From Bosea vaviloviae (GTDB lineage: Bacteria > Pseudomonadota > Alphaproteobacteria > Rhizobiales > Beijerinckiaceae): DNA of 64,000 bases. The position numbers and the translations under genes were made by a program. Location of the stretch: contig NZ_CP017147.1 in NCBI RefSeq assembly GCF_001741865.1, forward strand, positions 434,001 to 498,000, read 5' to 3'. Numbering within the stretch: position 1 is the stretch's first letter; the number at the start of each line of letters is the position of its first letter. Below the pieces are notes generated by a model. It was given only the letters and a program-made list of their open reading frames with translations, had not been told where the DNA came from and ran no database searches. This document shows, one piece after another, positions 1 through 64,000 of the stretch.

Positions 1-2
1 AG

Positions 3-1493
3 CCTGCTTTGGCGCTGACCCATGTCACGCTCTCGGCAGATGTCGCGGCGCCATTGATCACGGCCGGAGCCAGCACGGTGCTGGTCGCCGAACATCCGGA
101 AGAGGCCGGTCTGCTCGCCGCCCTCGATCAAGTGTCCGCTCGCAATCGCCTGCGCGACGATGTTAGAGACGAACCGGCTGCGACGACAGGCGTCGAGACG
201 GAGACAGGCCCGATGACCGAGCCCGATGCTGAAGCCGAGCCCCATGCTGAAATGATGAAGCGTGGCCGCGCCCGGCGCACGCCGCCGACCATCGATTTGA
301 AGGCACAGGACACGTCAAAGGCGCAAGACACGTCGAGGGCGCAAGACACGTCGAGGGCGCAAGACACGTCGAGGGCGCAAGACGCCCAGCCAGCCGGAAC
401 GGACACGGCGTCCGCAAGCGCAGCCGCGTCCGAGGCCGTGCTGCCGACCGAGGCGCTGCCCCAGGAATTCGTCGCGCCCGATTTCACCGCGCCCGAGACC
501 AAGCCTTCGACCGGGCGTGCCGGCCCGGACGATGAAGGATCGCACCGCGCGGGCGCTGCCCAAACACCCTCTCTTCCGGAGACGAAATCGCGCCTGCCCT
601 GGCCGGCCCTGGCGCTTGCCGGCATCGTCGGCGGCGTGGTTGGCGCCGGGCTTACCATGCTGGCCTGGAGCCGCGCGACGCCTGCCGTCGACGTTACGCA
701 GATCGCCGAACTCCGCGCCCGGCTCGACAGCCTGCAAGGCGCCACCGCCGCGCTCGACCGCAAGGCGGATGCCGCCGTCAAGGCCGGAACGGAGGCGCAG
801 GCCGCCGCGACCCGGTTTGGCGAACAGGCGAAGGCGCAAGGCACCCAGAGTGCCGATGCCGGTGCCATCGCAAGTTTGAGTGCCCAGGCCCAGCGCGCCG
901 AAGCCGCCGCCAACGCGCTCGGCCAGCGGCTCGGCACGGTCGAGACCCTCGCCAAGACAGCCTCCGCACCCAGCCCGCAGGCCCTTGCCGCGGCACGCAT
1001 CGTCCTGGCCGAGCGCATCCAGAGCGCCATCGCCTCAGGCCAGCCCTTCGCCGGCGATGTCGCAGCGCTCGCCAAGGGCGGCGGCGCGCCCGAGCAGATC
1101 GCGGCGCTGAGCGCGGTCGCGACGACCGGCGCCCCGACCCGTGACACGCTGCTTACGCAGTTCCGCACGCATCGAGCGATGTTCGCCAGGGAAATGACGC
1201 CGGCAACCGCCAGTTGGCAGGACCGCGTGCTCGGGCTCGCCAGCCGCATCGTCACGATCCGCCCCGTGGGCGACACCGGCTCCAACGATCCCGCCACCTT
1301 GCTGATCCGGCTGGAAAACGCGCTGGCGAGCGGGAATATCGTCGTGGCGGCCGGCCTCTGGAACCAGCTGCCCGAGCCGGCGCGGCTCGGCAGCGTCGAT
1401 TTCGGCGCAGCTTTGCAAAAACGGGCCCAGGCAGATGCCGCGATTGCAAAAATCGCACAGGATGCCGTCGCCGCGCTCGGCGCGGCGGGCTGA
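3..1493 (+). CDS. Uroporphyrinogen-III synthase C-terminus fused in frame to a Mic60/mitofilin-like membrane protein (5' partial)
   Basis: The frame is open from the window edge to the stop, so the true start lies upstream. The first ~40 residues (LSADVAAPLITAGASTV and onward) read like the final helix-strand region of HemD, which cyclises hydroxymethylbilane in heme synthesis. A low-complexity acidic/Ala-rich linker follows, then one membrane helix (bases ~590-668) and a long Ala-rich coiled coil ending in the conserved C-terminal region of alphaproteobacterial COG4223/Mic60 proteins. These normally shape inner-membrane invaginations and sit beside hemD as a separate gene. An in-frame ATG at 213 could start Mic60 alone, but no stop separates the two parts. 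HemY-like follows 15 bp downstream. Confidence 0.72.
   Translation, partial: PALALTHVTLSADVAAPLITAGASTVLVAEHPEEAGLLAALDQVSARNRLRDDVRDEPAATTGVETETGPMTEPDAEAEPHAEMMKRGRARRTPPTIDLKAQDTSKAQDTSRAQDTSRAQDTSRAQDAQPAGTDTASASAAASEAVLPTEALPQEFVAPDFTAPETKPSTGRAGPDDEGSHRAGAAQTPSLPETKSRLPWPALALAGIVGGVVGAGLTMLAWSRATPAVDVTQIAELRARLDSLQGATAALDRKADAAVKAGTEAQAAATRFGEQAKAQGTQSADAGAIASLSAQAQRAEAAANALGQRLGTVETLAKTASAPSPQALAAARIVLAERIQSAIASGQPFAGDVAALAKGGGAPEQIAALSAVATTGAPTRDTLLTQFRTHRAMFAREMTPATASWQDRVLGLASRIVTIRPVGDTGSNDPATLLIRLENALASGNIVVAAGLWNQLPEPARLGSVDFGAALQKRAQADAAIAKIAQDAVAALGAAG
303..392 (+). repeat. 18-bp tandem repeat inside the HemD-Mic60 linker
   Basis: Unit GCGCAAGACACGTCGAGG occurs as three exact copies (321-374), flanked by a diverged copy before (303-320) and a partial copy after. 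It encodes the six-residue repeat AQDTSR. Because the unit is a multiple of three, copy number can change without breaking the frame. Confidence 0.9.
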
Positions 1494-1508
1494 CGGAGGA
1501 TAGAGTTC

Positions 1509-3188
1509 ATGGTTCGGGTTCTGCTCTATCTCCTCGTCTTCGCCTGCCTCGCGGTCGGCGCCGTCTGGCTCGCCGATCGTCCCGGCGATGTTTCGATTCT
1601 GTGGCAGGGCTACCGCATCGAAACCAGCGTCGCGATCGCCGCCATCGGCGTCGTCGTGCTGGCGATGCTGGCGATGCTGGCCTGGGCGCTTGCGCGCTTC
1701 GTGCTCGGCCTGCCCTCGGCCTTCAGCTTCGCCTCGCGGGCACGCCGCCGCGCCCGCGGCTTTGAGGCCGTCTCGCGCGGCATGGTCGCGATCGGTGCGG
1801 GAGATCCCATCGCCGCCGGCCGCCACGCCGTCGATGCCCGCCGCTTCTCCGGCAACGAGCCCCTGACCCTGCTGCTGGAGGCGCAAGCCGCCCAGCTCTC
1901 CGGCGATCGCGGCCGGGCCGAGGCCGCCTTCAAGACCATGCTCGACAAGCCCGAGACCCGCGTGCTCGGCCTGCGCGGCCTCTTCGTCGAGGCCAGGCGT
2001 CGCGGCGACATGACCGCCGCACGCGCCTTCGCCGACGACGCCGTGCGCCGTTCGCCCTCCCTCGCCTGGGCCAATGACGCCTTGCTCGACTTCCATACCA
2101 GCGCCGGCGACTGGCAGGCGGCGCGCACCGCCGTCGAGCGCCGCGCCGCCCTGAGGCTGGCCGAGAAGGCCGAGGCCAAGCGCCAGCGCGCCGTGCTACT
2201 CGCAGCCGAGGCCCTGCAGGCTCGTGACGGAGAGCCGGAAAAGGCGCTCGCCGCCGCGCTGGAGGCGACCAAGCTCGCGCCCAGCCTGACGCCGGCCGCG
2301 GTGCTGGCCGGCCGCATGCTGGCCGAGCGCGGCGACATCCGCAAAGCTTCCAAGATCCTGGAGGCCGCCTGGAAGGAGGTCTCCCATCCCGACATCGCCG
2401 CCGCCTATCTCGATGTCCGCTCCGGCGACAGCGCCCAGGACCGGCTCAACCGCGCAACCACGCTGGCGAAATTGCGCCCGGCCGACCCTGAAGGCGTGCT
2501 GGCGCTCGCTGGCGCCGCCATCCACGCCCGCGATTTCGCCAAGGCCCGCACGACCTTGAAGCCGCTGCTCGCCGGCGGCGCCTCGGTGCGCGCCTGCCTG
2601 CTGATGGCGGAGCTCGAGGAAGCCGAGCACGGCGCGGCCGGCCGGGTGCGCGAATGGCTCGCACGGGCAACGCGTGCGCCGCGCGACGCCGCCTGGGTCG
2701 CCGACGGGCTGGTCTCTGATCAATGGCTGCCGGTCTCGCCGATCTCGGGTCGGCTCGACGCCTTCGTCTGGACGGTCCCGCCCGCCACACTCGGCAGCCA
2801 TGCTCCGGCGCTCGACGACGTCCTGGCCGATCTCGACGATTCCGCGCCTCTGATCGAGGCCCGCGCCGAAACCGTGACGACCGCCCCCGCAAGCATCCCC
2901 GCCATGCCACCGCCGAAGCCGAGCGAGCCGCCGCCGGCAGCCATCGTCGAGCCTGCACCCAAGCCGCCCGAGGAGGCCAAATCTGCCGCGGAGCCGAAGC
3001 CTGTCGTGGAGCCGAAGCCTGTCGTGGAACCAAAACCGGCCGCGGCCAAGCCCGAGGCCGCATCAGCGAAGGGCGAAGCGCGCGCCACGCCCGTGATCTT
3101 TCCCGTCTCGCATGCACCCGACGATCCCGGGCCGGAAGACGCCCAGATCCTCGAGGAGAAGAAGGCGAAGTTCCGCATCTTCGGCTGA
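1509..3188 (+). CDS. HemY N-terminal domain membrane protein with TPR-like repeats
   Basis: 559 residues. Two membrane helices (about 3-22 and 39-67) precede the HemY_N domain, then TPR-like alpha-helical repeats to about residue 400. The tail (about 460-530) is rich in Pro, Lys and Glu, with EPKPVV repeats. A GGAGG site 10 bases before the ATG supports the start. HemY-like proteins lie next to hemD in many proteobacteria and are linked to late heme synthesis, but the biochemical role is unsettled; this is not protoporphyrinogen oxidase. It is probably co-transcribed with the preceding fusion gene. The stop codon is part of the first unit of the tandem array that follows. Confidence 0.85.
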   Translation: MVRVLLYLLVFACLAVGAVWLADRPGDVSILWQGYRIETSVAIAAIGVVVLAMLAMLAWALARFVLGLPSAFSFASRARRRARGFEAVSRGMVAIGAGDPIAAGRHAVDARRFSGNEPLTLLLEAQAAQLSGDRGRAEAAFKTMLDKPETRVLGLRGLFVEARRRGDMTAARAFADDAVRRSPSLAWANDALLDFHTSAGDWQAARTAVERRAALRLAEKAEAKRQRAVLLAAEALQARDGEPEKALAAALEATKLAPSLTPAAVLAGRMLAERGDIRKASKILEAAWKEVSHPDIAAAYLDVRSGDSAQDRLNRATTLAKLRPADPEGVLALAGAAIHARDFAKARTTLKPLLAGGASVRACLLMAELEEAEHGAAGRVREWLARATRAPRDAAWVADGLVSDQWLPVSPISGRLDAFVWTVPPATLGSHAPALDDVLADLDDSAPLIEARAETVTTAPASIPAMPPPKPSEPPPAAIVEPAPKPPEEAKSAAEPKPVVEPKPVVEPKPAAAKPEAASAKGEARATPVIFPVSHAPDDPGPEDAQILEEKKAKFRIFG

Positions 3189-3290
3189 GGCAAGATTTTG
3201 GGCTGAGGCAAGATTTTGGGCTGAGGCAAGATTTTGGGCTGAGGCAAGATTTTGGGCTGAGGCAGGATCTCCGGCTGGGGATCTCCGGCT
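3183..3290. repeat. 18-bp tandem array overlapping the hemY-like stop codon
   Basis: Unit GGCTGAGGCAAGATTTTG is present four times exactly (3183-3254), followed by a diverged fifth copy and shorter GGCTGGGG-containing copies to about 3290. The TGA of the first unit is the stop codon of the HemY-like gene, so each unit repeats an in-frame stop context. Confidence 0.92.
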
Positions 3291-3368
3291 GGGGCAAGCT
3301 TCATCGCACGACGCAGGCGCGTGCGAAAAGAAGTGCGGCTTTCGGCCCGGGCGCTTATAGCGTCGGTC

Positions 3369-4412
3369 ATGACATCACAGCCAAGCCAATTTGAGACCGC
3401 ACCGCCTGCGGGCGTGACCTTGCATGTGACGGCCGAACAGGCCGGCGCGCGCCTCGACAAGGCGCTCGCCTTGCTGGCCGGCGAGATCTCGCGCGCCCGC
3501 CTGCAGCAGATCGTCAAGGATGGTGGCGTCAGCCTGAACGGCGCGGTCACGACCGATGGCAGCCGCAAGGTCGTCGAGGGCGACGCCTTGACGCTGATCA
3601 TGCCCGAGGCCAAGCCCCCGGCACCGGCGGGGCAGGACATCCCGCTCACCGTGGTGTTCGAGGACGAGCACCTGATCGTCATCGACAAGCCCGCCGGCCT
3701 CGTCGTGCATCCTGCCGGCGGCCATGAGGACGGCACGCTGGTCAACGCCCTGATCGCTCATTGCGGCGAAAGCCTCTCGGGCATCGGCGGCGTCAGGCGA
3801 CCGGGCATCGTGCACCGGCTCGACAAGGACACCAGCGGGCTGCTCGTCGTCGCCAAGAACGACAAGGCCCATCAGGGCCTGGCGAAGCAGTTCGCCGACC
3901 ATGGTCGCACCGGCCCCCTCCAGCGCGCCTATCTCGCCATTGTCTGGGGCTTTCCACGCCGGGCGCACGGCACGATCGAAGCCAATATCGAGCGCTCGAA
4001 CAAGAACCGCGAAAAGATGATGGTCGTGGGCGAGGAGCGCGGGCGCGAGGCGATCACCCATTTCACCGTGATGGAACGCTACCCCGCTTTGCTCAAGGGC
4101 AGGGAGGAGACCGAGGCGCTCGCCAGCATGGTGGAGTGCCGGCTCGAGACCGGGCGCACGCATCAGATCCGCGTCCATATGAGCCATCTCGGCCACCCCC
4201 TGCTCGGCGACCAGCTCTACGGCTCCGGTTTCGCGACCAAGGCGAGCCGCCTGCCCGAGCCCGCCCGTCTGGCGCTGACGCAATTGGGGCGGCAGGCGCT
4301 GCATGCGGCGCTGCTGGGTTTCGCCCATCCCGCCACGGGCGAAGAGATGCTTTTCGAATCCGACCCGCCGTCTGAGTTTGCAAATTTGCAAGCAGAACTC
4401 GCGAGGCTGTGA
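3369..4412 (+). CDS. rluD: RluD-family 23S rRNA pseudouridine synthase
   Basis: About 347 residues. An S4-type RNA-binding domain occupies roughly residues 14-75 and the RluA-type catalytic domain follows, with the signature HRLDKDTSGLLVVAK carrying the catalytic Asp. Further conserved blocks are RKAYLA-like (QRAYLAIVWG) and GRTHQIRVHMSHLGHPLLGD. RluD isomerises uridines in helix 69 of 23S rRNA, important for ribosome maturation. The ATG at 3369 gives the family-typical N-terminus; an upstream in-frame GTG at 3321 would add 16 residues. rpoH follows on the same strand, as in many alphaproteobacteria. Confidence 0.93.
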   Translation: MTSQPSQFETAPPAGVTLHVTAEQAGARLDKALALLAGEISRARLQQIVKDGGVSLNGAVTTDGSRKVVEGDALTLIMPEAKPPAPAGQDIPLTVVFEDEHLIVIDKPAGLVVHPAGGHEDGTLVNALIAHCGESLSGIGGVRRPGIVHRLDKDTSGLLVVAKNDKAHQGLAKQFADHGRTGPLQRAYLAIVWGFPRRAHGTIEANIERSNKNREKMMVVGEERGREAITHFTVMERYPALLKGREETEALASMVECRLETGRTHQIRVHMSHLGHPLLGDQLYGSGFATKASRLPEPARLALTQLGRQALHAALLGFAHPATGEEMLFESDPPSEFANLQAELARL

Positions 4413-4626
4413 GGCAATCTCGCTATCCTGCCCATTTTCCGCCAAGCTGTCATGGCATAGAGTGCGCGTTGGATGCGGATGGCTAAGGGGCGCCGCACGT
4501 GGCTTGAAACAGCGCCGAACCGTTAGCCGGTTCCGGCGTTGTATCTTTCACGACATCCAAAGCCTGCGCGAAGGTTGATCGCGCGGTTGGTTTGCCGCGA
4601 AGCGGGGGCCAAGAAGGAGAACGAGC

Positions 4627-5523
4627 ATGGCGATTGCGTCGCTGCCCGTCATGTCCGCGGAAGGCGGACTGTCACGTTACCTCGACGAGATTCGTAAGTT
4701 CCCGATGCTGGAACCGAACGAGGAATTCATGCTGGCGAAACGCTGGCGCGAGCACGGCGACCGCGATGCGGCGCACCGGCTCGTCACATCCCATCTGCGG
4801 CTCGTGGCCAAGATCGCCATGGGTTATCGCGGCTATGGCCTGCCGATCGGCGAGGTCGTGTCCGAGGGCAATGTCGGCCTGATGCAGGCGGTCAAGCGCT
4901 TCGAGCCCGATAAGGGCTTCCGGCTCGCGACCTATGCAATGTGGTGGATCAAGGCCTCGATCCAGGAATACATCCTGCGTTCCTGGTCGCTGGTGAAGAT
5001 GGGCACCACGGCCAACCAGAAGAAGCTGTTCTTCAATCTGCGCAAAGCCAAGAGCAAGATCTCGGCGCTTGGCGAGGGCGATCTGCGTCCCGAGCAGGTC
5101 AAGACCATCGCTACCAAGCTCGGCGTCAACGAGCAGGACGTCATCGACATGAACCGCCGCCTCGGCGGCGATGCGTCGCTGAACACGCCGCTGCGCGAGG
5201 ATGGCGACGGTGAATGGCAGGACTGGCTGGTCGACGACAGCGAGAGCCAGGAACGCCGCTATGCGGACTCGCAGGAAAGCGACAACCGCCACTCGGCCCT
5301 GCGCGAGGCGCTCGATGTCCTGAACCCGCGCGAGCGCCGCATCTTCGAGGCACGCCGGCTGGCCGAGGACCCGATCACGCTGGAAGAGCTCTCCGAGGAG
5401 TTCAACGTTTCGCGCGAACGCGTCCGCCAGATCGAGGTGCGCGCCTTCGAGAAGGTGCAGGATGCGGTCAAGAAGGCCCTGACCCGCATCGAGGCGCCGC
5501 GCGCGGCGCTGCCGGCGGCTTAA
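4627..5523 (+). CDS. rpoH: RNA polymerase sigma factor RpoH (sigma-32)
   Basis: 298 residues. Region 2 is intact (SEGNVGLMQAVKRFEPDKGF, LATYAMWWIKASIQEYI), the RpoH box QKKLFFNLRKAK is present, and region 4 ends in the helix-turn-helix SRERVRQIEVRAFEKVQ. It directs RNA polymerase to heat-shock promoters. An AAGGAGA-type site lies just before the ATG. The 215-bp leader after rluD probably contains its promoters and any thermosensing structure, none of which I can define. A strong terminator follows. Confidence 0.96.
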   Translation: MAIASLPVMSAEGGLSRYLDEIRKFPMLEPNEEFMLAKRWREHGDRDAAHRLVTSHLRLVAKIAMGYRGYGLPIGEVVSEGNVGLMQAVKRFEPDKGFRLATYAMWWIKASIQEYILRSWSLVKMGTTANQKKLFFNLRKAKSKISALGEGDLRPEQVKTIATKLGVNEQDVIDMNRRLGGDASLNTPLREDGDGEWQDWLVDDSESQERRYADSQESDNRHSALREALDVLNPRERRIFEARRLAEDPITLEELSEEFNVSRERVRQIEVRAFEKVQDAVKKALTRIEAPRAALPAA

Positions 5524-5546
5524 CCCGCGGCCGTTCATCAGCAAAG

Positions 5547-5572
5547 AAAAGGGGCGCGATGCGCCCCTTTTT
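5547..5572. terminator. Bidirectional Rho-independent terminator after rpoH
   Basis: An 11-bp perfect stem (AAAAGGGGCGC pairing with GCGCCCCTTTT) with a GAT loop, U-rich on both strands, sits between the convergent rpoH and DUF2125 genes. Confidence 0.9.
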
Positions 5573-5581
5573 CATGTGCGG

Positions 5582-6634
5582 TCAGTACAAGGGCAGGAGC
5601 GGCTGGACCGGCAGGCGGATCGGCCCGAGATAGACGCGGCCCTCGCGCAGCACCACCGGCGGCAACGCCGTCAGGCCGGGCGCCGCACCCGGTGCCTGCG
5701 CGCTGGCCCGGCCCCCGAGCAGGCCCCCAAGGCCACCGAGCCCCCCCCCGACCGGAACGCCGGCGATCTGCTTGATGCCCGCGAGCGAGGCCTGGATCTG
5801 TCCGGAAACACGATGCGTCTGGTCGAGCAGCAACAGGCCGCTCGCCTCGATGCGGGCCGGGCCCTTGACTGAGACCAGCTTCGTCAACTCGATCTGCCCG
5901 CCAGCGCTGCGCCAGCGCTCCAGCGCATCGGGATTGAAACCGAGCTTGAAGGCCTCGGCCTGCGTCAGGGTCGCCTGGATGTCGACATCGCCGGCCTCGC
6001 TCGTGCCGAGCAGCGCATCGAGCGCAGGTAGGACGGAGCCCTTGGTGCTGATGGCGAGATCGGTGGCCTGATCGCTTGCCGGGCGCGTCGGATTGCGGCG
6101 CAGATGGACCTCCAGGCTGGCCGCGCGCCAGCCTTCATTGGCCTGGCCGGGCGCGGCGAGGGTCGCATTCGGCTCGGTCATGACCAGGGAGACCTGCTGG
6201 GGCGCCGTGCCGTTATGCGTCAGGCTTGCCTCGAGCCGAGCCCAGGCCAGATCGAGCTTGCGGCCTTCGGGCAGGCTGGCCTGCAGCGGGCCGGTGATCT
6301 GCATAATGACGAGCCCGGGCGAATAGATCTGCCCGAGCGCGAGGCTTGGCCCGGTCTGCAGCTTCACCGCATCGCCCCAGCGCACAGAGGTCAATTCCAG
6401 CGACGCGCAACGCAGTTCGACACGAAACGGAAAACCGCTGATCGAACGGTCCAGGCAGCTCCAGCTGCGACCGAGGCCGGCCTCGCGCACCAGCGCCGTG
6501 TCGACCGCCTCCGCGACACGCCCGCGCACCACGAACCAGAAGCCGCTCCAGGCGGCGGCCAGCAACGCGAGCAGTACGAAGGGCGCATAGAGCCAGAACC
6601 GGCTGCGGCGACGCGTGGGAGGAAGATCGGTCAT
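5582..6634 (-). CDS. DUF2125 family membrane-anchored protein
   Basis: About 350 residues from the internal Met giving MTDLPPTRRRSRFW; an upstream Met adds only five residues. One N-terminal membrane helix (about 12-35) is followed by a large periplasmic beta-rich region that includes CLDRSISGFPFRVELRC, a pattern seen in DUF2125 proteins. A Gly/Leu-rich stretch lies near residues 285-305. The function of the family is unknown. It is divergent from chaC and convergent with rpoH. Confidence 0.82.
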   Translation of the reverse strand: MTDLPPTRRRSRFWLYAPFVLLALLAAAWSGFWFVVRGRVAEAVDTALVREAGLGRSWSCLDRSISGFPFRVELRCASLELTSVRWGDAVKLQTGPSLALGQIYSPGLVIMQITGPLQASLPEGRKLDLAWARLEASLTHNGTAPQQVSLVMTEPNATLAAPGQANEGWRAASLEVHLRRNPTRPASDQATDLAISTKGSVLPALDALLGTSEAGDVDIQATLTQAEAFKLGFNPDALERWRSAGGQIELTKLVSVKGPARIEASGLLLLDQTHRVSGQIQASLAGIKQIAGVPVGGGLGGLGGLLGGRASAQAPGAAPGLTALPPVVLREGRVYLGPIRLPVQPLLPLY

Positions 6635-6741
6635 ACGGCGGCAGTCCATTGCGAAAAAGCGAGCGGATTGTTAGCTGCCGCCGAGCAAGGACGCCAGTGC
6701 GCCCATCAAGCAGGCGGCCACGGCAAAATTATGGGGTGACG

Positions 6742-7305
6742 ATGACAGCTGATCTCGGTGCGAGCGATCTCTGGGTCTTCGGCTATGGCTCGCTGATCTG
6801 GCGGCCTGGCTTTCCTTTTGAGGAAAGCGTCGTCGCGCGGCTGCACGGCTACCACCGCTCACTTTGCATCTTCTCGCATGTCCATCGCGGCACGCCCGAA
6901 CGTCCCGGCCTCGTACTGGGCCTCGATCGCGGCGGCATCTGCCGCGGCCTTGCCTTCCGGGTCGCAGCCGGCGAGGCGGCCGAGACCGTGACCTATCTGC
7001 GCGCCCGCGAACAGGCGACTTCGGTCTATCTCGAGCGCCATATGCCGGTGCGGCTCGATGATGGGCGCAACGTCAAGGCGCTGGTCTATGTCGCCGACCG
7101 CAAGCACCTGCAATATGCCGGGCGGCTGCCGCCGGACAAGGTGCTGGAGCTGGTACGCAACGGGCGCGGCGGCTCGGGCGAGAACCCGGACTATGTGCTG
7201 CAGACCCATGAACATCTGCGCAAGATGGGCGTCTTCGACCCTGTCCTCGCCGAGCTCGCGCAAAAACTCGCCCCCGGCCTCGGCGAGCCGCGCCCGCCGC
7301 TCTAA
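6742..7305 (+). CDS. chaC: ChaC-like gamma-glutamylcyclotransferase
   Basis: 187 residues. The N-terminal VFGYGSLIWRPGF block is the gamma-glutamylcyclotransferase substrate loop, and YLRAREQ supplies the probable catalytic Glu. The conserved end ENPDYVLQTHEHLRKMGV is also present. ChaC enzymes split glutathione into 5-oxoproline and Cys-Gly in the cytosol. Residue similarity starts at this ATG, so I prefer it to an upstream Met. Confidence 0.9.
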   Translation: MTADLGASDLWVFGYGSLIWRPGFPFEESVVARLHGYHRSLCIFSHVHRGTPERPGLVLGLDRGGICRGLAFRVAAGEAAETVTYLRAREQATSVYLERHMPVRLDDGRNVKALVYVADRKHLQYAGRLPPDKVLELVRNGRGGSGENPDYVLQTHEHLRKMGVFDPVLAELAQKLAPGLGEPRPPL

Positions 7306-7312
7306 TATCGGC

Positions 7313-7702
7313 TCAGACCTCCGGCATCAGGTCGAGCAGCGCCGCGCGGCGGCTCATGCCGTCCTCTGCCAGCAGATGGACATGGATTTCGCGCGCGCCG
7401 GCTTGCGTCACCGCCTGCCGCCAGCGCGTCAGCGCTGCCTCGACCCCGAACGGCCCGCTGTCGCGCGCGGCGAGGATCTCGCGATCCGGCGAGACCGCCA
7501 GCAGCACCGCATCGGTGAAGCCGAGCGCATGATCGTCCGAGACCGTGAAGACCGAGGCGACGTAGCGCCGGCCCGAACGTCCGCGCCAGGCGGTGAAGCG
7601 ACGCTCTGTCAGGCCCGCCGTGCTGCGCAGCGGCATTTCGCGCGCCGAGACCACGGGCTCGTCAGCGAAAAGATCGGCGTGGGAATAGGCGAGAGCGGCC
7701 AT
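7313..7702 (-). CDS. Uncharacterised 129-residue protein under a LexA (SOS) box
   Basis: No domain recognised. The sequence is soluble, basic in the middle (RRFTAWRGRSGRRYVASVF) and contains no membrane segment. It appears to be a single-gene transcript, ending 8 bp from the convergent chaC. A perfect alphaproteobacterial LexA box lies 21 bp upstream of the ATG, where bound LexA would cover the promoter, so expression on DNA damage is likely. The function is unknown; a cell-cycle, repair or inhibitor role would be speculation. Confidence 0.78.
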   Translation of the reverse strand: MAALAYSHADLFADEPVVSAREMPLRSTAGLTERRFTAWRGRSGRRYVASVFTVSDDHALGFTDAVLLAVSPDREILAARDSGPFGVEAALTRWRQAVTQAGAREIHVHLLAEDGMSRRAALLDLMPEV

Positions 7703-7722
7703 CCGTTCCTCCTTTTGTTCCA

Positions 7723-7737
7723 GAACAAAATGAGAAC
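7723..7737 (-). promoter_or_regulatory. LexA (SOS) box
   Basis: GAACAAAATGAGAAC, read on the gene's strand as GTTCTCATTTTGTTC, matches the alphaproteobacterial LexA consensus GTTC-N7-GTTC exactly. It lies immediately upstream of the 129-residue protein gene. Confidence 0.85.
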
Positions 7738-7769
7738 GAACAAGCTATCTGTCAAGGGGAGCAGGCCTA

Positions 7770-7817
7770 GATCACGTCGCATTCGGACGGGAACGTCCGA
7801 ATGCGAAAAACGTGATC
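7770..7817. repeat. Compound palindrome
   Basis: A 12-bp perfect stem (CGCATTCGGACG and its complement) with a 4-base loop is nested inside an outer 8-bp stem (GATCACGT and ACGTGATC). It lies between the SOS-box gene and plsC and could form a hairpin in either transcript. Confidence 0.8.
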
Positions 7818-7831
7818 GATTCCTAGAGTTT

Positions 7832-7883
7832 AGAGCATTGCTCACGCGAAAAAACCGGCATCCACTTTTTCGCGCAATGCTCT
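7832..7883. repeat. Interspersed palindromic repeat, type A
   Basis: Outer stem AGAGCATTGC / GCAATGCTCT, with a core of GCGAAAAA and TTTTTCGC arms around an ACCGG-like centre. Relatives occur at 12264, 45803 and 58065. It is downstream of plsC and may act as a terminator. Confidence 0.85.
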
Positions 7884-7911
7884 AGGCAGCCGGCCTTGCT
7901 GACAGTTGCTG

Positions 7912-8685
7912 TCAGGAGTGTTTCGCCAGCGGGTCGAGACCGAGCTTGGCCAGTTCGCTACGCCCCAGCGCCAGCAGTCGGTCGCTTTCCGTCTCGATAC
8001 TGTCCTGCAGCAGCGCCTGGAACTCCGTCTTGCTCAGCCCCGGCGGGATCGCCGGCAGGAATGTCAGGCGGATCGTACCCGGCAGGCGCAGAAACTTGCG
8101 GCGCGGCCAGTACAGACCTGAATTCAGCGCGACCGGCACGCAAGGCACCTTGAGATCGGCATAGAGATGCGCGACGCCGTATTTGTAGTCCGGCGGAGCC
8201 CCGGCCGGCCGGCGCGTGCCTTCCGGGAAGATCAGGAGCTGGCGCCCGTTCTCGCGCATCTCGATCCGCGAGCGCCGCGTGACCTGGGCCAGGGCCCGCG
8301 CCCGCCCGCCACGATCGACCGGAATCATCCTGAGCTTGAGCAGGCACCAGCCGAAGAACGGAATCCAGGTCAGTTCGCGCTTCAGGATGAAGACCGGATC
8401 GGGAAACAACCCGATCAGGACAAAGGTCTCCCAGAGGGACTGGTGCTTGGACGCAACGATCAGCCCGCCGCTGGGGACGTTCTCGAGCCCCTTGATCTCA
8501 AAGCCCGTGCCCGACGTCACCCGCAACAGGAAAAGCGCGCTGCGGGACCAGCCGCCAGCGACCTTCATCAGGTAGCGTCGGGGCAGCAGCAAGGCGGGAA
8601 ATGCCGCGAACACCAGCCAGAGCGACAGGTTGACGTAGAACACGACATTGGCGAGCAGGGAGCGCAGGATCAGCATGGCGCGCAA
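7912..8685 (-). CDS. plsC: 1-acyl-sn-glycerol-3-phosphate acyltransferase
   Basis: 257 residues with an N-terminal membrane region (about 5-35). The acyltransferase block I is KHQSLWET, a common HxxxxD/E variant, and block III is LIFPEGTRR. It transfers an acyl group to lysophosphatidic acid at the cytoplasmic face of the inner membrane. It follows the YdcF-like gene on the same strand, 41 bp downstream. Confidence 0.92.
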   Translation of the reverse strand: MRAMLILRSLLANVVFYVNLSLWLVFAAFPALLLPRRYLMKVAGGWSRSALFLLRVTSGTGFEIKGLENVPSGGLIVASKHQSLWETFVLIGLFPDPVFILKRELTWIPFFGWCLLKLRMIPVDRGGRARALAQVTRRSRIEMRENGRQLLIFPEGTRRPAGAPPDYKYGVAHLYADLKVPCVPVALNSGLYWPRRKFLRLPGTIRLTFLPAIPPGLSKTEFQALLQDSIETESDRLLALGRSELAKLGLDPLAKHS

Positions 8686-8726
8686 AGAGCCCGTCAGCTC
8701 GCCGCCGTCAAGCGCGTGAACGCGGA

Positions 8727-9539
8727 TCAGGCGTTGTTGCGATGGTCATGCAGGCGCGTGCGCTTCTCATAGTCTGGCCCGAGAAACCCTGCGGGTTTCG
8801 GCGAAACCGGCTTGCGGCCGCCGATGATGACCGAGAGCCGCGACGTCTCGGGATCCCCCTCGAAAGCGCTACGCAGGCGCGCCACGAGGTATTTGCCGTA
8901 TTCGGGCCCAAGCAGCCGGACTGCATTCCAACTCCGCCACCAGCCGGTCGTGTCGATCTGGTCGGTCACGACCGGATGCGGCACGAGGCGCACGCCCGGC
9001 ATCGCATGGGCGAACTCGGCCAGCACGCGTGGCATGTGGTAGTTTGAGGTCACGACCAAAAGTGAGTGGAATTCATGCTGGCGCACCCAGCGGCGGGTCT
9101 CGATGGCGTTGCCGATGGTGTTGCGGGCGCGGTAGTCGAGATCGACGCAGCAGGCGAGAAGCTCGCGCGCCGAGGGGTTGAGCTTGGCGAGTTCCTCGCG
9201 ACTCGTCTTCTCGTTGACGCCGCTGATCAGCAGACGCGAGCCGCGCTCGGCGCCGAGCAGGCCGATAGCGTCGCCGATACGCTGCGAGCCACCGGTGACG
9301 ACGACGATCGCGTCCGTACGCGGCACGGCGACAGGCTCCCGCGGCTCGATTCCGGAGGCGAATTCGGCATAGCCCAGCCCGAGCGCCACTGAGGCTGCAA
9401 CCAGCATGCAGCCCAGGAGCCATCCCAGGCGCCTTGGCCAGCTCCAGCGGGCCGCATGCATGCGAGACTGCCCGGGCGTCATGGATCGCTCGTTTCGTCC
9501 TGCCAGCAGATGCTCGTGACTGCTTCCGATCATCACCAT
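8727..9539 (-). CDS. YdcF/ElyC-like DUF218 membrane protein
   Basis: 270 residues (251 if translation starts at the internal Met at 9482). One membrane helix near residues 40-60 is followed by a DUF218 domain with DAIVVVTGGSQRI, RARNTIGNAIETRRW and LLVVTSNYHMPR. Members include ElyC and SanA, linked to cell-envelope integrity and undecaprenyl-phosphate handling, but the reaction is not certain. It lies just downstream of ftsEX on the same strand and upstream of plsC, an arrangement common in this order that suggests an envelope role. Confidence 0.82.
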   Translation of the reverse strand: MVMIGSSHEHLLAGRNERSMTPGQSRMHAARWSWPRRLGWLLGCMLVAASVALGLGYAEFASGIEPREPVAVPRTDAIVVVTGGSQRIGDAIGLLGAERGSRLLISGVNEKTSREELAKLNPSARELLACCVDLDYRARNTIGNAIETRRWVRQHEFHSLLVVTSNYHMPRVLAEFAHAMPGVRLVPHPVVTDQIDTTGWWRSWNAVRLLGPEYGKYLVARLRSAFEGDPETSRLSVIIGGRKPVSPKPAGFLGPDYEKRTRLHDHRNNA

Positions 9540-9618
9540 GTCTTGGTTAGGTTAAACCGCCAATCGGGCATAACGGCGGCGGGCTCGGCATTCCTGCCGC
9601 CACAAGGGTTAAGGGTTT

Positions 9619-10581
9619 TTAAGCCAACGCGCGTAGATAATGTCGCACCGTGAATCGTGAGACGAGCCCCGCGATCGCCGCCACCACCGCGGCCACCATG
9701 ATCACCGCGACATAGCCCGACCAGCCGATCTCGAAAGCCCCGAATAAAGCCTGCAATTGTTCTGCCTCGGGCGCCGCGCCCAGGCGTGATGCCACGAAAC
9801 CGAGCAGGGCGATCACGACAATCGCGCCCGCTCCACCGATCGCGCCGCCCCTCAGGCCCAGCCTGACGAAGCGGCTCTGGAATTCACGCGCGATGAAGGC
9901 GTCGTCGGCTCCCACGAGATGCAGCACCTCGACGCTGTCGCGGCTGCCGGCCATGGCGCCACGCGTGGCGAAGGCGACGGCGAGCGCAGCCGCCGTCAGC
10001 ACCAGCAGCACGACGGCAGCGCCGGACAGGATGATGGTGTTCGCCATGGTCGAGAGCCGGCGCACCCAGAGGCGATGATCGTCGAGGATCGCGCTCGGAA
10101 CCTCGTGGCGCAGCGCAGCGCTGAAAGTCGAGAGATCCGGCCCGACATTCGATCTCAGCTTGATCACGATCAATCGGGGCACCGGCAATTCGACGAGATC
10201 GAGCCCCGTGCCGAGCCAAGGCTCGAGCAGCTTGTCCGATTCCGCCTTCGGCACCACGCGAACCGTCTCGATGCTGGCGACGCCCGCCGCCATCGCCACC
10301 GCGCGCGAAAGATCGGCCTCCATGTCGCGGCGCGAATCCGGCCTGATCTGGATCGTCATCTCATTGGCGACCGCGCCACGCCACTGCTCCGAGGCGCGCG
10401 CCGCCAGTACGGCCGCACCGGCGCTCAACGCCGCCAGGAAGGTCAGGATAGCGATGACCGCCATCAGCGCCCGCCCCGCCACCGAATCGAGCGGCACCAG
10501 AGGCTGGTCACGCCGCAGGTTCGGCGGCAAGGCCAGCCCCTCATGCTCGGCTTCATCGCTGTCGGCTTCATGCATCGACAT
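9619..10581 (-). CDS. ftsX: Cell-division ABC permease FtsX
   Basis: About 320 residues. A cytoplasmic N-terminus is followed by a membrane helix at ~45-70, an extracytoplasmic loop (~75-175) and three C-terminal helices, which is FtsX topology. With FtsE it couples ATP hydrolysis to activation of peptidoglycan amidases at the septum. I chose the ATG at 10581, overlapping the end of ftsE by 14 bases; 10575 and 10605 are alternatives. Confidence 0.9.
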   Translation of the reverse strand: MSMHEADSDEAEHEGLALPPNLRRDQPLVPLDSVAGRALMAVIAILTFLAALSAGAAVLAARASEQWRGAVANEMTIQIRPDSRRDMEADLSRAVAMAAGVASIETVRVVPKAESDKLLEPWLGTGLDLVELPVPRLIVIKLRSNVGPDLSTFSAALRHEVPSAILDDHRLWVRRLSTMANTIILSGAAVVLLVLTAAALAVAFATRGAMAGSRDSVEVLHLVGADDAFIAREFQSRFVRLGLRGGAIGGAGAIVVIALLGFVASRLGAAPEAEQLQALFGAFEIGWSGYVAVIMVAAVVAAIAGLVSRFTVRHYLRALA

Positions 10582-11227
10582 GCAGATGCCCGTCGACGAG
10601 AACAAGACGCGGCGCGTCGTAGAGCTCCATCAGCGCAAGATCATGCGTCGCGATCACCACCGCCGTGCCCAGCGACTGCAATTCCATGAACAACCGGAGC
10701 AGGCGCCGGCCCAGGCCTGGATCGACATTGCCCGTAGGCTCGTCGGCCAGCAGCAATTCAGGCCGGCTGATCAGCGCACGCGCGATCGCCGCGCGCTGCT
10801 TCTCGCCGCCCGACAGGACCGGCGGCACCGCATGCATGCGCTCGCCCAGCCCAACCCAGCGGAGAAGCTCGACGACCTCGGCACGGTAACTCGTCTCTTC
10901 CTTGCCAAGCACGCGCAGGGGCAACGCCACATTCTCATAGAGCGTGAGATGATCGAGCAGGCGGAAATCCTGGAACACCACGCCCATGCGCCGGCGAAAG
11001 CCGGTCAGCGTCGTCGCGTCCAGGCGCGAAACATCCTGCCCGAACAGGTTGACCAGCCCCCGCGTCGGCTTCAGCGCCATCAGGACGAGACGGATCAGCG
11101 TGGTCTTGCCGGCGCCCGAAGGGCCGGTGAGATACTGGAACGAACGCGGCGCGATGCTGAAGTTGATGTCCTTCAGCACCTCCGGGCCCATGCCATATCG
11201 CAGACCGACATTCTCGAACCGAACCAA
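10568..11227 (-). CDS. ftsE: Cell-division ATP-binding protein FtsE
   Basis: 219 residues. Walker A is GPSGAGKTT, the signature is LSGGEKQRAAIARAL and Walker B is LLLADEPTGNVD. I chose a TTG start preceded by AAGGGATGG because it gives the usual FtsE N-terminus (VRFENVGLRYG) and length; the first ATG upstream (11281) would add 18 untypical residues. The gene overlaps ftsX. Confidence 0.93.
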   Translation of the reverse strand: MVRFENVGLRYGMGPEVLKDINFSIAPRSFQYLTGPSGAGKTTLIRLVLMALKPTRGLVNLFGQDVSRLDATTLTGFRRRMGVVFQDFRLLDHLTLYENVALPLRVLGKEETSYRAEVVELLRWVGLGERMHAVPPVLSGGEKQRAAIARALISRPELLLADEPTGNVDPGLGRRLLRLFMELQSLGTAVVIATHDLALMELYDAPRLVLVDGHLHVDA

Positions 11228-11410
11228 ACCGCCATCCCTTCGAGCCGCATTGCGAATCTCAGCTGCGATCCTACACCTCAAGCGCGCCGCCCCGGAATGC
11301 GACCGGAGCGACAGGCACCTTGGCGCACAGGTTCTTCACGAGGCGTTAACCATAAATCAGCCCAATGGAGAGGGTGGCCCGCAATCGCGGGCAACGGAGC
11401 TTGAACCGCG

Positions 11411-12265
11411 ATGACGCAGGGTGAAGGCTCCCTGGCGACGCCGGCCACGATTGTTCAACCGAGGCAAGGAGCCGAGCCTGGCAAGCCCATGCTGATCGTC
11501 TGTCCATCCTGCTCCAGCCGGTATGAGCTCGACGCGGCCAAGCTCGGCCCGACGGGACGCAAGGTCCGCTGCGCCTCCTGCCAGACCTTGTGGCATGTCG
11601 ACCCGGCGCAGGATTTTCCGGAGCCCCCCAGCGCGGTGGAGACGCAGGCCCTCCTGAACGAGGAACTCGAGCGCGCAAACGAGATCGACGCGCAGATCAG
11701 CGCCGTCGCCTCCGAACACACCGACACTCTCGAGGCCATCCCACCGCAGCCGCGCAAGCGCGGCAAAGGCAAGCGCTCCCCGGCGAAGGACGCCAGGATC
11801 GGTCAACCCCGCCCGCGCCACGCTGCGGCCTTCGTCGCGCTCGGCCTAGGCGGCGCAGCGCTGCTCGGCCTCCTCGTCTGGCAGCGCAATCTCGCCGTGC
11901 GCGGCGCGCCGCAGCTCGCCATCGTCTTCGAGAAGCTCGGCCTTCCCATCAATGTCCGCGGCCTCAGCTTGAGCGCTGTCGAAAGCGGGCTGGTCGAAGA
12001 CGGGCAGAATCGCTTCCTCGTCGTCGAGGGCGACGTGACCAATATCAGCAAAGGCAGGGCGCCGATGCCGCCGATCGAGGTCGCGGTCAAGGATGCCGCC
12101 GGCCAGACGCTTTACACATGGACGACCGAGCCGCCGCGACCGAACCTGGAACCAGCCGAGCTCGTCCGCTTCCGCGCCAGGCTCGCCTCCCCGCCCGAAG
12201 CCGGGAAATCCGTGCTGGTGCGCTTCACCTCGGCCAAGGCGACAGGCCTCGCCAACGCGCATTAA
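11411..12265 (+). CDS. MJ0042-type zinc-ribbon protein with DUF3426-like C-terminus
   Basis: 284 residues, or 258 from the internal ATG at 11489. CPSCSSRYELDAAKLG...VRCASCQTLWHV is a two-CxxC zinc ribbon. After a charged linker come one membrane helix (about 138-158) and a periplasmic domain resembling DUF3426. Family members normally begin at the zinc ribbon, which favours 11489, but 11411 has the better ribosome-binding site (GGAG). Function unknown. It is divergent from ftsE. Confidence 0.8.
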   Translation: MTQGEGSLATPATIVQPRQGAEPGKPMLIVCPSCSSRYELDAAKLGPTGRKVRCASCQTLWHVDPAQDFPEPPSAVETQALLNEELERANEIDAQISAVASEHTDTLEAIPPQPRKRGKGKRSPAKDARIGQPRPRHAAAFVALGLGGAALLGLLVWQRNLAVRGAPQLAIVFEKLGLPINVRGLSLSAVESGLVEDGQNRFLVVEGDVTNISKGRAPMPPIEVAVKDAAGQTLYTWTTEPPRPNLEPAELVRFRARLASPPEAGKSVLVRFTSAKATGLANAH

Positions 12266-12330
12266 AGCACTGCTCTTGAAAGCACGGCTCTTGCGAAAAA
12301 CCGGCGCCCACTTTTCTTACATGCTCTAGG
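12264..12330. repeat. Degenerate type A palindromic repeat
   Basis: A GCGAAAAACCGGCGCCCACTT core flanked by AGCACTGCTCTT and ATGCTCT resembles the elements at 7832 and 58065, but the outer stem is eroded. Confidence 0.55.
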
Positions 12331-12451
12331 CGAATAGAGCCTCTGGCCGATCCAGGTGGATGCTATAAGCCTGCCTGAAAGACGAAGCGCGCGACATTCT
12401 GCGCCGAAAAGCTGGCCAGTTCCCGGCCAGCCACGAAAGGACGACGAGACG

Positions 12452-13012
12452 ATGGCTGAAGCCCGGCGCATCAGGGTGCTCTACGACGAAGGCGAGATCG
12501 CGCATCGCAACGAGGAAATGGCGCGGATGATCGCGGCAAACTCGCCGCCGGATCTGCTCGTGGTGGCGGTGCTGAAGGGCAGCTTCATGTTCGTCGCCGA
12601 CCTGATCCGTGCCATGCATCGCGCCGGCATGACCCCGCAGGTCGAATTCGTGCATCTCTCCAGCTATCGCAACGCCGCGATCTCGTCCGGCCAGGTCGAG
12701 ATCCTGCGCGACGTCCAAAGCGACGTTCGCGGCCGCGAGGTGCTGCTGGTCGACGATATTCTTGAATCCGGGCGCACGCTCGCCTTCGCCAAGGATCTGC
12801 TGTCGGCGCGCGGAGCCGCCAAGGTCTCGAGCGCCGTGTTGCTGGAAAAACCGGGGAAGCGCGCGGTCAACATCAAGGCGGATTATATCGGCTTTGAATG
12901 CCCGGACTATTTCGTCGTCGGCTATGGCATGGACGTTGCTCACGCCTATCGGCAATTGCCCTATGTCGGCGTCATCGAGACGGCCGATCAGGCTGGCCTG
13001 CCCGGGATCTGA
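12452..13012 (+). CDS. hpt: Hypoxanthine phosphoribosyltransferase
   Basis: 186 residues. The PRPP-binding loop VLLVDDILESGRTL and the early VVAVLKGSFMF block are intact, as is the C-terminal DYFVVGYGMD motif. The enzyme salvages hypoxanthine or guanine to IMP or GMP in the cytosol. The ATG follows an acGAGACg site and gives the usual length. cpdR begins 3 bp downstream. Confidence 0.94.
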   Translation: MAEARRIRVLYDEGEIAHRNEEMARMIAANSPPDLLVVAVLKGSFMFVADLIRAMHRAGMTPQVEFVHLSSYRNAAISSGQVEILRDVQSDVRGREVLLVDDILESGRTLAFAKDLLSARGAAKVSSAVLLEKPGKRAVNIKADYIGFECPDYFVVGYGMDVAHAYRQLPYVGVIETADQAGLPGI

Positions 13013-13015
13013 ACG

Positions 13016-13390
13016 ATGTCGCGAATTCTGGTCGTCGATGACGAGGAACCCCTCCGCACGCTCGTGGCACGCGGCCTCACCATGGATGGGCATACCTGCC
13101 TGATGGCGGCCGACGGTGCCGAGGCGCTCGATATCCTGATCGCCGAGAAGGGCCGCTTCGACCTGCTGCTCACCGATATCCGCATGCCGCTGATGGACGG
13201 GATTGCGCTTGCCCTTGCCGCGAAGCAGGAATTCCCCGAACTGACCATCATGCTGATGACGGGTTATGCCGAGCAGCGCGAACGGGCGAAGAGCCTGGAG
13301 GCGATCATCTCCGAGGTCATGGTAAAGCCGTTCACCATCGCCGATCTGCGCGCGACCGTGATGAAGGTCATCGAGCGCTCGATCGGCTGA
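13016..13390 (+). CDS. cpdR: Single-domain response regulator CpdR
   Basis: 124 residues, a stand-alone receiver domain. Acidic pocket DDE (8-10), phosphoacceptor Asp54 in LLTDIRMPLMDGIALAL, and MVKPF with the conserved Lys. The stretch MTGYAEQRERAKSLEAII is characteristic of CpdR. Unphosphorylated CpdR primes ClpXP for degradation of cell-cycle substrates in Caulobacter and rhizobia, downstream of the CckA-ChpT phosphorelay. The three-base gap from hpt suggests an operon. Confidence 0.9.
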   Translation: MSRILVVDDEEPLRTLVARGLTMDGHTCLMAADGAEALDILIAEKGRFDLLLTDIRMPLMDGIALALAAKQEFPELTIMLMTGYAEQRERAKSLEAIISEVMVKPFTIADLRATVMKVIERSIG

Positions 13391-13475
13391 GCGCGAGCGC
13401 CGGCCCTTGCACCAACCACCCGGCCTGCGCCAGATGGCCATTCCCAGTCCCTCACGGAACTTGTTCGGATCTCCC

Positions 13476-14630
13476 ATGCCGCAGCGCCCGCTTCACCCTC
13501 GCTCTCTCGCCGCGCAGGCCATGGGCAAGATCGACCCGCAGACCAAGGGTGTGGTTACCCCGATCCATATCGCCACGACCTATATCCGCGACGAGGACAA
13601 TGCCTATTCCTCGGGCTTCATCTATGGCCGGCCCGACAACGAGACGATCCGCGAGGCTGAGAGCGTGCTCGCCATGCTGGAGGAAGCCAAGGCCGGCGCA
13701 CTGCTTTTCAGCTCCGGCATGGCAGCGGCGACCGCCGTCTTCCAGGCCCTCTCGCCGGGCGACCATGTCGTCGCGTCCAAGGTGATGTACTGGGCGCTGC
13801 GCGCCTGGCTGCAGACCGAGGCGACGCGCTGGGGGCTGGTCATCGACTTTGTCGAGACGGACGATCTCGCCGCCCTGAAGGCGGCCGTGAAGCCTGGCGT
13901 CACCAAATTGATCTGGGCCGAGACGCCCTCGAACCCGCTCTGGACCATCACCGACATCGCCGGCGTGGCCGAGATCGCGCGCAAGGCCGGCGCCAAGCTC
14001 GCGGTCGATTCGACTTGCGCCTCGCCGGTGCATACGCGGCCGCTGACGCTCGGCGCCGACATCGTCATGCATGCCGCCACCAAGGTGCTGAACGGCCATT
14101 CCGACGTCGTGGCCGGCGCGCTCTGCGCCCGGCAGGACGACGAGTTCTGGAATCGCATCAAGACCGTACGCAAGGGGCAAGGCGGGATTCTGGGCCCCTT
14201 CGAGGCCTTTTTGCTGATGCGCGGCCTGCGCACGCTCCATCTCCGGCAGGAGCGCCAGAGCGCCTCCGCCATGGCGCTGGCGCAAAGGCTCTCGGCCCAT
14301 CCGCTGGTGGCGCGCGTGCTCTATCCCGGCCTGCCGCAGCACCCCGGCCACGACATCGCCGCCCGCCAGATGGAAGGCGGCTTCGGCTTCATGCTCTCGG
14401 TGCAGGTGACGGGCGGCGAGGCTGCGGCGATCAAGGCGGCGGCTCATGTCGAGCTCTATAAGCGCGCCACCTCGCTCGGCGGCGTCGAGAGCCTGATCGA
14501 GCATCGCGCCTCGATCGAGGGCGCGGGCTCGCCCTGCCCCACCGACCTGCTCAGACTCTCGACCGGCATCGAGGATGTCGAGGACCTCTACGCCGATCTC
14601 GACCAGGCCCTGAAGGCCGGGCACAGCTGA
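13476..14630 (+). CDS. Cystathionine gamma-synthase family PLP enzyme
   Basis: 384 residues. It has the Cys/Met-metabolism PLP fold: FIYGRPDNETIREAE, the glycine-rich FSSGMAAATAVF, AVDSTCASPVHTRPL, and the Schiff-base Lys in MHAATKVLNGHSD. The C-terminal SLGGVESLIEHRAS is typical. Reactions in the family include cystathionine synthesis and cleavage and gamma-elimination, which the sequence alone does not separate. An upstream in-frame Met at 13407 is possible, but family similarity starts at MPQRPLHPRS. Confidence 0.87.
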   Translation: MPQRPLHPRSLAAQAMGKIDPQTKGVVTPIHIATTYIRDEDNAYSSGFIYGRPDNETIREAESVLAMLEEAKAGALLFSSGMAAATAVFQALSPGDHVVASKVMYWALRAWLQTEATRWGLVIDFVETDDLAALKAAVKPGVTKLIWAETPSNPLWTITDIAGVAEIARKAGAKLAVDSTCASPVHTRPLTLGADIVMHAATKVLNGHSDVVAGALCARQDDEFWNRIKTVRKGQGGILGPFEAFLLMRGLRTLHLRQERQSASAMALAQRLSAHPLVARVLYPGLPQHPGHDIAARQMEGGFGFMLSVQVTGGEAAAIKAAAHVELYKRATSLGGVESLIEHRASIEGAGSPCPTDLLRLSTGIEDVEDLYADLDQALKAGHS

Positions 14631-14674
14631 CGGCCCCCGAAAGCTGCAGGACATAGCGCGGGGAACCCTCTCCA

Positions 14675-14739
14675 ACTCAAGTCGGATGTTTCCGACTTGA
14701 GTCACTAGCCACCAATCTCGGACAAGCCTGAGATTGGTG
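14675..14739. repeat. Two adjacent stem-loops after the CGS-like gene
   Basis: A perfect 12-bp stem ACTCAAGTCGGA with a TGTT loop (14675-14702) is followed by a 10-bp stem CACCAATCTC with a 10-base loop (14710-14739). They lie 45-109 bp after the stop and may terminate or stabilise the transcript, though neither has a U-tract. Confidence 0.75.
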
Positions 14740-14800
14740 AGAGAAGGGCAGGGATGAGCGCCCGCCGCTTGATGCTTTGGCTGTGACCTCACGCTGCCCC

Positions 14801-14884
14801 GTCGTCATTGCGAGCGCAGCGAAGCAATCCAGAGGACGTAGAGCGAGGCTTCCTGGATTGCTTCGCTGCGCTCGCAATGACGAC
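14801..14884. repeat. Long perfect inverted repeat
   Basis: 32-bp perfect arms around a 20-base centre, beginning GTCGTCATTGCGAGCGCAGC. This matches the widely dispersed intergenic palindrome seen in Bradyrhizobium-like and other Hyphomicrobiales genomes. It fills most of the 379-bp gap between the CGS-like gene and the aminotransferase; the rest shows no gene. Confidence 0.9.
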
Positions 14885-15008
14885 AATGGTTTTCACGCCA
14901 CTGGTCCAGGGGCCGACACCTCACCCCTACCCCTCTCCACTGCGACCGTCACAGCCCTGAAACAGGGCAGCGCTAGCTCACCGCAACGCCAGCGAGGAGA
15001 CGACGATC

Positions 15009-16313
15009 ATGCAAGGCCAGACGCTCGAGACCAACCGCCGGACGCTCCTTCTCGGGCTCGGCGCCGCAGCACTCGCAGTGCAGGCCCTGCCGGCCGCCGC
15101 CCGCAACCTGCCCACGCTTCCCACAAGCAATCTCGGCAGCGACGCCGGCTACTGGAGCGCGGTGCGCGACCTCTACAGCGTCACCCCCGACATGGTGAAC
15201 CTCGAGAACGGCTATTGGGGCATCATGGCCGAGCCGGTGAAGGCCGAATACAAGCGCCTGACCGACTTCGTGAATTTCGAGAACACGGTCTATGCCCGCA
15301 CCAAGATCGGGCAGGATCTCGACGATGTCCGCGCGCCGCTCTCCGCCTTCCTGGGTGTGGCCAGGGAAGAGATCGCGTTGACGCGCGGCGCAACCGAGGC
15401 GCTCCAGGCGCTGATCTCGGGCTACAATAAGCTGAAACCCGGCGACACCGTGCTCTATGCCGATCTCGACTATGATTCGATGCAATACGCCATGAACTGG
15501 CTGAAGGACCGGCGCGGGGTCGCGGTCGCCAAATTCGACATCCCGGAGCCCGCCACCCGTCAGGCCGTGCTCGACGCTTATGACGCCGCGCTGAAAGCCA
15601 ATCCGAAGACCAAGCTGCTCCTGCTGACCCATATCAGCCATCGCACCGGGCTGATGATGCCGGTCAAGGAACTCGCCGCCATGGCCAAGGCGCGTGGCGT
15701 CGACGTCATCCTCGACGCCGCCCATAGCTGGGGCCAGATCGACTTCCAGGCCAAGGACCTCGGCATCGATTTCATCGGCTTCAACCTGCACAAATGGATC
15801 GGCGCGCCGCTCGGCGTCGGCATGCTCTACATCGCCCGTGAGCGGCTGGCCGACATCGACCCCTATATGGCCGATGAGGATTTCAAGGCCGACGATGTCC
15901 GTTCCCGCGTCCATACCGGCACGCCGAACTTCGCCGCCCAGCTCACGGTCCCGACCGCGCTGGCCTTGCATCGTGAGATCGGTCCACAGGCCAAGGAGGC
16001 GCGCTATCGCCACCTGCGCAACTACTGGGTCAACAAGGCGCGCGAATTGAAGGGCGTCGAGATCCAGACGCCCGACGATGCCACCATGGTCGCCGGCATC
16101 ACCTCCTTCGCGCTGACCGACAAGCGCTCGCCGGCCGAGACGAACGCGATCGTCGCGGCGCTGCGCGACCAGCACAAGGTGATGACGGTGCGGCGCGGCG
16201 GCGTCGCCAAGGGCAACACGATCCGGATCTCGCCGGCGCCCTACATCATGGAAGCCGATCTCGACCGCTTCGTCGCGGCGCTGGCGGTGGTCTCGGGCAA
16301 TCGCGCGGGGTGA
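15009..16313 (+). CDS. Class V aminotransferase-fold PLP enzyme with Tat signal
   Basis: 434 residues. The N-terminus TNRRTLLLGLGAAALAV ending in ALPAAARN looks like a twin-arginine signal peptide, so the folded holoenzyme is probably exported. The remainder resembles isopenicillin-N epimerase/cysteine-desulfurase-like proteins, with LTRGATEALQALISG, VILDAAHSWGQIDF and the Schiff-base Lys in GFNLHKWIGAPLGVG. The substrate cannot be assigned. Neighbouring sulfur-amino-acid enzymes are suggestive only. Confidence 0.85.
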   Translation: MQGQTLETNRRTLLLGLGAAALAVQALPAAARNLPTLPTSNLGSDAGYWSAVRDLYSVTPDMVNLENGYWGIMAEPVKAEYKRLTDFVNFENTVYARTKIGQDLDDVRAPLSAFLGVAREEIALTRGATEALQALISGYNKLKPGDTVLYADLDYDSMQYAMNWLKDRRGVAVAKFDIPEPATRQAVLDAYDAALKANPKTKLLLLTHISHRTGLMMPVKELAAMAKARGVDVILDAAHSWGQIDFQAKDLGIDFIGFNLHKWIGAPLGVGMLYIARERLADIDPYMADEDFKADDVRSRVHTGTPNFAAQLTVPTALALHREIGPQAKEARYRHLRNYWVNKARELKGVEIQTPDDATMVAGITSFALTDKRSPAETNAIVAALRDQHKVMTVRRGGVAKGNTIRISPAPYIMEADLDRFVAALAVVSGNRAG

Positions 16314-16348
16314 GACGCCGCGACTGCCAGGCTCGCCGTCGGGCGCGT

Positions 16349-16870
16349 TCAGCCGCCGACGGCGGTGTATTCGGTCTCGATTGAGGAGGCGTGCGCCTCG
16401 TGATCGAAGCCGTAGATGTGGATCGTGATGACGTCGCCAGCGCCGAGATTGCGCATGCGGTGGATATTGGGACCCGAGGGTAGCATGCAGCCGACATAGC
16501 CAGCCTGGCGCTCCTGCTCCTCGGTCGGCACGGCACGGGCCACGTCGATGGCGCGATACCAGGTCTCGGTGATCGTACCGGCGACGACGCCAAAGCAGCA
16601 GGAGCAGTGATGGTCGTGGATGCAGGTGGTCGCGCCTTGCGCCCAGACGATCGCCCAGACGCTGACCGCTTCGTTGCCGGCGAGCAGGTTTCGGGTGTAG
16701 CCGCCGGCTTTGCGTTCGAGCGGCAGGCGCTGGACAAGATCGGGCATCGCGACGAGTTCGCGCAGAACAGTGCGGGCGGCAGCGAGATAGTCGCGCGAGA
16801 GCGTGCCTTCGTCCGTCCGCAGGCTGCGCAAGACGGCGCCGCGCCGCTCCTCGTTCAGATACCCCTGCAT
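16349..16870 (-). CDS. Cysteine dioxygenase-like cupin
   Basis: 173 residues. The cupin metal site is visible as CIHDHHCSCCFGVVAG, with a third His in PNIHRMRNLG, the pattern of type I cysteine dioxygenases, which oxidise cysteine (or related thiols) to the sulfinate using Fe(II). An upstream Met at 16891 is possible; MQGYLNEERR is the more usual start. It is divergently arranged with an Lrp-type regulator and probably controlled by it. Confidence 0.85.
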   Translation of the reverse strand: MQGYLNEERRGAVLRSLRTDEGTLSRDYLAAARTVLRELVAMPDLVQRLPLERKAGGYTRNLLAGNEAVSVWAIVWAQGATTCIHDHHCSCCFGVVAGTITETWYRAIDVARAVPTEEQERQAGYVGCMLPSGPNIHRMRNLGAGDVITIHIYGFDHEAHASSIETEYTAVGG

Positions 16871-17054
16871 GCCGCGACTCCCCTCGACCAATCTCCAGAC
16901 AAGGATAGCGGAGCGGCGTGAAACGGGTTTGCAAACTTGCGGCGAGACCGGTGATTCGTGAAAGTCGTTGCCAAGTCTAGCGATAAAGTTAGAAAATTAT
17001 CGTGCTCGTATGATTGCAGGCGATCGTTATGTTCCGTATCGCATTGGGAGTTCC

Positions 17055-17534
17055 ATGGCCAAGTTGGACGCCTTCGACCTTCGCATCCTGGCGCGGCTGC
17101 AGGAGGATGCGAGCCTGCCGCTGGCGGAACTCGCCGAAGCAGTCGGGTTGTCGTCGACGCCGTGCTGGCGGCGCGTGCAGAAGCTGGAAGCGGCGGGCTA
17201 TATCCGCAAGCGGGTGGCGTTGCTCGACCGGGCCAAGCTCCAGGCCGACGTGACCGTCTTCATCGCGGTCAAGACGGCACGTCACTCGATGGAATGGCTC
17301 GAGCGCTTCCACGCCGCCGTGCACGATTTGCCCGAGATCGTCGATTTCTACCGGATGAGCGGCGAGATCGACTATCTGCTCAAGGCCTGTGTTCCGGACA
17401 TCGCCGCCTATGACGCGCTCTACAAGAAGCTGATCTCGCGGATCGATCTCAACGACGTAACCTCGATGTTCGCTATGGAGGAGCTCAAGTCAACGACCGC
17501 GATTCCGCTGGGATTTGTGGAGCGGGCGTCGTGA
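17055..17534 (+). CDS. Lrp/AsnC family transcriptional regulator
   Basis: 159 residues. An AsnC-type winged helix (LDAFDLRILARLQEDASLPL, SSTPCWRRVQKLEAAGYI) precedes a RAM ligand-binding domain ending in MFAMEELKSTTAIPLGF. Met at 17055 is at the typical Lrp start; upstream starts add an untypical extension. The 184-bp divergent region shared with the cysteine dioxygenase-like gene is AT-richer and the likely operator region, with cysteine or another amino acid as possible effector. Confidence 0.9.
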   Translation: MAKLDAFDLRILARLQEDASLPLAELAEAVGLSSTPCWRRVQKLEAAGYIRKRVALLDRAKLQADVTVFIAVKTARHSMEWLERFHAAVHDLPEIVDFYRMSGEIDYLLKACVPDIAAYDALYKKLISRIDLNDVTSMFAMEELKSTTAIPLGFVERAS

Positions 17535-17603
17535 GCACGGCTAGTCGCGGAATGTCCGCAATAGGAAAGCAGCTCCTCATTTATGAGTTTACAACCTAGC
17601 CCC

Positions 17604-17715
17604 TCGCCACCTTCTGATAGTGTACGTGAGCACCGGAAGCGCAGACGGTCGCGTCAGGCGGCCTCGCCAGTAGAATTCACGAGCGATCTCTACGCCTTCG
17701 CCACCTTCTGATAGT
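17604..17715. repeat. Duplicated 3' end of prfC
   Basis: TCGCCACCTTCTGATAGT occurs at 17604-17621 and again at 17698-17715 inside prfC. Both copies are preceded five bases earlier by CTA, so on the minus strand the outer copy also reads as a C-terminus, YQKVARG-stop, against YQKVAKA-stop in the gene. This looks like the remnant of a duplication. Confidence 0.8.
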
Positions 17716-19309
17716 CCTTCACATCGGAAAAGCTCACCTCCGGCGCGCGCTCGGCGTCGTATTTCAGGGTGAACTGGCTGGATGCCATGAAGACCGGGTC
17801 GCCGTCGAGATCGTCAGCCATCGAGGACGGCTTCAGCGAGACGAATTTCTGCAGCGCCGCCTTGTCGTCGGACGAGACCCAGCGCGCAATCGAGAACTGG
17901 CAGGGCTCGAAATCGACCGGCAGCGAATATTCGACATCCATGCGCTCCTTGAGCACGTCGAGCTGCAATGCGCCGACCACGCCGACGATCGCCGGCGCGC
18001 CATCATGCGGCAGGAAGAGCTGGACGACGCCTTCTTCGGCCATCTGCTGCAGCGCCTCGCGCAGCTTCTTGGCCTTCATCGCGTCCTTCAGCTTGACGCG
18101 GCGCAGGATTTCCGGCGCGAAGCTCGGCACGCCCTTGAAGACGATGTCCTCGCCTTCGGTCAGCGTGTCGCCGATGCGCAAGGTGCCGTGATTGGGCAAG
18201 CCAACGATGTCACCGGCATAGGCTTCCTCCGCGATCGAGCGGTCGCGGGCGAAGAAGAATTGCGGCGCGTTCAGCGGCATCGGCTTGGCGGTGCGCACCA
18301 GCTTCGCCTTCATGCCGCGTGAGAGCTTGCCCGAGCAGACGCGCATGAAAGCGATGCGGTCGCGGTGGTTGGGATCCATGTTCGCCTGGATCTTGAAGAC
18401 GAAGCCGGTCATCTTCGGCTCGTCCGCCTCGATCGCGCGCTTGTCGGCGATCTGCGCGCGCGGGCTCGGCGCATAGGCCCCCAGCGCATCGATCAGGTCG
18501 CGCACGCCGTAGTCGCGCAGTGCCGCGCCAAAATAGACCGGCGTCAGATGGCCCTCGCGGAACGACTGCAGATCGAACGGCTTGAGCCCCTCTGCAGCGA
18601 GGAAGACCTCTTCGCGCCAGGTCTCGGCCGCGCCGTTGGGCAGCAAGGTGTCGAAAAGCGGGTCGTCGGGACCCGAGACCGCCAGGTCCTGCGTGCTCTC
18701 GTCGCCCTTCTGGTTGCGGCGGAAGGTATTGGCCTTGAGATCATAGGTGCCGACGAATTCGCGCCCACGCCCGACCGGCCAGGTCATCGGCGCGACATCG
18801 AGCGCCAAAGTGGTCTCGATCTCGGCGATCAGGTCGAACAGGTCGCGGGTCTCGCGGTCGACCTTGTTGATGAAGGTGACGATCGGGATGTCGCGCAGCC
18901 GGCAGACCTCGAACAGCTTCTTGGTGCGCGCCTCGATGCCCTTGGCCGCGTCGATCACCATCACCGCGGAATCGACCGCGGTCAGAGTGCGGTAGGTGTC
19001 CTCGGAGAAGTCCTCGTGGCCCGGCGTGTCGAGCAGGTTGAAGACATGCCCGCCATATTCGAACGTCATCACCGAGGTCACGACCGAGATGCCGCGCTGG
19101 CGCTCGATCTTCATCCAGTCGGAGGAGGTCTGGCGGCGGCCGGCCTTCGCGCGCACCTCGCCGGCGAGCTGGATCGCGCCGCCGAAATAGAGCAGCTTTT
19201 CGGTCAGCGTGGTCTTGCCCGCATCCGGATGCGAGATGATGGCGAAGGTGCGCCGGCGCGCATGAGGGGCGGTCGTCGCGGCCGCCTCGATGGTCTGAAT
19301 GTCGGTCAT
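17690..19309 (-). CDS. prfC: Peptide chain release factor 3
   Basis: 539 residues from the Met giving MTDIQTIEAA; a Met 12 codons upstream is less likely. The GTPase domain has P-loop AIISHPDAGKTTLTEKLL, DTPGHEDF and FINKVDRE (NKxD), followed by the domain II and RF3 C-terminal regions. RF3 recycles RF1/RF2 from the ribosome after termination. Start and length agree with the family. Confidence 0.95.
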   Translation of the reverse strand: MTDIQTIEAAATTAPHARRRTFAIISHPDAGKTTLTEKLLYFGGAIQLAGEVRAKAGRRQTSSDWMKIERQRGISVVTSVMTFEYGGHVFNLLDTPGHEDFSEDTYRTLTAVDSAVMVIDAAKGIEARTKKLFEVCRLRDIPIVTFINKVDRETRDLFDLIAEIETTLALDVAPMTWPVGRGREFVGTYDLKANTFRRNQKGDESTQDLAVSGPDDPLFDTLLPNGAAETWREEVFLAAEGLKPFDLQSFREGHLTPVYFGAALRDYGVRDLIDALGAYAPSPRAQIADKRAIEADEPKMTGFVFKIQANMDPNHRDRIAFMRVCSGKLSRGMKAKLVRTAKPMPLNAPQFFFARDRSIAEEAYAGDIVGLPNHGTLRIGDTLTEGEDIVFKGVPSFAPEILRRVKLKDAMKAKKLREALQQMAEEGVVQLFLPHDGAPAIVGVVGALQLDVLKERMDVEYSLPVDFEPCQFSIARWVSSDDKAALQKFVSLKPSSMADDLDGDPVFMASSQFTLKYDAERAPEVSFSDVKDYQKVAKA

Positions 19310-19384
19310 GGCCGTGTGAGAACAGGATGAGGCCGGGGAAGTCAATCAGCCGGGCTCAAAGCGGCCGGCAATAACGTCGGCTTG

Positions 19385-19557
19385 GAGCCTCTAACAAAAC
19401 CTGGAGGGGTCTCGACGTCGGCAATTCGTTCGTTCCGCCGGAAGCGGTGCGAAGCCGATGCCATTGGCATCGGCAAGCGACGCGACGCCGCGGACGACCG
19501 AATTCTCGGCCCGAAGGTGGATTTTGGAGGGGTGCCTCCAGGTTTTATTAGAGGCTC
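19385..19557. mobile_element. MITE-like element, 173 bp with 23-bp terminal inverted repeats
   Basis: The ends (19385-19407 and 19535-19557) are inverted copies identical at 22 of 23 positions, starting GAGCCTCTAACAAAACCTGG. No ORF is present. The centre holds a further perfect palindrome (GCCGATGCCA at 19454-19463, complement at 19465-19474). It looks like a non-autonomous IS derivative. No clear target-site duplication is visible. It fills most of the 330-bp gap between prfC and the chemoreceptor gene. Confidence 0.78.
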
Positions 19558-19638
19558 TTAATCATTCCTCGTCACTATGCGGGGCTCCTGGGTCAGGTTT
19601 TGCGCACCGGCCCGACGAACGGGAGACAGCGCCTGTGG

Positions 19639-21321
19639 ATGGTCGCCTTGCGCAAGATTGCCAACCAGATTTTCGCAAGCGTGGCCTTGCTGGCGCTGGC
19701 GGCGGCGCTCACCATCTTCATCAGCGTCCAGACGCTCAGCCGCTATGCCGCGATGACGGACGAGATGCAGGCGGCCTCGCTCAGGGTCCTGATGGCCGAA
19801 CGCATGAACGGTCTCGTCAACGCCGTCGTCATGGAAACGCGCGGCATCATCATGAGCCGCGACGCGCAGGACGCCGAGCAATTCGCCCAGCCCCTCCTAG
19901 CCGAGCTCGCCGATATCCGTCGACTGCTCGCGGACTGGCGCCAGCAGGTCAAACCGGAGGACGAGGCCGCGTTCCGCGAGGTCGCGGTCCAGGTCGAGGC
20001 CTTCGTCCTCTTCCGTGAGGAAGCCGTGCGCCGGGGCCGCGTATCCGGCCCGGCCGCGGTCAACGAACTCACCAACAACGAAAGCAACCGGGCCAATCGG
20101 CGGGCCTTGAACGCCGCTCTCAAGCGCCTCGCGGCGCTCAGCGGCGCCGACAGCGCCGCAATCGACAGCAAGCTCAACGAGCTCCAGAAGGGCAGCATCC
20201 ACTCCCAGATCCTGATCGGTACGCTCGTCATCTCGTTTGGCCTTGCCCTCACCCTCATCGTCGTGCGCTGGCGAGTGGCGAAACCGCTGCGCCTCCTCGC
20301 CAAGACGATGCAGCGCCTGGCCTTTTCCGAACCCGTCGACGCCATTCCTTCAACGTCGCGGCCCGACGAGATCGGCAGCATGGCGCGCGCCGTCGTCGTG
20401 TTTCGCGATAATGCCCTGGCGCGAGGTTCGCTCGAAGCCGAAGCGCGCGCCTCCGAGGCCGCCAGAGCGGGCCGGCAAGCCAGGCGCGAGCAATTGATCG
20501 CCGATTTCGACGTCAGGATCGAAGCCGTGCTCGACACGGTGCGCGCCAGCTCCCGCGAGATGGAGGCGACGGCGCGCACGCTCTCGAGCATCGCCACGGA
20601 CGCAACCGCACAGGCCGGCGGCGCGCGCAGCGCCTCGCTCGATGCTTCGGACAGTGTCCGCGCCGTCGCCGCGGCCTCCGAGGAGCTCTCGGCCTCGATC
20701 GCAGAAATCGCCGAGCGCGTCGGCAAGGCCAACAGCGTCGTCACCAACGCGGCGCAGGACGCTGAAGCTGCGAGCACCAATGTCGCCAACCTGGCGCAGG
20801 CAGCGAGCAACATCGCCAAGGTGGTTGGGCTGATCCGCGACATCGCCGCCCAGACCAATCTACTCGCACTCAACGCCACCATCGAGGCTGCCCGCGCCGG
20901 CGAAGCGGGACGCGGCTTCAGCGTCGTGGCCGGAGAGGTCAAGTTGCTGGCGAGTCGGACCGCGCAGGCGACCGACGAGATCGCGGCCCAGATCGGCGCC
21001 TTCGAGCGCGATACGCAGGACGCTGTCATCAGCATCGAGACGATCGCGGACGTCATGAGCGAGGTCGCGCAACATACCGTCGCCATCGCCGGCGCCACCA
21101 TCCAGCAGCGGATCGCGACCTCCGAGATCGCCAGCAGCGCCCAGGCCACGGCCGGCAGCACAGCGAACGTCGCCAACCAGATGGAGCATGTCACCGCGGC
21201 TTCCCAATCGGCGACGGCTTCGGCGAGCCAGGTTCTGGTTACGGCCGAGAAGCTGGCGCGCGAGGCGCAGGATCTGCGCGGCGCGGTCGAGACCTTCTTC
21301 AGGGATGTGCGGGCGGCCTGA
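19639..21321 (+). CDS. Methyl-accepting chemotaxis protein
   Basis: About 560 residues. A membrane helix near the N-terminus ([17 protein letters not shown]) precedes a periplasmic four-helix-type sensor of ~150 residues and a second helix ([19 protein letters not shown]). A HAMP domain and a cytoplasmic coiled coil follow, with the conserved hairpin tip [20 protein letters not shown]. The ligand is not inferable. GGGAGA lies 12 bases before the ATG. It probably signals to a CheA/CheW array encoded elsewhere. Confidence 0.92.
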
Positions 21322-21334
21322 TGCTGTAGAGGCC

Positions 21335-22110
21335 TCAGTTCTTCAGGCGATAGCCGGTGCGGAAGATCCAGCCGACGACGGCGATGCAGGCCGCGAGGAA
21401 GACCAGCGTCATCCCCAGGCTGACGCCGAGGCCGACATCGGCGACGCCATAGAAGCTCCAGCGGAAGCCGCTGATCAGGTAGACGACCGGGTTGAACAGC
21501 GCGACCGTGCGCCAGAAGCCCGGCAGCATGTCGATCGAATAGAACGAGCCGCCGAGGAAGGTCAGCGGCGTCACAATCAGCAGCGGCACCACCTGCAAGC
21601 GTTCGAAACCGTCGGCCCAGATGCCGATGATGAAGCCGAACAAGCTGAAGGTGGTCGCGGTCAGCGCCAGGAAGAGCAGCATGAAGAACGGATGCTCGAT
21701 CCTGATCTCAGGCACGAAGAAGGAGGCCGTCAGCAGGATGATCAGCCCGAGCAGGATCGACTTCGTCGCGGCTGCTCCGACATAGGCGATCACGGTCTCC
21801 CACCAGGCGACCGGGGCCGAGAGCAGTTCGTAGATCGTGCCGGTGAATTTCGGGAAATAGATCGCGAAAGAGGCGTTGGCGATGCTCTGCGTCAGCAGCG
21901 AGAGCATGATCAGCCCGGGCACGATGAAGGCGCCGTAAGGCACGCCGCCGATCACAGGCATATGCGAGCCGATCGCTCCGCCGAAGACGATGAAATAGAG
22001 CGAGGTCGAGATCACCGGCGAGACGATGCTCTGCAGCGGCGTGCGCCAGGTCCGCGCCATCTCGAACAGATAGATCGCGCGGATGGCATGCCAGTTGACG
22101 ATTGCCGCGG

Positions 22111-22114
<4 letters not shown>
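21335..22114 (-). CDS. ABC-2 type exporter permease (YadH-like)
   Basis: 259 residues, six predicted membrane helices, with the ABC-2 signature toward the C-terminus ([36 protein letters not shown]). It matches the YadH/NodJ-like subfamily. Its start overlaps the end of the ATPase gene by four bases (ATGA), so the two form one transporter. Substrate unknown. Confidence 0.9.
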
Positions 22115-23037
<923 letters not shown>

Positions 23038-23201
23038 GGGCGGCATATAGGCGAGATCACGGCATGTTGCGATGCTGCGGGCATGCGCGCCGCGCGTAAC
23101 CGGGAAAGCATCTGCGCCTGACGGGCTCTGTCAGCAGCCCGACATGGCAATGGCCGGAGCGAGGCCCGGCCATTGCAATCTTACATGAAACGGCCTGCGC
23201 C

Positions 23202-23276
23202 TCAGCGCATGAAGAACCAGAGCAGGATGATCAGCGGAATCGGCACCCCAAGGAGCCACAAAGCAATCGAACGCAT
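23202..23276 (-). CDS. 24-residue hydrophobic membrane miniprotein
   Basis: The reading frame encodes MRSIALWLLGVPIPLIILLW followed by FFMR and a stop. It is almost entirely one membrane helix with a positively charged residue at each end. A GAGG site lies nine bases upstream of the ATG. It is a single gene between the ABC exporter and a secreted protein. I recall near-identical very short ORFs in other Hyphomicrobiales but no function. Confidence 0.6.
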   Translation of the reverse strand: MRSIALWLLGVPIPLIILLWFFMR

Positions 23277-23368
23277 TGAAAAACCTCATTCGAACAGACC
23301 ATGCTGGGGCAACGCCCCCATGGCGCGAAAGGTTCCTCAATCCCCGGAAAGCCCCCCGGAAGGGCCGG

Positions 23369-23866
23369 CTATTTGAAGCTGATGCCCTCGATCAGCTTGG
23401 TCATGGCGGCGTCATGGGTCTTGTCGCCTTCCGGCGAGGCCCAATAGGTCATCAGGATGATCTTGCCGCTCGCCGCATTCGGATTGATCGCGACATAGCG
23501 GATGATCGAGGGGCCGTCCTTATTGGTTGCGGCAAGTTCGGTGAAGGACCAGGCCCGGCCGTTGACCTCGGACTTCTTGGTCTCGGACGCGCCGGTGACC
23601 GTGACGCCTTCCTTCTGGAAATAGCGGTCATGCTCCTTTTGAACGCTGTCCATCTCGCCGGGCGCGATCAGCTCGAACCAGAGATAGACCTCCTCGTCGG
23701 GCGTCTTGATCTCGAGCCCGCGCGCGATCGTCTTGCCCGACCATTCCTCAGGGATCGTCACGGTCGCGACGGGGTCAGCCGCAGTGAGGGTGAGCGGACC
23801 CGCCAGGGCCGGCATGGCAGCCATCACAGCGGCAACGGTGAAAGCCCGGATCATGTTTGACAGCAT
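23369..23866 (-). CDS. Secreted protein of unknown function
   Basis: 165 residues. A Sec signal peptide (hydrophobic stretch about 6-20, probable cleavage after ALA at residue 22) leads a compact beta-rich domain with VTIPEEWSGKTIARGLEIKT and an aromatic centre (YLWFELIAPGE). No family name can be assigned from sequence. An internal Met at residue 5 is an alternative start. Confidence 0.75.
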   Translation of the reverse strand: MLSNMIRAFTVAAVMAAMPALAGPLTLTAADPVATVTIPEEWSGKTIARGLEIKTPDEEVYLWFELIAPGEMDSVQKEHDRYFQKEGVTVTGASETKKSEVNGRAWSFTELAATNKDGPSIIRYVAINPNAASGKIILMTYWASPEGDKTHDAAMTKLIEGISFK

Positions 23867-24002
23867 CGATATCTCCCCAGCACCTTAGGCGGTTGTTCCT
23901 GCTTGCCGGCGAGTCTCGGCAGGCAAAAACGGCAAGCCGTTCAGGCTTGGCCACGGCACGTTGCCCTTGGGGCAGGAGGCTGGCAATCGGGTTCGCGCAA
24001 TT

Positions 24003-24626
24003 TCAGGCGAACGCCGTGACGCTGGGATGCCAGATCGGTTGATAGCCGTTCATGAGCGCACTCAGCGTCGCCGGCGGCGTCAAGACGGCGACAGCGCCAG
24101 TTGGACGAGGCTGCCGCGCGATATAGCCCGATGGCGACCAGAGCAATCCGGCATCGCCCCTGAGAGCCAGAAATCCCGCTTCGCTCGCTAGCATTGCGCC
24201 ATCGGGCAATGCGTCTGCCTCCAGCTGGTGCAGGCGCTTCGCACGGCCGACGCGCCGCTCCGCATCGAGCCTGCGGTCGATAGCCGGAAAGAGCGGCGTC
24301 TCGCTCAAGCCGAGCCCGCTCACCAATGCCGCGCGATAGCGCAGCGCATCGGCGCGACGGCATTCCATGCAGGGTCGGTGGCCGGCGGCGAGCGCGGTCA
24401 CCTCGTCGCAGAAGAACAGCTCGGTATAGCCCTGCCCCCAGACCTTCCGGCTGCGGCCCTTGAAGGACAGCACGCAGCAGAGCCATTGCCGGTTCGCATA
24501 AAGCCGCGTCGGCACGGCATGCGACCGCGGATCATGGAAGCGCCCGCCGCGATTGCCATAGAACAGGCCGCGTGCCGGATCGGCAAAGAGGCTGCCATCG
24601 GGGCTGACGCGATTGGGGAGAGGCAT
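24003..24626 (-). CDS. Conserved hypothetical protein with HxxCxxC motif
   Basis: 207 residues. The striking element is GHRPCMECRRADALRYRAAL, a His-Cys-Cys cluster resembling Ada-type or nuclease-associated zinc sites, preceded by TELFFCDEVTALAAG. No signal peptide or membrane segment. Function unknown. It lies 80 bp downstream of the zinc-linked ABC operon on the same strand, so it might be co-transcribed. Confidence 0.7.
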   Translation of the reverse strand: MPLPNRVSPDGSLFADPARGLFYGNRGGRFHDPRSHAVPTRLYANRQWLCCVLSFKGRSRKVWGQGYTELFFCDEVTALAAGHRPCMECRRADALRYRAALVSGLGLSETPLFPAIDRRLDAERRVGRAKRLHQLEADALPDGAMLASEAGFLALRGDAGLLWSPSGYIARQPRPTGAVAVLTPPATLSALMNGYQPIWHPSVTAFA

Positions 24627-24706
24627 GCTGCGCACCATGCTCGGGTTCGGTGCAAGCTTAGGCGCCTCGATGTCAGATCGCGACAGCAGCGTATCGGCAA
24701 ACGAAC

Positions 24707-25942
24707 TCAGTCGCGCAGGCCGGCGACCGCCGGAGCGCGATAGGACATCAGCGCCGGCACCAGCGTGATCGCGCTGCCGACAAGAAGCAGCGCCGCCACG
24801 AAGGCGATCTCCTGGCTCTCGATCGCGAAGACGAGCCGCAGTCCGGTCTGCCCGGCGATGACGCCCGACAGCGCTGTCGTCAGCACCGCGCCGGCCAGCA
24901 GGCCCGCGACACAGCCCGCACCGATCAGCCCGGCCATGCCCAGCCAGACGACCAGCAGCACATAGCCGCGCGGCGCGCCCAGCGCCCGCAGGATCGCATA
25001 GCGCCGCCGCCGCAGGCCCGCGACCGCGATCAATAGCAACAGGACCGCCGCCAGGATCAGGAGCGCATTGAGGAAGGAGGCGGCGACCAGGACCTTGCGG
25101 ACATCGCCGAGCGCGCGGTAGAGCGTGACCAGCACCTCGGCGGGAAAGAACGCCATCGTGCCGCCCTGGCGATATTGCGCCCGCAAGGCATAGGCGCCGG
25201 CGACGCTGCGCGGCTTGACGACAAGGGCCGGCACGCCGGGGATACGCGGCCCGTCGAAGGGCGGCCCGATCCTCCCGTCATCCACGGCGTGGCCATTGGC
25301 GAGGCCATGGATCTCCCAGACGCTCTCGACCGGCACCAGGATCGCCCGGTCCCAGGGCGAGCCGAGGCGCGGCAAGCGCCCGACCGCGACATAATCGTGA
25401 CCGGCATGGCGATGCCCGGCCTCGTCCTCATGCGCCACGCCCGGACGCACGGTTGCGCCGAAGACGCCATGCGACGGCGTGATACGGTCGCCGAGGCCAT
25501 AGCTGACATCGGCCCCCAGCACCGCCTCGCCCTCCCTCGCGAAGAGCCGCCCCTGCGCGGGCGTGAGCCGCCCCCAGCGGCCGGCAAAGGCCGCCGTGGT
25601 GCCCACGATCACATAGCCCTTGCTGACATCGCCGAAGGCGATCGGCGCGACGCCGGCGACGCGCTCATCCTGCGCCAGCGTATTGAGCAAGCGTCCGTCC
25701 ATCAGCGGCACCGCATCCGGCTGGAGATAGACCGCCGACATCAGCAATTGCGTCTGGCTGCCCGGCGCGCCGATCAGCAGGTCGAAATCCTCGGCCGCGG
25801 CAGCCGAACTGCGTCGCAAAGCCCGCTCCTGCGCCCCGATCGCCACCCCAACGGCGACCGCGAGCGCCACCAGCACGATGATCGCCAGCGGCGTCCAGCG
25901 CAGGGCCCGGATATCGGCCCAGACCATCGGGAACGGGTTCAT
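24707..25942 (-). CDS. FtsX-like ABC permease with His-rich loop (Zur-linked transporter)
   Basis: 411 residues. MacB-type topology: one N-terminal membrane helix (about 18-40), a large periplasmic domain, then three C-terminal helices with the FtsX signature. The periplasmic domain contains HEDEAGHRHAGHDY, four His plus acidic residues in 14 positions, a plausible metal-binding loop. The ATPase gene overlaps by four bases. Homologous permeases lie in the Zur-controlled PA4063-PA4066 locus of Pseudomonas aeruginosa and the zrgABCDE locus of Vibrio cholerae; a zinc-related role here is inferred from that and from the Zur box upstream. Confidence 0.82.
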   Translation of the reverse strand: MNPFPMVWADIRALRWTPLAIIVLVALAVAVGVAIGAQERALRRSSAAAAEDFDLLIGAPGSQTQLLMSAVYLQPDAVPLMDGRLLNTLAQDERVAGVAPIAFGDVSKGYVIVGTTAAFAGRWGRLTPAQGRLFAREGEAVLGADVSYGLGDRITPSHGVFGATVRPGVAHEDEAGHRHAGHDYVAVGRLPRLGSPWDRAILVPVESVWEIHGLANGHAVDDGRIGPPFDGPRIPGVPALVVKPRSVAGAYALRAQYRQGGTMAFFPAEVLVTLYRALGDVRKVLVAASFLNALLILAAVLLLLIAVAGLRRRRYAILRALGAPRGYVLLVVWLGMAGLIGAGCVAGLLAGAVLTTALSGVIAGQTGLRLVFAIESQEIAFVAALLLVGSAITLVPALMSYRAPAVAGLRD

Positions 25943-26670
25943 GCCGCGCTCTCGACCGGCACGACGGGCACTGCGGCAAGCTCGACGCGCCGGTCCATCC
26001 GCGCCAGCAGCGCCGTATCATGCGAGGCGCAGATCAGGGTGGCGCCGGTCTCGGTCGCAACCTCGACCAGGAGCGCTCCGACCTCGGCCGCATGGGCGGC
26101 GTCGAGGCTGGCTGTCGGCTCGTCAGCGAGGATCAGCGCCGGCTGGAGCAGCACCGCGCGCGCGATCGCCACGCGCTGCTGCTCGCCGCGCGACAGGACG
26201 CCGGCCTTGCGCCTGAGATCGGTCAGCCCCATCCGGGCCGCGAGCATCGCCGCCCGCTCATGTTCGGCCGGCCCGATCCGCCAATGCGAGAAGGTCAGTG
26301 GCAAGGTGATGTTCGCCGCGACGTCGAGCTCGGGGATCAGGTGGAAATCCTGGAAGACGAAGCCCAGCGTCGCCTGGCGCCAACGGTCGCGGGCGCCGAT
26401 CGATAGGTCCGAGACGACCATGTCGCCCCAGCTGACCGAACCGGCATCGGGCCGGATCAGCCCGGCGACGAGATGCAGGAGCGAGGTCTTGCCCGAGCCC
26501 GAGGCGCCGCGCAGACCCACCCGTGCGCCGGCTGGAATCGCCAGGCCGGCAAGATCGAGCACTCGGAAGGGTCGGCCATCGCCGCCGCGATGGTCGAGCC
26601 TGATCCCGGTCAACTGCAGCGCCCGCGCCGCAGTTGCGGGCCGCCGGTCAAGCGACGTGAAAGCTGGCAT
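25939..26670 (-). CDS. ABC transporter ATP-binding protein, LolD/MacB type (Zur-linked)
   Basis: About 243 residues. Walker A GASGSGKTS, Q-loop FVFQDFH, signature LSRGEQQRVAIARAV (the usual LSGG is LSRG), Walker B LILADEPTASLD and switch His in CASHD. Start chosen at MPAFTSLDRR, overlapping the DUF3299 gene by 23 bases; a Met 13 codons upstream is possible. It energises the overlapping FtsX-like permease gene product. Confidence 0.87.
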   Translation of the reverse strand: MPAFTSLDRRPATAARALQLTGIRLDHRGGDGRPFRVLDLAGLAIPAGARVGLRGASGSGKTSLLHLVAGLIRPDAGSVSWGDMVVSDLSIGARDRWRQATLGFVFQDFHLIPELDVAANITLPLTFSHWRIGPAEHERAAMLAARMGLTDLRRKAGVLSRGEQQRVAIARAVLLQPALILADEPTASLDAAHAAEVGALLVEVATETGATLICASHDTALLARMDRRVELAAVPVVPVESAA

Positions 26671-27112
26671 CGACGAGTCTGATCTGGCTGACGAAGCCGG
26701 TCTCGGCATCGATCGCGGAACCGATTTCGAGACGGCCGGAGACCGCGACCTTCTGCCCGGCGCTGACCATCGGCGTCACCGCTTTCATGAAGACCACGAC
26801 GATATCGACCGGCCAGTCGGCATCGGACTGGCAGAACGGGCAGATCGCCAGGGGTTCGCGCGTCAGCACGAAGAAATGGCTTTCGGGCTTCAGCGGCGGC
26901 GCCATATAGCCGAGCATGCGCACCTCCTGCCCGCGCAGGCTCGTGGCCCGATCCGAGAATTGGAAGCCGAGCACGCCGAAGGATTTGTAGAGCCCGTCGA
27001 AGCTGATCGCCGCCGCCTCGTCTGCGAAGGCGGCTTCGCAAAACGCGAGCGTCGCGAGCCCCTGAAAGAGCCCGCGACGGGATAGTCTTGCGAGGAGGAT
27101 CGGTTGCTGCAC
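26648..27112 (-). CDS. DUF3299 family exported protein
   Basis: 154 residues. The N-terminus has a signal sequence (SRRGLFQGLATLAFCEAAFA) with an RR pair that could be a Tat signal. The mature part has the DUF3299 features VRMLGYMAPPL and LAICPFCQSDADWP, a CxxC that could bind metal or form a disulfide. In gammaproteobacteria DUF3299 genes accompany the same ABC pair in Zur regulons. It is 28 bp downstream of the phosphatase gene. Confidence 0.85.
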   Translation of the reverse strand: MQQPILLARLSRRGLFQGLATLAFCEAAFADEAAAISFDGLYKSFGVLGFQFSDRATSLRGQEVRMLGYMAPPLKPESHFFVLTREPLAICPFCQSDADWPVDIVVVFMKAVTPMVSAGQKVAVSGRLEIGSAIDAETGFVSQIRLVDASFHVA

Positions 27113-27140
27113 GGACCATTCGCCTCGGATCAGGACAGAC

Positions 27141-28886
27141 TCACTCGCCGCCCAGCGCCAGCGCTTCCGCCATCACGCGGAAGACATAGGTGTTGGGCTT
27201 GTGGCCGCGGAATTTCTCGGCGCCCGGGCCCATGGCGGTCAAGATGCCGTCATCGCCCGAATGCACACCCGAATTCGCGTCGAAGGGCAGGTTGCCGGCC
27301 TTGCGCGTCGCCAGCGGTCCGGTGCAATCGGCCTCGTTGGCGACATTGGTCTTGCCGTCGGCGCTCTTCAGCGCCGGAACGCGCTCGCCATCCATGAAGG
27401 GGCGACCGGTATCGCAGGTGTCGGGATAGGTGCCGAAGACCACGGCGAGACGGCGCGAGGTGTTGACGTTGGTCGGATAGCCATCGGCGTCGAGCGGGCC
27501 ATAATTCGGCGCCTTGGAGTCGGCATAGGTGCCGAGCTTGTCGCGCAGGAGCTGGCCCGGGCGCTCGTCGTCATAGGTGCCGACGAGCGAGACCGCATGG
27601 GTATGATCCGGCACGACGATGATCAGCGTATCGTTGCGCTCACCGGCAAAGTCCTTGGCGATCTTGACGGCATTGTCGAGCATGATCGTGTCGAACACGG
27701 CCCGCTCCCAATCCAGCGAGTGGCTGTATTTGTCGATGCGGCCGGACTCGACCATCAGGAAGAAGCCGTCCTCATTGCTCTTCAGCATGTCGATCGCGGC
27801 CCTGGTCTGCTCGGCGACGTCGGGCTGGTCGGGGAACTTGGCGACGCTGCCCTTCTTGGCGAGGCGCAGATCGAAGGCGCCGTCGACATTGCTGGTGTTG
27901 TAGAGGCCGAGCAGCTTCTTGGTGCCGGACGCGGCAGCCGCATTCATCTCGGTCTTGGTCGTGGCGATCGTGTAGCCGGCCGCCTTGAACTGGGCGATGA
28001 AGTCGAGATCGTCGGTGCGCTTGGAGCCCGGTGTCGTCTTGGGCAGGAAGTTCGGCGATCCGCCGCCCATGATCACGTCGGGCTTCACGTCATAGAACAT
28101 CTTGACGATGTCGTTGTAATCCGAGCGCCGGCGGGTATGGGCGACCATGGCGGCGGGCGTCGCATCCTCGATCTCGGCATTGGTGACGACGCCGATCGTC
28201 ATCTTGCTGCGGCGCTTGATCACTTCCGAGATGGTCTCGACCTTGGGATGGTCCAGCGTCAGCGCGTTCTTGGCGCAGTAGACGCCGAGCGCGTTGACGC
28301 AGGATTTGTGGCCCGTGGTGTAGGCATGGGCGCTGTTGGCGCTGTCGGTGACGATGGAATCGCTGCCCGAGGTCGAGATCAGCGCCATGTTCGGCATGTC
28401 GTCGATGGCGAGCTCGCCATTGAAGCGGCCCTCTTCCCAGCCCTTGGACATGATCCGCGCTGCAGTGCGATGCGCCACCGACATGCCATCGCCGATGAAC
28501 AGGATGACGTTCTTGGCCCGGCGCGGCTGGGCCGTCGCGAAGACCTCCCATTTCACCGTCGCCTTGTTTGCACCTTGCGTCGCCTCGACGACGTAGTTGC
28601 CGGCCGGCAGCGTCGCGCCACGCAGCCACAGCGCCGAATGCTTCTGGCCTTCCTCGTTCTGGGTGAAGGCGGTCGGCTTGCCGAAGATATCGGCGGCGGG
28701 CTTGCCGTTGATCGTGACCTTCACATCGGCCGAGGTCGGCGCGTTGGGGAACTCGACCTTGAAATCGAAGCGCGAGCCCTCGAGGATCTCAGCCCGGTTG
28801 ATCGGGTAGATCGTCTGAGACAGCGCGGGAGTGGCCCCGGCAAGCCCTGTCGCCAGGATCGTCATCAGCCATTTTTGCGCGCGCAT
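27141..28886 (-). CDS. Alkaline phosphatase (PhoA superfamily), periplasmic
   Basis: 581 residues with a signal peptide (about 1-23). An N-terminal beta domain of ~100 residues is followed by the alkaline phosphatase domain: VILFIGDGMSVAHRTAARI (first metal Asp), nucleophile Ser in VTDSANSAHAYTTGHK, MVESGRIDKYSHSLDW and VVPDHTHAVSLVGTY for metal ligands. The enzyme is a zinc-dependent phosphomonoesterase. It is the first gene of the operon with DUF3299, ATPase and permease, and a Zur box lies ~100 bp upstream. Confidence 0.9.
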   Translation of the reverse strand: MRAQKWLMTILATGLAGATPALSQTIYPINRAEILEGSRFDFKVEFPNAPTSADVKVTINGKPAADIFGKPTAFTQNEEGQKHSALWLRGATLPAGNYVVEATQGANKATVKWEVFATAQPRRAKNVILFIGDGMSVAHRTAARIMSKGWEEGRFNGELAIDDMPNMALISTSGSDSIVTDSANSAHAYTTGHKSCVNALGVYCAKNALTLDHPKVETISEVIKRRSKMTIGVVTNAEIEDATPAAMVAHTRRRSDYNDIVKMFYDVKPDVIMGGGSPNFLPKTTPGSKRTDDLDFIAQFKAAGYTIATTKTEMNAAAASGTKKLLGLYNTSNVDGAFDLRLAKKGSVAKFPDQPDVAEQTRAAIDMLKSNEDGFFLMVESGRIDKYSHSLDWERAVFDTIMLDNAVKIAKDFAGERNDTLIIVVPDHTHAVSLVGTYDDERPGQLLRDKLGTYADSKAPNYGPLDADGYPTNVNTSRRLAVVFGTYPDTCDTGRPFMDGERVPALKSADGKTNVANEADCTGPLATRKAGNLPFDANSGVHSGDDGILTAMGPGAEKFRGHKPNTYVFRVMAEALALGGE

Positions 28887-28983
28887 GCTCGTCTCCGCTC
28901 GAACCCGTTCGATATCCGCCGGCGACCGTTAGGAAGCTCATGTGACAATACGATTACTACATGCGCTTTCATGACGTTAGAAA

Positions 28984-28998
28984 TGTTATACTATAACA
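28984..28998 (-). promoter_or_regulatory. Zur box upstream of the phosphatase-ABC operon
   Basis: TGTTATACTATAACA is a perfect 7-1-7 palindrome identical to the core of the proteobacterial Zur consensus (TGTTATA-N-TATAACA). It lies 98 bp before the phosphatase ATG and between it and the end of cynS, in a locally AT-rich stretch. Zinc-bound Zur would repress the operon. Confidence 0.8.
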
Positions 28999-29057
28999 AT
29001 ATTCACGCGCTCCCGAACACCCGCTCCATCTCCTGCACGACGCCATGAACCGGCGGG

Positions 29058-29546
29058 CTACGCTTCCTTGAAGCCGTAATCGGGAATGCCCTGCTCGTTG
29101 CCGTAATATTTATACGGCAGGAACTTGCCCGACATTGCGATCTTGACGCGGTCGCCCTTCGGGTTCGGCTCGCGCTCGAATTCGATGTTGAAGTCGATCG
29201 CCGACATGATGCCGTCGCCGAACTCCTCCTCGATCAACGCCTTCCAGGCCGGACCATTGACCATCACCATCTCGTAGAAGCGGTAGATCAGCGGGTCGGT
29301 CGGCGGCATCGGCGTGCCGGTGCCGCGATACGGCACCTCGTTGAGCATCCGCTTCTCGTTCTCGGTGAGGCCGAACAGGGTCGCAGCCTTCTCCGCCAAA
29401 GGCTTGACCAGCTTCATCTGGCCCAGGAGCGCGCCGACGATCAGCATCTCCGACATGCCGCCGATTTCCCCGGTGATGTATTTCCAGCTCCAGCCCTTCT
29501 CGCGCTTGATGTCGAGGATCTTCTCGGTGAGCTCTTCGCGCTTCAT
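29058..29546 (-). CDS. cynS: Cyanate hydratase (cyanase)
   Basis: 162 residues from MKREELTEKILDIKREKGW. The catalytic triad appears as Arg89, Glu92 and Ser115 in YRFYEMVMVNGPAW and GDGIMSAI, matching E. coli Arg96, Glu99 and Ser122. It converts cyanate plus bicarbonate to ammonia and CO2. A good AAGGAGG-type site lies before the ATG; longer upstream starts have no family support. The terminal Zur box belongs to the next operon. Confidence 0.95.
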   Translation of the reverse strand: MKREELTEKILDIKREKGWSWKYITGEIGGMSEMLIVGALLGQMKLVKPLAEKAATLFGLTENEKRMLNEVPYRGTGTPMPPTDPLIYRFYEMVMVNGPAWKALIEEEFGDGIMSAIDFNIEFEREPNPKGDRVKIAMSGKFLPYKYYGNEQGIPDYGFKEA

Positions 29547-29855
29547 GGTCTTGCGTCCTCCTTGGAGATGTCGTCGTCGAAATGTCGGTCGCACCAGCCT
29601 CAGGCGGCCTTTGGTCATGCGGCGAGCGGCGTCGTATGGGTCGGCGAACCCAGGCCTGGGTAGCAAGCCGCGGGCCAAGAGCCTGCGCTCGCTCCAATAC
29701 CGGCTACGACGCGACGTGAAGTCATTCCGACTTTATGAGATCCCGGCAGGATCATCTTAACGTTACGCGGAAGTAAGGACTGCAACGTAAGGTATTTGAA
29801 GTAATTTCCGCGTCATCCAGGGGTCCACCGACCACGCGGAAAACCTGATCGCCCG
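29547..29855. other. Divergent intergenic region, cynS / SMR operon
   Basis: No gene seen. It should hold the promoters of cynS and of the transporter-epimerase-aminotransferase operon. ACGCGGAA (29765-29772) is repeated inverted as TTCCGCGT (29806-29813) and again direct near 29836, a possible operator. Confidence 0.45.
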
Positions 29856-30224
29856 ATGAACTCCTATATCCCCCTGATCCTGTTCACGGTGCTGACCAAC
29901 GCCGCCGCCCAGCTCATGCTCAAGCGTGGCATGACCGGCCTGGGCCAGCTCGACCCCGGCCATGACGGGCTGATCGCCACGGTCCTGCGCGTCGTCTTCA
30001 ACCCTTTCGTCTTCTTCGGCCTGTGCACCTTCGTGGTCAGCATGGCCTCGCATCTCGTCGTGCTGTCGAAGGTTCAGATCAGCTACGCCTATCCGTTCCT
30101 GAGCCTCGCCTATGTCGTGGTCGCGGTTTACGCCTATTTCTTCTTCCAGGAGGATCTGAGCCCTGCCCGCATTGCCGGCATCGGACTGATCATGCTGGGC
30201 ACCATCTTCATCGCACAGAGCTGA
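29856..30224 (+). CDS. Small EamA/SMR-type transporter (ArnE/F-like)
   Basis: 122 residues, four membrane helices, with AAQLMLKRGM in helix 1 and SYAYPFLSLAYVVVAVYAYF in helix 3, the pattern of ArnE/ArnF-like half-size transporters that flip polyprenyl-linked sugars. It lies at the head of an operon with an epimerase and a class III aminotransferase, so it may move their product. Two paralogues lie near 51 and 53 kb. Confidence 0.82.
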   Translation: MNSYIPLILFTVLTNAAAQLMLKRGMTGLGQLDPGHDGLIATVLRVVFNPFVFFGLCTFVVSMASHLVVLSKVQISYAYPFLSLAYVVVAVYAYFFFQEDLSPARIAGIGLIMLGTIFIAQS

Positions 30225-30233
30225 GGGACCGAC

Positions 30234-30350
30234 ATGGATCTGATCGCACGCCTCTTCCTTCGTCTCGGCATGCTGCTGGAACCGAAGCCCGTGCTCCGAC
30301 CGATCCCGGTGCCGGTCCGCACCCCGCCGCGCCTGCCGCGCCAACCTTAG
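30234..30350 (+). CDS. 38-residue Pro/Arg-rich small protein
   Basis: Begins MDLIARLFLRLGMLLEPKPV and ends in a Pro/Arg-rich tail (RTPPRLPRQP). A GAGGGA site lies six bases before the ATG and the frame starts 9 bp after the transporter stop. It is probably an amphipathic membrane-associated peptide; the stop merges with a repeat element. It may be a real small gene or a decayed one. Confidence 0.4.
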   Translation: MDLIARLFLRLGMLLEPKPVLRPIPVPVRTPPRLPRQP

Positions 30351-30451
30351 AGCAATGTCCGATCCAGCTGATCGTCCAACTTCTCTAAGTTATTGTTTTA
30401 ACGCATTTTCTTTACGCGAACCGATATCCACTTCGCTCAAAAATGCTCTAG
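30351..30451. repeat. Interspersed repeat, type B (RPE-like)
   Basis: A ~100-bp element with end stem AGAGCA / TGCTCT and internal landmarks CCGATCCAGCTGATCG, TTGTTTTAACGC and CACTTCGCTC. A homologous copy lies inside the CFA synthase gene (46889-46980) and a short form at 42492. Confidence 0.85.
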
Positions 30452-30469
30452 TCCGGAAGACCTGAACCC

Positions 30470-31474
30470 ATGAAACATATCATCATCGGCGGAGACGGCT
30501 TCGTCGGCTCGCACCTGGCAGCGGATCTCGCGGCCATGGGCGAGGAGGTGCTGGTCGCCGACATCGTCAAGAGCGGCCATGCGCATTACGCCAAGGTGCC
30601 GTTCCAGCACATCGACGTGACCAGCGCCGAGAGCGTGAACGCCATCCCGCTCGCCAAAGACGACCTCGTCTACAACCTCTCGGCCAAGATGCTTTCGCCC
30701 ATCGTGACCCGCAAGGAGCGCCACGATTTCTTCTGGCCGGTGAACTATCACGGCACCGCCAATATCCTGGCCTGGATGGAGAAGAACGGCGCCAACAAGC
30801 TCGTCCACTTCACCACGGACATGATCTACGGCCATTCCGTCACCGTGCCGCAGGACGAGACCCATCCCGCCAAGCCGCTCGGCGAATATGGCGAGAGCAA
30901 GCTCGCCACCGAGACGCTGGCGCAGGGTTATCGCGAAAAAGGCTTCCAGATCCCGATCTTCCGGCCGCGCCTGATCATCGGGCCGGGCCGGCTCGGCATC
31001 CTGGTCAAGCTGTTCACGCTGATCGACATGAACCTGCCGGTGCCGATGATCGGCTCGGGTAAAAACCCCTATCAGTTCATCTCGGTGTTCGACTGCGCCA
31101 GCGCCTGCATAGCGGCCTGGAAGGCCGGCTTCCCCAACAGCGCCTATAATCTCGGCTCGGACGATCCGCCCCCGGTGAAGAAGCTGCTCGGCGACCTGAT
31201 CACGCATGCCGGCTCGAAATCGATCCTGCTGCCGACGCCGGCGCCGCTGGTCAAGCTGACGCTGAACACGCTCGACTGGATCAACCTGCCGATCATGGAC
31301 CCGGAGCAGTACATGATCGCCGACGAGATCTGCATTCTCGACACCTCCAAGGCCAAGCGCGAGCTCGGCTGGATGCCCAAGCACCGCGACGAGGATATGC
31401 TGCTCGCCGCCTACACCGAATACCGCAAGAGCAAAGACATCCGGAATCAGGCGCAGAGGAGCCTCGCAGCATGA
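30470..31474 (+). CDS. NAD-dependent epimerase/dehydratase (extended SDR)
   Basis: 334 residues. The Rossmann motif is GGDGFVGSHL, and the catalytic pair is in YGESKLATE (Tyr-x-x-x-Lys). DMIYGHSVTVPQDETHP and RPRLIIGPGR fit nucleotide-sugar epimerases/dehydratases. Substrate unknown. It overlaps the next gene by four bases (ATGA), coupling it to the aminotransferase. Confidence 0.87.
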   Translation: MKHIIIGGDGFVGSHLAADLAAMGEEVLVADIVKSGHAHYAKVPFQHIDVTSAESVNAIPLAKDDLVYNLSAKMLSPIVTRKERHDFFWPVNYHGTANILAWMEKNGANKLVHFTTDMIYGHSVTVPQDETHPAKPLGEYGESKLATETLAQGYREKGFQIPIFRPRLIIGPGRLGILVKLFTLIDMNLPVPMIGSGKNPYQFISVFDCASACIAAWKAGFPNSAYNLGSDDPPPVKKLLGDLITHAGSKSILLPTPAPLVKLTLNTLDWINLPIMDPEQYMIADEICILDTSKAKRELGWMPKHRDEDMLLAAYTEYRKSKDIRNQAQRSLAA

Positions 31475-32910
31475 GCATGCCCGCTTTCAAGACCGACGCT
31501 GCGCCTGCTCGCCCGAAGCTCTACAGCGTCGAGGAAGCCAAGCAGCTCGACGCCACGACCGTGCGCGAGCTCTTCACCGCCCATGTCAATCCGGGTCAGG
31601 TGCATTTCCTGAAACTGCTTGGCTTCGACAAGATCATCGTCGATCGCGCCCAGGGCATGCATTACATCACCCGCGACGGCCGCAAGATCCTCGATTTCTT
31701 CGGCGGCTTCTGCTCGGTCGCCTTCGGCCACAACCATCCGCGCATCGTCGCGGCGCGGCAGAAATTCCAGGACGAGAACCGCCATGAGATCTGCATGGCC
31801 TTCATGTCGCAATACGCCTCGGCACTCGCCGCCAACCTCGCCACGATCGCGCCCGGCGACCTCGACATGGTCTTCCTCGGCTCCACCGGCTCGGAGGCGA
31901 TGGAGGCCGCGCTGAAGGTCGCCGAACAGGCGCAGGGACCGGCGCGCTCGAAAATCCTGCACGCGGCGAACTCCTTCCACGGCAAGACCAAGGGCGTGCT
32001 CTCGGTCACGGATTCCACGCTCTACCAGTCGCAGTTCAAGCTGGTCGAGAACCGGGTCAAGGTGCCCTTCGGCGACATCGAAGCCGTGCGCCAGGCACTG
32101 GAAAGCGATCCCGCGATCGGCATCGTCGTGATGGAGACGATCCAGGGCGGCGGCGGCATCGTCGAGGCGCCGGAGGGTTTCTGGCGCGAATTACGCGCGC
32201 TCTGCGACAAGCACGGCGTGCTCTGGGTCGCCGACGAGGTCCAGTGCGGTCTCGGCCGCACCGGCCAGTTCTTCGCCTTCGAGCGCGACGGCGTCGTGCC
32301 GGACGTGACCGCACTCGCCAAGGCGCTTGGCGGCTCCAAGGCGGCGATGGGCGCGATGATCGCCCGCCGCGAGATCTACATGAAGGCCTATGGCAAGCCC
32401 AAGACCGCGCTGATCCATGCCCAGGCGACGTTCGGTGGCATGGGCGAGGCCTGCATCTCGGCGATCGAGGCGCTGAACGTGCTCTATGAGGAAGACCTCA
32501 TGGGCAACGCCCAGCGTCAGGGCGACTATCTCATCGAGAAGCTCAACGGCCTGCGCGCGAAACATCCGAGCCTGCTCAAGGAGATCCGCGGGCGCGGCCT
32601 GATGATCGGCATCGAGTTCAACGACATCAGCGAGACCATGCCGTTTGGCCTCAAGCACATGGTCGCATTGCTCGACGACAAGCTGAAAGGCTCGCTCTGC
32701 GGCTTCATCGGCGCGCTGCTGCTGAAGGACTACGACATGCTCGTCGCCTTCACCGAATACAATCGCAACGTCATCCGCCTGGAGCCGCCGCTGATCGTCA
32801 CCCGCGAGCAATGCGACGAATTCATCGCGGCGCTCGACGATCTGCTCTCGCGCGGCATCACCAAGATCGTCACCGACTATCTGCGCAAGGTCGCGGTGGC
32901 GAAGGGCTGA
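31471..32910 (+). CDS. Class III (acetylornithine-type) aminotransferase
   Basis: 479 residues. ITRDGRKILDFFGGFCSVAFGH, GSTGSEAMEAALKVA, VVMETIQGGGGI and ADEVQCGLGRTGQFFAFE define the fold; the PLP Lys is in TALAKALGGSK. Class III enzymes transfer amino groups to aldehyde or keto carbons, mostly of amino acids and polyamines. An ~120-residue C-terminal extension beyond the core includes a hydrophobic CGFIGALLLK. A terminator follows. Confidence 0.88.
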   Translation: MSMPAFKTDAAPARPKLYSVEEAKQLDATTVRELFTAHVNPGQVHFLKLLGFDKIIVDRAQGMHYITRDGRKILDFFGGFCSVAFGHNHPRIVAARQKFQDENRHEICMAFMSQYASALAANLATIAPGDLDMVFLGSTGSEAMEAALKVAEQAQGPARSKILHAANSFHGKTKGVLSVTDSTLYQSQFKLVENRVKVPFGDIEAVRQALESDPAIGIVVMETIQGGGGIVEAPEGFWRELRALCDKHGVLWVADEVQCGLGRTGQFFAFERDGVVPDVTALAKALGGSKAAMGAMIARREIYMKAYGKPKTALIHAQATFGGMGEACISAIEALNVLYEEDLMGNAQRQGDYLIEKLNGLRAKHPSLLKEIRGRGLMIGIEFNDISETMPFGLKHMVALLDDKLKGSLCGFIGALLLKDYDMLVAFTEYNRNVIRLEPPLIVTREQCDEFIAALDDLLSRGITKIVTDYLRKVAVAKG

Positions 32911-32933
32911 GGCCAGCCGTCACGCAATGTCTG

Positions 32934-32962
32934 AAAGGGCCGGTTCGCCGGCCCTTTTCTTT
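32934..32962 (+). terminator. Rho-independent terminator
   Basis: A 10-bp stem AAAGGGCCGG / CCGGCCCTTT with a TTCG tetraloop, followed by TCTTTT, ends the SMR-epimerase-aminotransferase operon. Confidence 0.9.
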
Positions 32963-33063
32963 TCGCGGGGAAACCGCTGACATGCGCTGACGGAAGCTCG
33001 AGGCAAAGCTTGCCGAAACCAAGGATTACCGAAACCAAGGATCCCCGAAACGAGGAGCGCTTC

Positions 33064-33441
33064 ATGCTCGGCCATCTCTCCTTCGGCGTCCGCGATCTCA
33101 ACGCCGCCATCACCTTCTATGATGCGGCGCTTGGCCCGCTCGGGCTGATCCGCGTCTGGACCGCTCCGGATGCCGCCGGCTATGGGCCGCCGGGCGGCGG
33201 CGACCTGCTGGCACTGAAACTGCGGCCGCAAACCTCCCCGCCGGGGCCGGGTTTCCACCTCGCCTTCAATGCGCCGACGCGCGCCGCGGTCGATGCCTTC
33301 CACGCTGCGGCGCTTTTGGCCGGCGGGCGCGACAATGGCGCGCCCGACCTGCGCCTGCATTACGGGCCGAGCTACTACGCCGCCTTCGTCATCGCTCCCG
33401 AGGGCTGGAATCTCGAGGCCGTCTGTCAGGCGACGAGTTGA
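33064..33441 (+). CDS. VOC (glyoxalase) family protein
   Basis: 125 residues. MLGHLSFGVRDLNAAITFYDAAL is the first beta-alpha unit of the vicinal-oxygen-chelate fold, with the metal His in GHLSFGV and a probable second ligand in HLAF. The ATG at 33064 is favoured because the upstream coding-like stretch is a short direct repeat (CCGAAACCAAGGAT twice). No substrate can be assigned. Confidence 0.85.
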   Translation: MLGHLSFGVRDLNAAITFYDAALGPLGLIRVWTAPDAAGYGPPGGGDLLALKLRPQTSPPGPGFHLAFNAPTRAAVDAFHAAALLAGGRDNGAPDLRLHYGPSYYAAFVIAPEGWNLEAVCQATS

Positions 33442-33523
33442 AGCCGGGATCATGCCCTTCCAAACGCCATCCGGCCCCTCGGGGGAACCGAGGGGCCGGA
33501 TCGATACGGGCCATGCCTGCCGC

Positions 33524-33823
33524 TCAGTAGCGCGAGCAGACCTTGCGGTAGCCGACGACCTCGCCGAAGCGGTTGACGCGCTCGACCATCTCGCAGCGAC
33601 GCACCGGAGCATCCTCCTCATAGACGGGCTCGGCATAGGCGCGGTTGGCGGAGGCCGCGAGCAGGCCGCCGACGGCAAGCGCTCCGACGATGCCGGCGCC
33701 GACGCCCCAGCCATGGCCGCGATGGCGCGGATAGGCCTCGGCGCTGCCCGCGCCGGCGAGAATGGCGGTGGAGAGGGTGAGGGCGGCCAGAGCGGCGGTC
33801 GCGGTCTTCTTGAAGCTGGTCAT
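33524..33823 (-). CDS. Small secreted protein with C-terminal basic tail
   Basis: 99 residues from MTSFKKTATAAL. A Sec signal peptide (cleavage probably after AEA) is followed by an Ala/Gly-rich hydrophobic segment (GAGIVGALAVGGLLAA) and a C-terminal EVVGYRKVCSRY. Such small proteins are common in Hyphomicrobiales; role unknown. Confidence 0.72.
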   Translation of the reverse strand: MTSFKKTATAALAALTLSTAILAGAGSAEAYPRHRGHGWGVGAGIVGALAVGGLLAASANRAYAEPVYEEDAPVRRCEMVERVNRFGEVVGYRKVCSRY

Positions 33824-33951
33824 GATGGCATCTCCCGAGGTCCAGTCGGGGGCGAACCATTCGCCCTCCATGAGCATTGGTCGCGGCGGGGCGTTGAGAG
33901 GTTCAAAGGGAGACGATTATTTTTCTGAAGCTCAATCCGCCCTGACAAACT

Positions 33952-33996
33952 CGCCGTCATCCCGGACAAGTCGCGCTCGGGTCCGGGATGACGGCG
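33952..33996. repeat. Intergenic palindrome
   Basis: Perfect 16-bp arms CGCCGTCATCCCGGAC and complement around a 13-base centre. It lies between a small secreted-protein gene and the DprE1-like gene; a dispersed REP-like repeat. Confidence 0.85.
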
Positions 33997-34034
33997 CAGA
34001 TGTGAGAGCCGGCCCCCTCAAGGCCGCATCAGCC

Positions 34035-35348
34035 TCAACCCGCCGTCACCCGTCGCCAGAAGCTCGACGAGAACCCCGGATCGATATGGCGCGCAAAATC
34101 CCGCCAGTCCGGGAAGGAGGCCTCGAATGTCGCCGGCGACATGCGCGCATCCTTGTAGGGATTCACGCGCCCACCGGCTTCGATCGTGATCCGGTCGAGC
34201 TCAGCCAGCAGCGCCTCCGTGCGCGCCCCGCGATTGGGAAAGTCGAGCGTCAAGGTCGCCCCTGCGATCGGGAACGACATCAGGCCGGGCGACGGCAGAT
34301 CGCCGAAGAGCTTGAGCACGGTCAGGAACGAAGCCTCACCCGCCGCCAGCGTGCGCCTCAGCATCGCCTCCACCGCCTTGCGGGCATGGGCCATCGGCAC
34401 CGCGCATTGGAACTGGCGCAGGCCCTTGGGTCCATAGGCGCGGTTCCAGTTGGCGACGCGGTCGAGCGGATAGAAGAATGGCCGATAGGGAATGCGCCGC
34501 GGCTCGGGCGACGAGGGTTGCACCGCCCGGTAGAGCGCATTGAAGGCGCGCAAGGTCAGCCCGTTGATCAGTGGGATCGGCGGCCTGATCGGAAACGGCA
34601 GCGGCCGCTTCGAGCGCGCGAGCGGCGCATCGCCCCCCGTGGCATGATTGGCCCGGAAGAAGACGCCGCGACCGAGCTGCGCGCCGCTCGCCAGCGAGTC
34701 GATCCAGGCGACGGTGTAGTTATGGCTCGCATCGGATTCAGCCGCGATCGCGAAGAAGCGGTCGAGCCCATCGAAATGCAGCACCTCCTGCTGCATTTCG
34801 ACGGAGGTGACCGGCATCAATTGCAGCGTCACCTGCGTGATCAGGCCGGTCAAACCAAAGCCGCCGATGGTCGCGGCGAAGAGTTCGCCGTTCAGGTCGG
34901 GCGCGCAAGTCAGGCGGCTGCCATCGGAGCGGATCAGTTCGAAGGCGCGCACATGCCTGCCGAAGGTGCCGGCGCGATGGTGGTTCTTGCCATGGACGTC
35001 GTTGGCCAGCGCACCGGCGATCGTGACGAATGCGGTGCCCGGCGTCACCGGCGGAAACCAGCCGGCCTGAACGGTCAGCTTCAGCACATCGTCGAGCAGC
35101 ACGCCCGCCTCACAGGTGAGGAGGCCGCTCACGCGGTCGAAGGCGAGGATCCGGTCGAGGCTGCGGCCCAGGATGAGCGCCCCGCCATCGTTCAGGCAGG
35201 AATCGCCATAGGAGCGGCCATTGCCATAAGCCAGGGCCGGCGTCCGATGCTGCGACGGCGCGGCGATCCAGGGCTCGGCCGCGACGATCTCGGTATTTCG
35301 GGCGACGAGCCCACCCCAGGAGCGGCACTCCGGCAGGATCTCGCTCAC
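34035..35348 (-). CDS. FAD-linked oxidase, DprE1-like
   Basis: 437 residues. The PCMH/VAO flavin-binding region contains GNGRSYGDSCLN, CEAGVLLDDVLKLT and GTAFVTIAGALANDVHGKNHH, all conserved in decaprenylphosphoryl-beta-D-ribose oxidase (DprE1). In actinobacteria that enzyme oxidises the ribose of DPR during arabinofuranose synthesis. The adjacent UbiA-like gene, 14 bp upstream in the same direction, supports a polyprenyl-phosphate pentose pathway here too. A DprE2 reductase is not obvious nearby. Confidence 0.85.
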   Translation of the reverse strand: MSEILPECRSWGGLVARNTEIVAAEPWIAAPSQHRTPALAYGNGRSYGDSCLNDGGALILGRSLDRILAFDRVSGLLTCEAGVLLDDVLKLTVQAGWFPPVTPGTAFVTIAGALANDVHGKNHHRAGTFGRHVRAFELIRSDGSRLTCAPDLNGELFAATIGGFGLTGLITQVTLQLMPVTSVEMQQEVLHFDGLDRFFAIAAESDASHNYTVAWIDSLASGAQLGRGVFFRANHATGGDAPLARSKRPLPFPIRPPIPLINGLTLRAFNALYRAVQPSSPEPRRIPYRPFFYPLDRVANWNRAYGPKGLRQFQCAVPMAHARKAVEAMLRRTLAAGEASFLTVLKLFGDLPSPGLMSFPIAGATLTLDFPNRGARTEALLAELDRITIEAGGRVNPYKDARMSPATFEASFPDWRDFARHIDPGFSSSFWRRVTAG

Positions 35349-35361
35349 GGCAGAATCTCGC

Positions 35362-36252
35362 TCACGGCAGGATCGTCGCCGCGACCATGATCAGCAGGAC
35401 CAGCGCGCCTGTCACCTGGCTGCGCCAGTCGCGGATCATGAAGACGAGCGGATCATCCGGCATCGTACCACGACGGGCCAGGAACCAGACCCGCGATATC
35501 TGGTAGAGGACGATCGGGCAGACCAGCCAGATCAGCTCCGGGTGACGGTAAAGCTGCTTCACCGCGGCGCTGTCGACATAGAGCGCCAGGATCAGGGCGC
35601 AGGTGCAGCCCGACGCCATGCCGAGCTGGGAAAGCGCCTCGATATCCTCGGCATGATAGCCGCGCCCGGCCTTTTTCAGCCCCGACTGGTCCTGCGTGAT
35701 CCTGAGCTCGGCATAGCGCTTTACCAGCGCCAGGCTCAGGAACAGGAACATCGAGAAGGCGAGCAGCCATGACGAGAGCGGGATCGCGGCAGCGGCATTG
35801 CCGGCGAGAATGCGCAAGGTGTGCAGCGCGGCCAGCCCCAGCACATCGACCAGGAGCTTGCGCTTGAGCACGAAGAGATAGGCCAAGGCGAGACCGAGAT
35901 AGGCCGTCAGCGCCAGCACGAAGAGCTTGGGCTGCGGCAGCAGCAGGGACAGGGCGAAAGCGGTGGCCAGCAAGACGGGAACCGCCATATAGGCCTGGCG
36001 CTCGGAGATCTCGCCGGCGGCCAGCGGGCGCTTGCACTTCGTCGGATGCCGGCGGTCGGCTTCGAAATCGACGATGTCGTTGAGAAGATAGATCGACGAA
36101 GCCATCAGGCTGAAGGAGATGAAGGCGACGAGCCCATGCCCGAGCGACTCCGGATCGAAGACTTCATGATTCAGCAGGATCGGGATGAAGACGAGTCCGT
36201 TCTTCAGCCAATGATGCGGCCTCATCGCCCTGATCATCGCCTTGAGAGCCAT
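35362..36252 (-). CDS. UbiA-family prenyltransferase, decaprenyl-phosphate phosphoribosyltransferase-like
   Basis: 296 residues, 8-9 membrane helices. The first Asp motif is LLNDIVDFEADRRHPTKCKRPLA and the second is near GRGYHAEDIEAL (weak). The RP HHWLKNGLVFIP N-terminus resembles DPPR synthases (Rv3806c, NoeC). An AGAAGGGTG-type site precedes the ATG at 36252. It should attach phosphoribose to polyprenyl phosphate, giving substrate for the DprE1-like enzyme downstream. Confidence 0.85.
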   Translation of the reverse strand: MALKAMIRAMRPHHWLKNGLVFIPILLNHEVFDPESLGHGLVAFISFSLMASSIYLLNDIVDFEADRRHPTKCKRPLAAGEISERQAYMAVPVLLATAFALSLLLPQPKLFVLALTAYLGLALAYLFVLKRKLLVDVLGLAALHTLRILAGNAAAAIPLSSWLLAFSMFLFLSLALVKRYAELRITQDQSGLKKAGRGYHAEDIEALSQLGMASGCTCALILALYVDSAAVKQLYRHPELIWLVCPIVLYQISRVWFLARRGTMPDDPLVFMIRDWRSQVTGALVLLIMVAATILP

Positions 36253-36660
36253 GTCACCCTTCTCTTTCGTCAAGAATCTGCTCTTCCGCCAAGAGTCTGC
36301 CCGACGGCAAGCGAAAGATGCGCAGCCACGAGGCCCAGTCAGATTTCCACTATTCGGGCGAGGACTTTCTTCTGCGAGAAATCCTAAATCCCGGTGCAGA
36401 AACACAGCGCAACACAGCGCTATTGCTTGCCATGATTAATATCTGCCTGCCGGCGCCCACGAATATCCACGCCGTTGCACCCTCCGAAGCCTGTCTCCTC
36501 CCTGCAAGATGTCTCCCTTTCGTGAACCGGCGTTCACGCCACCCGCGCGCATCGCCTTGCAAAGCCCGCCGGACAGTTGGATCGTGCAGGAGCGTCGGGG
36601 GGCTCGGCGCATGCAGCCGGCGCTTCAGGCCGGATCTGATCTGACGGGTGCGCTTGGGGC
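36253..36660. other. Intergenic region, divergent promoters
   Basis: 408 bp with no convincing gene. It holds the divergent promoters of the UbiA-like gene and the response regulator, a direct repeat (CAAGAATCTGCTCTTCCGCC-like arms near 36270-36295), and a 10-base tandem near 36405-36425 (AACACAGCGC). Confidence 0.4.
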
Positions 36661-37398
36661 ATGAACGCGACGAGCGAAACTGCGGCGGCAAACCGCGAAC
36701 GCCTCGTCATCGTCGAGGACGACCCTGTAACGCGCGCCATGATCTCGGGCTATTTCGCCGACCAGGGCTTCAGGGTCGAGGAGGCCGAGAGCGTCGCCGA
36801 GGCGCGCAGGGTGGTGCGGCGGGTCAAGCCCGAACTGATCTTCCTCGATGTCGTGCTGCCCGATGGCGACGGTTTCGAGCTCGCCAAGGAGCTCCAGGGC
36901 TTTTCCGACGCAGGCATCATCTTCGTCACGCGTCGCGACACCGACATCGACCGCATCGTCGGGCTCGAGCTCGCAGGCGACCACTACGTCACCAAGCCGG
37001 TCAATCTGCGCGATCTGCTGGCGCGGACGCGCTCGCTATTGCGCCGTCGCAAGATCGAGCGCGATACGGCGCGGCGCAGCACCACGATCACCTTCGGCCC
37101 CTTCATGATCGACCTGCTGCGGCGCGAGCTGGCGACGGTCAACGGCGATCCGATCCGCCTGACGCGGGGCGAGTTCGACCTGCTTGCCGCGCTGGTCGAC
37201 AGCAATGGCCGGCCGCTCAGCCGCGACTACCTGATCGAGGTCGTCAGCAACCGCCATGGCGAGGTCGACGCCCGCACCGTCGATGCGCTGGTGGCGCGGC
37301 TGCGACGCAAGCTGACGGGAGCCGGCGACCCGGGCGTGATCGCAACGGTCAGCGGCATCGGCTACAAGCTCGGCATCTTCGCCGACCGTAACGCCTGA
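36661..37398 (+). CDS. OmpR/TorR-type response regulator
   Basis: 245 residues. The receiver domain has an acidic pair EDD (19-21) and phosphoacceptor Asp63 in LIFLDVVLPDGDG; a winged-helix domain follows from ~145 (LTRGEFDLLAALV, ARTVDALVARLRRKL). It is probably phosphorylated by the hybrid kinase encoded convergently. The two stop-proximal ends overlap by 37 bp. Confidence 0.9.
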   Translation: MNATSETAAANRERLVIVEDDPVTRAMISGYFADQGFRVEEAESVAEARRVVRRVKPELIFLDVVLPDGDGFELAKELQGFSDAGIIFVTRRDTDIDRIVGLELAGDHYVTKPVNLRDLLARTRSLLRRRKIERDTARRSTTITFGPFMIDLLRRELATVNGDPIRLTRGEFDLLAALVDSNGRPLSRDYLIEVVSNRHGEVDARTVDALVARLRRKLTGAGDPGVIATVSGIGYKLGIFADRNA

Positions 37399-40106
37399 CC
37401 CTCCGCCGCGCCCTTCGCAACCGCAGCGCCCCGCAATGCGAGCGCCGCCAGCGCCTCGCCGCGCGCCCGCGCCAGATCGGCCACCGCCTGCGCCATGACC
37501 TGCGGGGATGCGATACGGGCCTCGGCCTCGATCGTCGATGCGATGGTCACCGCCTGGCCGAGACCCAGCGCGCTGGCCGAGCTCGCGAATTGATGCGCCG
37601 CCCGCTCCAGCGCCTTGCGGTCGCCCTGCTCGATCGCCCGGCCAAGCTGCTTCAGAATGTCCCCCGAGACCGTCTGGAACAGCGCAACAAGACGCCCCAT
37701 GCGTTCGGCTCCGACCAGCAGCGCCTGCTCGTCGAGGAAGGCGTCGTCGACGGGATGGTCCGGCGACAGGCTCGCATTCGCCAGACGGCCCGGCCTGCGC
37801 GCGTTGCGCGTCAGCACCTGCCGCAACGCCGCGGACGTCGCCGGCTTGGGCACGATCGTGGTCAGGCCCGCTGCGAGAAGCCGGCGCATCGTCTCCGGCG
37901 ACACATCGGCGGTCAGCGCCACGATCGCCGGACAGGCAATCTCCGGGATAGCGCGGATCGCGGCCGCCGTCTCGATGCCGTCCATGCCGGTCATGTGCAT
38001 GTCGAGCAGCACGAGATCGACGCGCTTTGACGCCAACAGCACGAGCGCAGCCTCACCGGAGCTGGCGGTCAGCACGCGGTGCCCGGCCTTGGCGATCATG
38101 ATCCGCGCCACCTCCCGCGTGACGGGCTCGTCATCGACGACGAGCACCACAAGCGGCGTCTCAGCCGTCTCGGCATGCGACGCATGCGCAGCGCTCGTCG
38201 CGGCTGCAGCCGGCAGCCTGACCCAGAAGGTGCTGCCGATCCCGACTTCGCTGAAGACCGAGATCGAGCCGCCCATCAGATTCGCGAGCTTGGTGCAGAT
38301 CGCCAGTCCCAGACCGACCCCGCCGGAACGCCGCCCTGTTTCGGGATCGACCTGCACGAAATCCTGGAAGATGCGGCGCTGCATGGCGGGATCGATGCCG
38401 ATGCCGGTATCGTGCACCGCGATCACCAGCATCGGCCCGGACGCATCGTCGGCCGGCTCCAGGGCGGCACCGATCTCGATCTCGCCGGCATCGGTGAAGC
38501 TGATCGCATTGCGCAGGAGATTCTGGACGATCCGGTTGATCTTGCCGGGATCGCCATTGAGCCTTGCCATCGCGACAGGCTCGATGTCGAGGCGGAGCGC
38601 GAGACCCTTGCGCTCGGCTGCCGGTCGCATCAGCGCGATGGCCGCCGCGAGCAGGGGGCCGGGCTCGTAGTCACGCTTCTCCAGGCTCTCTGTGCCCGCC
38701 TCCAGCCGCGAGAGGTCGAGCGTCGCATTGGCGAGGTCGATCAGCGTCTCGCCGGAGGTCGCCGCCATTTCGACCAGCCGCCGATCGCGCTGGCTCATGC
38801 GCTTGCGGTCGAGGATTTCGAGCACGCCGAGCACACCCGACAAGGGCGTGCGGATGTCGTGTCCCACCACCGCGAGGAAGCGGGATTTGGCTTTCGTCGC
38901 CTCCTCGGCCAATTCGCGCGCCTGTTCGGCGGCGCGCTGCCCGGCCGATGCCTGGTCGAGCGCCTTGGCGAGAGCCGCCGTGCGCTGGGACACCTTGTCC
39001 TCCAGGATGCTCCGGCTCTCCTGCAAGCGCGCAGCCATCAGGTTGAACTGGTCGCCGAGCTCCTGAAGCTCGTCGCCGGTGCGAATGTCGATGCGCTCGT
39101 CGAGCTGGCCCTCGCCGATCCGGGCGGCGCCTTCGGTCAGCGCTCGGACCGGCGCGACCAGGCGCCCGCTGAGCAGGATGCTGGTTGTCACGGTGATGAG
39201 CAGTGCTCCGGCGAGGATGATCAACGCGCGCAGGATCGAAGCGTAGATCGGCGCATAAGCCTCGCTTTGCGGCAGGTCGACGACGACGCTCCAGTCGAGA
39301 TTCGGCACGGGCGCAACGACCGACAAGACCGCCCGCCCCTCGATATCGCGGGTCGACAGGCTATCGCCGGGCAGCATCGCGCCTTGAATGTCCGGCCGCG
39401 GATAGGCCTGCAGGAGCGGCAGCAGATTCGTGCCTCTCAGGACGAAGCGGAGATCGGGATGCGCGATCAGCCGGCCGGAACGGTCGACGACATAGGCCCG
39501 GCCTTCCACGCCGACCTTCATCTGCGAGACGAGCTCTTTGATGAAGGTCAGATTGACCGTCGCCAGGACCACGCCGCCTTTCGTTTCGGTCACCCGTTTT
39601 CCCAGCAGCAGATAAGGCTCGGAGCCACGCCGGAATTCGACACCGCTGCGGAAGTAGCCCTGAGCCAATGCCGCCTGGACGATGGGATCACTGGACAGAT
39701 CCGTCCCCGCGCCGATGCGGTCGCGGTCAGCGCGCGACAGCGCCAGCAATTCGCGCCCTTCGGCATCCGTTCGCCTGAGATCGAGGATCGCCGGGGCCTG
39801 CCGCAGCAGGCGCAACCCATCGAGATGAAGCTCTTCGAGCGCAAGGGCGCCCGAGCTGTTCAGCGAAACCCAATCGAGCTGCCGCACGATATCGCCGACA
39901 AATCCGCTGATCCGCTGCGCCGCCGCCTGCGCCTGCTCCTGCTGGACACGCGCCACCAGCGCCCGCTGATCGGAGAAGGCGAAGATCGTGCCGACGATGC
40001 CGTTGATACCCAAAGCGAGGCTGATCGCGAAGCCGACGAACAGCGCGTATTTGCGGGCGAGCGCACCGCGCGGCCCGCGCCCGGCCGCGTCGATGATCCC
40101 GCTCAC
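37362..40106 (-). CDS. Hybrid histidine kinase with Cache-type sensor, receiver and HPt domain (TorS-like)
   Basis: 914 residues. Order: membrane helix (~18-40), periplasmic Cache-like sensor (~50-285), second helix (~290-312), HAMP, coiled coil, HisKA with His in VVGHDIRTPLSGVLG (~415), HATPase (NLLRNAISF, GGVGLGLAIC), receiver with LVLLDMHMTGMDG (~702), and HPt with ALERAAHQFASSASALG (~837). This tripartite phosphorelay layout is that of TorS/ArcB. A binding protein gene overlaps its start by four bases. Confidence 0.9.
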   Translation of the reverse strand: MSGIIDAAGRGPRGALARKYALFVGFAISLALGINGIVGTIFAFSDQRALVARVQQEQAQAAAQRISGFVGDIVRQLDWVSLNSSGALALEELHLDGLRLLRQAPAILDLRRTDAEGRELLALSRADRDRIGAGTDLSSDPIVQAALAQGYFRSGVEFRRGSEPYLLLGKRVTETKGGVVLATVNLTFIKELVSQMKVGVEGRAYVVDRSGRLIAHPDLRFVLRGTNLLPLLQAYPRPDIQGAMLPGDSLSTRDIEGRAVLSVVAPVPNLDWSVVVDLPQSEAYAPIYASILRALIILAGALLITVTTSILLSGRLVAPVRALTEGAARIGEGQLDERIDIRTGDELQELGDQFNLMAARLQESRSILEDKVSQRTAALAKALDQASAGQRAAEQARELAEEATKAKSRFLAVVGHDIRTPLSGVLGVLEILDRKRMSQRDRRLVEMAATSGETLIDLANATLDLSRLEAGTESLEKRDYEPGPLLAAAIALMRPAAERKGLALRLDIEPVAMARLNGDPGKINRIVQNLLRNAISFTDAGEIEIGAALEPADDASGPMLVIAVHDTGIGIDPAMQRRIFQDFVQVDPETGRRSGGVGLGLAICTKLANLMGGSISVFSEVGIGSTFWVRLPAAAATSAAHASHAETAETPLVVLVVDDEPVTREVARIMIAKAGHRVLTASSGEAALVLLASKRVDLVLLDMHMTGMDGIETAAAIRAIPEIACPAIVALTADVSPETMRRLLAAGLTTIVPKPATSAALRQVLTRNARRPGRLANASLSPDHPVDDAFLDEQALLVGAERMGRLVALFQTVSGDILKQLGRAIEQGDRKALERAAHQFASSASALGLGQAVTIASTIEAEARIASPQVMAQAVADLARARGEALAALALRGAAVAKGAAEGQALRSAKMPSL

Positions 40107-41116
40107 GACACGATCCGCGAGGCGCGCACGCGCAGCGAAAGCGGGATCGTCAATCCCAGCGCCATCGCCGTCTTCTCATTGATCACCAGTTCGAAGCTGC
40201 GCGAGAACTGGACGGGGAGCTCGGCAACGTTCGCGCCACGAAAGATCAGGTCGATATAGCTCGCCATGACCAGATCGGATTCATCGCGACCGCCGGTATA
40301 GGAGATCAGCCCGCCGGCCTCGACGAAGGTCTCGTAAGGATACATCGTCGGCATCCGGTATTTCGCCACCAGCGGCGCGATCACCCGGGCATTCCGGAAG
40401 GTGAAGCTGTCCGGCGGGAAAAACAGTCCCGTGCCCGGTTGCGCGGCGAGTTCGGCAAGAGCGGGCTCGATCTCGCTCAGGGCCGAGACCGGTGCGCTGA
40501 CCAGCGATATCCCGACCTCGCTTGCGCTCCTGCTGAGATGCTCGACATAGGTCACGCCTCCAGCCGCCGCGGAGGCCGGATTGAAGATGACGCCGATCCG
40601 CAGGGTCGCCGGCGCGATCTCGCGCAGCAGATCGACCCATTTCGCCGCCATCGACGGCTCATTGTTGCTGAAGCCGGTCGCGTTGCCTTCCGGGCGCTCG
40701 AGCGAACGCACGAAACCGCTCCCGACCGGATCGGACGCTGTCGAGAACAACACCGGGATCGTGCGCGTCGCGGCCAGGATGGCGGCCGTCTCGGTGCTGG
40801 AGCCGGCGACGATGACGTCGGGCGCTTCGCCGACCAGTTCCCTCGCCGTCGTCGCCAGGGTCTGCGGATCGGAGTTGGAGGAGCGGACGAGGTAGCGAAT
40901 ATTCTGCCCTTCGATCCAGCCGCGCTGCACCATCAGGCGCTTCAGAATGCCCAGCCGCGTCAGCACGATCGGATGGTCGAGCGGCAAACCGACCATGAAG
41001 GCGGCGAGCCGCAGGCGCTCGGCCGCCTCGGTGGACGACGACGCGAAGCCCGCGGTGAGGGAGGCCAACGCACAGAGAAAGGACCGACGCTGCATCCGGA
41101 CCGCCAGGATCGTCAT
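40103..41116 (-). CDS. Periplasmic ABC-type substrate-binding protein, orphan
   Basis: 337 residues (or 330 from MQRRSFLCALA, with RR and a signal-like stretch). It belongs to the ABC_sub_bind family (PF04392-type): VLFSTASDPVGSGFV, GNATGFSNNEPSMAAKWVDLL, VIFNPASAA, YPYETFVEAGGLISYTG. No permease or ATPase is nearby. Its start codon overlap with the kinase suggests it presents a ligand to the kinase sensor, as TorT does to TorS. Confidence 0.85.
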   Translation of the reverse strand: MTILAVRMQRRSFLCALASLTAGFASSSTEAAERLRLAAFMVGLPLDHPIVLTRLGILKRLMVQRGWIEGQNIRYLVRSSNSDPQTLATTARELVGEAPDVIVAGSSTETAAILAATRTIPVLFSTASDPVGSGFVRSLERPEGNATGFSNNEPSMAAKWVDLLREIAPATLRIGVIFNPASAAAGGVTYVEHLSRSASEVGISLVSAPVSALSEIEPALAELAAQPGTGLFFPPDSFTFRNARVIAPLVAKYRMPTMYPYETFVEAGGLISYTGGRDESDLVMASYIDLIFRGANVAELPVQFSRSFELVINEKTAMALGLTIPLSLRVRASRIVS

Positions 41117-41203
41117 GCGCCGCGCTCATCGCGGCGATGGATACGAACGGTGCCATGTCCCGCCGCGCAGGTCGAGCGTCAGGACGTTAGGGAAATAGGC
41201 TGC

Positions 41204-41446
41204 CTATTTGCGCCAGCGCGGCGCGCTGTATCCCCAGTAACGCGCATCGACCCGCGCCTCGGGGATGGGCCACTCATAGACCGGCGCGAAGATCCAGCAT
41301 TGCAGCCGATTCCATTCGGCCGCGTCCCGCGCCCCGTTACAGGCTCCGATATGCGAGCGCTGCCAAAAGGCGGTCGCCGGCATGGGCCACGCGAACAGCG
41401 CAAGCGCGAGGACGAAGATCGATCTGCTCAAGCAGCGACGCCTCAT
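41204..41446 (-). CDS. Small secreted protein, 80 residues
   Basis: The N-terminus RRRCLSRSIFVLALALFAWP ending in ATA is a convincing Sec signal peptide; the mature ~53 residues are Trp-rich with two Cys (ACNGARD, LQCWIF). No family recognised. No clear ribosome-binding site. Confidence 0.5.
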   Translation of the reverse strand: MRRRCLSRSIFVLALALFAWPMPATAFWQRSHIGACNGARDAAEWNRLQCWIFAPVYEWPIPEARVDARYWGYSAPRWRK

Positions 41447-41539
41447 TGGCGGCCCCGGTCGACCGGGGCCGCTTCGACACCAAGCTCATGAGGAAGGCAT
41501 GGATGTCCTACCAAACGCTAAACAGCCGCGCGCCGGCCG

Positions 41540-42082
41540 TCAGGGGAAGCGGGTCTTCAGCGCCTCGAACAATGTGACCTGCTCGGCGATCAGCGCTCGG
41601 CTCGCATCGCGCCGGACGAAGACCTTGAACATCGCCTCGCCCGCGCCGTTGAAGAACTGCACCGAGCAGGACCGGCGCCCATGGAAGAGCCGGTCGACCA
41701 GATAGATCGCGCGGCAATTCTCGGCCTTGATATGGCCGCCGATCGGGCTGTCGCCATGGATGTTGTAATAGCCATGGCCGAAGGAGCCGACCGGCAGCGC
41801 GCCTTCGCATTCCAGCACGATATCGGGCGTGTGGACGATGAAGAGCACGCTTCCCCAGTTCGAGAGTTCCTGCCAGAGCCCCTCGAAGCGTTCGGGCGCG
41901 ATCGCCGTCCGCTGTCCCAGCGGCGTCTCCTCCAGCACGGCCAGCGTCGACACGCCGACCTCGCGGGCGATCGCCTCGATGACGCCGTCGGGCTTGGCCG
42001 CCAGCATCTGCCTGACACGCGCCATCGGGTCGGTTGCCGGCGGTTCCTGGCCAGCCAGCGGGATCACCTGCGAGATCGACAT
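41540..42082 (-). CDS. hutX: Heme utilisation protein HutX
   Basis: 180 residues. SNWGSVLFIVHTPDIVLECEGALP, GSFGHGYYNIHGDSPIGGHI and the C-terminal SVQFFNGAGEAMFKVFVRRD fit the HutX/ChuX-type heme carrier fold. HutX passes cytosolic heme to a heme-degrading oxygenase. The gene lies 11 bp downstream of such an oxygenase and divergent from hmuTUV. Confidence 0.9.
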   Translation of the reverse strand: MSISQVIPLAGQEPPATDPMARVRQMLAAKPDGVIEAIAREVGVSTLAVLEETPLGQRTAIAPERFEGLWQELSNWGSVLFIVHTPDIVLECEGALPVGSFGHGYYNIHGDSPIGGHIKAENCRAIYLVDRLFHGRRSCSVQFFNGAGEAMFKVFVRRDASRALIAEQVTLFEALKTRFP

Positions 42083-42093
42083 GCCGCCTGCCC

Positions 42094-42441
42094 TCACTCG
42101 GCCGCCTGGCGAGGCCGATGCGGATTGCTTTCGCTCAGCACCGTCTCGAAGCCCTCGAACTCGGGATGACCGAGATATATCGGCGTCTCGCGCGGCTGGC
42201 CGGCATTGCGATGGGATTCGCGGAACTGCTCGGATTTGGTCCAGGCCGTGAAATCCTCCTTCGAGGCCCAGCTGGTATGCGAGGAATAGAGGGTGTGATC
42301 CTCCTTCTCCGGGCCCTTCAGCAGATGGAAGCCGAGGAAGCCCGTCATCTCGTCGAGGCGCGTCTTGCGCGACGACCAGACCGTCTCGAAGGCGGCCTCC
42401 TCTCCCTTGACGACCTTGAAGCGGTTCATGGCGATGAACAT
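42094..42441 (-). CDS. Heme-degrading monooxygenase (IsdG/HmuQ-like)
   Basis: 115 residues, ABM fold. The IsdG catalytic triad is present at near-identical positions: Asn6 (IAMNRF), Trp67 (FTAWTKS) and His77 (RESHRN). It opens the heme ring to release iron. In Bradyrhizobium, related HmuD and HmuQ do this under Irr/iron control. Confidence 0.9.
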   Translation of the reverse strand: MFIAMNRFKVVKGEEAAFETVWSSRKTRLDEMTGFLGFHLLKGPEKEDHTLYSSHTSWASKEDFTAWTKSEQFRESHRNAGQPRETPIYLGHPEFEGFETVLSESNPHRPRQAAE

Positions 42442-42851
42442 GGGATTTATCCTGACTTGGCTGGCGGATGAGTTGGCTTGGGTGGTTCTGGTAGAGCGTT
42501 TTCGAGCGAAGTGGCCACCGCTCTAGTGTGCCGAATTGGACGGGATTGCCGTCCGGATCGACAAGAATTGTCGGTTTTCAAGGCGACACGGAAATGCGCC
42601 TGATCGTGGCGGAAGAATACACGGTGCAGCCTCGACTCAGGAATACAGCTCGCTGGCTGACGCCGGATGCGCCTCGCCGACAAGCGTTCAGCGCTCACCA
42701 TGCCCGGCGTGCCACTCTTGACCCTCTGTAGTAAAACCGAATATCTCCGTCAACAACGCCGAAACATAATCTAAATTAGACGAATTAAAAAGAACGAATA
42801 CTTGCCTCGAATGTTAACGCGAGGCAACCAACACCAGACGGAGATGATCTC
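42442..42851. promoter_or_regulatory. Divergent regulatory region of the heme genes
   Basis: 410 bp. It holds a short type B repeat (42492-42525, arms TAGAGCG/CGCTCTA), a pseudo-coding stretch near 42520-42640 whose minus strand reads ILVDPDGNPVQFGT like a glyoxalase end, an interrupted palindrome TCTAA-A-TTAGA (42770-42780) in an AT-rich stretch resembling iron-control boxes, and a hairpin before hmuT. Iron or heme control is expected, but I cannot name the regulator. Confidence 0.5.
42802..42827 (+). promoter_or_regulatory. Hairpin in the hmuT leader
   Basis: TTGCCTCG pairs with CGAGGCAA around a 10-base AATGTTAACG loop, 24 bp upstream of the hmuT ATG. It could be an operator or a translational control hairpin. 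Confidence 0.45.
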
Positions 42852-43808
42852 ATGGCCGGCCGCAATGCCCTGCTCGCCCCGGCGGCTCGCCGCCTCAATC
42901 GGCGCGAACTCGGTGCAGCTCTCGCCTTGACCCTGATCGCCGCCATCGATCTGACGAGCCCCGCCTCCTTCGTCACCCGCAGCTTCGCGCAGACGCCCGA
43001 GCGCATCGTCGCCGCCGGCGGCGTGATCACCGAAGTGCTGTATGCGCTGGGCCTGCAGGACAGGCTTGTGGGCGTCGACTCGACCAGCCAGTTCCCGGCT
43101 GAGGCGCTGAAGGACAAGCCCAATATCGGCTATGTCCGGGCCCTCTCGGCGGAAGGCGTGCTCTCGCTCAGGCCCTCGCTCGTCATGGCGATCACCAGCG
43201 CCGGCCCGCCGGATGCGATCTCGCTGCTGAACGAAGCAGGCGTGCGCCTCGCGCGGATTCCCGATGATATGAGCGCCGAGGGCGTCGTCACCAAGATCGA
43301 GGCGATCGGCGCGGTCGCCGGCGCGGCCGAGCCCGCGCGCCGGCTCGCGGCGCAGACCAAGGCACGCTTCGACGAGCTGGCGACGCTGCGCACGGCTTTG
43401 CCGGCTAAGCGCCGTGTGCTCTTCGTGCTGTCATTGCAGAATGGCCGCATAATGGTCGGCGGGCGCAACAGTTCGGCGGACGCGATCATCGATCTCGCCG
43501 GCGGCATCAATGCAGCGGCCGCAGTCGAGGGCTACAAGACGATGACCGACGAGGCGATCATCGCTGCTGCGCCCGACGCCATCCTGATGATGCGCAACAG
43601 CGGCAACCACGACACGGCAACCGAGGCGCTGTTCGCCTTGCCCGCCTTCTCCCAGACGCCGGCGGCGGCGCAGCGCGCCCATATCGTCATGGACGGCCTC
43701 TATCTGCTCGGCTTCGGCCCGCGCACGCCGGCGGCCGCCCGCGACCTCATGGCCGCGCTCTATCCCGGCGCCGCGATCCCGCCGCTGAAGACGGCGGCTG
43801 CACCATGA
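42852..43808 (+). CDS. hmuT: Periplasmic hemin-binding protein HmuT
   Basis: 318 residues. A signal peptide-like N-terminus (LTLIAAIDLTSPASFVTRSFA) precedes a TroA-like fold with RIVAAGGVITEVLYALGL, DSTSQFPAEAL and VGGRNSSADAIIDLAGG. HmuT passes heme from the outer-membrane receptor to the HmuUV importer. It starts with an ATG after GGAGATG and overlaps hmuU by four bases. Confidence 0.92.
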   Translation: MAGRNALLAPAARRLNRRELGAALALTLIAAIDLTSPASFVTRSFAQTPERIVAAGGVITEVLYALGLQDRLVGVDSTSQFPAEALKDKPNIGYVRALSAEGVLSLRPSLVMAITSAGPPDAISLLNEAGVRLARIPDDMSAEGVVTKIEAIGAVAGAAEPARRLAAQTKARFDELATLRTALPAKRRVLFVLSLQNGRIMVGGRNSSADAIIDLAGGINAAAAVEGYKTMTDEAIIAAAPDAILMMRNSGNHDTATEALFALPAFSQTPAAAQRAHIVMDGLYLLGFGPRTPAAARDLMAALYPGAAIPPLKTAAAP

Positions 43809-44914
43809 CGCTTGCCGCCCGCCCCGGCGAGCTCGCCGCCTTGTCGTCGCTTGCAGCCTTCGCGGCCGGCCGGAGGCGACAGGCGGTCCTCGCGGTCGTC
43901 GGCGTGACCTTGCTCTGCCTCGTGCTCGCCATCGTCGCCACCGGCCAAGGTGCGGTCCAGATCGCCCCGGCTCGCGTCGCCGAGATCCTGATGGCGAAGC
44001 TCTCCGGCCAGGGCGAATTGCTCACCGGGCGCGACGCGCTGGTCGTGCTCAACATCCGCCTGCCCCGCGTGCTGCTCGCCATGCTGATCGGCGCGGCGCT
44101 CGCCATCTCGGGCGCGCTGATGCAGGGCCTGTTCCGCAATCCGCTCGCCGACCCCGGCCTCGTCGGCGTCTCGGCCGGAGCGGGGCTCGCCGCGGCGACG
44201 ACCATCGTCCTGGGCGACCGCCTCCTCGCCGGCACCGGCTTCAAATTGCCTTTCGCCGCCCTGCCCGTCGGCGCCTTCTGCGGCGGCCTGATCTCGACAT
44301 TGGCGCTCTATCTGATCGCGACGCGCCAGGGCCGCACCTCGGTCGCGACCATGCTGCTCGCCGGCGTCGCGCTCGGCGCTCTGGCGGGCTCGCTCACGGG
44401 CCTGCTCGCCTTCATCTCGGACGACCGACAATTGCGCGACCTGACCTTCTGGTCGCTCGGCAGTCTCGGCGGCGCGAGCTGGGCCAAGCTCGTCATCGTC
44501 GCGCCGATCGTGCTGCCCCTGCTCTTGGCCGTGCCATTGCTCGCGCGCGGGCTCAACGCCCTGATGCTCGGCGAGGCCGAGGCCTACCATCTCGGCCTGC
44601 CGGTGCAGCGCATCAAGGGGCTTACCATCCTGCTTGTGGCGCTCGCCGTCGGTGCAAGCGTCGCGACAGCCGGCGTCATCGGCTTCGTCGGCATCGTCGT
44701 GCCGCATCTGATCCGACTCGCCATCGGGCCTGACCACCGCCTGCTATTGCCGCTTTCGGCGCTTGGCGGCGCGACCCTGCTGGTCGGAGCAGACATCGCT
44801 GCGCGCCTGATCGTGGCCCCGGCGGAGCTGCCCATCGGCATCGTCACCGCAGCGGTCGGTGCGCCGTTCTTCCTCTGGCTTCTCCTGCGCCGGGCAAACC
44901 ATGTCGACCTCTGA
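43805..44914 (+). CDS. hmuU: Hemin ABC permease HmuU
   Basis: 369 residues, ~9-10 membrane helices of the FecCD/BtuC type. RLPRVLLAMLIGAALAISGALMQGLFRNPLADPGL and GVIGFVGIVVPHLIRL are family signatures (the first is shown in part only here). Overlaps hmuT by four and hmuV by 14 bases. Confidence 0.93.
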   Translation: MTLAARPGELAALSSLAAFAAGRRRQAVLAVVGVTLLCLVLAIVATGQGAVQIAPARVAEILMAKLSGQGELLTGRDALVVLNIRLPRVLLAMLIGAALAISGALMQGLFRNPLADPGLVGVSAGAGLAAATTIVLGDRLLAGTGFKLPFAALPVGAFCGGLISTLALYLIATRQGRTSVATMLLAGVALGALAGSLTGLLAFISDDRQLRDLTFWSLGSLGGASWAKLVIVAPIVLPLLLAVPLLARGLNALMLGEAEAYHLGLPVQRIKGLTILLVALAVGASVATAGVIGFVGIVVPHLIRLAIGPDHRLLLPLSALGGATLLVGADIAARLIVAPAELPIGIVTAAVGAPFFLWLLLRRANHVDL

Positions 44915-45737
44915 CGAGCACGGCCCCGCGCTCGTCGCCTGCGAGGGCGTCAGCTTCGCGATCGGTCGGCGCAAGCTCGTCGATCAGGCCTCGCTCGAGC
45001 TGCGTCCGGGCCGCACGACCATTCTGGTCGGCCCCAATGGCGCGGGGAAATCGACCCTGCTGAAGCTCCTGACCGGCGAATTGCATCCGAGCGCAGGCAG
45101 AATATCCTTCGATGGCGAGCCACTCAGTGCGGTGCCGGGCTGGCGGCTCGCCTCCCGGCGCGCCGTGATGGCGCAGCAGACCAGGCTCGCCTTTCCCTTC
45201 ACCGTCTACGAGGTCGCTCGGCTGGGCGTCGACGGCGTCGGCCGCCGCCAGCCGCGCGGCCAGCGCGAAGCCCTGATCGGCCAGGCCCTGAGCGCAGCCG
45301 GCGTGCTCGACCTCGCCGCACGCAGCTACCAGACCCTTTCGGGCGGCGAACAGCAGCGGGTGCAGTTCGCCCGCGCGCTCTGCCAGCTCGAGGCCGGGCG
45401 CGGCGCCGGGCCATCCCAAGCGCTCTTCCTCGACGAGCCGATCGCAAGCCTCGACCTCTGCCATCAGCTCGCGCTTCTGGACCTGGCCCGCAGCCTCGCC
45501 AGCCGTGGCGTCGCCGTGCTGATCGTGCTGCACGATCTCAACCTCGCCGTGACCTATGCCGACGAGCTCGTCATCATGGACCAGGGCCGCATCGTCGCCC
45601 GCGGCGCCCCTGCCGCGACGCTGGACGACGCGCTGCTGCGCCAGGTCTTCAAGGTCGATCTCTCGCTCAGCCGCGCGCCGGCGCCGGGCCTGCCTTTCCT
45701 GCTGCCGCAACAACACCGGGCGCAGAGCGCCGCCTGA
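44901..45737 (+). CDS. hmuV: Hemin ABC importer ATP-binding protein HmuV
   Basis: 278 residues. Walker A GPNGAGKST, signature LSGGEQQRVQFARAL, Walker B LFLDEPIASLD, switch His in VLHDLNLA. The ATG at 44901 gives the family N-terminus. It powers heme uptake through HmuU. No TonB-dependent receptor is in the window. Confidence 0.93.
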   Translation: MSTSDEHGPALVACEGVSFAIGRRKLVDQASLELRPGRTTILVGPNGAGKSTLLKLLTGELHPSAGRISFDGEPLSAVPGWRLASRRAVMAQQTRLAFPFTVYEVARLGVDGVGRRQPRGQREALIGQALSAAGVLDLAARSYQTLSGGEQQRVQFARALCQLEAGRGAGPSQALFLDEPIASLDLCHQLALLDLARSLASRGVAVLIVLHDLNLAVTYADELVIMDQGRIVARGAPAATLDDALLRQVFKVDLSLSRAPAPGLPFLLPQQHRAQSAA

Positions 45738-45802
45738 CACGGCTAATCCGCCAAGCTTTCACCAGACTTCCAATGTTCGGCGGCTGGTCGGTTTCTCCAA
45801 GG

Positions 45803-45850
45803 GCAGGATGCGAAAAAGTGGGCACCGGTTTTTCGCATTGATCCTGCTCT
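45803..45850. repeat. Interspersed palindromic repeat, type A
   Basis: GCAGGAT / ATCCTGC outer stem with GCGAAAAAGTGGGCACCGG core and TTTTTCGC arm. It lies between the convergent hmuV and CFA synthase genes and may terminate both. Confidence 0.82.
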
Positions 45851-45877
45851 CACTTTTAGATGAGAGCTGGAGCGAAA

Positions 45878-47251
45878 TCAGGCTGCGGGAGCCAAGTTCG
45901 CTGGCTTTCGCGCCGTATCGGCTACAGCCTCGGCCATCCGCAGGGCCGCCTTGCGCTCGTCGATATAGTCGCGCGTCAAGGGAACGGCCTCCTGATGGCG
46001 CACGATCTGGAGCTGGAAGACGACGACGTCCTGATGCTCAAAAGCGGCCTGGCTCATCGCCAGATAGAACTCCCACATCAGGCAGAAGCGCTCGTCATAG
46101 AGCGCCAGCGCCTCCTCGCGGCGCGCCATGAAGCGCTCGCGCCAGGCCTGCAATGTCTTGGCGTAGTGCAGCCGCAGCACCTCGACATCGGTGACGATGA
46201 GCCCCGCCTTCTCGGCGGCGGGCAGGATTTCCGACAGGGCCGGCAGATAGCCGCCGGGAAAAATGTAGCGGTTCAGCCAGGGGTTGGGATGATTGGGGCC
46301 GTCCGAGCAGCCGATGGTGTGGAGCAGCATCACGCCGTCCTCGCTCAGCAGGCGCCGGCAGGTCTCGAAGAAGGCCGGGTAGAAGCGCGGGCCGATATGC
46401 TCGAACATGCCGACCGAGACGATGCGCTCGAAGACGCCGACGACATCGCGATAATCCTGCAGGGCAAAGCGCGCCCGCCCGCCGGCCCCGGAACGCTGCG
46501 CCCGCTCCTTGGCGACCGCGAGCTGCTCGCGCGACAGCGTCACACCCAAAGCCTCGCGGGCACGCGCGGTTTCCGTCAGATACAGGCACATGCCGCCCCA
46601 GCCGCAGCCGATGTCGAGGACGCGGTGCTCGGGCTCGACCAGGAGCTTGGCCGCGATATGCCGCTTCTTCGCCAGCTGGGCGTCATCGAGGCTCTGCTCC
46701 GGGTTCTCGAAATAGGCGCAGGAATATTGCCAGTCCGCGTCGAGGAAGAGCGCGTAAAGCCGGTCGTCGAGATCATAGTGATGCGCGACGTTCTCGCGCG
46801 AGCGACCGCGCGTATTGCGCGTGGTGAGATGGCGCAGCAGGAAGCGGCCATGATCGAGCGCCCGCTCCACGAGGCTGGACCAGTTTCCGATCCAATCGGA
46901 TCGTTCAACCGCTCCAGCTTTTTGTTTTGACGCGTTTTCTTCACGCGAACCGGTGTCCACTTCGCTCGAAAACACTCTCGCAGGCTGCCCCCGCGCGCCC
47001 GACAGGATCAGGGCCAGGAAACCATGGATCGTGCCCTGCTCGACCAGGAGCCGCCGATCCATGAAGAGCTCGCCGAGCTTCATCTCGGGATCGAGCAGGA
47101 AGGCCCATAAGGCCATCCTGTCGGCAAAGCGGACCTGCACCGGCGCGCCGGAACCGTCGCCGCAGCTGAACCTGCGGCCATCGGGCAGGACGACATGCAA
47201 TGTGCCGTGGACGACGAGCCGCGAAAGAACCGCTTGGAGAATTCGGAGCAT
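45878..47251 (-). CDS. cfa: Cyclopropane-fatty-acyl-phospholipid synthase with an in-frame repeat insertion
   Basis: 457 residues. The SAM-binding core is intact: VLDIGCGWGGMCLYL, GVTLSREQLAVAKER, VSVGMFEHIGPRFYPAFF and the late GGYLPALSEI. An unusual ~30-residue stretch (VFSSEVDTGSREENASKQK and onward) sits between the N-terminal domain and the methyltransferase domain and is encoded by a type B repeat. The ATG at 47251 has an AAGGGATCG site; longer starts have poor family support. It adds methylene bridges to unsaturated acyl chains of membrane lipids. Whether the enzyme still works is unknown. Confidence 0.85.
   Translation of the reverse strand: MLRILQAVLSRLVVHGTLHVVLPDGRRFSCGDGSGAPVQVRFADRMALWAFLLDPEMKLGELFMDRRLLVEQGTIHGFLALILSGARGQPARVFSSEVDTGSREENASKQKAGAVERSDWIGNWSSLVERALDHGRFLLRHLTTRNTRGRSRENVAHHYDLDDRLYALFLDADWQYSCAYFENPEQSLDDAQLAKKRHIAAKLLVEPEHRVLDIGCGWGGMCLYLTETARAREALGVTLSREQLAVAKERAQRSGAGGRARFALQDYRDVVGVFERIVSVGMFEHIGPRFYPAFFETCRRLLSEDGVMLLHTIGCSDGPNHPNPWLNRYIFPGGYLPALSEILPAAEKAGLIVTDVEVLRLHYAKTLQAWRERFMARREEALALYDERFCLMWEFYLAMSQAAFEHQDVVVFQLQIVRHQEAVPLTRDYIDERKAALRMAEAVADTARKPANLAPAA
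46889..46980. repeat. Type B repeat inserted in frame in cfa
   Basis: Landmarks CCGATCCAATCGGATCG, TTTGTTTTGACGC and CACGCGAACCGGTGTCCACTT match the intergenic element at 30351 with few differences. The insert adds codons without a stop in the cfa frame. It is a palindromic-repeat insertion into a gene, analogous to Rickettsia palindromic elements. Confidence 0.85.
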
Positions 47252-47666
47252 CGGCGATCCCTTGAGGCTGTAGAGCAGCTCTCGCACAGGCTGGATTGGG
47301 CGCAGGAGCCGGCCACCTGGCGCAGGAAACGTGCCAGGCCTGCCCGGTGTGTCTGCAGGCGTGATGAGCGAGAGGCCTCTGCCGGATCGACACCGGAAGT
47401 TGGCCGCCATATCCCGCGCTTTCCGGTCAGAATGGCGCTTTTCGGCCTGAAACAGCCGAGCAGACCGTGCCGCTGCGCGCCCCTGATCCAGGCCTCTTGA
47501 AGCGTCTGGCCGAGCGGGATGAAGCTCCATTTTTTGATGGAAACTCCAGGGCAGAGAGCTTTCGCCGTTCCCTAAAAATGGAAATACCAAGTTAAATCAA
47601 TAGATTGCATAATGGCACACCCCTTGCGCAGACGCTGCCGTCAACAATTTGGATCGGGCGTCAGCA
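47252..47666. promoter_or_regulatory. Divergent region with possible activator sites
   Basis: No gene in 415 bp. Beyond the sigma-54 promoter (47613-47627) it has TCCAT-N6-ATGGA (47526-47541) and a second ATGGAAA at 47578-47584, 41 bp from the first (47537-47543), about four helical turns. They are 30-90 bp upstream of the promoter and are candidate upstream activator sites. The cfa promoter should also lie here. Confidence 0.5.
47613..47627 (+). promoter_or_regulatory. Sigma-54 (RpoN) promoter of the phosphatase-aminotransferase operon
   Basis: TGGCACACCCCTTGC has the -24 GG and -12 GC elements with the correct five-base spacer between TGGCAC and TTGC (consensus TGGCACG-N4-TTGC; one difference). 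The predicted start is about 47639, giving a ~28-base leader to the ATG at 47667. Confidence 0.75.
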
Positions 47667-48362
47667 ATGGAATGGCAGGCCATCGTCGATTTCGACGGTA
47701 CGATCTCGTGTCAGGACACGACGGATCAGATCCTCGGGCGCTTCGCGGAGCCCGCCTGGCAGGAGATCGAACAGGACTGGATCGACGGCAAGATCGGGTC
47801 CCGCGAATGCATGAAGCGGCAGGTCGAGATGCTGCGGGTCTCGCCGGGCATGCTCGACAGCTTCATCGCGGATATCGAGATCGACTGGGATTTTCCCGCC
47901 TTCGTGCGGCTCTGCATGCGCCATGACATTCCGGTCACCGTCGTCTCCGACGGGCTCGACCGGACGATCAGGGCCGTGCTGAACCGCGCCGGGCTGGGCT
48001 TCCTGCCGATCGTCGCCAACCGTCTCGACTATGCCGGCGAAGGCCGCTGGCAGCTGACCTCGCCTTACGCCTCCACGACCGGCGGCTGCGACAGCGGCAC
48101 CTGCAAATGCGCCGTCACTGATAGCCTGCACCGGCCGCTGACCCTGCTCGTCGGCGACGGCAAGTCCGACCATTGCGTCGCCGGCCAGGCCGATCTCGTT
48201 TTCGCGAAGAAGGGCCTGATCGCCCATTGCCGCGACCAGGGGCTTCCCCACCACCCGTTCACCGACTTCTCCCAGGCCGTCGGCCTGCTCGAGGAGCTGC
48301 TATGCGCCACCGCCGCGAGCGGCCAGGCGCGCGAATTGACGAAGGATACGATCCATGGCTGA
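47667..48362 (+). CDS. HAD-IB family phosphatase (MtnX-like)
   Basis: 231 residues. DFDGTISCQDTTD carries the nucleophile Asp and TVVSDGLDRTIR plus LVGDGKSDHCVA complete HAD motifs II and III. The MtnX-like subfamily dephosphorylates small phosphorylated metabolites; no other methionine-salvage genes are nearby, so the substrate is probably pathway-specific. A CDS start at TTG 47649 would add six residues. It overlaps the aminotransferase by eight bases. Confidence 0.88.
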   Translation: MEWQAIVDFDGTISCQDTTDQILGRFAEPAWQEIEQDWIDGKIGSRECMKRQVEMLRVSPGMLDSFIADIEIDWDFPAFVRLCMRHDIPVTVVSDGLDRTIRAVLNRAGLGFLPIVANRLDYAGEGRWQLTSPYASTTGGCDSGTCKCAVTDSLHRPLTLLVGDGKSDHCVAGQADLVFAKKGLIAHCRDQGLPHHPFTDFSQAVGLLEELLCATAASGQARELTKDTIHG

Positions 48363-49800
48363 CGGCTACGCTCTGCTCGATACGCCCGCCCCTCAGGCGG
48401 TAACCCCGGCGCCCCTCTCGCATAGGGATGAGCAGGCCCGGCTGCTCGCGCTCGAGGCGCAGTATTGCTCCCATGGCGACACGGTCCACTACACGCAGTT
48501 CCCCAAGATCTTCTCGGGCTGCGAAGGCTCCTTCATGTTCGACGATGAGGGCAACCGCTTCCTCGACCTGCAGATGTGGTACTCGGCCGTCAATTTCGGC
48601 TACGCCAATCCCCGCCTGAACAACGCGCTGAAGCGCCAGATCGATACGCTGCCGCAGGTCGCCAGCCAGTATCTGCATCGCGAGAAGATCGAGCTCGCCG
48701 CGCTGATCGCCAGGGATGCCGAAGCCAAATTCGGCGAGAAGGGCCGCGTCCACTTCAATGTCGGCGGCGCCCAGGCCGTCGAGGATTCGCTCAAGCTCGT
48801 GCGCAATGCCTCAAACGGCAAGAGCCTGATGTTCGCCTTCGAGGGCGGCTATCACGGCCGCACGCTCGGCGCCTCGGCCATCACCTCGTCCTACCGCTAT
48901 CGCCGCCGCTTCGGCCATTTCGGCGAGCGCGCGCATTTCATCCCGTTCCCCTACCATTTCCGGGGAGCCAAGGGCATGAGCAAGGAGGAGTATGGCGAGC
49001 ACTGCGTGCAGCAGTTCGCTCGTCTCTTCGAGAGCGAATATAACGGCGTCTGGGATCCCAAGACCGGCCAGGCCGAATACGCCGCCTTCTATGTCGAGCC
49101 GCTGCAGGGCACCGGCGGCTACGTCATCCCGCCGAAGAACTTCTTCATCGGGCTGAAAAAAGTGCTCGACGACCACGGAATCCTGATGGTCGTCGACGAG
49201 ATCCAGATGGGCTTCTACCGGACCGGAAAATTGTGGTCGATCGAGCATTTCGGCGTCACGCCGGACGTGATCGTCTTCGGCAAGGCCGTGACCAACGGGC
49301 TGAACCCGCTCTCGGGCGTCTGGGCCAAGGAAAAGCTGATCAACCCGACGATCTTCCCGCCGGGCTCGACGCATTCGACCTTCAACGCCAATCCGCTGGG
49401 CACCGCGGTCGCGCTCGAGGCCATGAAGATGATGGCCGAGGACGATTACGAGACCATGGTCATGGAGAAGGGGGCCTATTTCCTCCGGGGCCTGGAAGAG
49501 CTCAAGCGCCGCCACAAGATCGTCGGCGACGTCGACGGGCTCGGCATGGCGCTGCGCATCGAGATCTGCGAGCCGCATGACAGCTACACGCCGTCGAAGC
49601 GGCTGGTCGACCTGATGTGCGACGAGGGCATGAAGGCCGATCTGGAGACGGATGGGAAACGCTACGGCCTCGTTCTCGACATCGGCGGCTACCACAAGAA
49701 CGTCATTACGCTGGCTCCCGCCCTGACCATGAGCCACGCCGAGATCGATCTGGCGATCAAGCTGCTCGACCAGCTGTTCACCCGCGTCGCAAACGCCTGA
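48355..49800 (+). CDS. Class III aminotransferase
   Basis: 481 residues. MFDDEGNRFLDLQMWYSAVNFGYANPRL, NVGGAQAVEDSLKLVRNA, VEPLQGTGGYVIPP and VVDEIQMGFYRTGKLWSIEHFGV mark the fold (first shown in part). The PLP Lys is in VFGKAVTNGLNPLSG. It resembles ornithine/acetylornithine-type or diaminobutyrate-type enzymes. It is only distantly like the class III enzyme at 31.5 kb. Translational coupling to the phosphatase indicates one pathway. Confidence 0.87.
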   Translation: MADGYALLDTPAPQAVTPAPLSHRDEQARLLALEAQYCSHGDTVHYTQFPKIFSGCEGSFMFDDEGNRFLDLQMWYSAVNFGYANPRLNNALKRQIDTLPQVASQYLHREKIELAALIARDAEAKFGEKGRVHFNVGGAQAVEDSLKLVRNASNGKSLMFAFEGGYHGRTLGASAITSSYRYRRRFGHFGERAHFIPFPYHFRGAKGMSKEEYGEHCVQQFARLFESEYNGVWDPKTGQAEYAAFYVEPLQGTGGYVIPPKNFFIGLKKVLDDHGILMVVDEIQMGFYRTGKLWSIEHFGVTPDVIVFGKAVTNGLNPLSGVWAKEKLINPTIFPPGSTHSTFNANPLGTAVALEAMKMMAEDDYETMVMEKGAYFLRGLEELKRRHKIVGDVDGLGMALRIEICEPHDSYTPSKRLVDLMCDEGMKADLETDGKRYGLVLDIGGYHKNVITLAPALTMSHAEIDLAIKLLDQLFTRVANA

Positions 49801-49818
49801 TATCCCCCGGAGGCGGCC

Positions 49819-50742
49819 TTGCGATTGCGCGTGATCGATCTCGACGGCAGCGTGGCGGCTCAGGAGCCGCTGCGCCGGCGCATCGATGCGGGAGCCGCCA
49901 CCCGCATCGATGCCGCCGATCTTGCCTCCTCGCTGCGGATTTTCGCCACCCGCGCCGCGATGGACAGATTCACCGGGCGCCTGCGCGACAGCGCGGCGCC
50001 CGGTGACGAGCCTTCCGTAACCTTTTACGGCTCCGGCGATTTCCACCACCTGACGGCAGGCCTGCTTGCCGATGTCAGGCGCGATATCAGCGTGATCCAT
50101 TTCGACAACCACCCCGACTGGGTGCGGTTTCCGCCGACCTTCAATTGCGGCGCCTGGGTCAACCGGGCGCTGGAGCTGCCCCATGTCAGGCGCGTGGTGA
50201 CGCTGGGCCCGTGCAGCGGCGACCTCGTCCGGCCCGAATTGCAGTTCGCCAACCTGCCGGCCCTGTCGCAGGGGCGTATCGAGCTTTATCCCTGGCGCCA
50301 CGCGCCGTCCCGCATCTGGGGCCGCTATCGCGACGGGCCGTCCCATCGCCAGGATCGCGGCCACCTGCATTGGCGCAATCTCGCCGATGAGCGCTGGGAC
50401 GGCTTTCTCGACGAGCTGATCGACAGGCTGCCGACGCAGGCCATCTGGATCACCATCGACAAGGATGTGCTCGGCGGCAGCGACGCCGTGACCAACTGGG
50501 ACCAGGGCGACATGCCGCTTAGCCAGCTGCTCCTGGCGGTCGAGCAGCTGGCCGAGCAGTGCGAGGTGCTCGGGATCGACGTCTGCGGCGACTATTCGGC
50601 TGCCGTCTTCTCCGACCCCTTGCGGGCGACATTGGCCTATTTCGACCATCCGCCGCACTTTTCGCCCTCAGTGGATGATCTGGCGATCAATGCGCAGGTC
50701 AACGCCGCCCTGCTGGGTTGTTTCGAGCGGGTGCTGTCATGA
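49819..50742 (+). CDS. Arginase/ureohydrolase-fold protein
   Basis: 307 residues from a TTG start behind GGAGG. Metal-ligand motifs survive: GSGDFHHLT, HFDNHPDW (D-x-H-x-D) and ITIDKDVLGGSD (D-x-D). These fit the two-Mn ureohydrolase/arginase or histone-deacetylase-like fold, acting on guanidino or amide substrates. The last ligand pattern and substrate loop differ from canonical arginase, so the reaction is unassigned. Confidence 0.78.
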   Translation: MRLRVIDLDGSVAAQEPLRRRIDAGAATRIDAADLASSLRIFATRAAMDRFTGRLRDSAAPGDEPSVTFYGSGDFHHLTAGLLADVRRDISVIHFDNHPDWVRFPPTFNCGAWVNRALELPHVRRVVTLGPCSGDLVRPELQFANLPALSQGRIELYPWRHAPSRIWGRYRDGPSHRQDRGHLHWRNLADERWDGFLDELIDRLPTQAIWITIDKDVLGGSDAVTNWDQGDMPLSQLLLAVEQLAEQCEVLGIDVCGDYSAAVFSDPLRATLAYFDHPPHFSPSVDDLAINAQVNAALLGCFERVLS

Positions 50743-51098
50743 GCCTGTCGCTGATCCTCTGGTTCGCCGTCTCCGTGATCTGCGACGTCGCCGGGCAGCT
50801 TTGCCTCAAGCGCGGCGCCGACAACCTGCCCGAGGTCCAGGGCCGCGAACTGGCCATGGCGCTGCTCTGCTCGGCCTGGGTCGCGGGCGGCGTCCTGATC
50901 TACATCGTCGAGATCTTCGTCTGGCTGCGCATCCTGGCGGAAGTCCCGCTCTCCATCGCCTTCCCGATCGCCAGCCTGAATTTCCTCGGCGTGACGCTCG
51001 CCAGCCATGTCTTCCTCAAGGAATCCGTCGGCCGCCTGCAATGGCTCGGCGCAATCCTAATCACCCTGGGCGTCGTCGTCGTCGCCCGCACAGCCTGA
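50739..51098 (+). CDS. Small EamA/SMR-type transporter, first of pair
   Basis: 119 residues, four membrane helices. DVAGQLCLKRGADNLPEVQ and VFVWLRILAEVPLSIAFPI match ArnE/F-type half transporters. Its ATG overlaps the ureohydrolase stop (ATGA). With the second SMR gene at 53126 it may form a heterodimer. Confidence 0.8.
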   Translation: MSLSLILWFAVSVICDVAGQLCLKRGADNLPEVQGRELAMALLCSAWVAGGVLIYIVEIFVWLRILAEVPLSIAFPIASLNFLGVTLASHVFLKESVGRLQWLGAILITLGVVVVARTA

Positions 51099-51108
51099 CG
51101 GAGCGACC

Positions 51109-51963
51109 GTGCCCCTCGCCGATCACAGCCTCCGCTTCTCCGGCAATCGCACCGGTTTCCTGCTCATCCATGGCCTGGGCGGAACGCCGGTGGAACTGCG
51201 CCTCGTCGCCCGGGCCCTGCATCGGATCGGCGGCCATACCGTGCATTGTCCGCAGCTCGCCGGCCATTGCGGCAGCGAGGCCGATCTGCTCGCGACGAAC
51301 TGGCAGGACTGGATCGCCAGCGTCGAAACCGCGCTCGACCGCATGAAGACGCAATGCGACACGATCATCATCGGCGGCCTGTCGATGGGCGCGGTGATGG
51401 CGATGTACATCGCCGCCAAGCGCCAGGATGATATCGCCGGCCTGGCGCTCTATGCGCCGACGCTCTGGTATGATGGCTGGTCGATCCCCTGGTACAGCTT
51501 CCTGCTCAAGCTGCTGATCGACACGCCGATGGGCCGCCGCTTCCGCTTCGTCGAGCGCGAGCCCTACGGCATCAAGGATCCGCGCATCCGCGCCATGATC
51601 GTGCATGCGATGGGGCGCGGTGACAGCGCCGTCGCCGGCCTGCTCGGGACGCCCTCGGGCGCGGTCAAGCAGATGTGGGGGCTGATCAGGGAAACCCGCC
51701 GCAGCATGGGCACGATCAGGCAGCCGGCCCTCATCGTGCATGCGCGCGAGGATGACGTCGCAAGCCTGGCCAACGCTATCCATATCCAGCGCCATCTCGG
51801 CGGGCTCGTCGACACGGTGGTGCTCGACGATTGCTACCATCTCGTCACGATCGACCGGCAGAACGACGTCGTCATCGAGCGGAGCCTGGGCCTCGCGCAG
51901 CGTCTCACGGCGGCCTTCGCCGCCAGGGGCAGCGCAGGCGCCTGCGCCGTCGCCGCCGAATGA
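51109..51963 (+). CDS. Alpha/beta hydrolase (carboxylesterase-like)
   Basis: 284 residues, GTG start after GGAG. Oxyanion-site HGLGGTP, nucleophile Ser in GGLSMGAVMAM, Asp in VHAREDDVAS and His in DDCYHLVTID give a complete triad. It resembles monoacylglycerol-lipase/esterase S33-type enzymes. A lipid or ester substrate is plausible from the context. Confidence 0.85.
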   Translation: MPLADHSLRFSGNRTGFLLIHGLGGTPVELRLVARALHRIGGHTVHCPQLAGHCGSEADLLATNWQDWIASVETALDRMKTQCDTIIIGGLSMGAVMAMYIAAKRQDDIAGLALYAPTLWYDGWSIPWYSFLLKLLIDTPMGRRFRFVEREPYGIKDPRIRAMIVHAMGRGDSAVAGLLGTPSGAVKQMWGLIRETRRSMGTIRQPALIVHAREDDVASLANAIHIQRHLGGLVDTVVLDDCYHLVTIDRQNDVVIERSLGLAQRLTAAFAARGSAGACAVAAE

Positions 51964-53129
51964 CCGCGCTGCGCGCCCATATCGCCCGTCGCGTCGCCGA
52001 GATCGACGCCACCGCCTGGGACGCGTGCTTCCCGGGCGAGGTGGAAAACCATGCCTATTACACCGCCTGCGAAACCGCCGCCTTGGTGAGCGGCGCGGAA
52101 CTCGTCACCTCCGCGGCCTCTGTCGAGCGCGATGGCGAGACGATCGCGGTCGCGCCGTTCTTCCTGATCGACTACCGGCTGGACACGCCACTGCAGGGGC
52201 CTCTGCGCGCGCTCGGCGATTATCTGTTCCGGCATGCACGGAAGCTCGTTTCGCTGCGGGTCCTGTGCATCGGCTCGCCCTATGCGGAGCGCTGCCATGT
52301 CGGCCTGTCCCCGCAGTTGGATGAACAGGCCCGGCAGCAGGCCCGGCTTGCCTTGCGGGAGGCGATCGACGCCCATGGCCGTGATGAAGGCGTCCACATC
52401 ATCGCCTGGAAGGATCTCGCGCCGGACGATGCCGAGGCCTTCCGCGACATCCTGAGGCATGACGGCTTCATCCGCCTCGGCAGCCTGCCCGTCGCGGTGC
52501 TCGATCTGCCCGCGAACGAGGCCGATTATCTCGCCACGCTCTCGACCGCGACGCGCAAGGATATCCGCCGCAAGCTCGCCAAGGCCGGGGATGTCAGGAT
52601 CGAGATGCGCCATTCGATCGCCGGCATCGAGGCCGAGATCGTCGCGCTCTACGAATCGACACGGGCGCAAAGCGGCCTCGACTATGGCGATCTCGAAAAG
52701 CTGCCGCCGGGCTACTTCTCCGGGATCACGGCAGCGCTGGGCGAACGGGCGCTGTTCGTCCTCTACTGGGTCGGGACGACGCTGGCCGCCTTCAACCTGC
52801 TGCTGATCGAGCGCGAGCGCGTCATCGATAAGTTTCTCGGCATGCGCTACCCGCTGGCGCGCGAGCACAACCTCTACGCCCTGAGCTGGATGACCAATGT
52901 CCGATATTGCCTCGCCCATGGCATCAGCCGGCTGCAGAGCGGGCAGACCGCCTATGCCTCGAAACTGCGCTTCGGCAGCCGGCTCGTGCCCTCGGTGATC
53001 TTCTTCCGGCACCGGCAAGGCGTGCTCAACTGGGCCCTGCGCTCGATCAGCCCCTATATCGCCTTCGACAGGCTCGACCCTGATCTGAAGGCCCATCGCC
53101 TCCAACAGCACGCGCAGTTGTCACCATGA
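51960..53129 (+). CDS. FemAB/BioF2-like GNAT acyltransferase
   Basis: 389 residues. The GNAT-like (Acetyltransf_6) core has LSTATRKDIRRKLAKAGDVRIE, LYESTRAQSGL and FLGMRYPLAREHNLYALSW. FemAB-like enzymes transfer aminoacyl or acyl groups to amine-bearing lipids or peptidoglycan precursors. ATG overlaps the hydrolase stop (ATGA). The donor and acceptor are unknown. Confidence 0.8.
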   Translation: MTALRAHIARRVAEIDATAWDACFPGEVENHAYYTACETAALVSGAELVTSAASVERDGETIAVAPFFLIDYRLDTPLQGPLRALGDYLFRHARKLVSLRVLCIGSPYAERCHVGLSPQLDEQARQQARLALREAIDAHGRDEGVHIIAWKDLAPDDAEAFRDILRHDGFIRLGSLPVAVLDLPANEADYLATLSTATRKDIRRKLAKAGDVRIEMRHSIAGIEAEIVALYESTRAQSGLDYGDLEKLPPGYFSGITAALGERALFVLYWVGTTLAAFNLLLIERERVIDKFLGMRYPLAREHNLYALSWMTNVRYCLAHGISRLQSGQTAYASKLRFGSRLVPSVIFFRHRQGVLNWALRSISPYIAFDRLDPDLKAHRLQQHAQLSP

Positions 53130-53536
53130 GCGCGACCGAAATGCCGTCGACCGGCGTGCCCTGGCGCATGATCGCGATCTGGACCCTGTTCATCGCGCTC
53201 GACACCGGCACGCAGCTCGCCTTCAAATGGGGGGCGGACGGGCTCGCCGATCTCGATTTCGGGCTGGCGATGATCTCCCGGGCCCTGACCCTGCCCGGCG
53301 TCTGGCTGGCGGCGCTCGGCTATGGCGGCACCTTCGTCGTCTGGATGATCATCCTGCGAACCACGCCACTGAGCCGGGCCTTCCCGATGACCGGTCTTGC
53401 CTATGTCACCGTGCCGCTGCTCGCCTGGGCGGTGCTCGGCGAGCGCATCAACCTCGTGCAGGCCGGCGGAATCGCCACGATCATCGCGGGCGTTCTTCTA
53501 CTGGGATCGGGAGAAACGGATGAGGACCATGCGTAG
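53126..53536 (+). CDS. Small EamA/SMR-type transporter, second of pair
   Basis: 136 residues, four membrane helices. FIALDTGTQLAFKWGADGL and PLSRAFPMTGLAYVTVPLLAW parallel the first SMR gene of the operon. Overlaps the acyltransferase stop by four bases. Two distinct SMR genes in one operon fit a paired EmrE/ArnEF-type membrane translocator. Confidence 0.8.
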   Translation: MSATEMPSTGVPWRMIAIWTLFIALDTGTQLAFKWGADGLADLDFGLAMISRALTLPGVWLAALGYGGTFVVWMIILRTTPLSRAFPMTGLAYVTVPLLAWAVLGERINLVQAGGIATIIAGVLLLGSGETDEDHA

Positions 53537-53954
53537 AGCTCTCTCCCTTGCCTCGGGCATCATCGCCACCCTGCTCTTCGCGCAGATCGCCATGGCGGAC
53601 TCGCTGACCGACATCATCGGCCGCTGGCGCGATTCCGATGGTGAATCCGAGATCGAGATCGCCCGCTGCGGCGCGGCCCTGTGCGGCACGATCGTCTGGC
53701 TCAAGCAGCCGCGCATCGATTCCGCCAACCCCAACGCCGCAAACCGCGGGCGCTCGCTGCTCGGCCTGCGCGTGCTCAGCGGCTTCAAGCCCGACCCCGC
53801 TGCTGCCACATTCAGCGGAGACGGCTATAACCCCGAGGACGGCCGCAGCTACAAGACCACGCTGGAGCTGAAATCGAAGACGACGCTCTCGATCAAAGGC
53901 TGCGTGATGGGCGGACTTATCTGCGATGACGACATCTGGACGAGGCGTCCATGA
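53520..53954 (+). CDS. DUF2147 family secreted protein
   Basis: 144 residues. Signal peptide (about 1-25) then IGRWRDSDGESEIEIARCGAALCGTIVWL, the DUF2147 opening with its Cys pair, and ending CVMGGLICDDDIW (fragment shown). GGGAG lies nine bases before the ATG; it overlaps the second SMR gene by 17 bases. Family role unknown, probably periplasmic. Confidence 0.85.
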   Translation: MRTMRRALSLASGIIATLLFAQIAMADSLTDIIGRWRDSDGESEIEIARCGAALCGTIVWLKQPRIDSANPNAANRGRSLLGLRVLSGFKPDPAAATFSGDGYNPEDGRSYKTTLELKSKTTLSIKGCVMGGLICDDDIWTRRP

Positions 53955-54017
53955 AGCAGCACGCCCTGCCGCTTTTCCGGCGCGCGGCCAGCGCAGCTAG
54001 CGCGGGATGATCGTCGC

Positions 54018-55766
54018 ATGATACCGGGCCGCATGACGACATTGAGACTGCGGCTGGTGATCGGCTTTCTGCTGGTCAGCGTGCCGGCGATGCTGGCTTC
54101 GGCCTATGTCGCCGCACGGCTGATCTCGAACGCCTTCGAAAGCAATGTCGAGCAATGGCTGGGTGAAACCTCGCGCTACTTCAAGCTGCAGGTGCGCGAG
54201 GCGACGCTTGAAGCACAGCGCGTCGCGAGCGTGATCGCGCAACGCCTCGAAACCGTGACCGAAGACGAGTTGCGGCATCCCACGATCCTCGAAAACGACC
54301 TCGCCGTCCTGAACTCGGTTGGCTACGATCTGATCGCGATCTACACCGACGAGCATGAGATGCTCTACGCCTCGCGCAACATCGTGGCCGCGGACGCGTT
54401 GCCGAGGCGGACCGTGCAGGGCATCTTCAAGATCGAGACCGACGGCAAGCACTACATCATGGCCGGCGCCGTCCAGACCGTGAAACTGCTCGGCAAGACG
54501 GCGCATGTGATCGTCGGCACCTGGCTCGACGACCAGTATCTCGGCGGCATCAAGGTCGTGACATCGCTCGATGTCAGGCTCTTCGCCGACACCGGCAATG
54601 GCTTCGAGCCGATCCTGCTGACCCATCCTGCCGGCGCAGCCCGACCGGTTCCCCAGGCGATCCGTGACAAGCTCGAATCCGGCGCCAGGACGATCTTCGA
54701 CAACGAGGCCGATGAAGGCGCCTATCGCGCGATCTATACCGGCTTTCGCGGCATTGACGGCAAGCTCGTCGCCGTCGCCTTCATCGGGCTGACCAGCCGG
54801 GCCGGCTTCTTCGAGCAGATCGGCCGCTGGCGGCTTTTCGTCGGCATCTTCCTGTTCGGCTCCGCGCTCGCCATCATCGTCGGCGTCGCGATGTCGGGCA
54901 TCCTGGTCAAGCCGCTGCGAGCGCTGACGCGCGGCGTCAGATCGATCACCGCGGGCGACTACAAGCAGCGCGTGCCAGCCCAAGGGGGGCGCGAGATCGC
55001 CGAACTGGCGACCGGGTTCAACATCATGGCCGAGCAGCTCGGCAAGGTTCAGGCCCTGGAGGCCGAATTGCGCCGGCGCGACCGCTTCTCGGCGCTGGGA
55101 CAGGCGGCGATGGTGATCGCGCATGAGGTGCGCAATCCGCTCGGCATCATCAAGACCTCGACCGAGGTCGTGCGCAACCGGGCCAAGCTCGGCCCCTCCG
55201 AGGATCGCATGCTCGGCTACATCATCGACGAGGTCCGCCGCATCGAGACCCTGGTGCGCGATTTCCTCGATTTCGCCCAGCCCAAGGAACCGAGCAAATC
55301 GGTGTTCCTGCTGCGCTCGGTGATCGACCGGGTCGCATCCTTCGCCGCGCCGGAGCTGGCCAAGCGCCATATCGCCCTCGATATCCAGGATGAGAGCAAC
55401 GGCGCGCTGATCTCGGGTGATCCCGATCAGCTCCACCAAGCCTGTCTCAACCTCGTGCTCAACGCCATGGATGCGATGTCCGCGGGCGGTACGATCACCG
55501 CAAGCCTCACTGTCGAGGACACGCAAGCCTCGCTGACGATTTCCGACAGCGGGCCCGGCATTCCCCCCGCCATCATCGGCCAGATCTTCAACCCGTTCTT
55601 CACCACCAAGGCCAAGGGCACGGGCCTGGGCCTCGCCAAGGTGCTCTCCGTCGCCGCCGCCCATGGCGGAACGGCGCATTGCGCGAGTAGGGAAGGACAA
55701 GGCGCCTCCTTCACCATCGCCTTGCCCGTCGCCCCGCCCGATGCCCTGCCCAGGATCGCCTCATGA
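54018..55766 (+). CDS. Sensor histidine kinase (partner of NtrC-type regulator)
   Basis: 582 residues. Two membrane helices (about 12-32 and 275-296) bracket a ~240-residue periplasmic sensor domain. HAMP follows, then HisKA with His in MVIAHEVRNPLGIIKTS (~369) and HATPase with ISDSGPGIPP and GTGLGLAKVLS. It senses an unknown envelope signal, plausibly the operon's product. It overlaps the regulator gene by four bases. Start could be the Met five codons later. Confidence 0.9.
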   Translation: MIPGRMTTLRLRLVIGFLLVSVPAMLASAYVAARLISNAFESNVEQWLGETSRYFKLQVREATLEAQRVASVIAQRLETVTEDELRHPTILENDLAVLNSVGYDLIAIYTDEHEMLYASRNIVAADALPRRTVQGIFKIETDGKHYIMAGAVQTVKLLGKTAHVIVGTWLDDQYLGGIKVVTSLDVRLFADTGNGFEPILLTHPAGAARPVPQAIRDKLESGARTIFDNEADEGAYRAIYTGFRGIDGKLVAVAFIGLTSRAGFFEQIGRWRLFVGIFLFGSALAIIVGVAMSGILVKPLRALTRGVRSITAGDYKQRVPAQGGREIAELATGFNIMAEQLGKVQALEAELRRRDRFSALGQAAMVIAHEVRNPLGIIKTSTEVVRNRAKLGPSEDRMLGYIIDEVRRIETLVRDFLDFAQPKEPSKSVFLLRSVIDRVASFAAPELAKRHIALDIQDESNGALISGDPDQLHQACLNLVLNAMDAMSAGGTITASLTVEDTQASLTISDSGPGIPPAIIGQIFNPFFTTKAKGTGLGLAKVLSVAAAHGGTAHCASREGQGASFTIALPVAPPDALPRIAS

Positions 55767-57142
55767 CGCATACGATCCTGGTCGTCGATGACGAGACCCG
55801 CCTCGCCGATGTGCTGACCGCTGCGCTGGAGGATTTCGGCTACCGTGCCATCGCGGCCGAAAGCGCCACGGACGCGCTCGCGATCCTCGACCGGGAGCGG
55901 ATCGACCTCGTCCTGACCGATCTGCGCCTGCCGGGCATGGACGGCCGGACCCTGATGCGCGAGGTGCGCCGGCGCTGGCCCGACATCCCGGTGGTGATGA
56001 TCACCGCTTTCGCCGCGGTGCGCGACGCTGTCGAGCTCGTCAAGGAAGGCGCCTTCGACTACATCGCAAAGCCCTTCGAGATCGACGATGTCGCGGCGAC
56101 GATCGGCCGGGCGCTGCGCCTGAGCGAGGTCGTGCGTGACAATGAGCGCCTGCGCACCGAGCTCGAGGGCCGCTACAGCTTCGAGAACCTGATCGGCAAC
56201 AGCCCGCCCTTTCGCAGGGTGATCGAGCAGGTCACCGAGGTCTGCGAGACGCGCGCCACCGTGATGCTCAATGGCGAGAGCGGGACCGGCAAGGAGGTGG
56301 TGGCGCGCGCCATCCACTTCAACAGCCCCCGGCGCAAGCGCCCTTTCGTCGCGGTCAATTGCGCGGCGATCCCCGAGGCTTTGCTTGAAAGCGAGCTGTT
56401 CGGCCACGTCAAGGGCGCCTTTACCGGCGCGCTCGCCAACCGGGTCGGGCGTTTCGCCGCCGCCGATGGCGGCACGCTGTTTCTCGATGAGATCGGCGAT
56501 ATGCCGATCGCGATCCAGGCCAAGCTGCTGCGCGTCATCCAGGAGCGCAGCTTCGAGCCCGTCGGCGGCAATCAGAGCCAGACCGTCGATGTCCGCATCA
56601 TCGCAGCGACCCATAAGGATCTGCGCCAGGCCGTGGCGGGAAACCAGTTTCGCGAGGATCTGTATTACCGCCTCAACGTCTTCCCGATCCAGCTGCCGGC
56701 CCTGCGCGAGCGGCGCGAGGACATCGCGATCCTGGCCGCGCATTTCCTGCGCCTGTTGGCCGAAAGCGTCGGCAAGCGCGTCATCGGCTTCACGCCCGGC
56801 GCACTCTCGGCAATGAGCGGCTATGCCTGGCCCGGCAACATCCGGGAGCTGCAGAACTGCGTCGAGCGGGCCGTCATCGTCGCGAAATCGCCGACGATCG
56901 ATGCACCCGATCTGCCGCGCGACCTGTTCGACGCCCCGGCGCGCCAGCGCGAGCCCGACGATCCGCCCACTGATCTCGACGCGGAGCTCGAGCACATCGA
57001 ACGGCGCTTCATCATCGAGGCCCTGCGCCGCACCGATGGCAAGCAGGTCCTGGCGGCGCAGCTGCTGGGGATCGCCGAACGCAGCCTCTGGCATCGCATC
57101 AAGAAGCTCGACATCAAGGTCAATCGCCGCGTCGCCGAATGA
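55763..57142 (+). CDS. NtrC-family sigma-54-dependent response regulator
   Basis: 459 residues. Receiver Asp53 in VLTDLRLPGMDG; AAA+ domain with Walker A GESGTGKEV and the sigma-54 contact loop GAFTGA (about residue 217); C-terminal Fis-type helix-turn-helix (VLAAQLLGIAERSLWHRIKK). It must work at RpoN promoters, and the only one I find nearby is at 47613, ahead of the biosynthetic operon. Confidence 0.93.
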   Translation: MTHTILVVDDETRLADVLTAALEDFGYRAIAAESATDALAILDRERIDLVLTDLRLPGMDGRTLMREVRRRWPDIPVVMITAFAAVRDAVELVKEGAFDYIAKPFEIDDVAATIGRALRLSEVVRDNERLRTELEGRYSFENLIGNSPPFRRVIEQVTEVCETRATVMLNGESGTGKEVVARAIHFNSPRRKRPFVAVNCAAIPEALLESELFGHVKGAFTGALANRVGRFAAADGGTLFLDEIGDMPIAIQAKLLRVIQERSFEPVGGNQSQTVDVRIIAATHKDLRQAVAGNQFREDLYYRLNVFPIQLPALRERREDIAILAAHFLRLLAESVGKRVIGFTPGALSAMSGYAWPGNIRELQNCVERAVIVAKSPTIDAPDLPRDLFDAPARQREPDDPPTDLDAELEHIERRFIIEALRRTDGKQVLAAQLLGIAERSLWHRIKKLDIKVNRRVAE

Positions 57143-57238
57143 GGCTCATGCAAGGACTGAGGCCCATGCAAGGGAAGACGTTGGCCCGAGGGCGCCGATG
57201 TGTCATGCCCCTAGCGAAGTGTTTCGGGAGTTTTCCGC

Positions 57239-58063
57239 TTGGCTCGTTTACCATTGCCGATGGCCTTGCTGGCTGGCCTCTGCGCCACGATGAGCGGCGC
57301 GCATGCGGCCGATCCCGTGACCCCGGTCCTCAATCCCGAGCCCGCCTCCGGCTGGATCGTCTCGCTCGGCGGCTCCAGTCAGATCGGCCCGAAATATGAT
57401 GGCGCGAGCAAGGCCGGCTTGTCCGGCATGCCCTCGATCAGCTGGCGCCGTGCCGGCGAGGACGCCGGCTTCAGCAGCCCTGATGACGGGCTCGACTACG
57501 CGCTTTACGAGACCAAGACCTTCAGCTTCGGCCCTGTCGCCAGCTTCCGCTCCGGCCGCTACAGCGGCACCGACGTCAAGCTCAACGGCCTGAGGGACGT
57601 GCCCTGGACGATCGAGGCCGGCGCCTTCGCCGAGTTCTGGCCGATCCAGGACCGCCTGCGCACGCGCATCGAGATCCGCCAGGGCTTCCACGGCCATCAC
57701 GGCGTCGTCGCCGATCTCTCAGTGGATTGGGTCGAGAAATTCGGCGCCTTCACGCTTTCGGGCGGGCCGCGGCTTTCGCTCGGCGACAAGGCCTTCATGC
57801 GCAAGAATTTCGGCGTCAGCGCAGGCGAAGCCGCAGCGAATGGCTGGCTGACAGCATACCGCCCGCAAGGTGGCCTCAAATCGGCCGGCGTCGGCGCGGC
57901 GCTCGACTACGAATGGTCCCAGTCCTGGACGACGACCACCTTCGTCAAATATGAGCGGCTGCTCGATTCCGCCGACACCTCTCCGATCGTCCGCGTGCTG
58001 GGGCAGCGCGACCAGGTGACCTTCGGCCTGGGCGCGACCTATTCGTTCAAGGTCGGCGGCTGA
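57239..58063 (+). CDS. MipA/OmpV family outer-membrane protein
   Basis: 274 residues from a TTG start with GGGAG nine bases upstream; ATG at 57260 is an alternative. A signal peptide (LLAGLCATMSGAHA) leads a beta-barrel repeat pattern, with SLGGSSQIGPKYDGA and GLGATYSFKVGG typical of MipA/OmpV. Its genes often adjoin two-component systems, as here. Confidence 0.85.
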   Translation: MARLPLPMALLAGLCATMSGAHAADPVTPVLNPEPASGWIVSLGGSSQIGPKYDGASKAGLSGMPSISWRRAGEDAGFSSPDDGLDYALYETKTFSFGPVASFRSGRYSGTDVKLNGLRDVPWTIEAGAFAEFWPIQDRLRTRIEIRQGFHGHHGVVADLSVDWVEKFGAFTLSGGPRLSLGDKAFMRKNFGVSAGEAAANGWLTAYRPQGGLKSAGVGAALDYEWSQSWTTTTFVKYERLLDSADTSPIVRVLGQRDQVTFGLGATYSFKVGG

Positions 58064-58064
58064 C

Positions 58065-58115
58065 AGAGCATTGCGCGAAAAAGTGGGCACCGGTTTTTCG
58101 CGGGAGCAATGCTCT
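58065..58115. repeat. Interspersed palindromic repeat, type A
   Basis: AGAGCATTGC / GCAATGCTCT outer stem with GCGAAAAAGTGGGCACCGG core and TTTTTCGC arm, nearly identical to 45803. Between convergent mipA-like and secreted-protein genes. Confidence 0.9.
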
Positions 58116-58146
58116 GAACTTTTAGTATCGAGCCCGATGCGGCCGC

Positions 58147-58524
58147 TCAGTTCTCCGGGATGAAATCGGCGTCGCTGATCGTGAAGCTGCCGTGAGCGCC
58201 GTCGCGCGGATTGATCGTGAACTCCAGCGCGCCGCGGCATTCGCCACGATCCTGGCCCGTATGGGCGCCGCTGCAATACCGCTCGAGATGGCTGATCGTC
58301 CGCGGCGGCATGCCGATGTCATCGAAGCGGACGCTGCCCGTGGCGTCGCTCGCCACGCCGCCCTTGGACGTTGAGAACCGTACGATCGTGACGTTCTCGA
58401 CCCGGATGAACTCTCCGGCGGCCCTGTGATCCCTGACCTTCGCGAGAGTGACGACGCGCGCCCCATCCTGAGCGCTTGCCGCGCCGGCCAACGCCATCAA
58501 GCCCGCAACAACCCACACCCGCAT
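58147..58524 (-). CDS. Secreted protein of unknown function
   Basis: 125 residues with a Sec signal peptide (AGLMALAGAASAQ). Mature part contains VENVTIVRFSTSKGG and a Cys pair (CSGAHTGQDRGEC). No family recognised. It is the last gene before the island. Confidence 0.7.
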   Translation of the reverse strand: MRVWVVAGLMALAGAASAQDGARVVTLAKVRDHRAAGEFIRVENVTIVRFSTSKGGVASDATGSVRFDDIGMPPRTISHLERYCSGAHTGQDRGECRGALEFTINPRDGAHGSFTISDADFIPEN

Positions 58525-58627
58525 AACCGCCTCCGCCTTCGAGCCGCGGGGGATGCCGCAGCAAGGCCTGAGTCGTCAAGGGTCATGACGGCCAAGACGC
58601 GTTCGACATGACCGAAGCTGAGGAAAA

Positions 58628-58644
58628 TGGCGTCCCGGAAGGGA
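58628..58644. repeat. Left attachment repeat of the island
   Basis: TGGCGTCCCGGAAGGGA is identical to the 17 bases at 62307-62323, the 3' end of tRNA-Arg(CCT). The bases beyond differ on both sides. Confidence 0.85.
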
Positions 58645-59059
58645 CTGCCAATACTATCCTAAATCAATGACTTACAAAAAGGTTCGCCAAAAAAAGTGCA
58701 CTACCTGTTCCCGTCGTTGGCCATCGGCATCGGACGTTCGCCACAGCGGGGTGGTGCCCCTGGCCGGGGAACCTCAATCGGCCGATTCAACGCTTTAGCG
58801 GGCAATGAGAAATAGAAAACCGTCGCGTCGCTTTGTTGATTTTTCGATGGGTCACTTTCCCACTTTCACGCCGACCAATGGGATTCCCGATCGCGGAATC
58901 GTATCCAGCACGTCAGCTTGGAAGCGGTACCAACTCGCCGACGGCGAACAGCGCGATCCCCGAACCAGTATCGCAACAAGACCAGGAATGGACCTCATCG
59001 CTACAGGGGCCTTGCCTTCCTTCACTTTGCTACCGTAGCGTGCACCCAGGGAGAGATGC
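58645..59059. other. Island left non-coding region
   Basis: 415 bp without a convincing gene. It should hold the promoter of the ATPase gene; GGGAGAG precedes its ATG. A minus-strand ORF here has no recognisable similarity. Confidence 0.4.
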
Positions 59060-61402
59060 ATGGCTATAAAAAACAGCAAGAAATTCTTCGCGTATCCGGG
59101 GATGCCTTCGGACCTCACATCTACAATCGCAGCCGCCGCAGAAGGATACCTACTTCGGAACAAAAGGTCGGTCCAAACGTGGCCCCAATTGCCCGTTTTC
59201 GGCGCATATATTCCTGACACGATTCGCGAAGCGATCGAGTCCAGTGACGTAGTTTTCGCAGATATAACGGTTGCTAATTACAATGTTTATTACGAAATCG
59301 GCTTCGCGATTGGTCGCGGTAAGATTGTCGCACCTGTATTAAACGCATCTTTTGCAAATGCCAGCGAAAAAATACAACAGGACGGTGTGTTCGATAACAT
59401 CGGCTACCGGTCCTACAAAAATTCCGAAGACCTGATTGGAATACTCTCAACGCCTCCCGATAACCGGCTCCTGACCCTTTATGAGAAGGAACTCAATTCA
59501 GATCAGCCGTTGTTTCTTATGGACGCGTTGATCAAAACAGATTTTCGAAATCTGGTTGCAGGCGCCGTCAAGGACAGCGGCGTTTTCTTCCGAAGCTTTG
59601 ATCCCGAGGAAATTCCGCGCTTCCAAACGGTTAAGGCGATTACCGACGTGACCTCGTCGTCGGGCGTTATCATCACGATCTTGGCGGCCCATATCGTTGA
59701 TGCTGAGCGCCACAATCTAAGAAGCGCGATCCTAGCCGGTATTTCGCACGGCCTGGGCCGAGCGACTTTGTTGCTAAAGGACGCACCCCTTCCGGCTCCA
59801 CTGCCAGCAGACTATCGTGATGACGTTCAGACAATAACGCAACCCTCCGATGTGGTCTCTACCGTCAAACAGTTCTCAAGTCAGGCAATATACGGGACTC
59901 AGACGATCCAGAAAGCTGGCGTTCGCGCCGAACGAACAAGCCTGCAGCGCCTTGAGTTGGGTGCATCTTCGGCAGAAAATGAGTTTAGGACGCTCCAGCA
60001 ATATTTCGTCGAAACATCTGAGTTCCAAAAAACGCTTCGCGGCGAGATCAACGTGGTCGCGGGGCGAAAAGGGTCGGGGAAGACCGCAATATTTTTCAGA
60101 GTGCGAGATATCGTAAGAGAGCAAAAGAACACGATCGTTGTTGATCTAAAGCCTGAATCGCATCAGCTCAGCTACTTTAGATCCGAGCTCATGAAAACGC
60201 TCGACGCGGGCGTTCTGGATCACACTATAGCAGCATTTTGGTATTTTGTAATTCTCACCGAGCTTCTATTAGTGCTTCATCGGGATTACAAATTTAGGTC
60301 TAAATTCAATGATAATGCTTTGTCAGCAGAGGCCCGTATAGGACGAGTATTAGGAAAATTTGGAATCGATCAAGAAGGCGATTTCTCCATCCGACTAAAA
60401 AAGTTAGGCGCCCTCATATTGATCGAGATCGAGAAAGAGTCGTCTCGCGGTAAAACAATTTCGGCAGAAATGATTACTGGGATCGTGTTCCGCGCAGGGA
60501 TCAACGAAGTCAAATCTACGCTGATCGATGAGACCACGGTAAATACGAAATTTCTATTCCTTTTTGACAATTTAGATAAGGGATGGCCGGCTGATGGCGT
60601 CGACGCTTTCGACATCAGAATGGTGCGATTGCTCGTTGAAAACCTCGATAAAGTGCGGCGCGATTTCTTGGTCGCTGATCGCGATCTGAATACTGTGGTC
60701 TTCCTCAGAAACGACGTTTACGAGTTAATGGTCGATGATACCCCTGACAGGCAGAAGTCGGGGCATGTTAGGATCGACTGGACGGATACTACCAAACTTC
60801 GACAGATAATTTACTTCCGGCTAAAGGCCTCGGCTATGAAGCAGTCCGCCGCAAAAGGGAATCAAAACTTCGAACAATTGTGGAACGCTCATTTCGATCC
60901 GATTGCGGCGGGGATGAATAGTTTTGAATATCTAGTGAAGCATTGTGCAATGCGGCCGCGATTCCTGATCAATATCGTCGAAGCGGCCATTTCCCATGCG
61001 ATCAATCGACAGCACCAAAAAGTCGACGAGGATGACTGCATCGAGGCAGTTCGCTTGCACTCGCTCTATCTGATGAATGAGTTCGGATATGAGATACGGG
61101 ATGTATCGAAGCTGCCCGCTAACATACTTTCAGCGCTAGTCGGGCTTGGTGCGCTTGTTACCAAGGACGAGATTATCTCACGCTTCGTTGTAAGACGTAA
61201 TCTTTCCTCGTCGGACGCGGATCTCGGCTTCAAGCTAATGTTATGGTATGGCTTGCTTGGCGTAATTAACAGCTCCGGCAAAACAAAGTACATATATGAT
61301 TTCGACTACAATCGAACGCGCTTCGAAGCTGAGATTCAGAACGTCGATGACGAGCCGCTATACGAGCTAAATCCTGGACTGCACGTTGGATTGGTAAGCT
61401 GA
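59060..61402 (+). CDS. TIR/deoxyribosyltransferase-like domain plus P-loop ATPase (Sll1717-like), candidate defence protein
   Basis: 780 residues. Residues 1-110 resemble TIR or nucleoside 2-deoxyribosyltransferase-like domains (VVFADITVANYNVYYEIGFAI, with probable catalytic Glu). A second, degenerate copy follows (~200-250: TILAAHIVDAERHNLRSAIL). The ATPase part has Walker A VVAGRKGSGKTAIFF (~335-343) and Walker B FLFLFDNLDKGWP (~500), as in Sll1717-type P-loop ATPases found in phage-defence islands. Such fusions likely couple target sensing by the ATPase to NAD or nucleotide cleavage. Base composition is clearly more AT-rich than the rest of the window. Confidence 0.8.
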   Translation: MAIKNSKKFFAYPGMPSDLTSTIAAAAEGYLLRNKRSVQTWPQLPVFGAYIPDTIREAIESSDVVFADITVANYNVYYEIGFAIGRGKIVAPVLNASFANASEKIQQDGVFDNIGYRSYKNSEDLIGILSTPPDNRLLTLYEKELNSDQPLFLMDALIKTDFRNLVAGAVKDSGVFFRSFDPEEIPRFQTVKAITDVTSSSGVIITILAAHIVDAERHNLRSAILAGISHGLGRATLLLKDAPLPAPLPADYRDDVQTITQPSDVVSTVKQFSSQAIYGTQTIQKAGVRAERTSLQRLELGASSAENEFRTLQQYFVETSEFQKTLRGEINVVAGRKGSGKTAIFFRVRDIVREQKNTIVVDLKPESHQLSYFRSELMKTLDAGVLDHTIAAFWYFVILTELLLVLHRDYKFRSKFNDNALSAEARIGRVLGKFGIDQEGDFSIRLKKLGALILIEIEKESSRGKTISAEMITGIVFRAGINEVKSTLIDETTVNTKFLFLFDNLDKGWPADGVDAFDIRMVRLLVENLDKVRRDFLVADRDLNTVVFLRNDVYELMVDDTPDRQKSGHVRIDWTDTTKLRQIIYFRLKASAMKQSAAKGNQNFEQLWNAHFDPIAAGMNSFEYLVKHCAMRPRFLINIVEAAISHAINRQHQKVDEDDCIEAVRLHSLYLMNEFGYEIRDVSKLPANILSALVGLGALVTKDEIISRFVVRRNLSSSDADLGFKLMLWYGLLGVINSSGKTKYIYDFDYNRTRFEAEIQNVDDEPLYELNPGLHVGLVS

Positions 61403-61407
61403 AACGC

Positions 61408-61437
61408 AAAAGGGCCGTGTTGAGCGGCCCTTTTTAT
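61408..61437 (+). terminator. Terminator of the island ATPase gene
   Basis: AAAAGGGCCG pairs with CGGCCCTTTT around a TGTTGAG loop and ends in a T-run, six bases after the stop. Confidence 0.9.
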
Positions 61438-61786
61438 TTATCGCTATTGCTGACGTATGGAATGAGTTCACATGCTCGCCTCGGCAACTAGCGGTCACAA
61501 TCTGCGCTCGGAACACAGATGCTTGATGCGGTTTCTAGCTGATGAGGCTGCTCTTGACAACCGTTATCTCTCCCTCAGCGCGATTCGTCCGGAACGCAGC
61601 GTTACCCTAACGCTGAAAAACTTATGAATAGCTGTGACATGCACAAGACGCGCGATGATGCCGTGAACTCCGCCGAAATGCCCGACGAAAGCGCGTGCCA
61701 GGCGCGGGCCCTTAAACGCGATCCGGATGTTCTCCGACGCCGGAGCTCGATCCAATTGGCTCTCAGCCTACCGGCTAGTTCCCTTG
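61438..61786. other. Island right non-coding region
   Basis: 349 bp, lower GC toward the terminator. No gene or clear repeat seen; only short open frames without similarity. Confidence 0.4.
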
Positions 61787-61893
61787 TCAATCTATCCTGC
61801 TGACGAGGACCTTATCGACGCGGCGGCCATCAAGGTCGACCACCTCATAGCGCCAGTGGCCCTTCTCGAAACTCTTGCCGACCGCCGGGAGAC
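61787..61893 (-). pseudogene. C-terminal fragment of a CorC/TlyC-type gene
   Basis: One frame reads SRLPAVGKSFEKGHWRYEVV then DLDGRRVDKVLVSRID and stop, the conserved end of HlyC/CorC transporter-associated domains. No upstream part exists in the window. The fragment merges with the integrase remnant in another frame near 61890. Confidence 0.7.
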
Positions 61894-62228
61894 GGCTTTG
61901 CCGCAGCCAGCACCTCCCGATAGTAGCCCATCGCTAACCGTTCCAGATCGGCCCTGCTCAGCTCACTGAGATCACGGTGCGCCAGCTTCGCTGCGGATCG
62001 AAGCTCGGTGAAGCGGTCCATGATAGCCGGCACCTGCTCATCACGGCGGCGGAGTGCTTCGGCGCGATCCGACGTGCCGAGGCTCTTCAATGTTTTCGAC
62101 GTGCCGTAGGTCCGAGCGTAGGCCACGGCAACATCCTTCGGAACCCGGATGTTCAGGTAAAACATCCCCTGTTTGCCACGACGCCACAGCTTCACGGACG
62201 TGCGTTCCCCGCGCATGTTGTGTTGCAC
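61845..62228 (-). pseudogene. Tyrosine integrase, N-terminal remnant
   Basis: 127 codons. NIRVPKDVAVAYARTYGTSKT and LKSLGTSDRAEALRRRDEQV match the N-terminal (DUF6538/AP2-like) arm-binding part of phage integrases. The catalytic domain with R-H-R-Y is absent; the reading frame ends in CorC/TlyC DNA. It lies directly beside the tRNA target, as an integrase should. Confidence 0.75.
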
Positions 62229-62306
62229 CCGTGTGTTGCAGGTTGAGCCGTAGATTGTGCTGATATCTGAGGAAGTTGCAGCAAATCAAGGATTTGCGTG
62301 TAGAGC

Positions 62307-62383
<77 letters not shown>

Positions 62384-62411
62384 GCACGCGAAACCGTGTA
62401 GCATAATCGCC

Positions 62412-63194
62412 ATGCCGGTGAAGCCTCTTCTCGTCGTTTTTGTCGTTGTGGCAGCGCCTTTCAGCGCGGCCAGGGGCGCCGGGCCCTGCACGGAGCTGCC
62501 GGCGGACGCGCCGGTCGTGCGGCTGGCCGGCGTCGATGCGGCCGGCGACCCCGTCCTGGCGGATGGCCGCAGTTTGCGGCTCGTCGGCATCGCGCCGCGC
62601 CAGAACGCGGCGGAAGCGGCGCGCTTCGCCAGCGAAATCGGACAATGGCGCGACCGCGAGCTGAAGCTCGTCATCCTGGCCGGGAGCGACCGCTGGGGCC
62701 GCTTGCCGGCGCGGCTGTTTGCGCCCGCCGAGGCCCCCGGCTCAGAACCGGCGAACCTTGCGGCTGCCCTGTTGCGCAGCGGCGCCGGGCAACGCCTGCC
62801 GGAGGCGGCTTTTCCCGATTGCGGCGCGACACTCGCTGCGCGCCCCTCAGCCGCGCGCAATCAGGCGCAAACGGAGCCCAATCCGGTTGGGGACGCCATC
62901 GATGGTCACGATATTGCCGCCTTGAAGGCGCAAGCGGGGCGCTTCGTGGCGGTCGAGGGACGGGTGGCTTCCGTGGGCGAGCGGGCGCAACGCACCTATC
63001 TGAATTTTTCAAGGCGGCGCACCGAGGCCGGTGCGATCATGCTGTCGCGCACAATATGGCGCGAACTCCAGGCTTCCGGCTGGACCGCGAGCGGGCTGAC
63101 CGGTAAACGCGTGCGAGCACGCGGTGTGCTATCGGGACAGGATGGCACCCTGCTCGAGGCGGCTTCGGCCGCCGCCCTGGAGCTGATCGACTGA
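62412..63194 (+). CDS. Secreted SNase-like (thermonuclease) family protein
   Basis: 260 residues. Signal peptide (about 1-23), then an SNase-like core with GRSLRLVGIAPRQNAAEAARF and DRWGRLPARLF, in which the usual Arg/Glu catalytic set is not clearly complete. The C-terminal ~110 residues (GRFVAVEGRVASVGERAQR) look like an OB-type domain. Nuclease activity is therefore uncertain. The M48 gene begins 4 bp later. Confidence 0.75.
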   Translation: MPVKPLLVVFVVVAAPFSAARGAGPCTELPADAPVVRLAGVDAAGDPVLADGRSLRLVGIAPRQNAAEAARFASEIGQWRDRELKLVILAGSDRWGRLPARLFAPAEAPGSEPANLAAALLRSGAGQRLPEAAFPDCGATLAARPSAARNQAQTEPNPVGDAIDGHDIAALKAQAGRFVAVEGRVASVGERAQRTYLNFSRRRTEAGAIMLSRTIWRELQASGWTASGLTGKRVRARGVLSGQDGTLLEAASAAALELID

Positions 63195-63198
63195 CGGC

Positions 63199-64000
63199 AT
63201 GCTGGCGTTCTGGCGACACGGATACCGCGCTCTTCCCAAGCGGCTCATCGCGCTGGCCTTGCCGGCCGCGCTGCTCGTGGCGGCCTTTCTCGTGGCTTGC
63301 ACCAACGACCAGAGCGCCCTGCTGCCGCAGCAGACGACCGGCGGCGAGCTGGCGCCGCGCGTCAACGCGATCCAGCGCGCCTCGGACAGCGAGCATCAGC
63401 GGCTGCTGACGGCCTTCGGCGGCGAGTACCGCTCCCCCAACGCCCGCGCCGCGCTCGACGAGGTGGTCCAGCGGCTGGCCAAGGCGAGCGAGGGCCAGAT
63501 CGGCGCCTATGAAATCACCATCCTGAATTCGCCGGTGGTCAACGCCTTCGCCCTGCCCAATGGCCGGCTCTATGTCACGCGCGGCTTGCTGGCGCTCGCC
63601 AACGACACCGCCGAGATCGCCTCGGTGCTGGCCCATGAGATCGCCCATGTCACGGCGCAGCACGCGGTCGAGCGCGCCGAGAAGGAGCTTGAATCCGCTC
63701 TGGTCAGCCAGGTCGTCTCGCAGGTGCTGAAGGACCCCGCCGCAGGCGCGGCGGTGCAGGCGGGCTCGAAGCTCTCGCTCGCGCGCTTCTCGCGCCAGCA
63801 GGAGCTGACCGCCGACCAGATCAGCGTGCGCAACATCTCGCGCGCCGGCTACGACCCCTATGGCGCCGGCCGCTTCCTCGCGGCGCTCGGCCGCAACACC
63901 GCCTTCCGCAATTCCGGCCAGGGCCAGAGCGCCGAGGACAAGCGGCTCGACATTCTCTCCAGCCACCCCTCGACGCCCGAGCGCGTGGCCGCCGTCACCG
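63199..64000 (+). CDS. M48 family metalloprotease lipoprotein (3' partial)
   Basis: The frame is open to the window edge. A lipobox LVAC (FLVACTNDQ) marks an outer-membrane lipoprotein or periplasmic anchor. The zinc motif is VLAHEIAHV (HExxH) at ~146-150, with a downstream EL TADQ element providing the third ligand. BepA-like proteases maintain outer-membrane assembly. Confidence 0.9.
   Translation, partial: MLAFWRHGYRALPKRLIALALPAALLVAAFLVACTNDQSALLPQQTTGGELAPRVNAIQRASDSEHQRLLTAFGGEYRSPNARAALDEVVQRLAKASEGQIGAYEITILNSPVVNAFALPNGRLYVTRGLLALANDTAEIASVLAHEIAHVTAQHAVERAEKELESALVSQVVSQVLKDPAAGAAVQAGSKLSLARFSRQQELTADQISVRNISRAGYDPYGAGRFLAALGRNTAFRNSGQGQSAEDKRLDILSSHPSTPERVAAVT

What the first reader, a model, noticed from the sequence alone, without database searches (positions are those of the whole stretch)
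47613..58063. RpoN-controlled gene cluster: HAD phosphatase, aminotransferase, arginase-fold, two SMRs, esterase, FemAB-like transferase, with its own NtrC-type system
Eight short-overlap genes start behind TGGCACACCCCTTGC, a near-consensus sigma-54 promoter, and are followed by a sensor kinase and a GAFTGA-containing NtrC-family activator. Co-location argues that the pair regulates the operon. The enzyme mix (amine installation, guanidino or amide chemistry, acyl or aminoacyl transfer, ester hydrolysis, phosphate removal) plus two ArnE/F-like half transporters suggests synthesis and flipping of an amine-containing lipid-linked compound. A CFA synthase is divergent. I recognise no described pathway with this set.
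Basis: partly seen in the sequence, partly recalled or inferred. Interest (0 to 1): 0.86.

Follow-up and report, generated by a model that had tools for sequence, protein, structure and literature searches.

The report
Switch-controlled operon, probably making aminolipid
A Bosea bacterium carries an operon, shared by scattered alpha- and gammaproteobacteria, that has its own dedicated on-switch and probably makes and exports an amine-bearing, amino-acid-capped lipid that has not been identified.

Summary
Eight tightly packed genes (HAD phosphatase, class III aminotransferase, arginase fold, SMR, esterase, Fem-like transferase, SMR, DUF2147) follow a sigma-54 promoter at 47613-47627 and precede a histidine kinase/NtrC pair. 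The cluster or variants of it recur in Camelimonas, Microvirga, Rhizobium, Caulobacter, Roseomonas, Pseudomonas and Xanthomonas. Regulation is well supported in silico: the promoter scores >=20/22 in 47 of 51 NtrC-linked loci but 2 of 50 others (both on truncated contigs). A 17-bp dyad (GCTMCAAAATTTKKAGC) lies 68-111 bp upstream, helically phased. Where another aminotransferase replaces the usual one, it carries the same dyad and promoter in 4 of 6 loci. The Fem-like protein models closest to aminoacyl-tRNA-dependent transferases. The arginase-fold enzyme keeps every metal ligand in non-arginase motifs and, among 149 family genomes, occurs only with the Fem-like gene (18 of 18). Proposed: aminotransferase plus phosphatase make an amine; the Fem-like enzyme adds arginine from tRNA; the arginase-fold enzyme trims it to ornithine; the SMR pair flips the lipid. 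Gene set, regulatory sites and folds are computed; substrates and lipid are inferred. Six gene-set searches of open papers found no description.

The parts
47613..47627 (+). sigma-54 (-24/-12) promoter TGGCACACCCCTTGC
   Evidence: only exact match in the window; score 20 or more of 22 upstream of HAD in 47 of 51 NtrC-linked loci, the window being one of them
47524..47540 (.). activator dyad (UAS): one intact half GCTCCAT, right half degenerate; 89 bp from the -24 element, the usual Bosea spacing
   Evidence: 11/17; 11/15 to a Pseudomonas-derived consensus, 0 of 60 shuffles as good
47667..48362 (+). HAD: MtnX-like HAD-IB phosphatase
   Evidence: TIGR01489 over its cut-off; DFDGT, SDG and GDGxSD residues in at least 101 of 102 copies
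48355..49800 (+). AT3: class III aminotransferase, PLP lysine probably K310 (inferred)
   Evidence: PF00202; 72-74% identical to the Rhizobium, Bartonella, Xanthomonas and Agrobacterium cluster copies
49819..50742 (+). ARG: arginase-fold binuclear-metal hydrolase of a divergent subfamily (GSGDxHH, DNHPD, DKD, TNWDQG)
50739..51098 (+). SMR1: ArnE/F-like small membrane transporter half
51109..51963 (+). EST: alpha/beta hydrolase related to monoacylglycerol lipases (nucleophile S92)
51960..53129 (+). FEM: tandem-GNAT, Fem/MprF-type transferase
   Evidence: PF04339; model pLDDT 94.5; Sba18, FemA, FemX, then MprF are the best folds
53126..53536 (+). SMR2: second ArnE/F-like half
53520..53954 (+). 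DUF2147 protein with N-terminal hydrophobic segment (probably periplasmic, inferred)
   Evidence: PF09917
54018..55766 (+). HK: HAMP sensor histidine kinase with two hydrophobic segments
55763..57142 (+). NTRC: receiver, sigma-54 AAA+ (GAFTGA) and Fis-type HTH response regulator
57239..58063 (+). MipA/OmpV outer-membrane protein, a frequent neighbour (near HAD in 47 of 102 loci)
   Evidence: PF06629
45878..47251 (-). CFA synthase, divergent; possible accessory gene, found in the operon in Rhizobium
47322..47336 (-). one-mismatch -24/-12 site about 70 bp upstream of CFA; weak

Best explanation
This is a dedicated, signal-induced biosynthetic operon for an exported, amine-bearing envelope lipid. 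Shown in silico: the HK/NtrC pair is genetically tied to a phased upstream dyad plus a sigma-54 promoter that, in the loci scanned, front this pathway and almost nothing else. Inferred: (1) the aminotransferase aminates a phosphorylated ketone and the HAD phosphatase removes the phosphate, giving an amino-alcohol (dihydroxyacetone phosphate to serinol is one candidate); (2) the alpha/beta hydrolase handles an acyl group on that core; (3) the Fem-like enzyme adds an amino acid from aminoacyl-tRNA, most economically arginine; (4) the arginase-fold enzyme removes the amidino group from the attached arginine, leaving ornithine, a residue that tRNA does not deliver; (5) the SMR pair, like ArnE/ArnF, flips the cationic lipid outwards. 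Step 1 as serinol 0.25, step 3 0.6, step 4 0.4; an exported amine-bearing lipid of any kind 0.65; dedicated sigma-54/NtrC control 0.95.
Confidence: 0.45

Rival explanations
1. The Fem-like enzyme is an acyl-CoA or acyl-ACP N-acyltransferase that acylates the amine made by the aminotransferase, and the arginase-fold enzyme is an amidohydrolase on a different group. The product is still a lipid, without an amino-acid cap.
For: KAS and ACP genes sit in several clusters; acyl-CoA-type tandem GNATs share the fold; PF13480 also matches FEM.
Against: The best-scoring folds are tRNA-dependent transferases; 69 of 77 FEM loci have no KAS near HAD; it gives no reason why ARG needs FEM.
Confidence: 0.25
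2. The operon makes a small diffusible amine metabolite (signal or antibiotic), and the SMR, MipA and Dev-type proteins export it.
For: Fem-type enzymes act on streptothrisamine (Sba18/Sbb17); proclavaminate amidinohydrolase is among the nearest ARG folds; distribution is patchy and partly plasmid-borne.
Against: CFA, desaturase and lipase-like partners and ArnE/F-like SMRs point to lipid; DevABC systems export lipids (recalled).
Confidence: 0.2
3. A catabolic operon for scavenging nitrogen from an amine, as is common under sigma-54.
For: Sigma-54/NtrC control; aminotransferase and arginase-fold enzymes occur in amine catabolism (recalled).
Against: No uptake system is part of the conserved order; the amino-acid transporters seen beside the Pseudomonas loci are local neighbours. 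Fem-like transferase, paired SMRs and lipid enzymes look biosynthetic; the switch is cluster-specific in the loci scanned.
Confidence: 0.07

Closest known systems
MprF/LpiA aminoacyl-phosphatidylglycerol synthases
   Different: FEM has no fused flippase (SMR pair instead), the acceptor appears to be made by AT3/HAD, and an arginase-fold enzyme follows
Fem/streptothricin aminoacyl-tRNA-dependent transferases (FemA, FemX, Sba18)
   Same: Best fold matches, most of the chain
   Different: 12-17% identity; acceptor here is neither peptidoglycan nor streptothrisamine by context
Peptide arginases (OspR, PF12640)
   Same: Arginase fold with intact metal site in altered motifs; acting on conjugated arginine is proposed here, shown there (PMC10028609, passages)
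   Different: Different motifs (GSGDxHH, DNHPD, TNWDQG); PF12640 match only at noise level; partner is a transferase, not a RiPP
Proclavaminate amidinohydrolase
   Different: Acts in clavulanate synthesis; no flippase pair or Fem-type partner that I know of
ArnE/ArnF flippase of the Ara4N-lipid A pathway
   Same: Paired SMR halves related to ArnE/F
   Different: Below the curated cut-offs; no ArnA, ArnC or ArnT was seen among the recurring neighbours
Serinol synthesis (RtxA; Cj1437 plus Cj1435)
   Same: Transamination of dihydroxyacetone phosphate, with HAD phosphatase Cj1435 in the Campylobacter case (passages)
   Different: Homology of AT3 to these enzymes was not tested; substrate is a guess

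Membership tests
Sigma-54-dependent NtrC-type two-component system | Receiver, Sigma54_activat and Fis-type HTH in one protein, with GAFTGA | tested here: met
Sigma-54-dependent NtrC-type two-component system | -24/-12 promoter with upstream dyads at helical spacing in front of the target | tested here: met
   the window dyad itself is degenerate
Sigma-54-dependent NtrC-type two-component system | Transcription needs RpoN and the activator | not testable with these tools
   rpoN gene present
Fem/MprF aminoacyl-tRNA-dependent transferases | Tandem GNAT fold over most of the chain | tested here: met
Fem/MprF aminoacyl-tRNA-dependent transferases | Uses aminoacyl-tRNA as donor | not testable with these tools
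MprF | N-terminal flippase domain fused to the synthase | tested here: not met
   FEM is 389 aa with no such domain
Ureohydrolase superfamily | Arginase fold with six metal ligands | tested here: met
   PF00491 in 24 of 24; ligands 72 of 72; fold
Conventional arginase | GGDHS, DAHxD and SxDxDxxDP motifs | tested here: not met
   GSGDxHH, DNHPD and DKDVL with TNWDQG instead; motifs as given in PMC10028609
Conventional arginase | Glu277 | tested here: inconclusive
   by motif the column reads Gly257 with D/E258 beside it in 72 of 72; the place of Glu277 is recalled and the HMMER alignments stop just before it
Peptide arginase (PF12640) | Matches the UPF0489 profile | tested here: not met
   7 of 24 members at E up to 1, best 0.067
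ArnE/ArnF | Scores above the NCBIfam cut-offs | tested here: not met
   SMR1 58.8 against 92 bits (ArnE), SMR2 47 against 99 bits (ArnF)
MtnX (methionine salvage) | Equivalog score for the methionine-salvage phosphatase | tested here: not met
   82.4 against 303.2 bits; only the MtnX-like subfamily and HAD-IB models are passed

The most novel reading that the evidence does not exclude
A new class of bacterial envelope aminolipid in which a Fem-type enzyme loads arginine from tRNA onto an amino-alcohol lipid and a dedicated arginase-fold enzyme then converts the attached arginine to ornithine, so that cells place a non-tRNA amino acid by a tRNA route, switched on by its own sigma-54 two-component system and spread across alpha- and gammaproteobacteria.
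Probability: 0.3. Interest if true: 0.88.

Novelty: new variant of a known kind. Interest (0 to 1): 0.72.

Why it matters
It would add a pathway to the few known ways in which bacteria make their surface more positively charged, in soil- and plant-associated genera such as Bosea, Rhizobium and Pseudomonas. The FEM-ARG coupling is a concrete, testable case of arginine used as masked ornithine outside peptides. The dyad plus sigma-54 signature also gives a ready marker for finding regulon members, and it has already exposed a replacement aminotransferase.

Tried and rejected
Paper searches: ten were answered. Six were aimed at the gene set or its proposed chemistry; four returned nothing, two unrelated reviews, one paper (PMC2922099, passages) that speaks of tRNA-dependent ligases and arginase in other operons. 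Three were on serinol (one search listed 20 of 692 papers) and one on peptide arginase. The library holds open-licence papers only.

CFA as an assured regulon member: rejected as unproven. Of the loci whose CFA runs against HAD, only L058 has a site of 19 or more upstream of CFA (L056 16.5, L135 14.5, L138 15.0).

A wider regulon: the relaxed dyad pattern in the own genome gave 92 matches against 520 of its reversed control, so it says nothing. The strict dyad-plus-promoter pattern hit 2 of 41 genus genomes, once each, both in front of this operon (one by coordinates, one by identity with the L048 upstream sequence), and it misses the window's own degenerate site and G052.

FEM by sequence in the PDB gave three matches at E 0.016-0.036 that I take as chance, which is why a model was used. 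The aminotransferase's substrate could not be read from its solved relatives: many activities at similar distance.

Dropped rows and limits: 6 of 108 stretches had no HAD and were left out of counts (L043, L073, L074, L076, L133, L145). L126, L129 and L136 have the contig lengths of L047, L054 and L056 and are probably duplicates; they are inside the counts but were left out, with L127. L046-L125 were found with AT3 as probe and ranked by likeness to the window, so AT3 presence there is by construction. Linkage of NtrC was taken within 9.5 kb of HAD, which misses L137. At the looser promoter score of 19 the contrast is 51 of 51 against 6 of 50.
Full report
What is there. The window lies in a 6.71 Mb genome; the closest loci carrying the cluster are Bosea and near ARG relatives bear Bosea names. 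Eight genes, HAD-AT3-ARG-SMR1-EST-FEM-SMR2-DUF2147, are packed with junctions between -17 and +18 bp and are followed by a histidine kinase, an NtrC-type activator and a MipA/OmpV gene. A CFA synthase is divergent.

Conservation. FEM was sought in 149 genomes of the family: 25 matched, 20 of them at E 5.4e-73 or better. Sought separately in the same 149, AT3 (E up to 1e-150) is in 13 and ARG (E up to 1e-15) in 18; all lie within the FEM 20 (hypergeometric 5e-14 and 3e-21, without correction for kinship). All 13 AT3 genes, and 17 of the 18 ARG genes, are on the contig of the FEM gene; in G106 ARG is on another contig of a draft. The two FEM genomes without ARG are G031 and G075. Plasmid records show the same order in Agrobacterium, with a desaturase inserted in Rhizobium and a GSAM-type gene in place of AT3 in Aureimonas, and further variants in Roseomonas, Bartonella and Xanthomonas. 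Among 289 genomes spread over the class only the own genome and one other had the orthologue, so the pathway is patchy. That other one (L155) has HAD, AT3, EST, HK and NtrC but no FEM, ARG or SMR in the 19.5 kb held. The Bartonella plasmid AT3 groups with Lysobacterales in a midpoint-rooted FastTree tree whose supports I did not inspect, which suggests transfer.

Core and options. Of 102 loci with HAD, EST is in 100 (the two without it, L106 and L108, are cut near a contig end), AT3 in 94, a GSAM-type aminotransferase in 6, never both, neither in 2. FEM and ARG occur together in 71, FEM alone in 6, ARG alone in 0, neither in 25, some of these on cut contigs. Near HAD, SMRs are in 78, MipA in 47, CFA in 30, DUF2147 in 24, desaturase in 19, DevC-like permease in 16, KAS in 11 and DegT aminotransferase in 4 of 102 loci. 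Among other neighbours, 16 families occur in 5 or more loci. Judged by eye from their sequences they are ABC ATPases, an OmpR-type kinase and regulator, HlyD-like adaptors and local neighbours; I saw no tRNA synthetase and no further biosynthetic gene.

Regulation. Promoters were scored in the 220 bp before HAD in 101 loci. With a linked NtrC gene 47 of 51 reach 20 of 22 (all 51 reach 19); without it 2 of 50, and those two (L122, L135) lie on contigs that end before the regulator. A dyad GCTMCAAAATTTKKAGC lies upstream: 14 or more of 17 in 44 of 50 linked loci against 3 of 49. The three are L122 and L135 again and L137, whose NtrC gene lies beyond my distance limit. Because that consensus came from these loci, I scored alphaproteobacterial loci with a Pseudomonas-only consensus: 25 of 25 linked loci, the window included, reach 11 of 15 (24 of them at 67-92 bp, L040 at 173), against 5 of 44 unlinked, L135 and L137 among the five. 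A locus fetched for another purpose and tested last, L155, has promoter 20.5, dyad 15 of 17 and spacing 82. The twelve distinct spacings from 68 to 111 bp in 44 loci follow the DNA helix (R 0.74, p 0.00075 against uniform spacings). Scanning the loci for dyad plus promoter found 57 pairs: 52 before HAD, 4 before the GSAM-type gene (L040, L141, L142, L144, of 6 loci that have it) and 1 in L049 before its NtrC gene that I take as chance. The replacement aminotransferase therefore shares the switch. In the window the dyad is at 47524-47540, 89 bp from the promoter, with one intact half only.

Enzymes. HAD and ARG keep their catalytic residues almost without exception. EST resembles monoacylglycerol lipases; its nucleophile is Ser in 84 and Cys in 24 of 113 copies, Cys being found only in loci without a linked NtrC, 17 of the 24 with a desaturase. 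The FEM model (pLDDT 94.5) is closest to aminoacyl-tRNA-dependent Sba18, FemA and FemX, then MprF; acyl-CoA-type GNATs follow at lower Z. The ARG model (pLDDT 94.3) is a ureohydrolase. Its motifs differ from arginase, and an acidic residue at 258 (72 of 72) sits beside the place where I expect Glu277 (recalled). In the peptide arginase OspR Glu277 is replaced and most residues that bind the arginine backbone are missing (PMC10028609, passages); whether ARG lacks the backbone binders was not tested.

Reasoning to function. A tRNA-dependent enzyme can deliver arginine but not ornithine (general knowledge). An arginase-fold enzyme that exists only where a Fem-like enzyme exists is most simply explained if it works on the arginine that the Fem-like enzyme attached. 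The lipid is inferred from ArnE/F-like SMRs, lipid-modifying neighbours and Dev-type exporters, the last two transporter matches being below curated cut-offs; it has not been seen. The first steps are a guess by analogy with serinol-forming enzymes (PMC3222319 and PMC11800397, passages).

Novelty. Six gene-set searches of open papers found no description. The parts belong to known families; the combination, the switch and the FEM-ARG dependence appear undescribed in what I could search.

Noticed in passing
window, about 46876-46978 (inside CFA, 45878-47251 minus): A 34-residue in-frame insertion in the CFA protein, absent from five aligned homologues; 74 of the 84 matches of the CFA search in the genome fall on this part, some with stops: a dispersed repeat inside a coding gene.
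   Followed up: partly
window 59000-62000, with tRNA-Arg(CCT) at 62307-62383 minus: A low-GC block (46-54%) beside a tRNA gene with a 780-aa gene (59060-61402) showing only weak AAA, deoxyribosyltransferase and TIR-effector matches; possible integrated element or defence gene.
   Followed up: partly
L041, L077, L079 and other Rhizobium/Caulobacter loci: The EST nucleophile is Cys instead of Ser in 24 of 113 copies, all in loci without a linked NtrC; 32 other copies without a linked NtrC keep Ser.
   Followed up: partly
L041, L042 and about 20 others among L045-L099: Many clusters without NtrC carry an OmpR-type regulator and kinase (22 and 25 loci) and lack the dyad and sigma-54 promoter: the same pathway perhaps under a different switch.
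   Followed up: partly
L102, L105, L109, L111, L114, L124: Some Pseudomonas loci keep HAD, AT3, EST, SMR pair, MipA and HK-NtrC but show no FEM or ARG in the roughly 21 kb held, so related strains may make a capped or an uncapped product.
   Followed up: no
L073, L074, L076: AT3 loci with no HAD found and several EST-like genes; four of these EST copies have Gly or Ala in place of the nucleophile.
   Followed up: no
L043: A Bartonella plasmid has AT3-FEM-ARG next to an MBOAT gene and an AlgX-like gene, with an aminotransferase nearest to Lysobacterales.
   Followed up: partly
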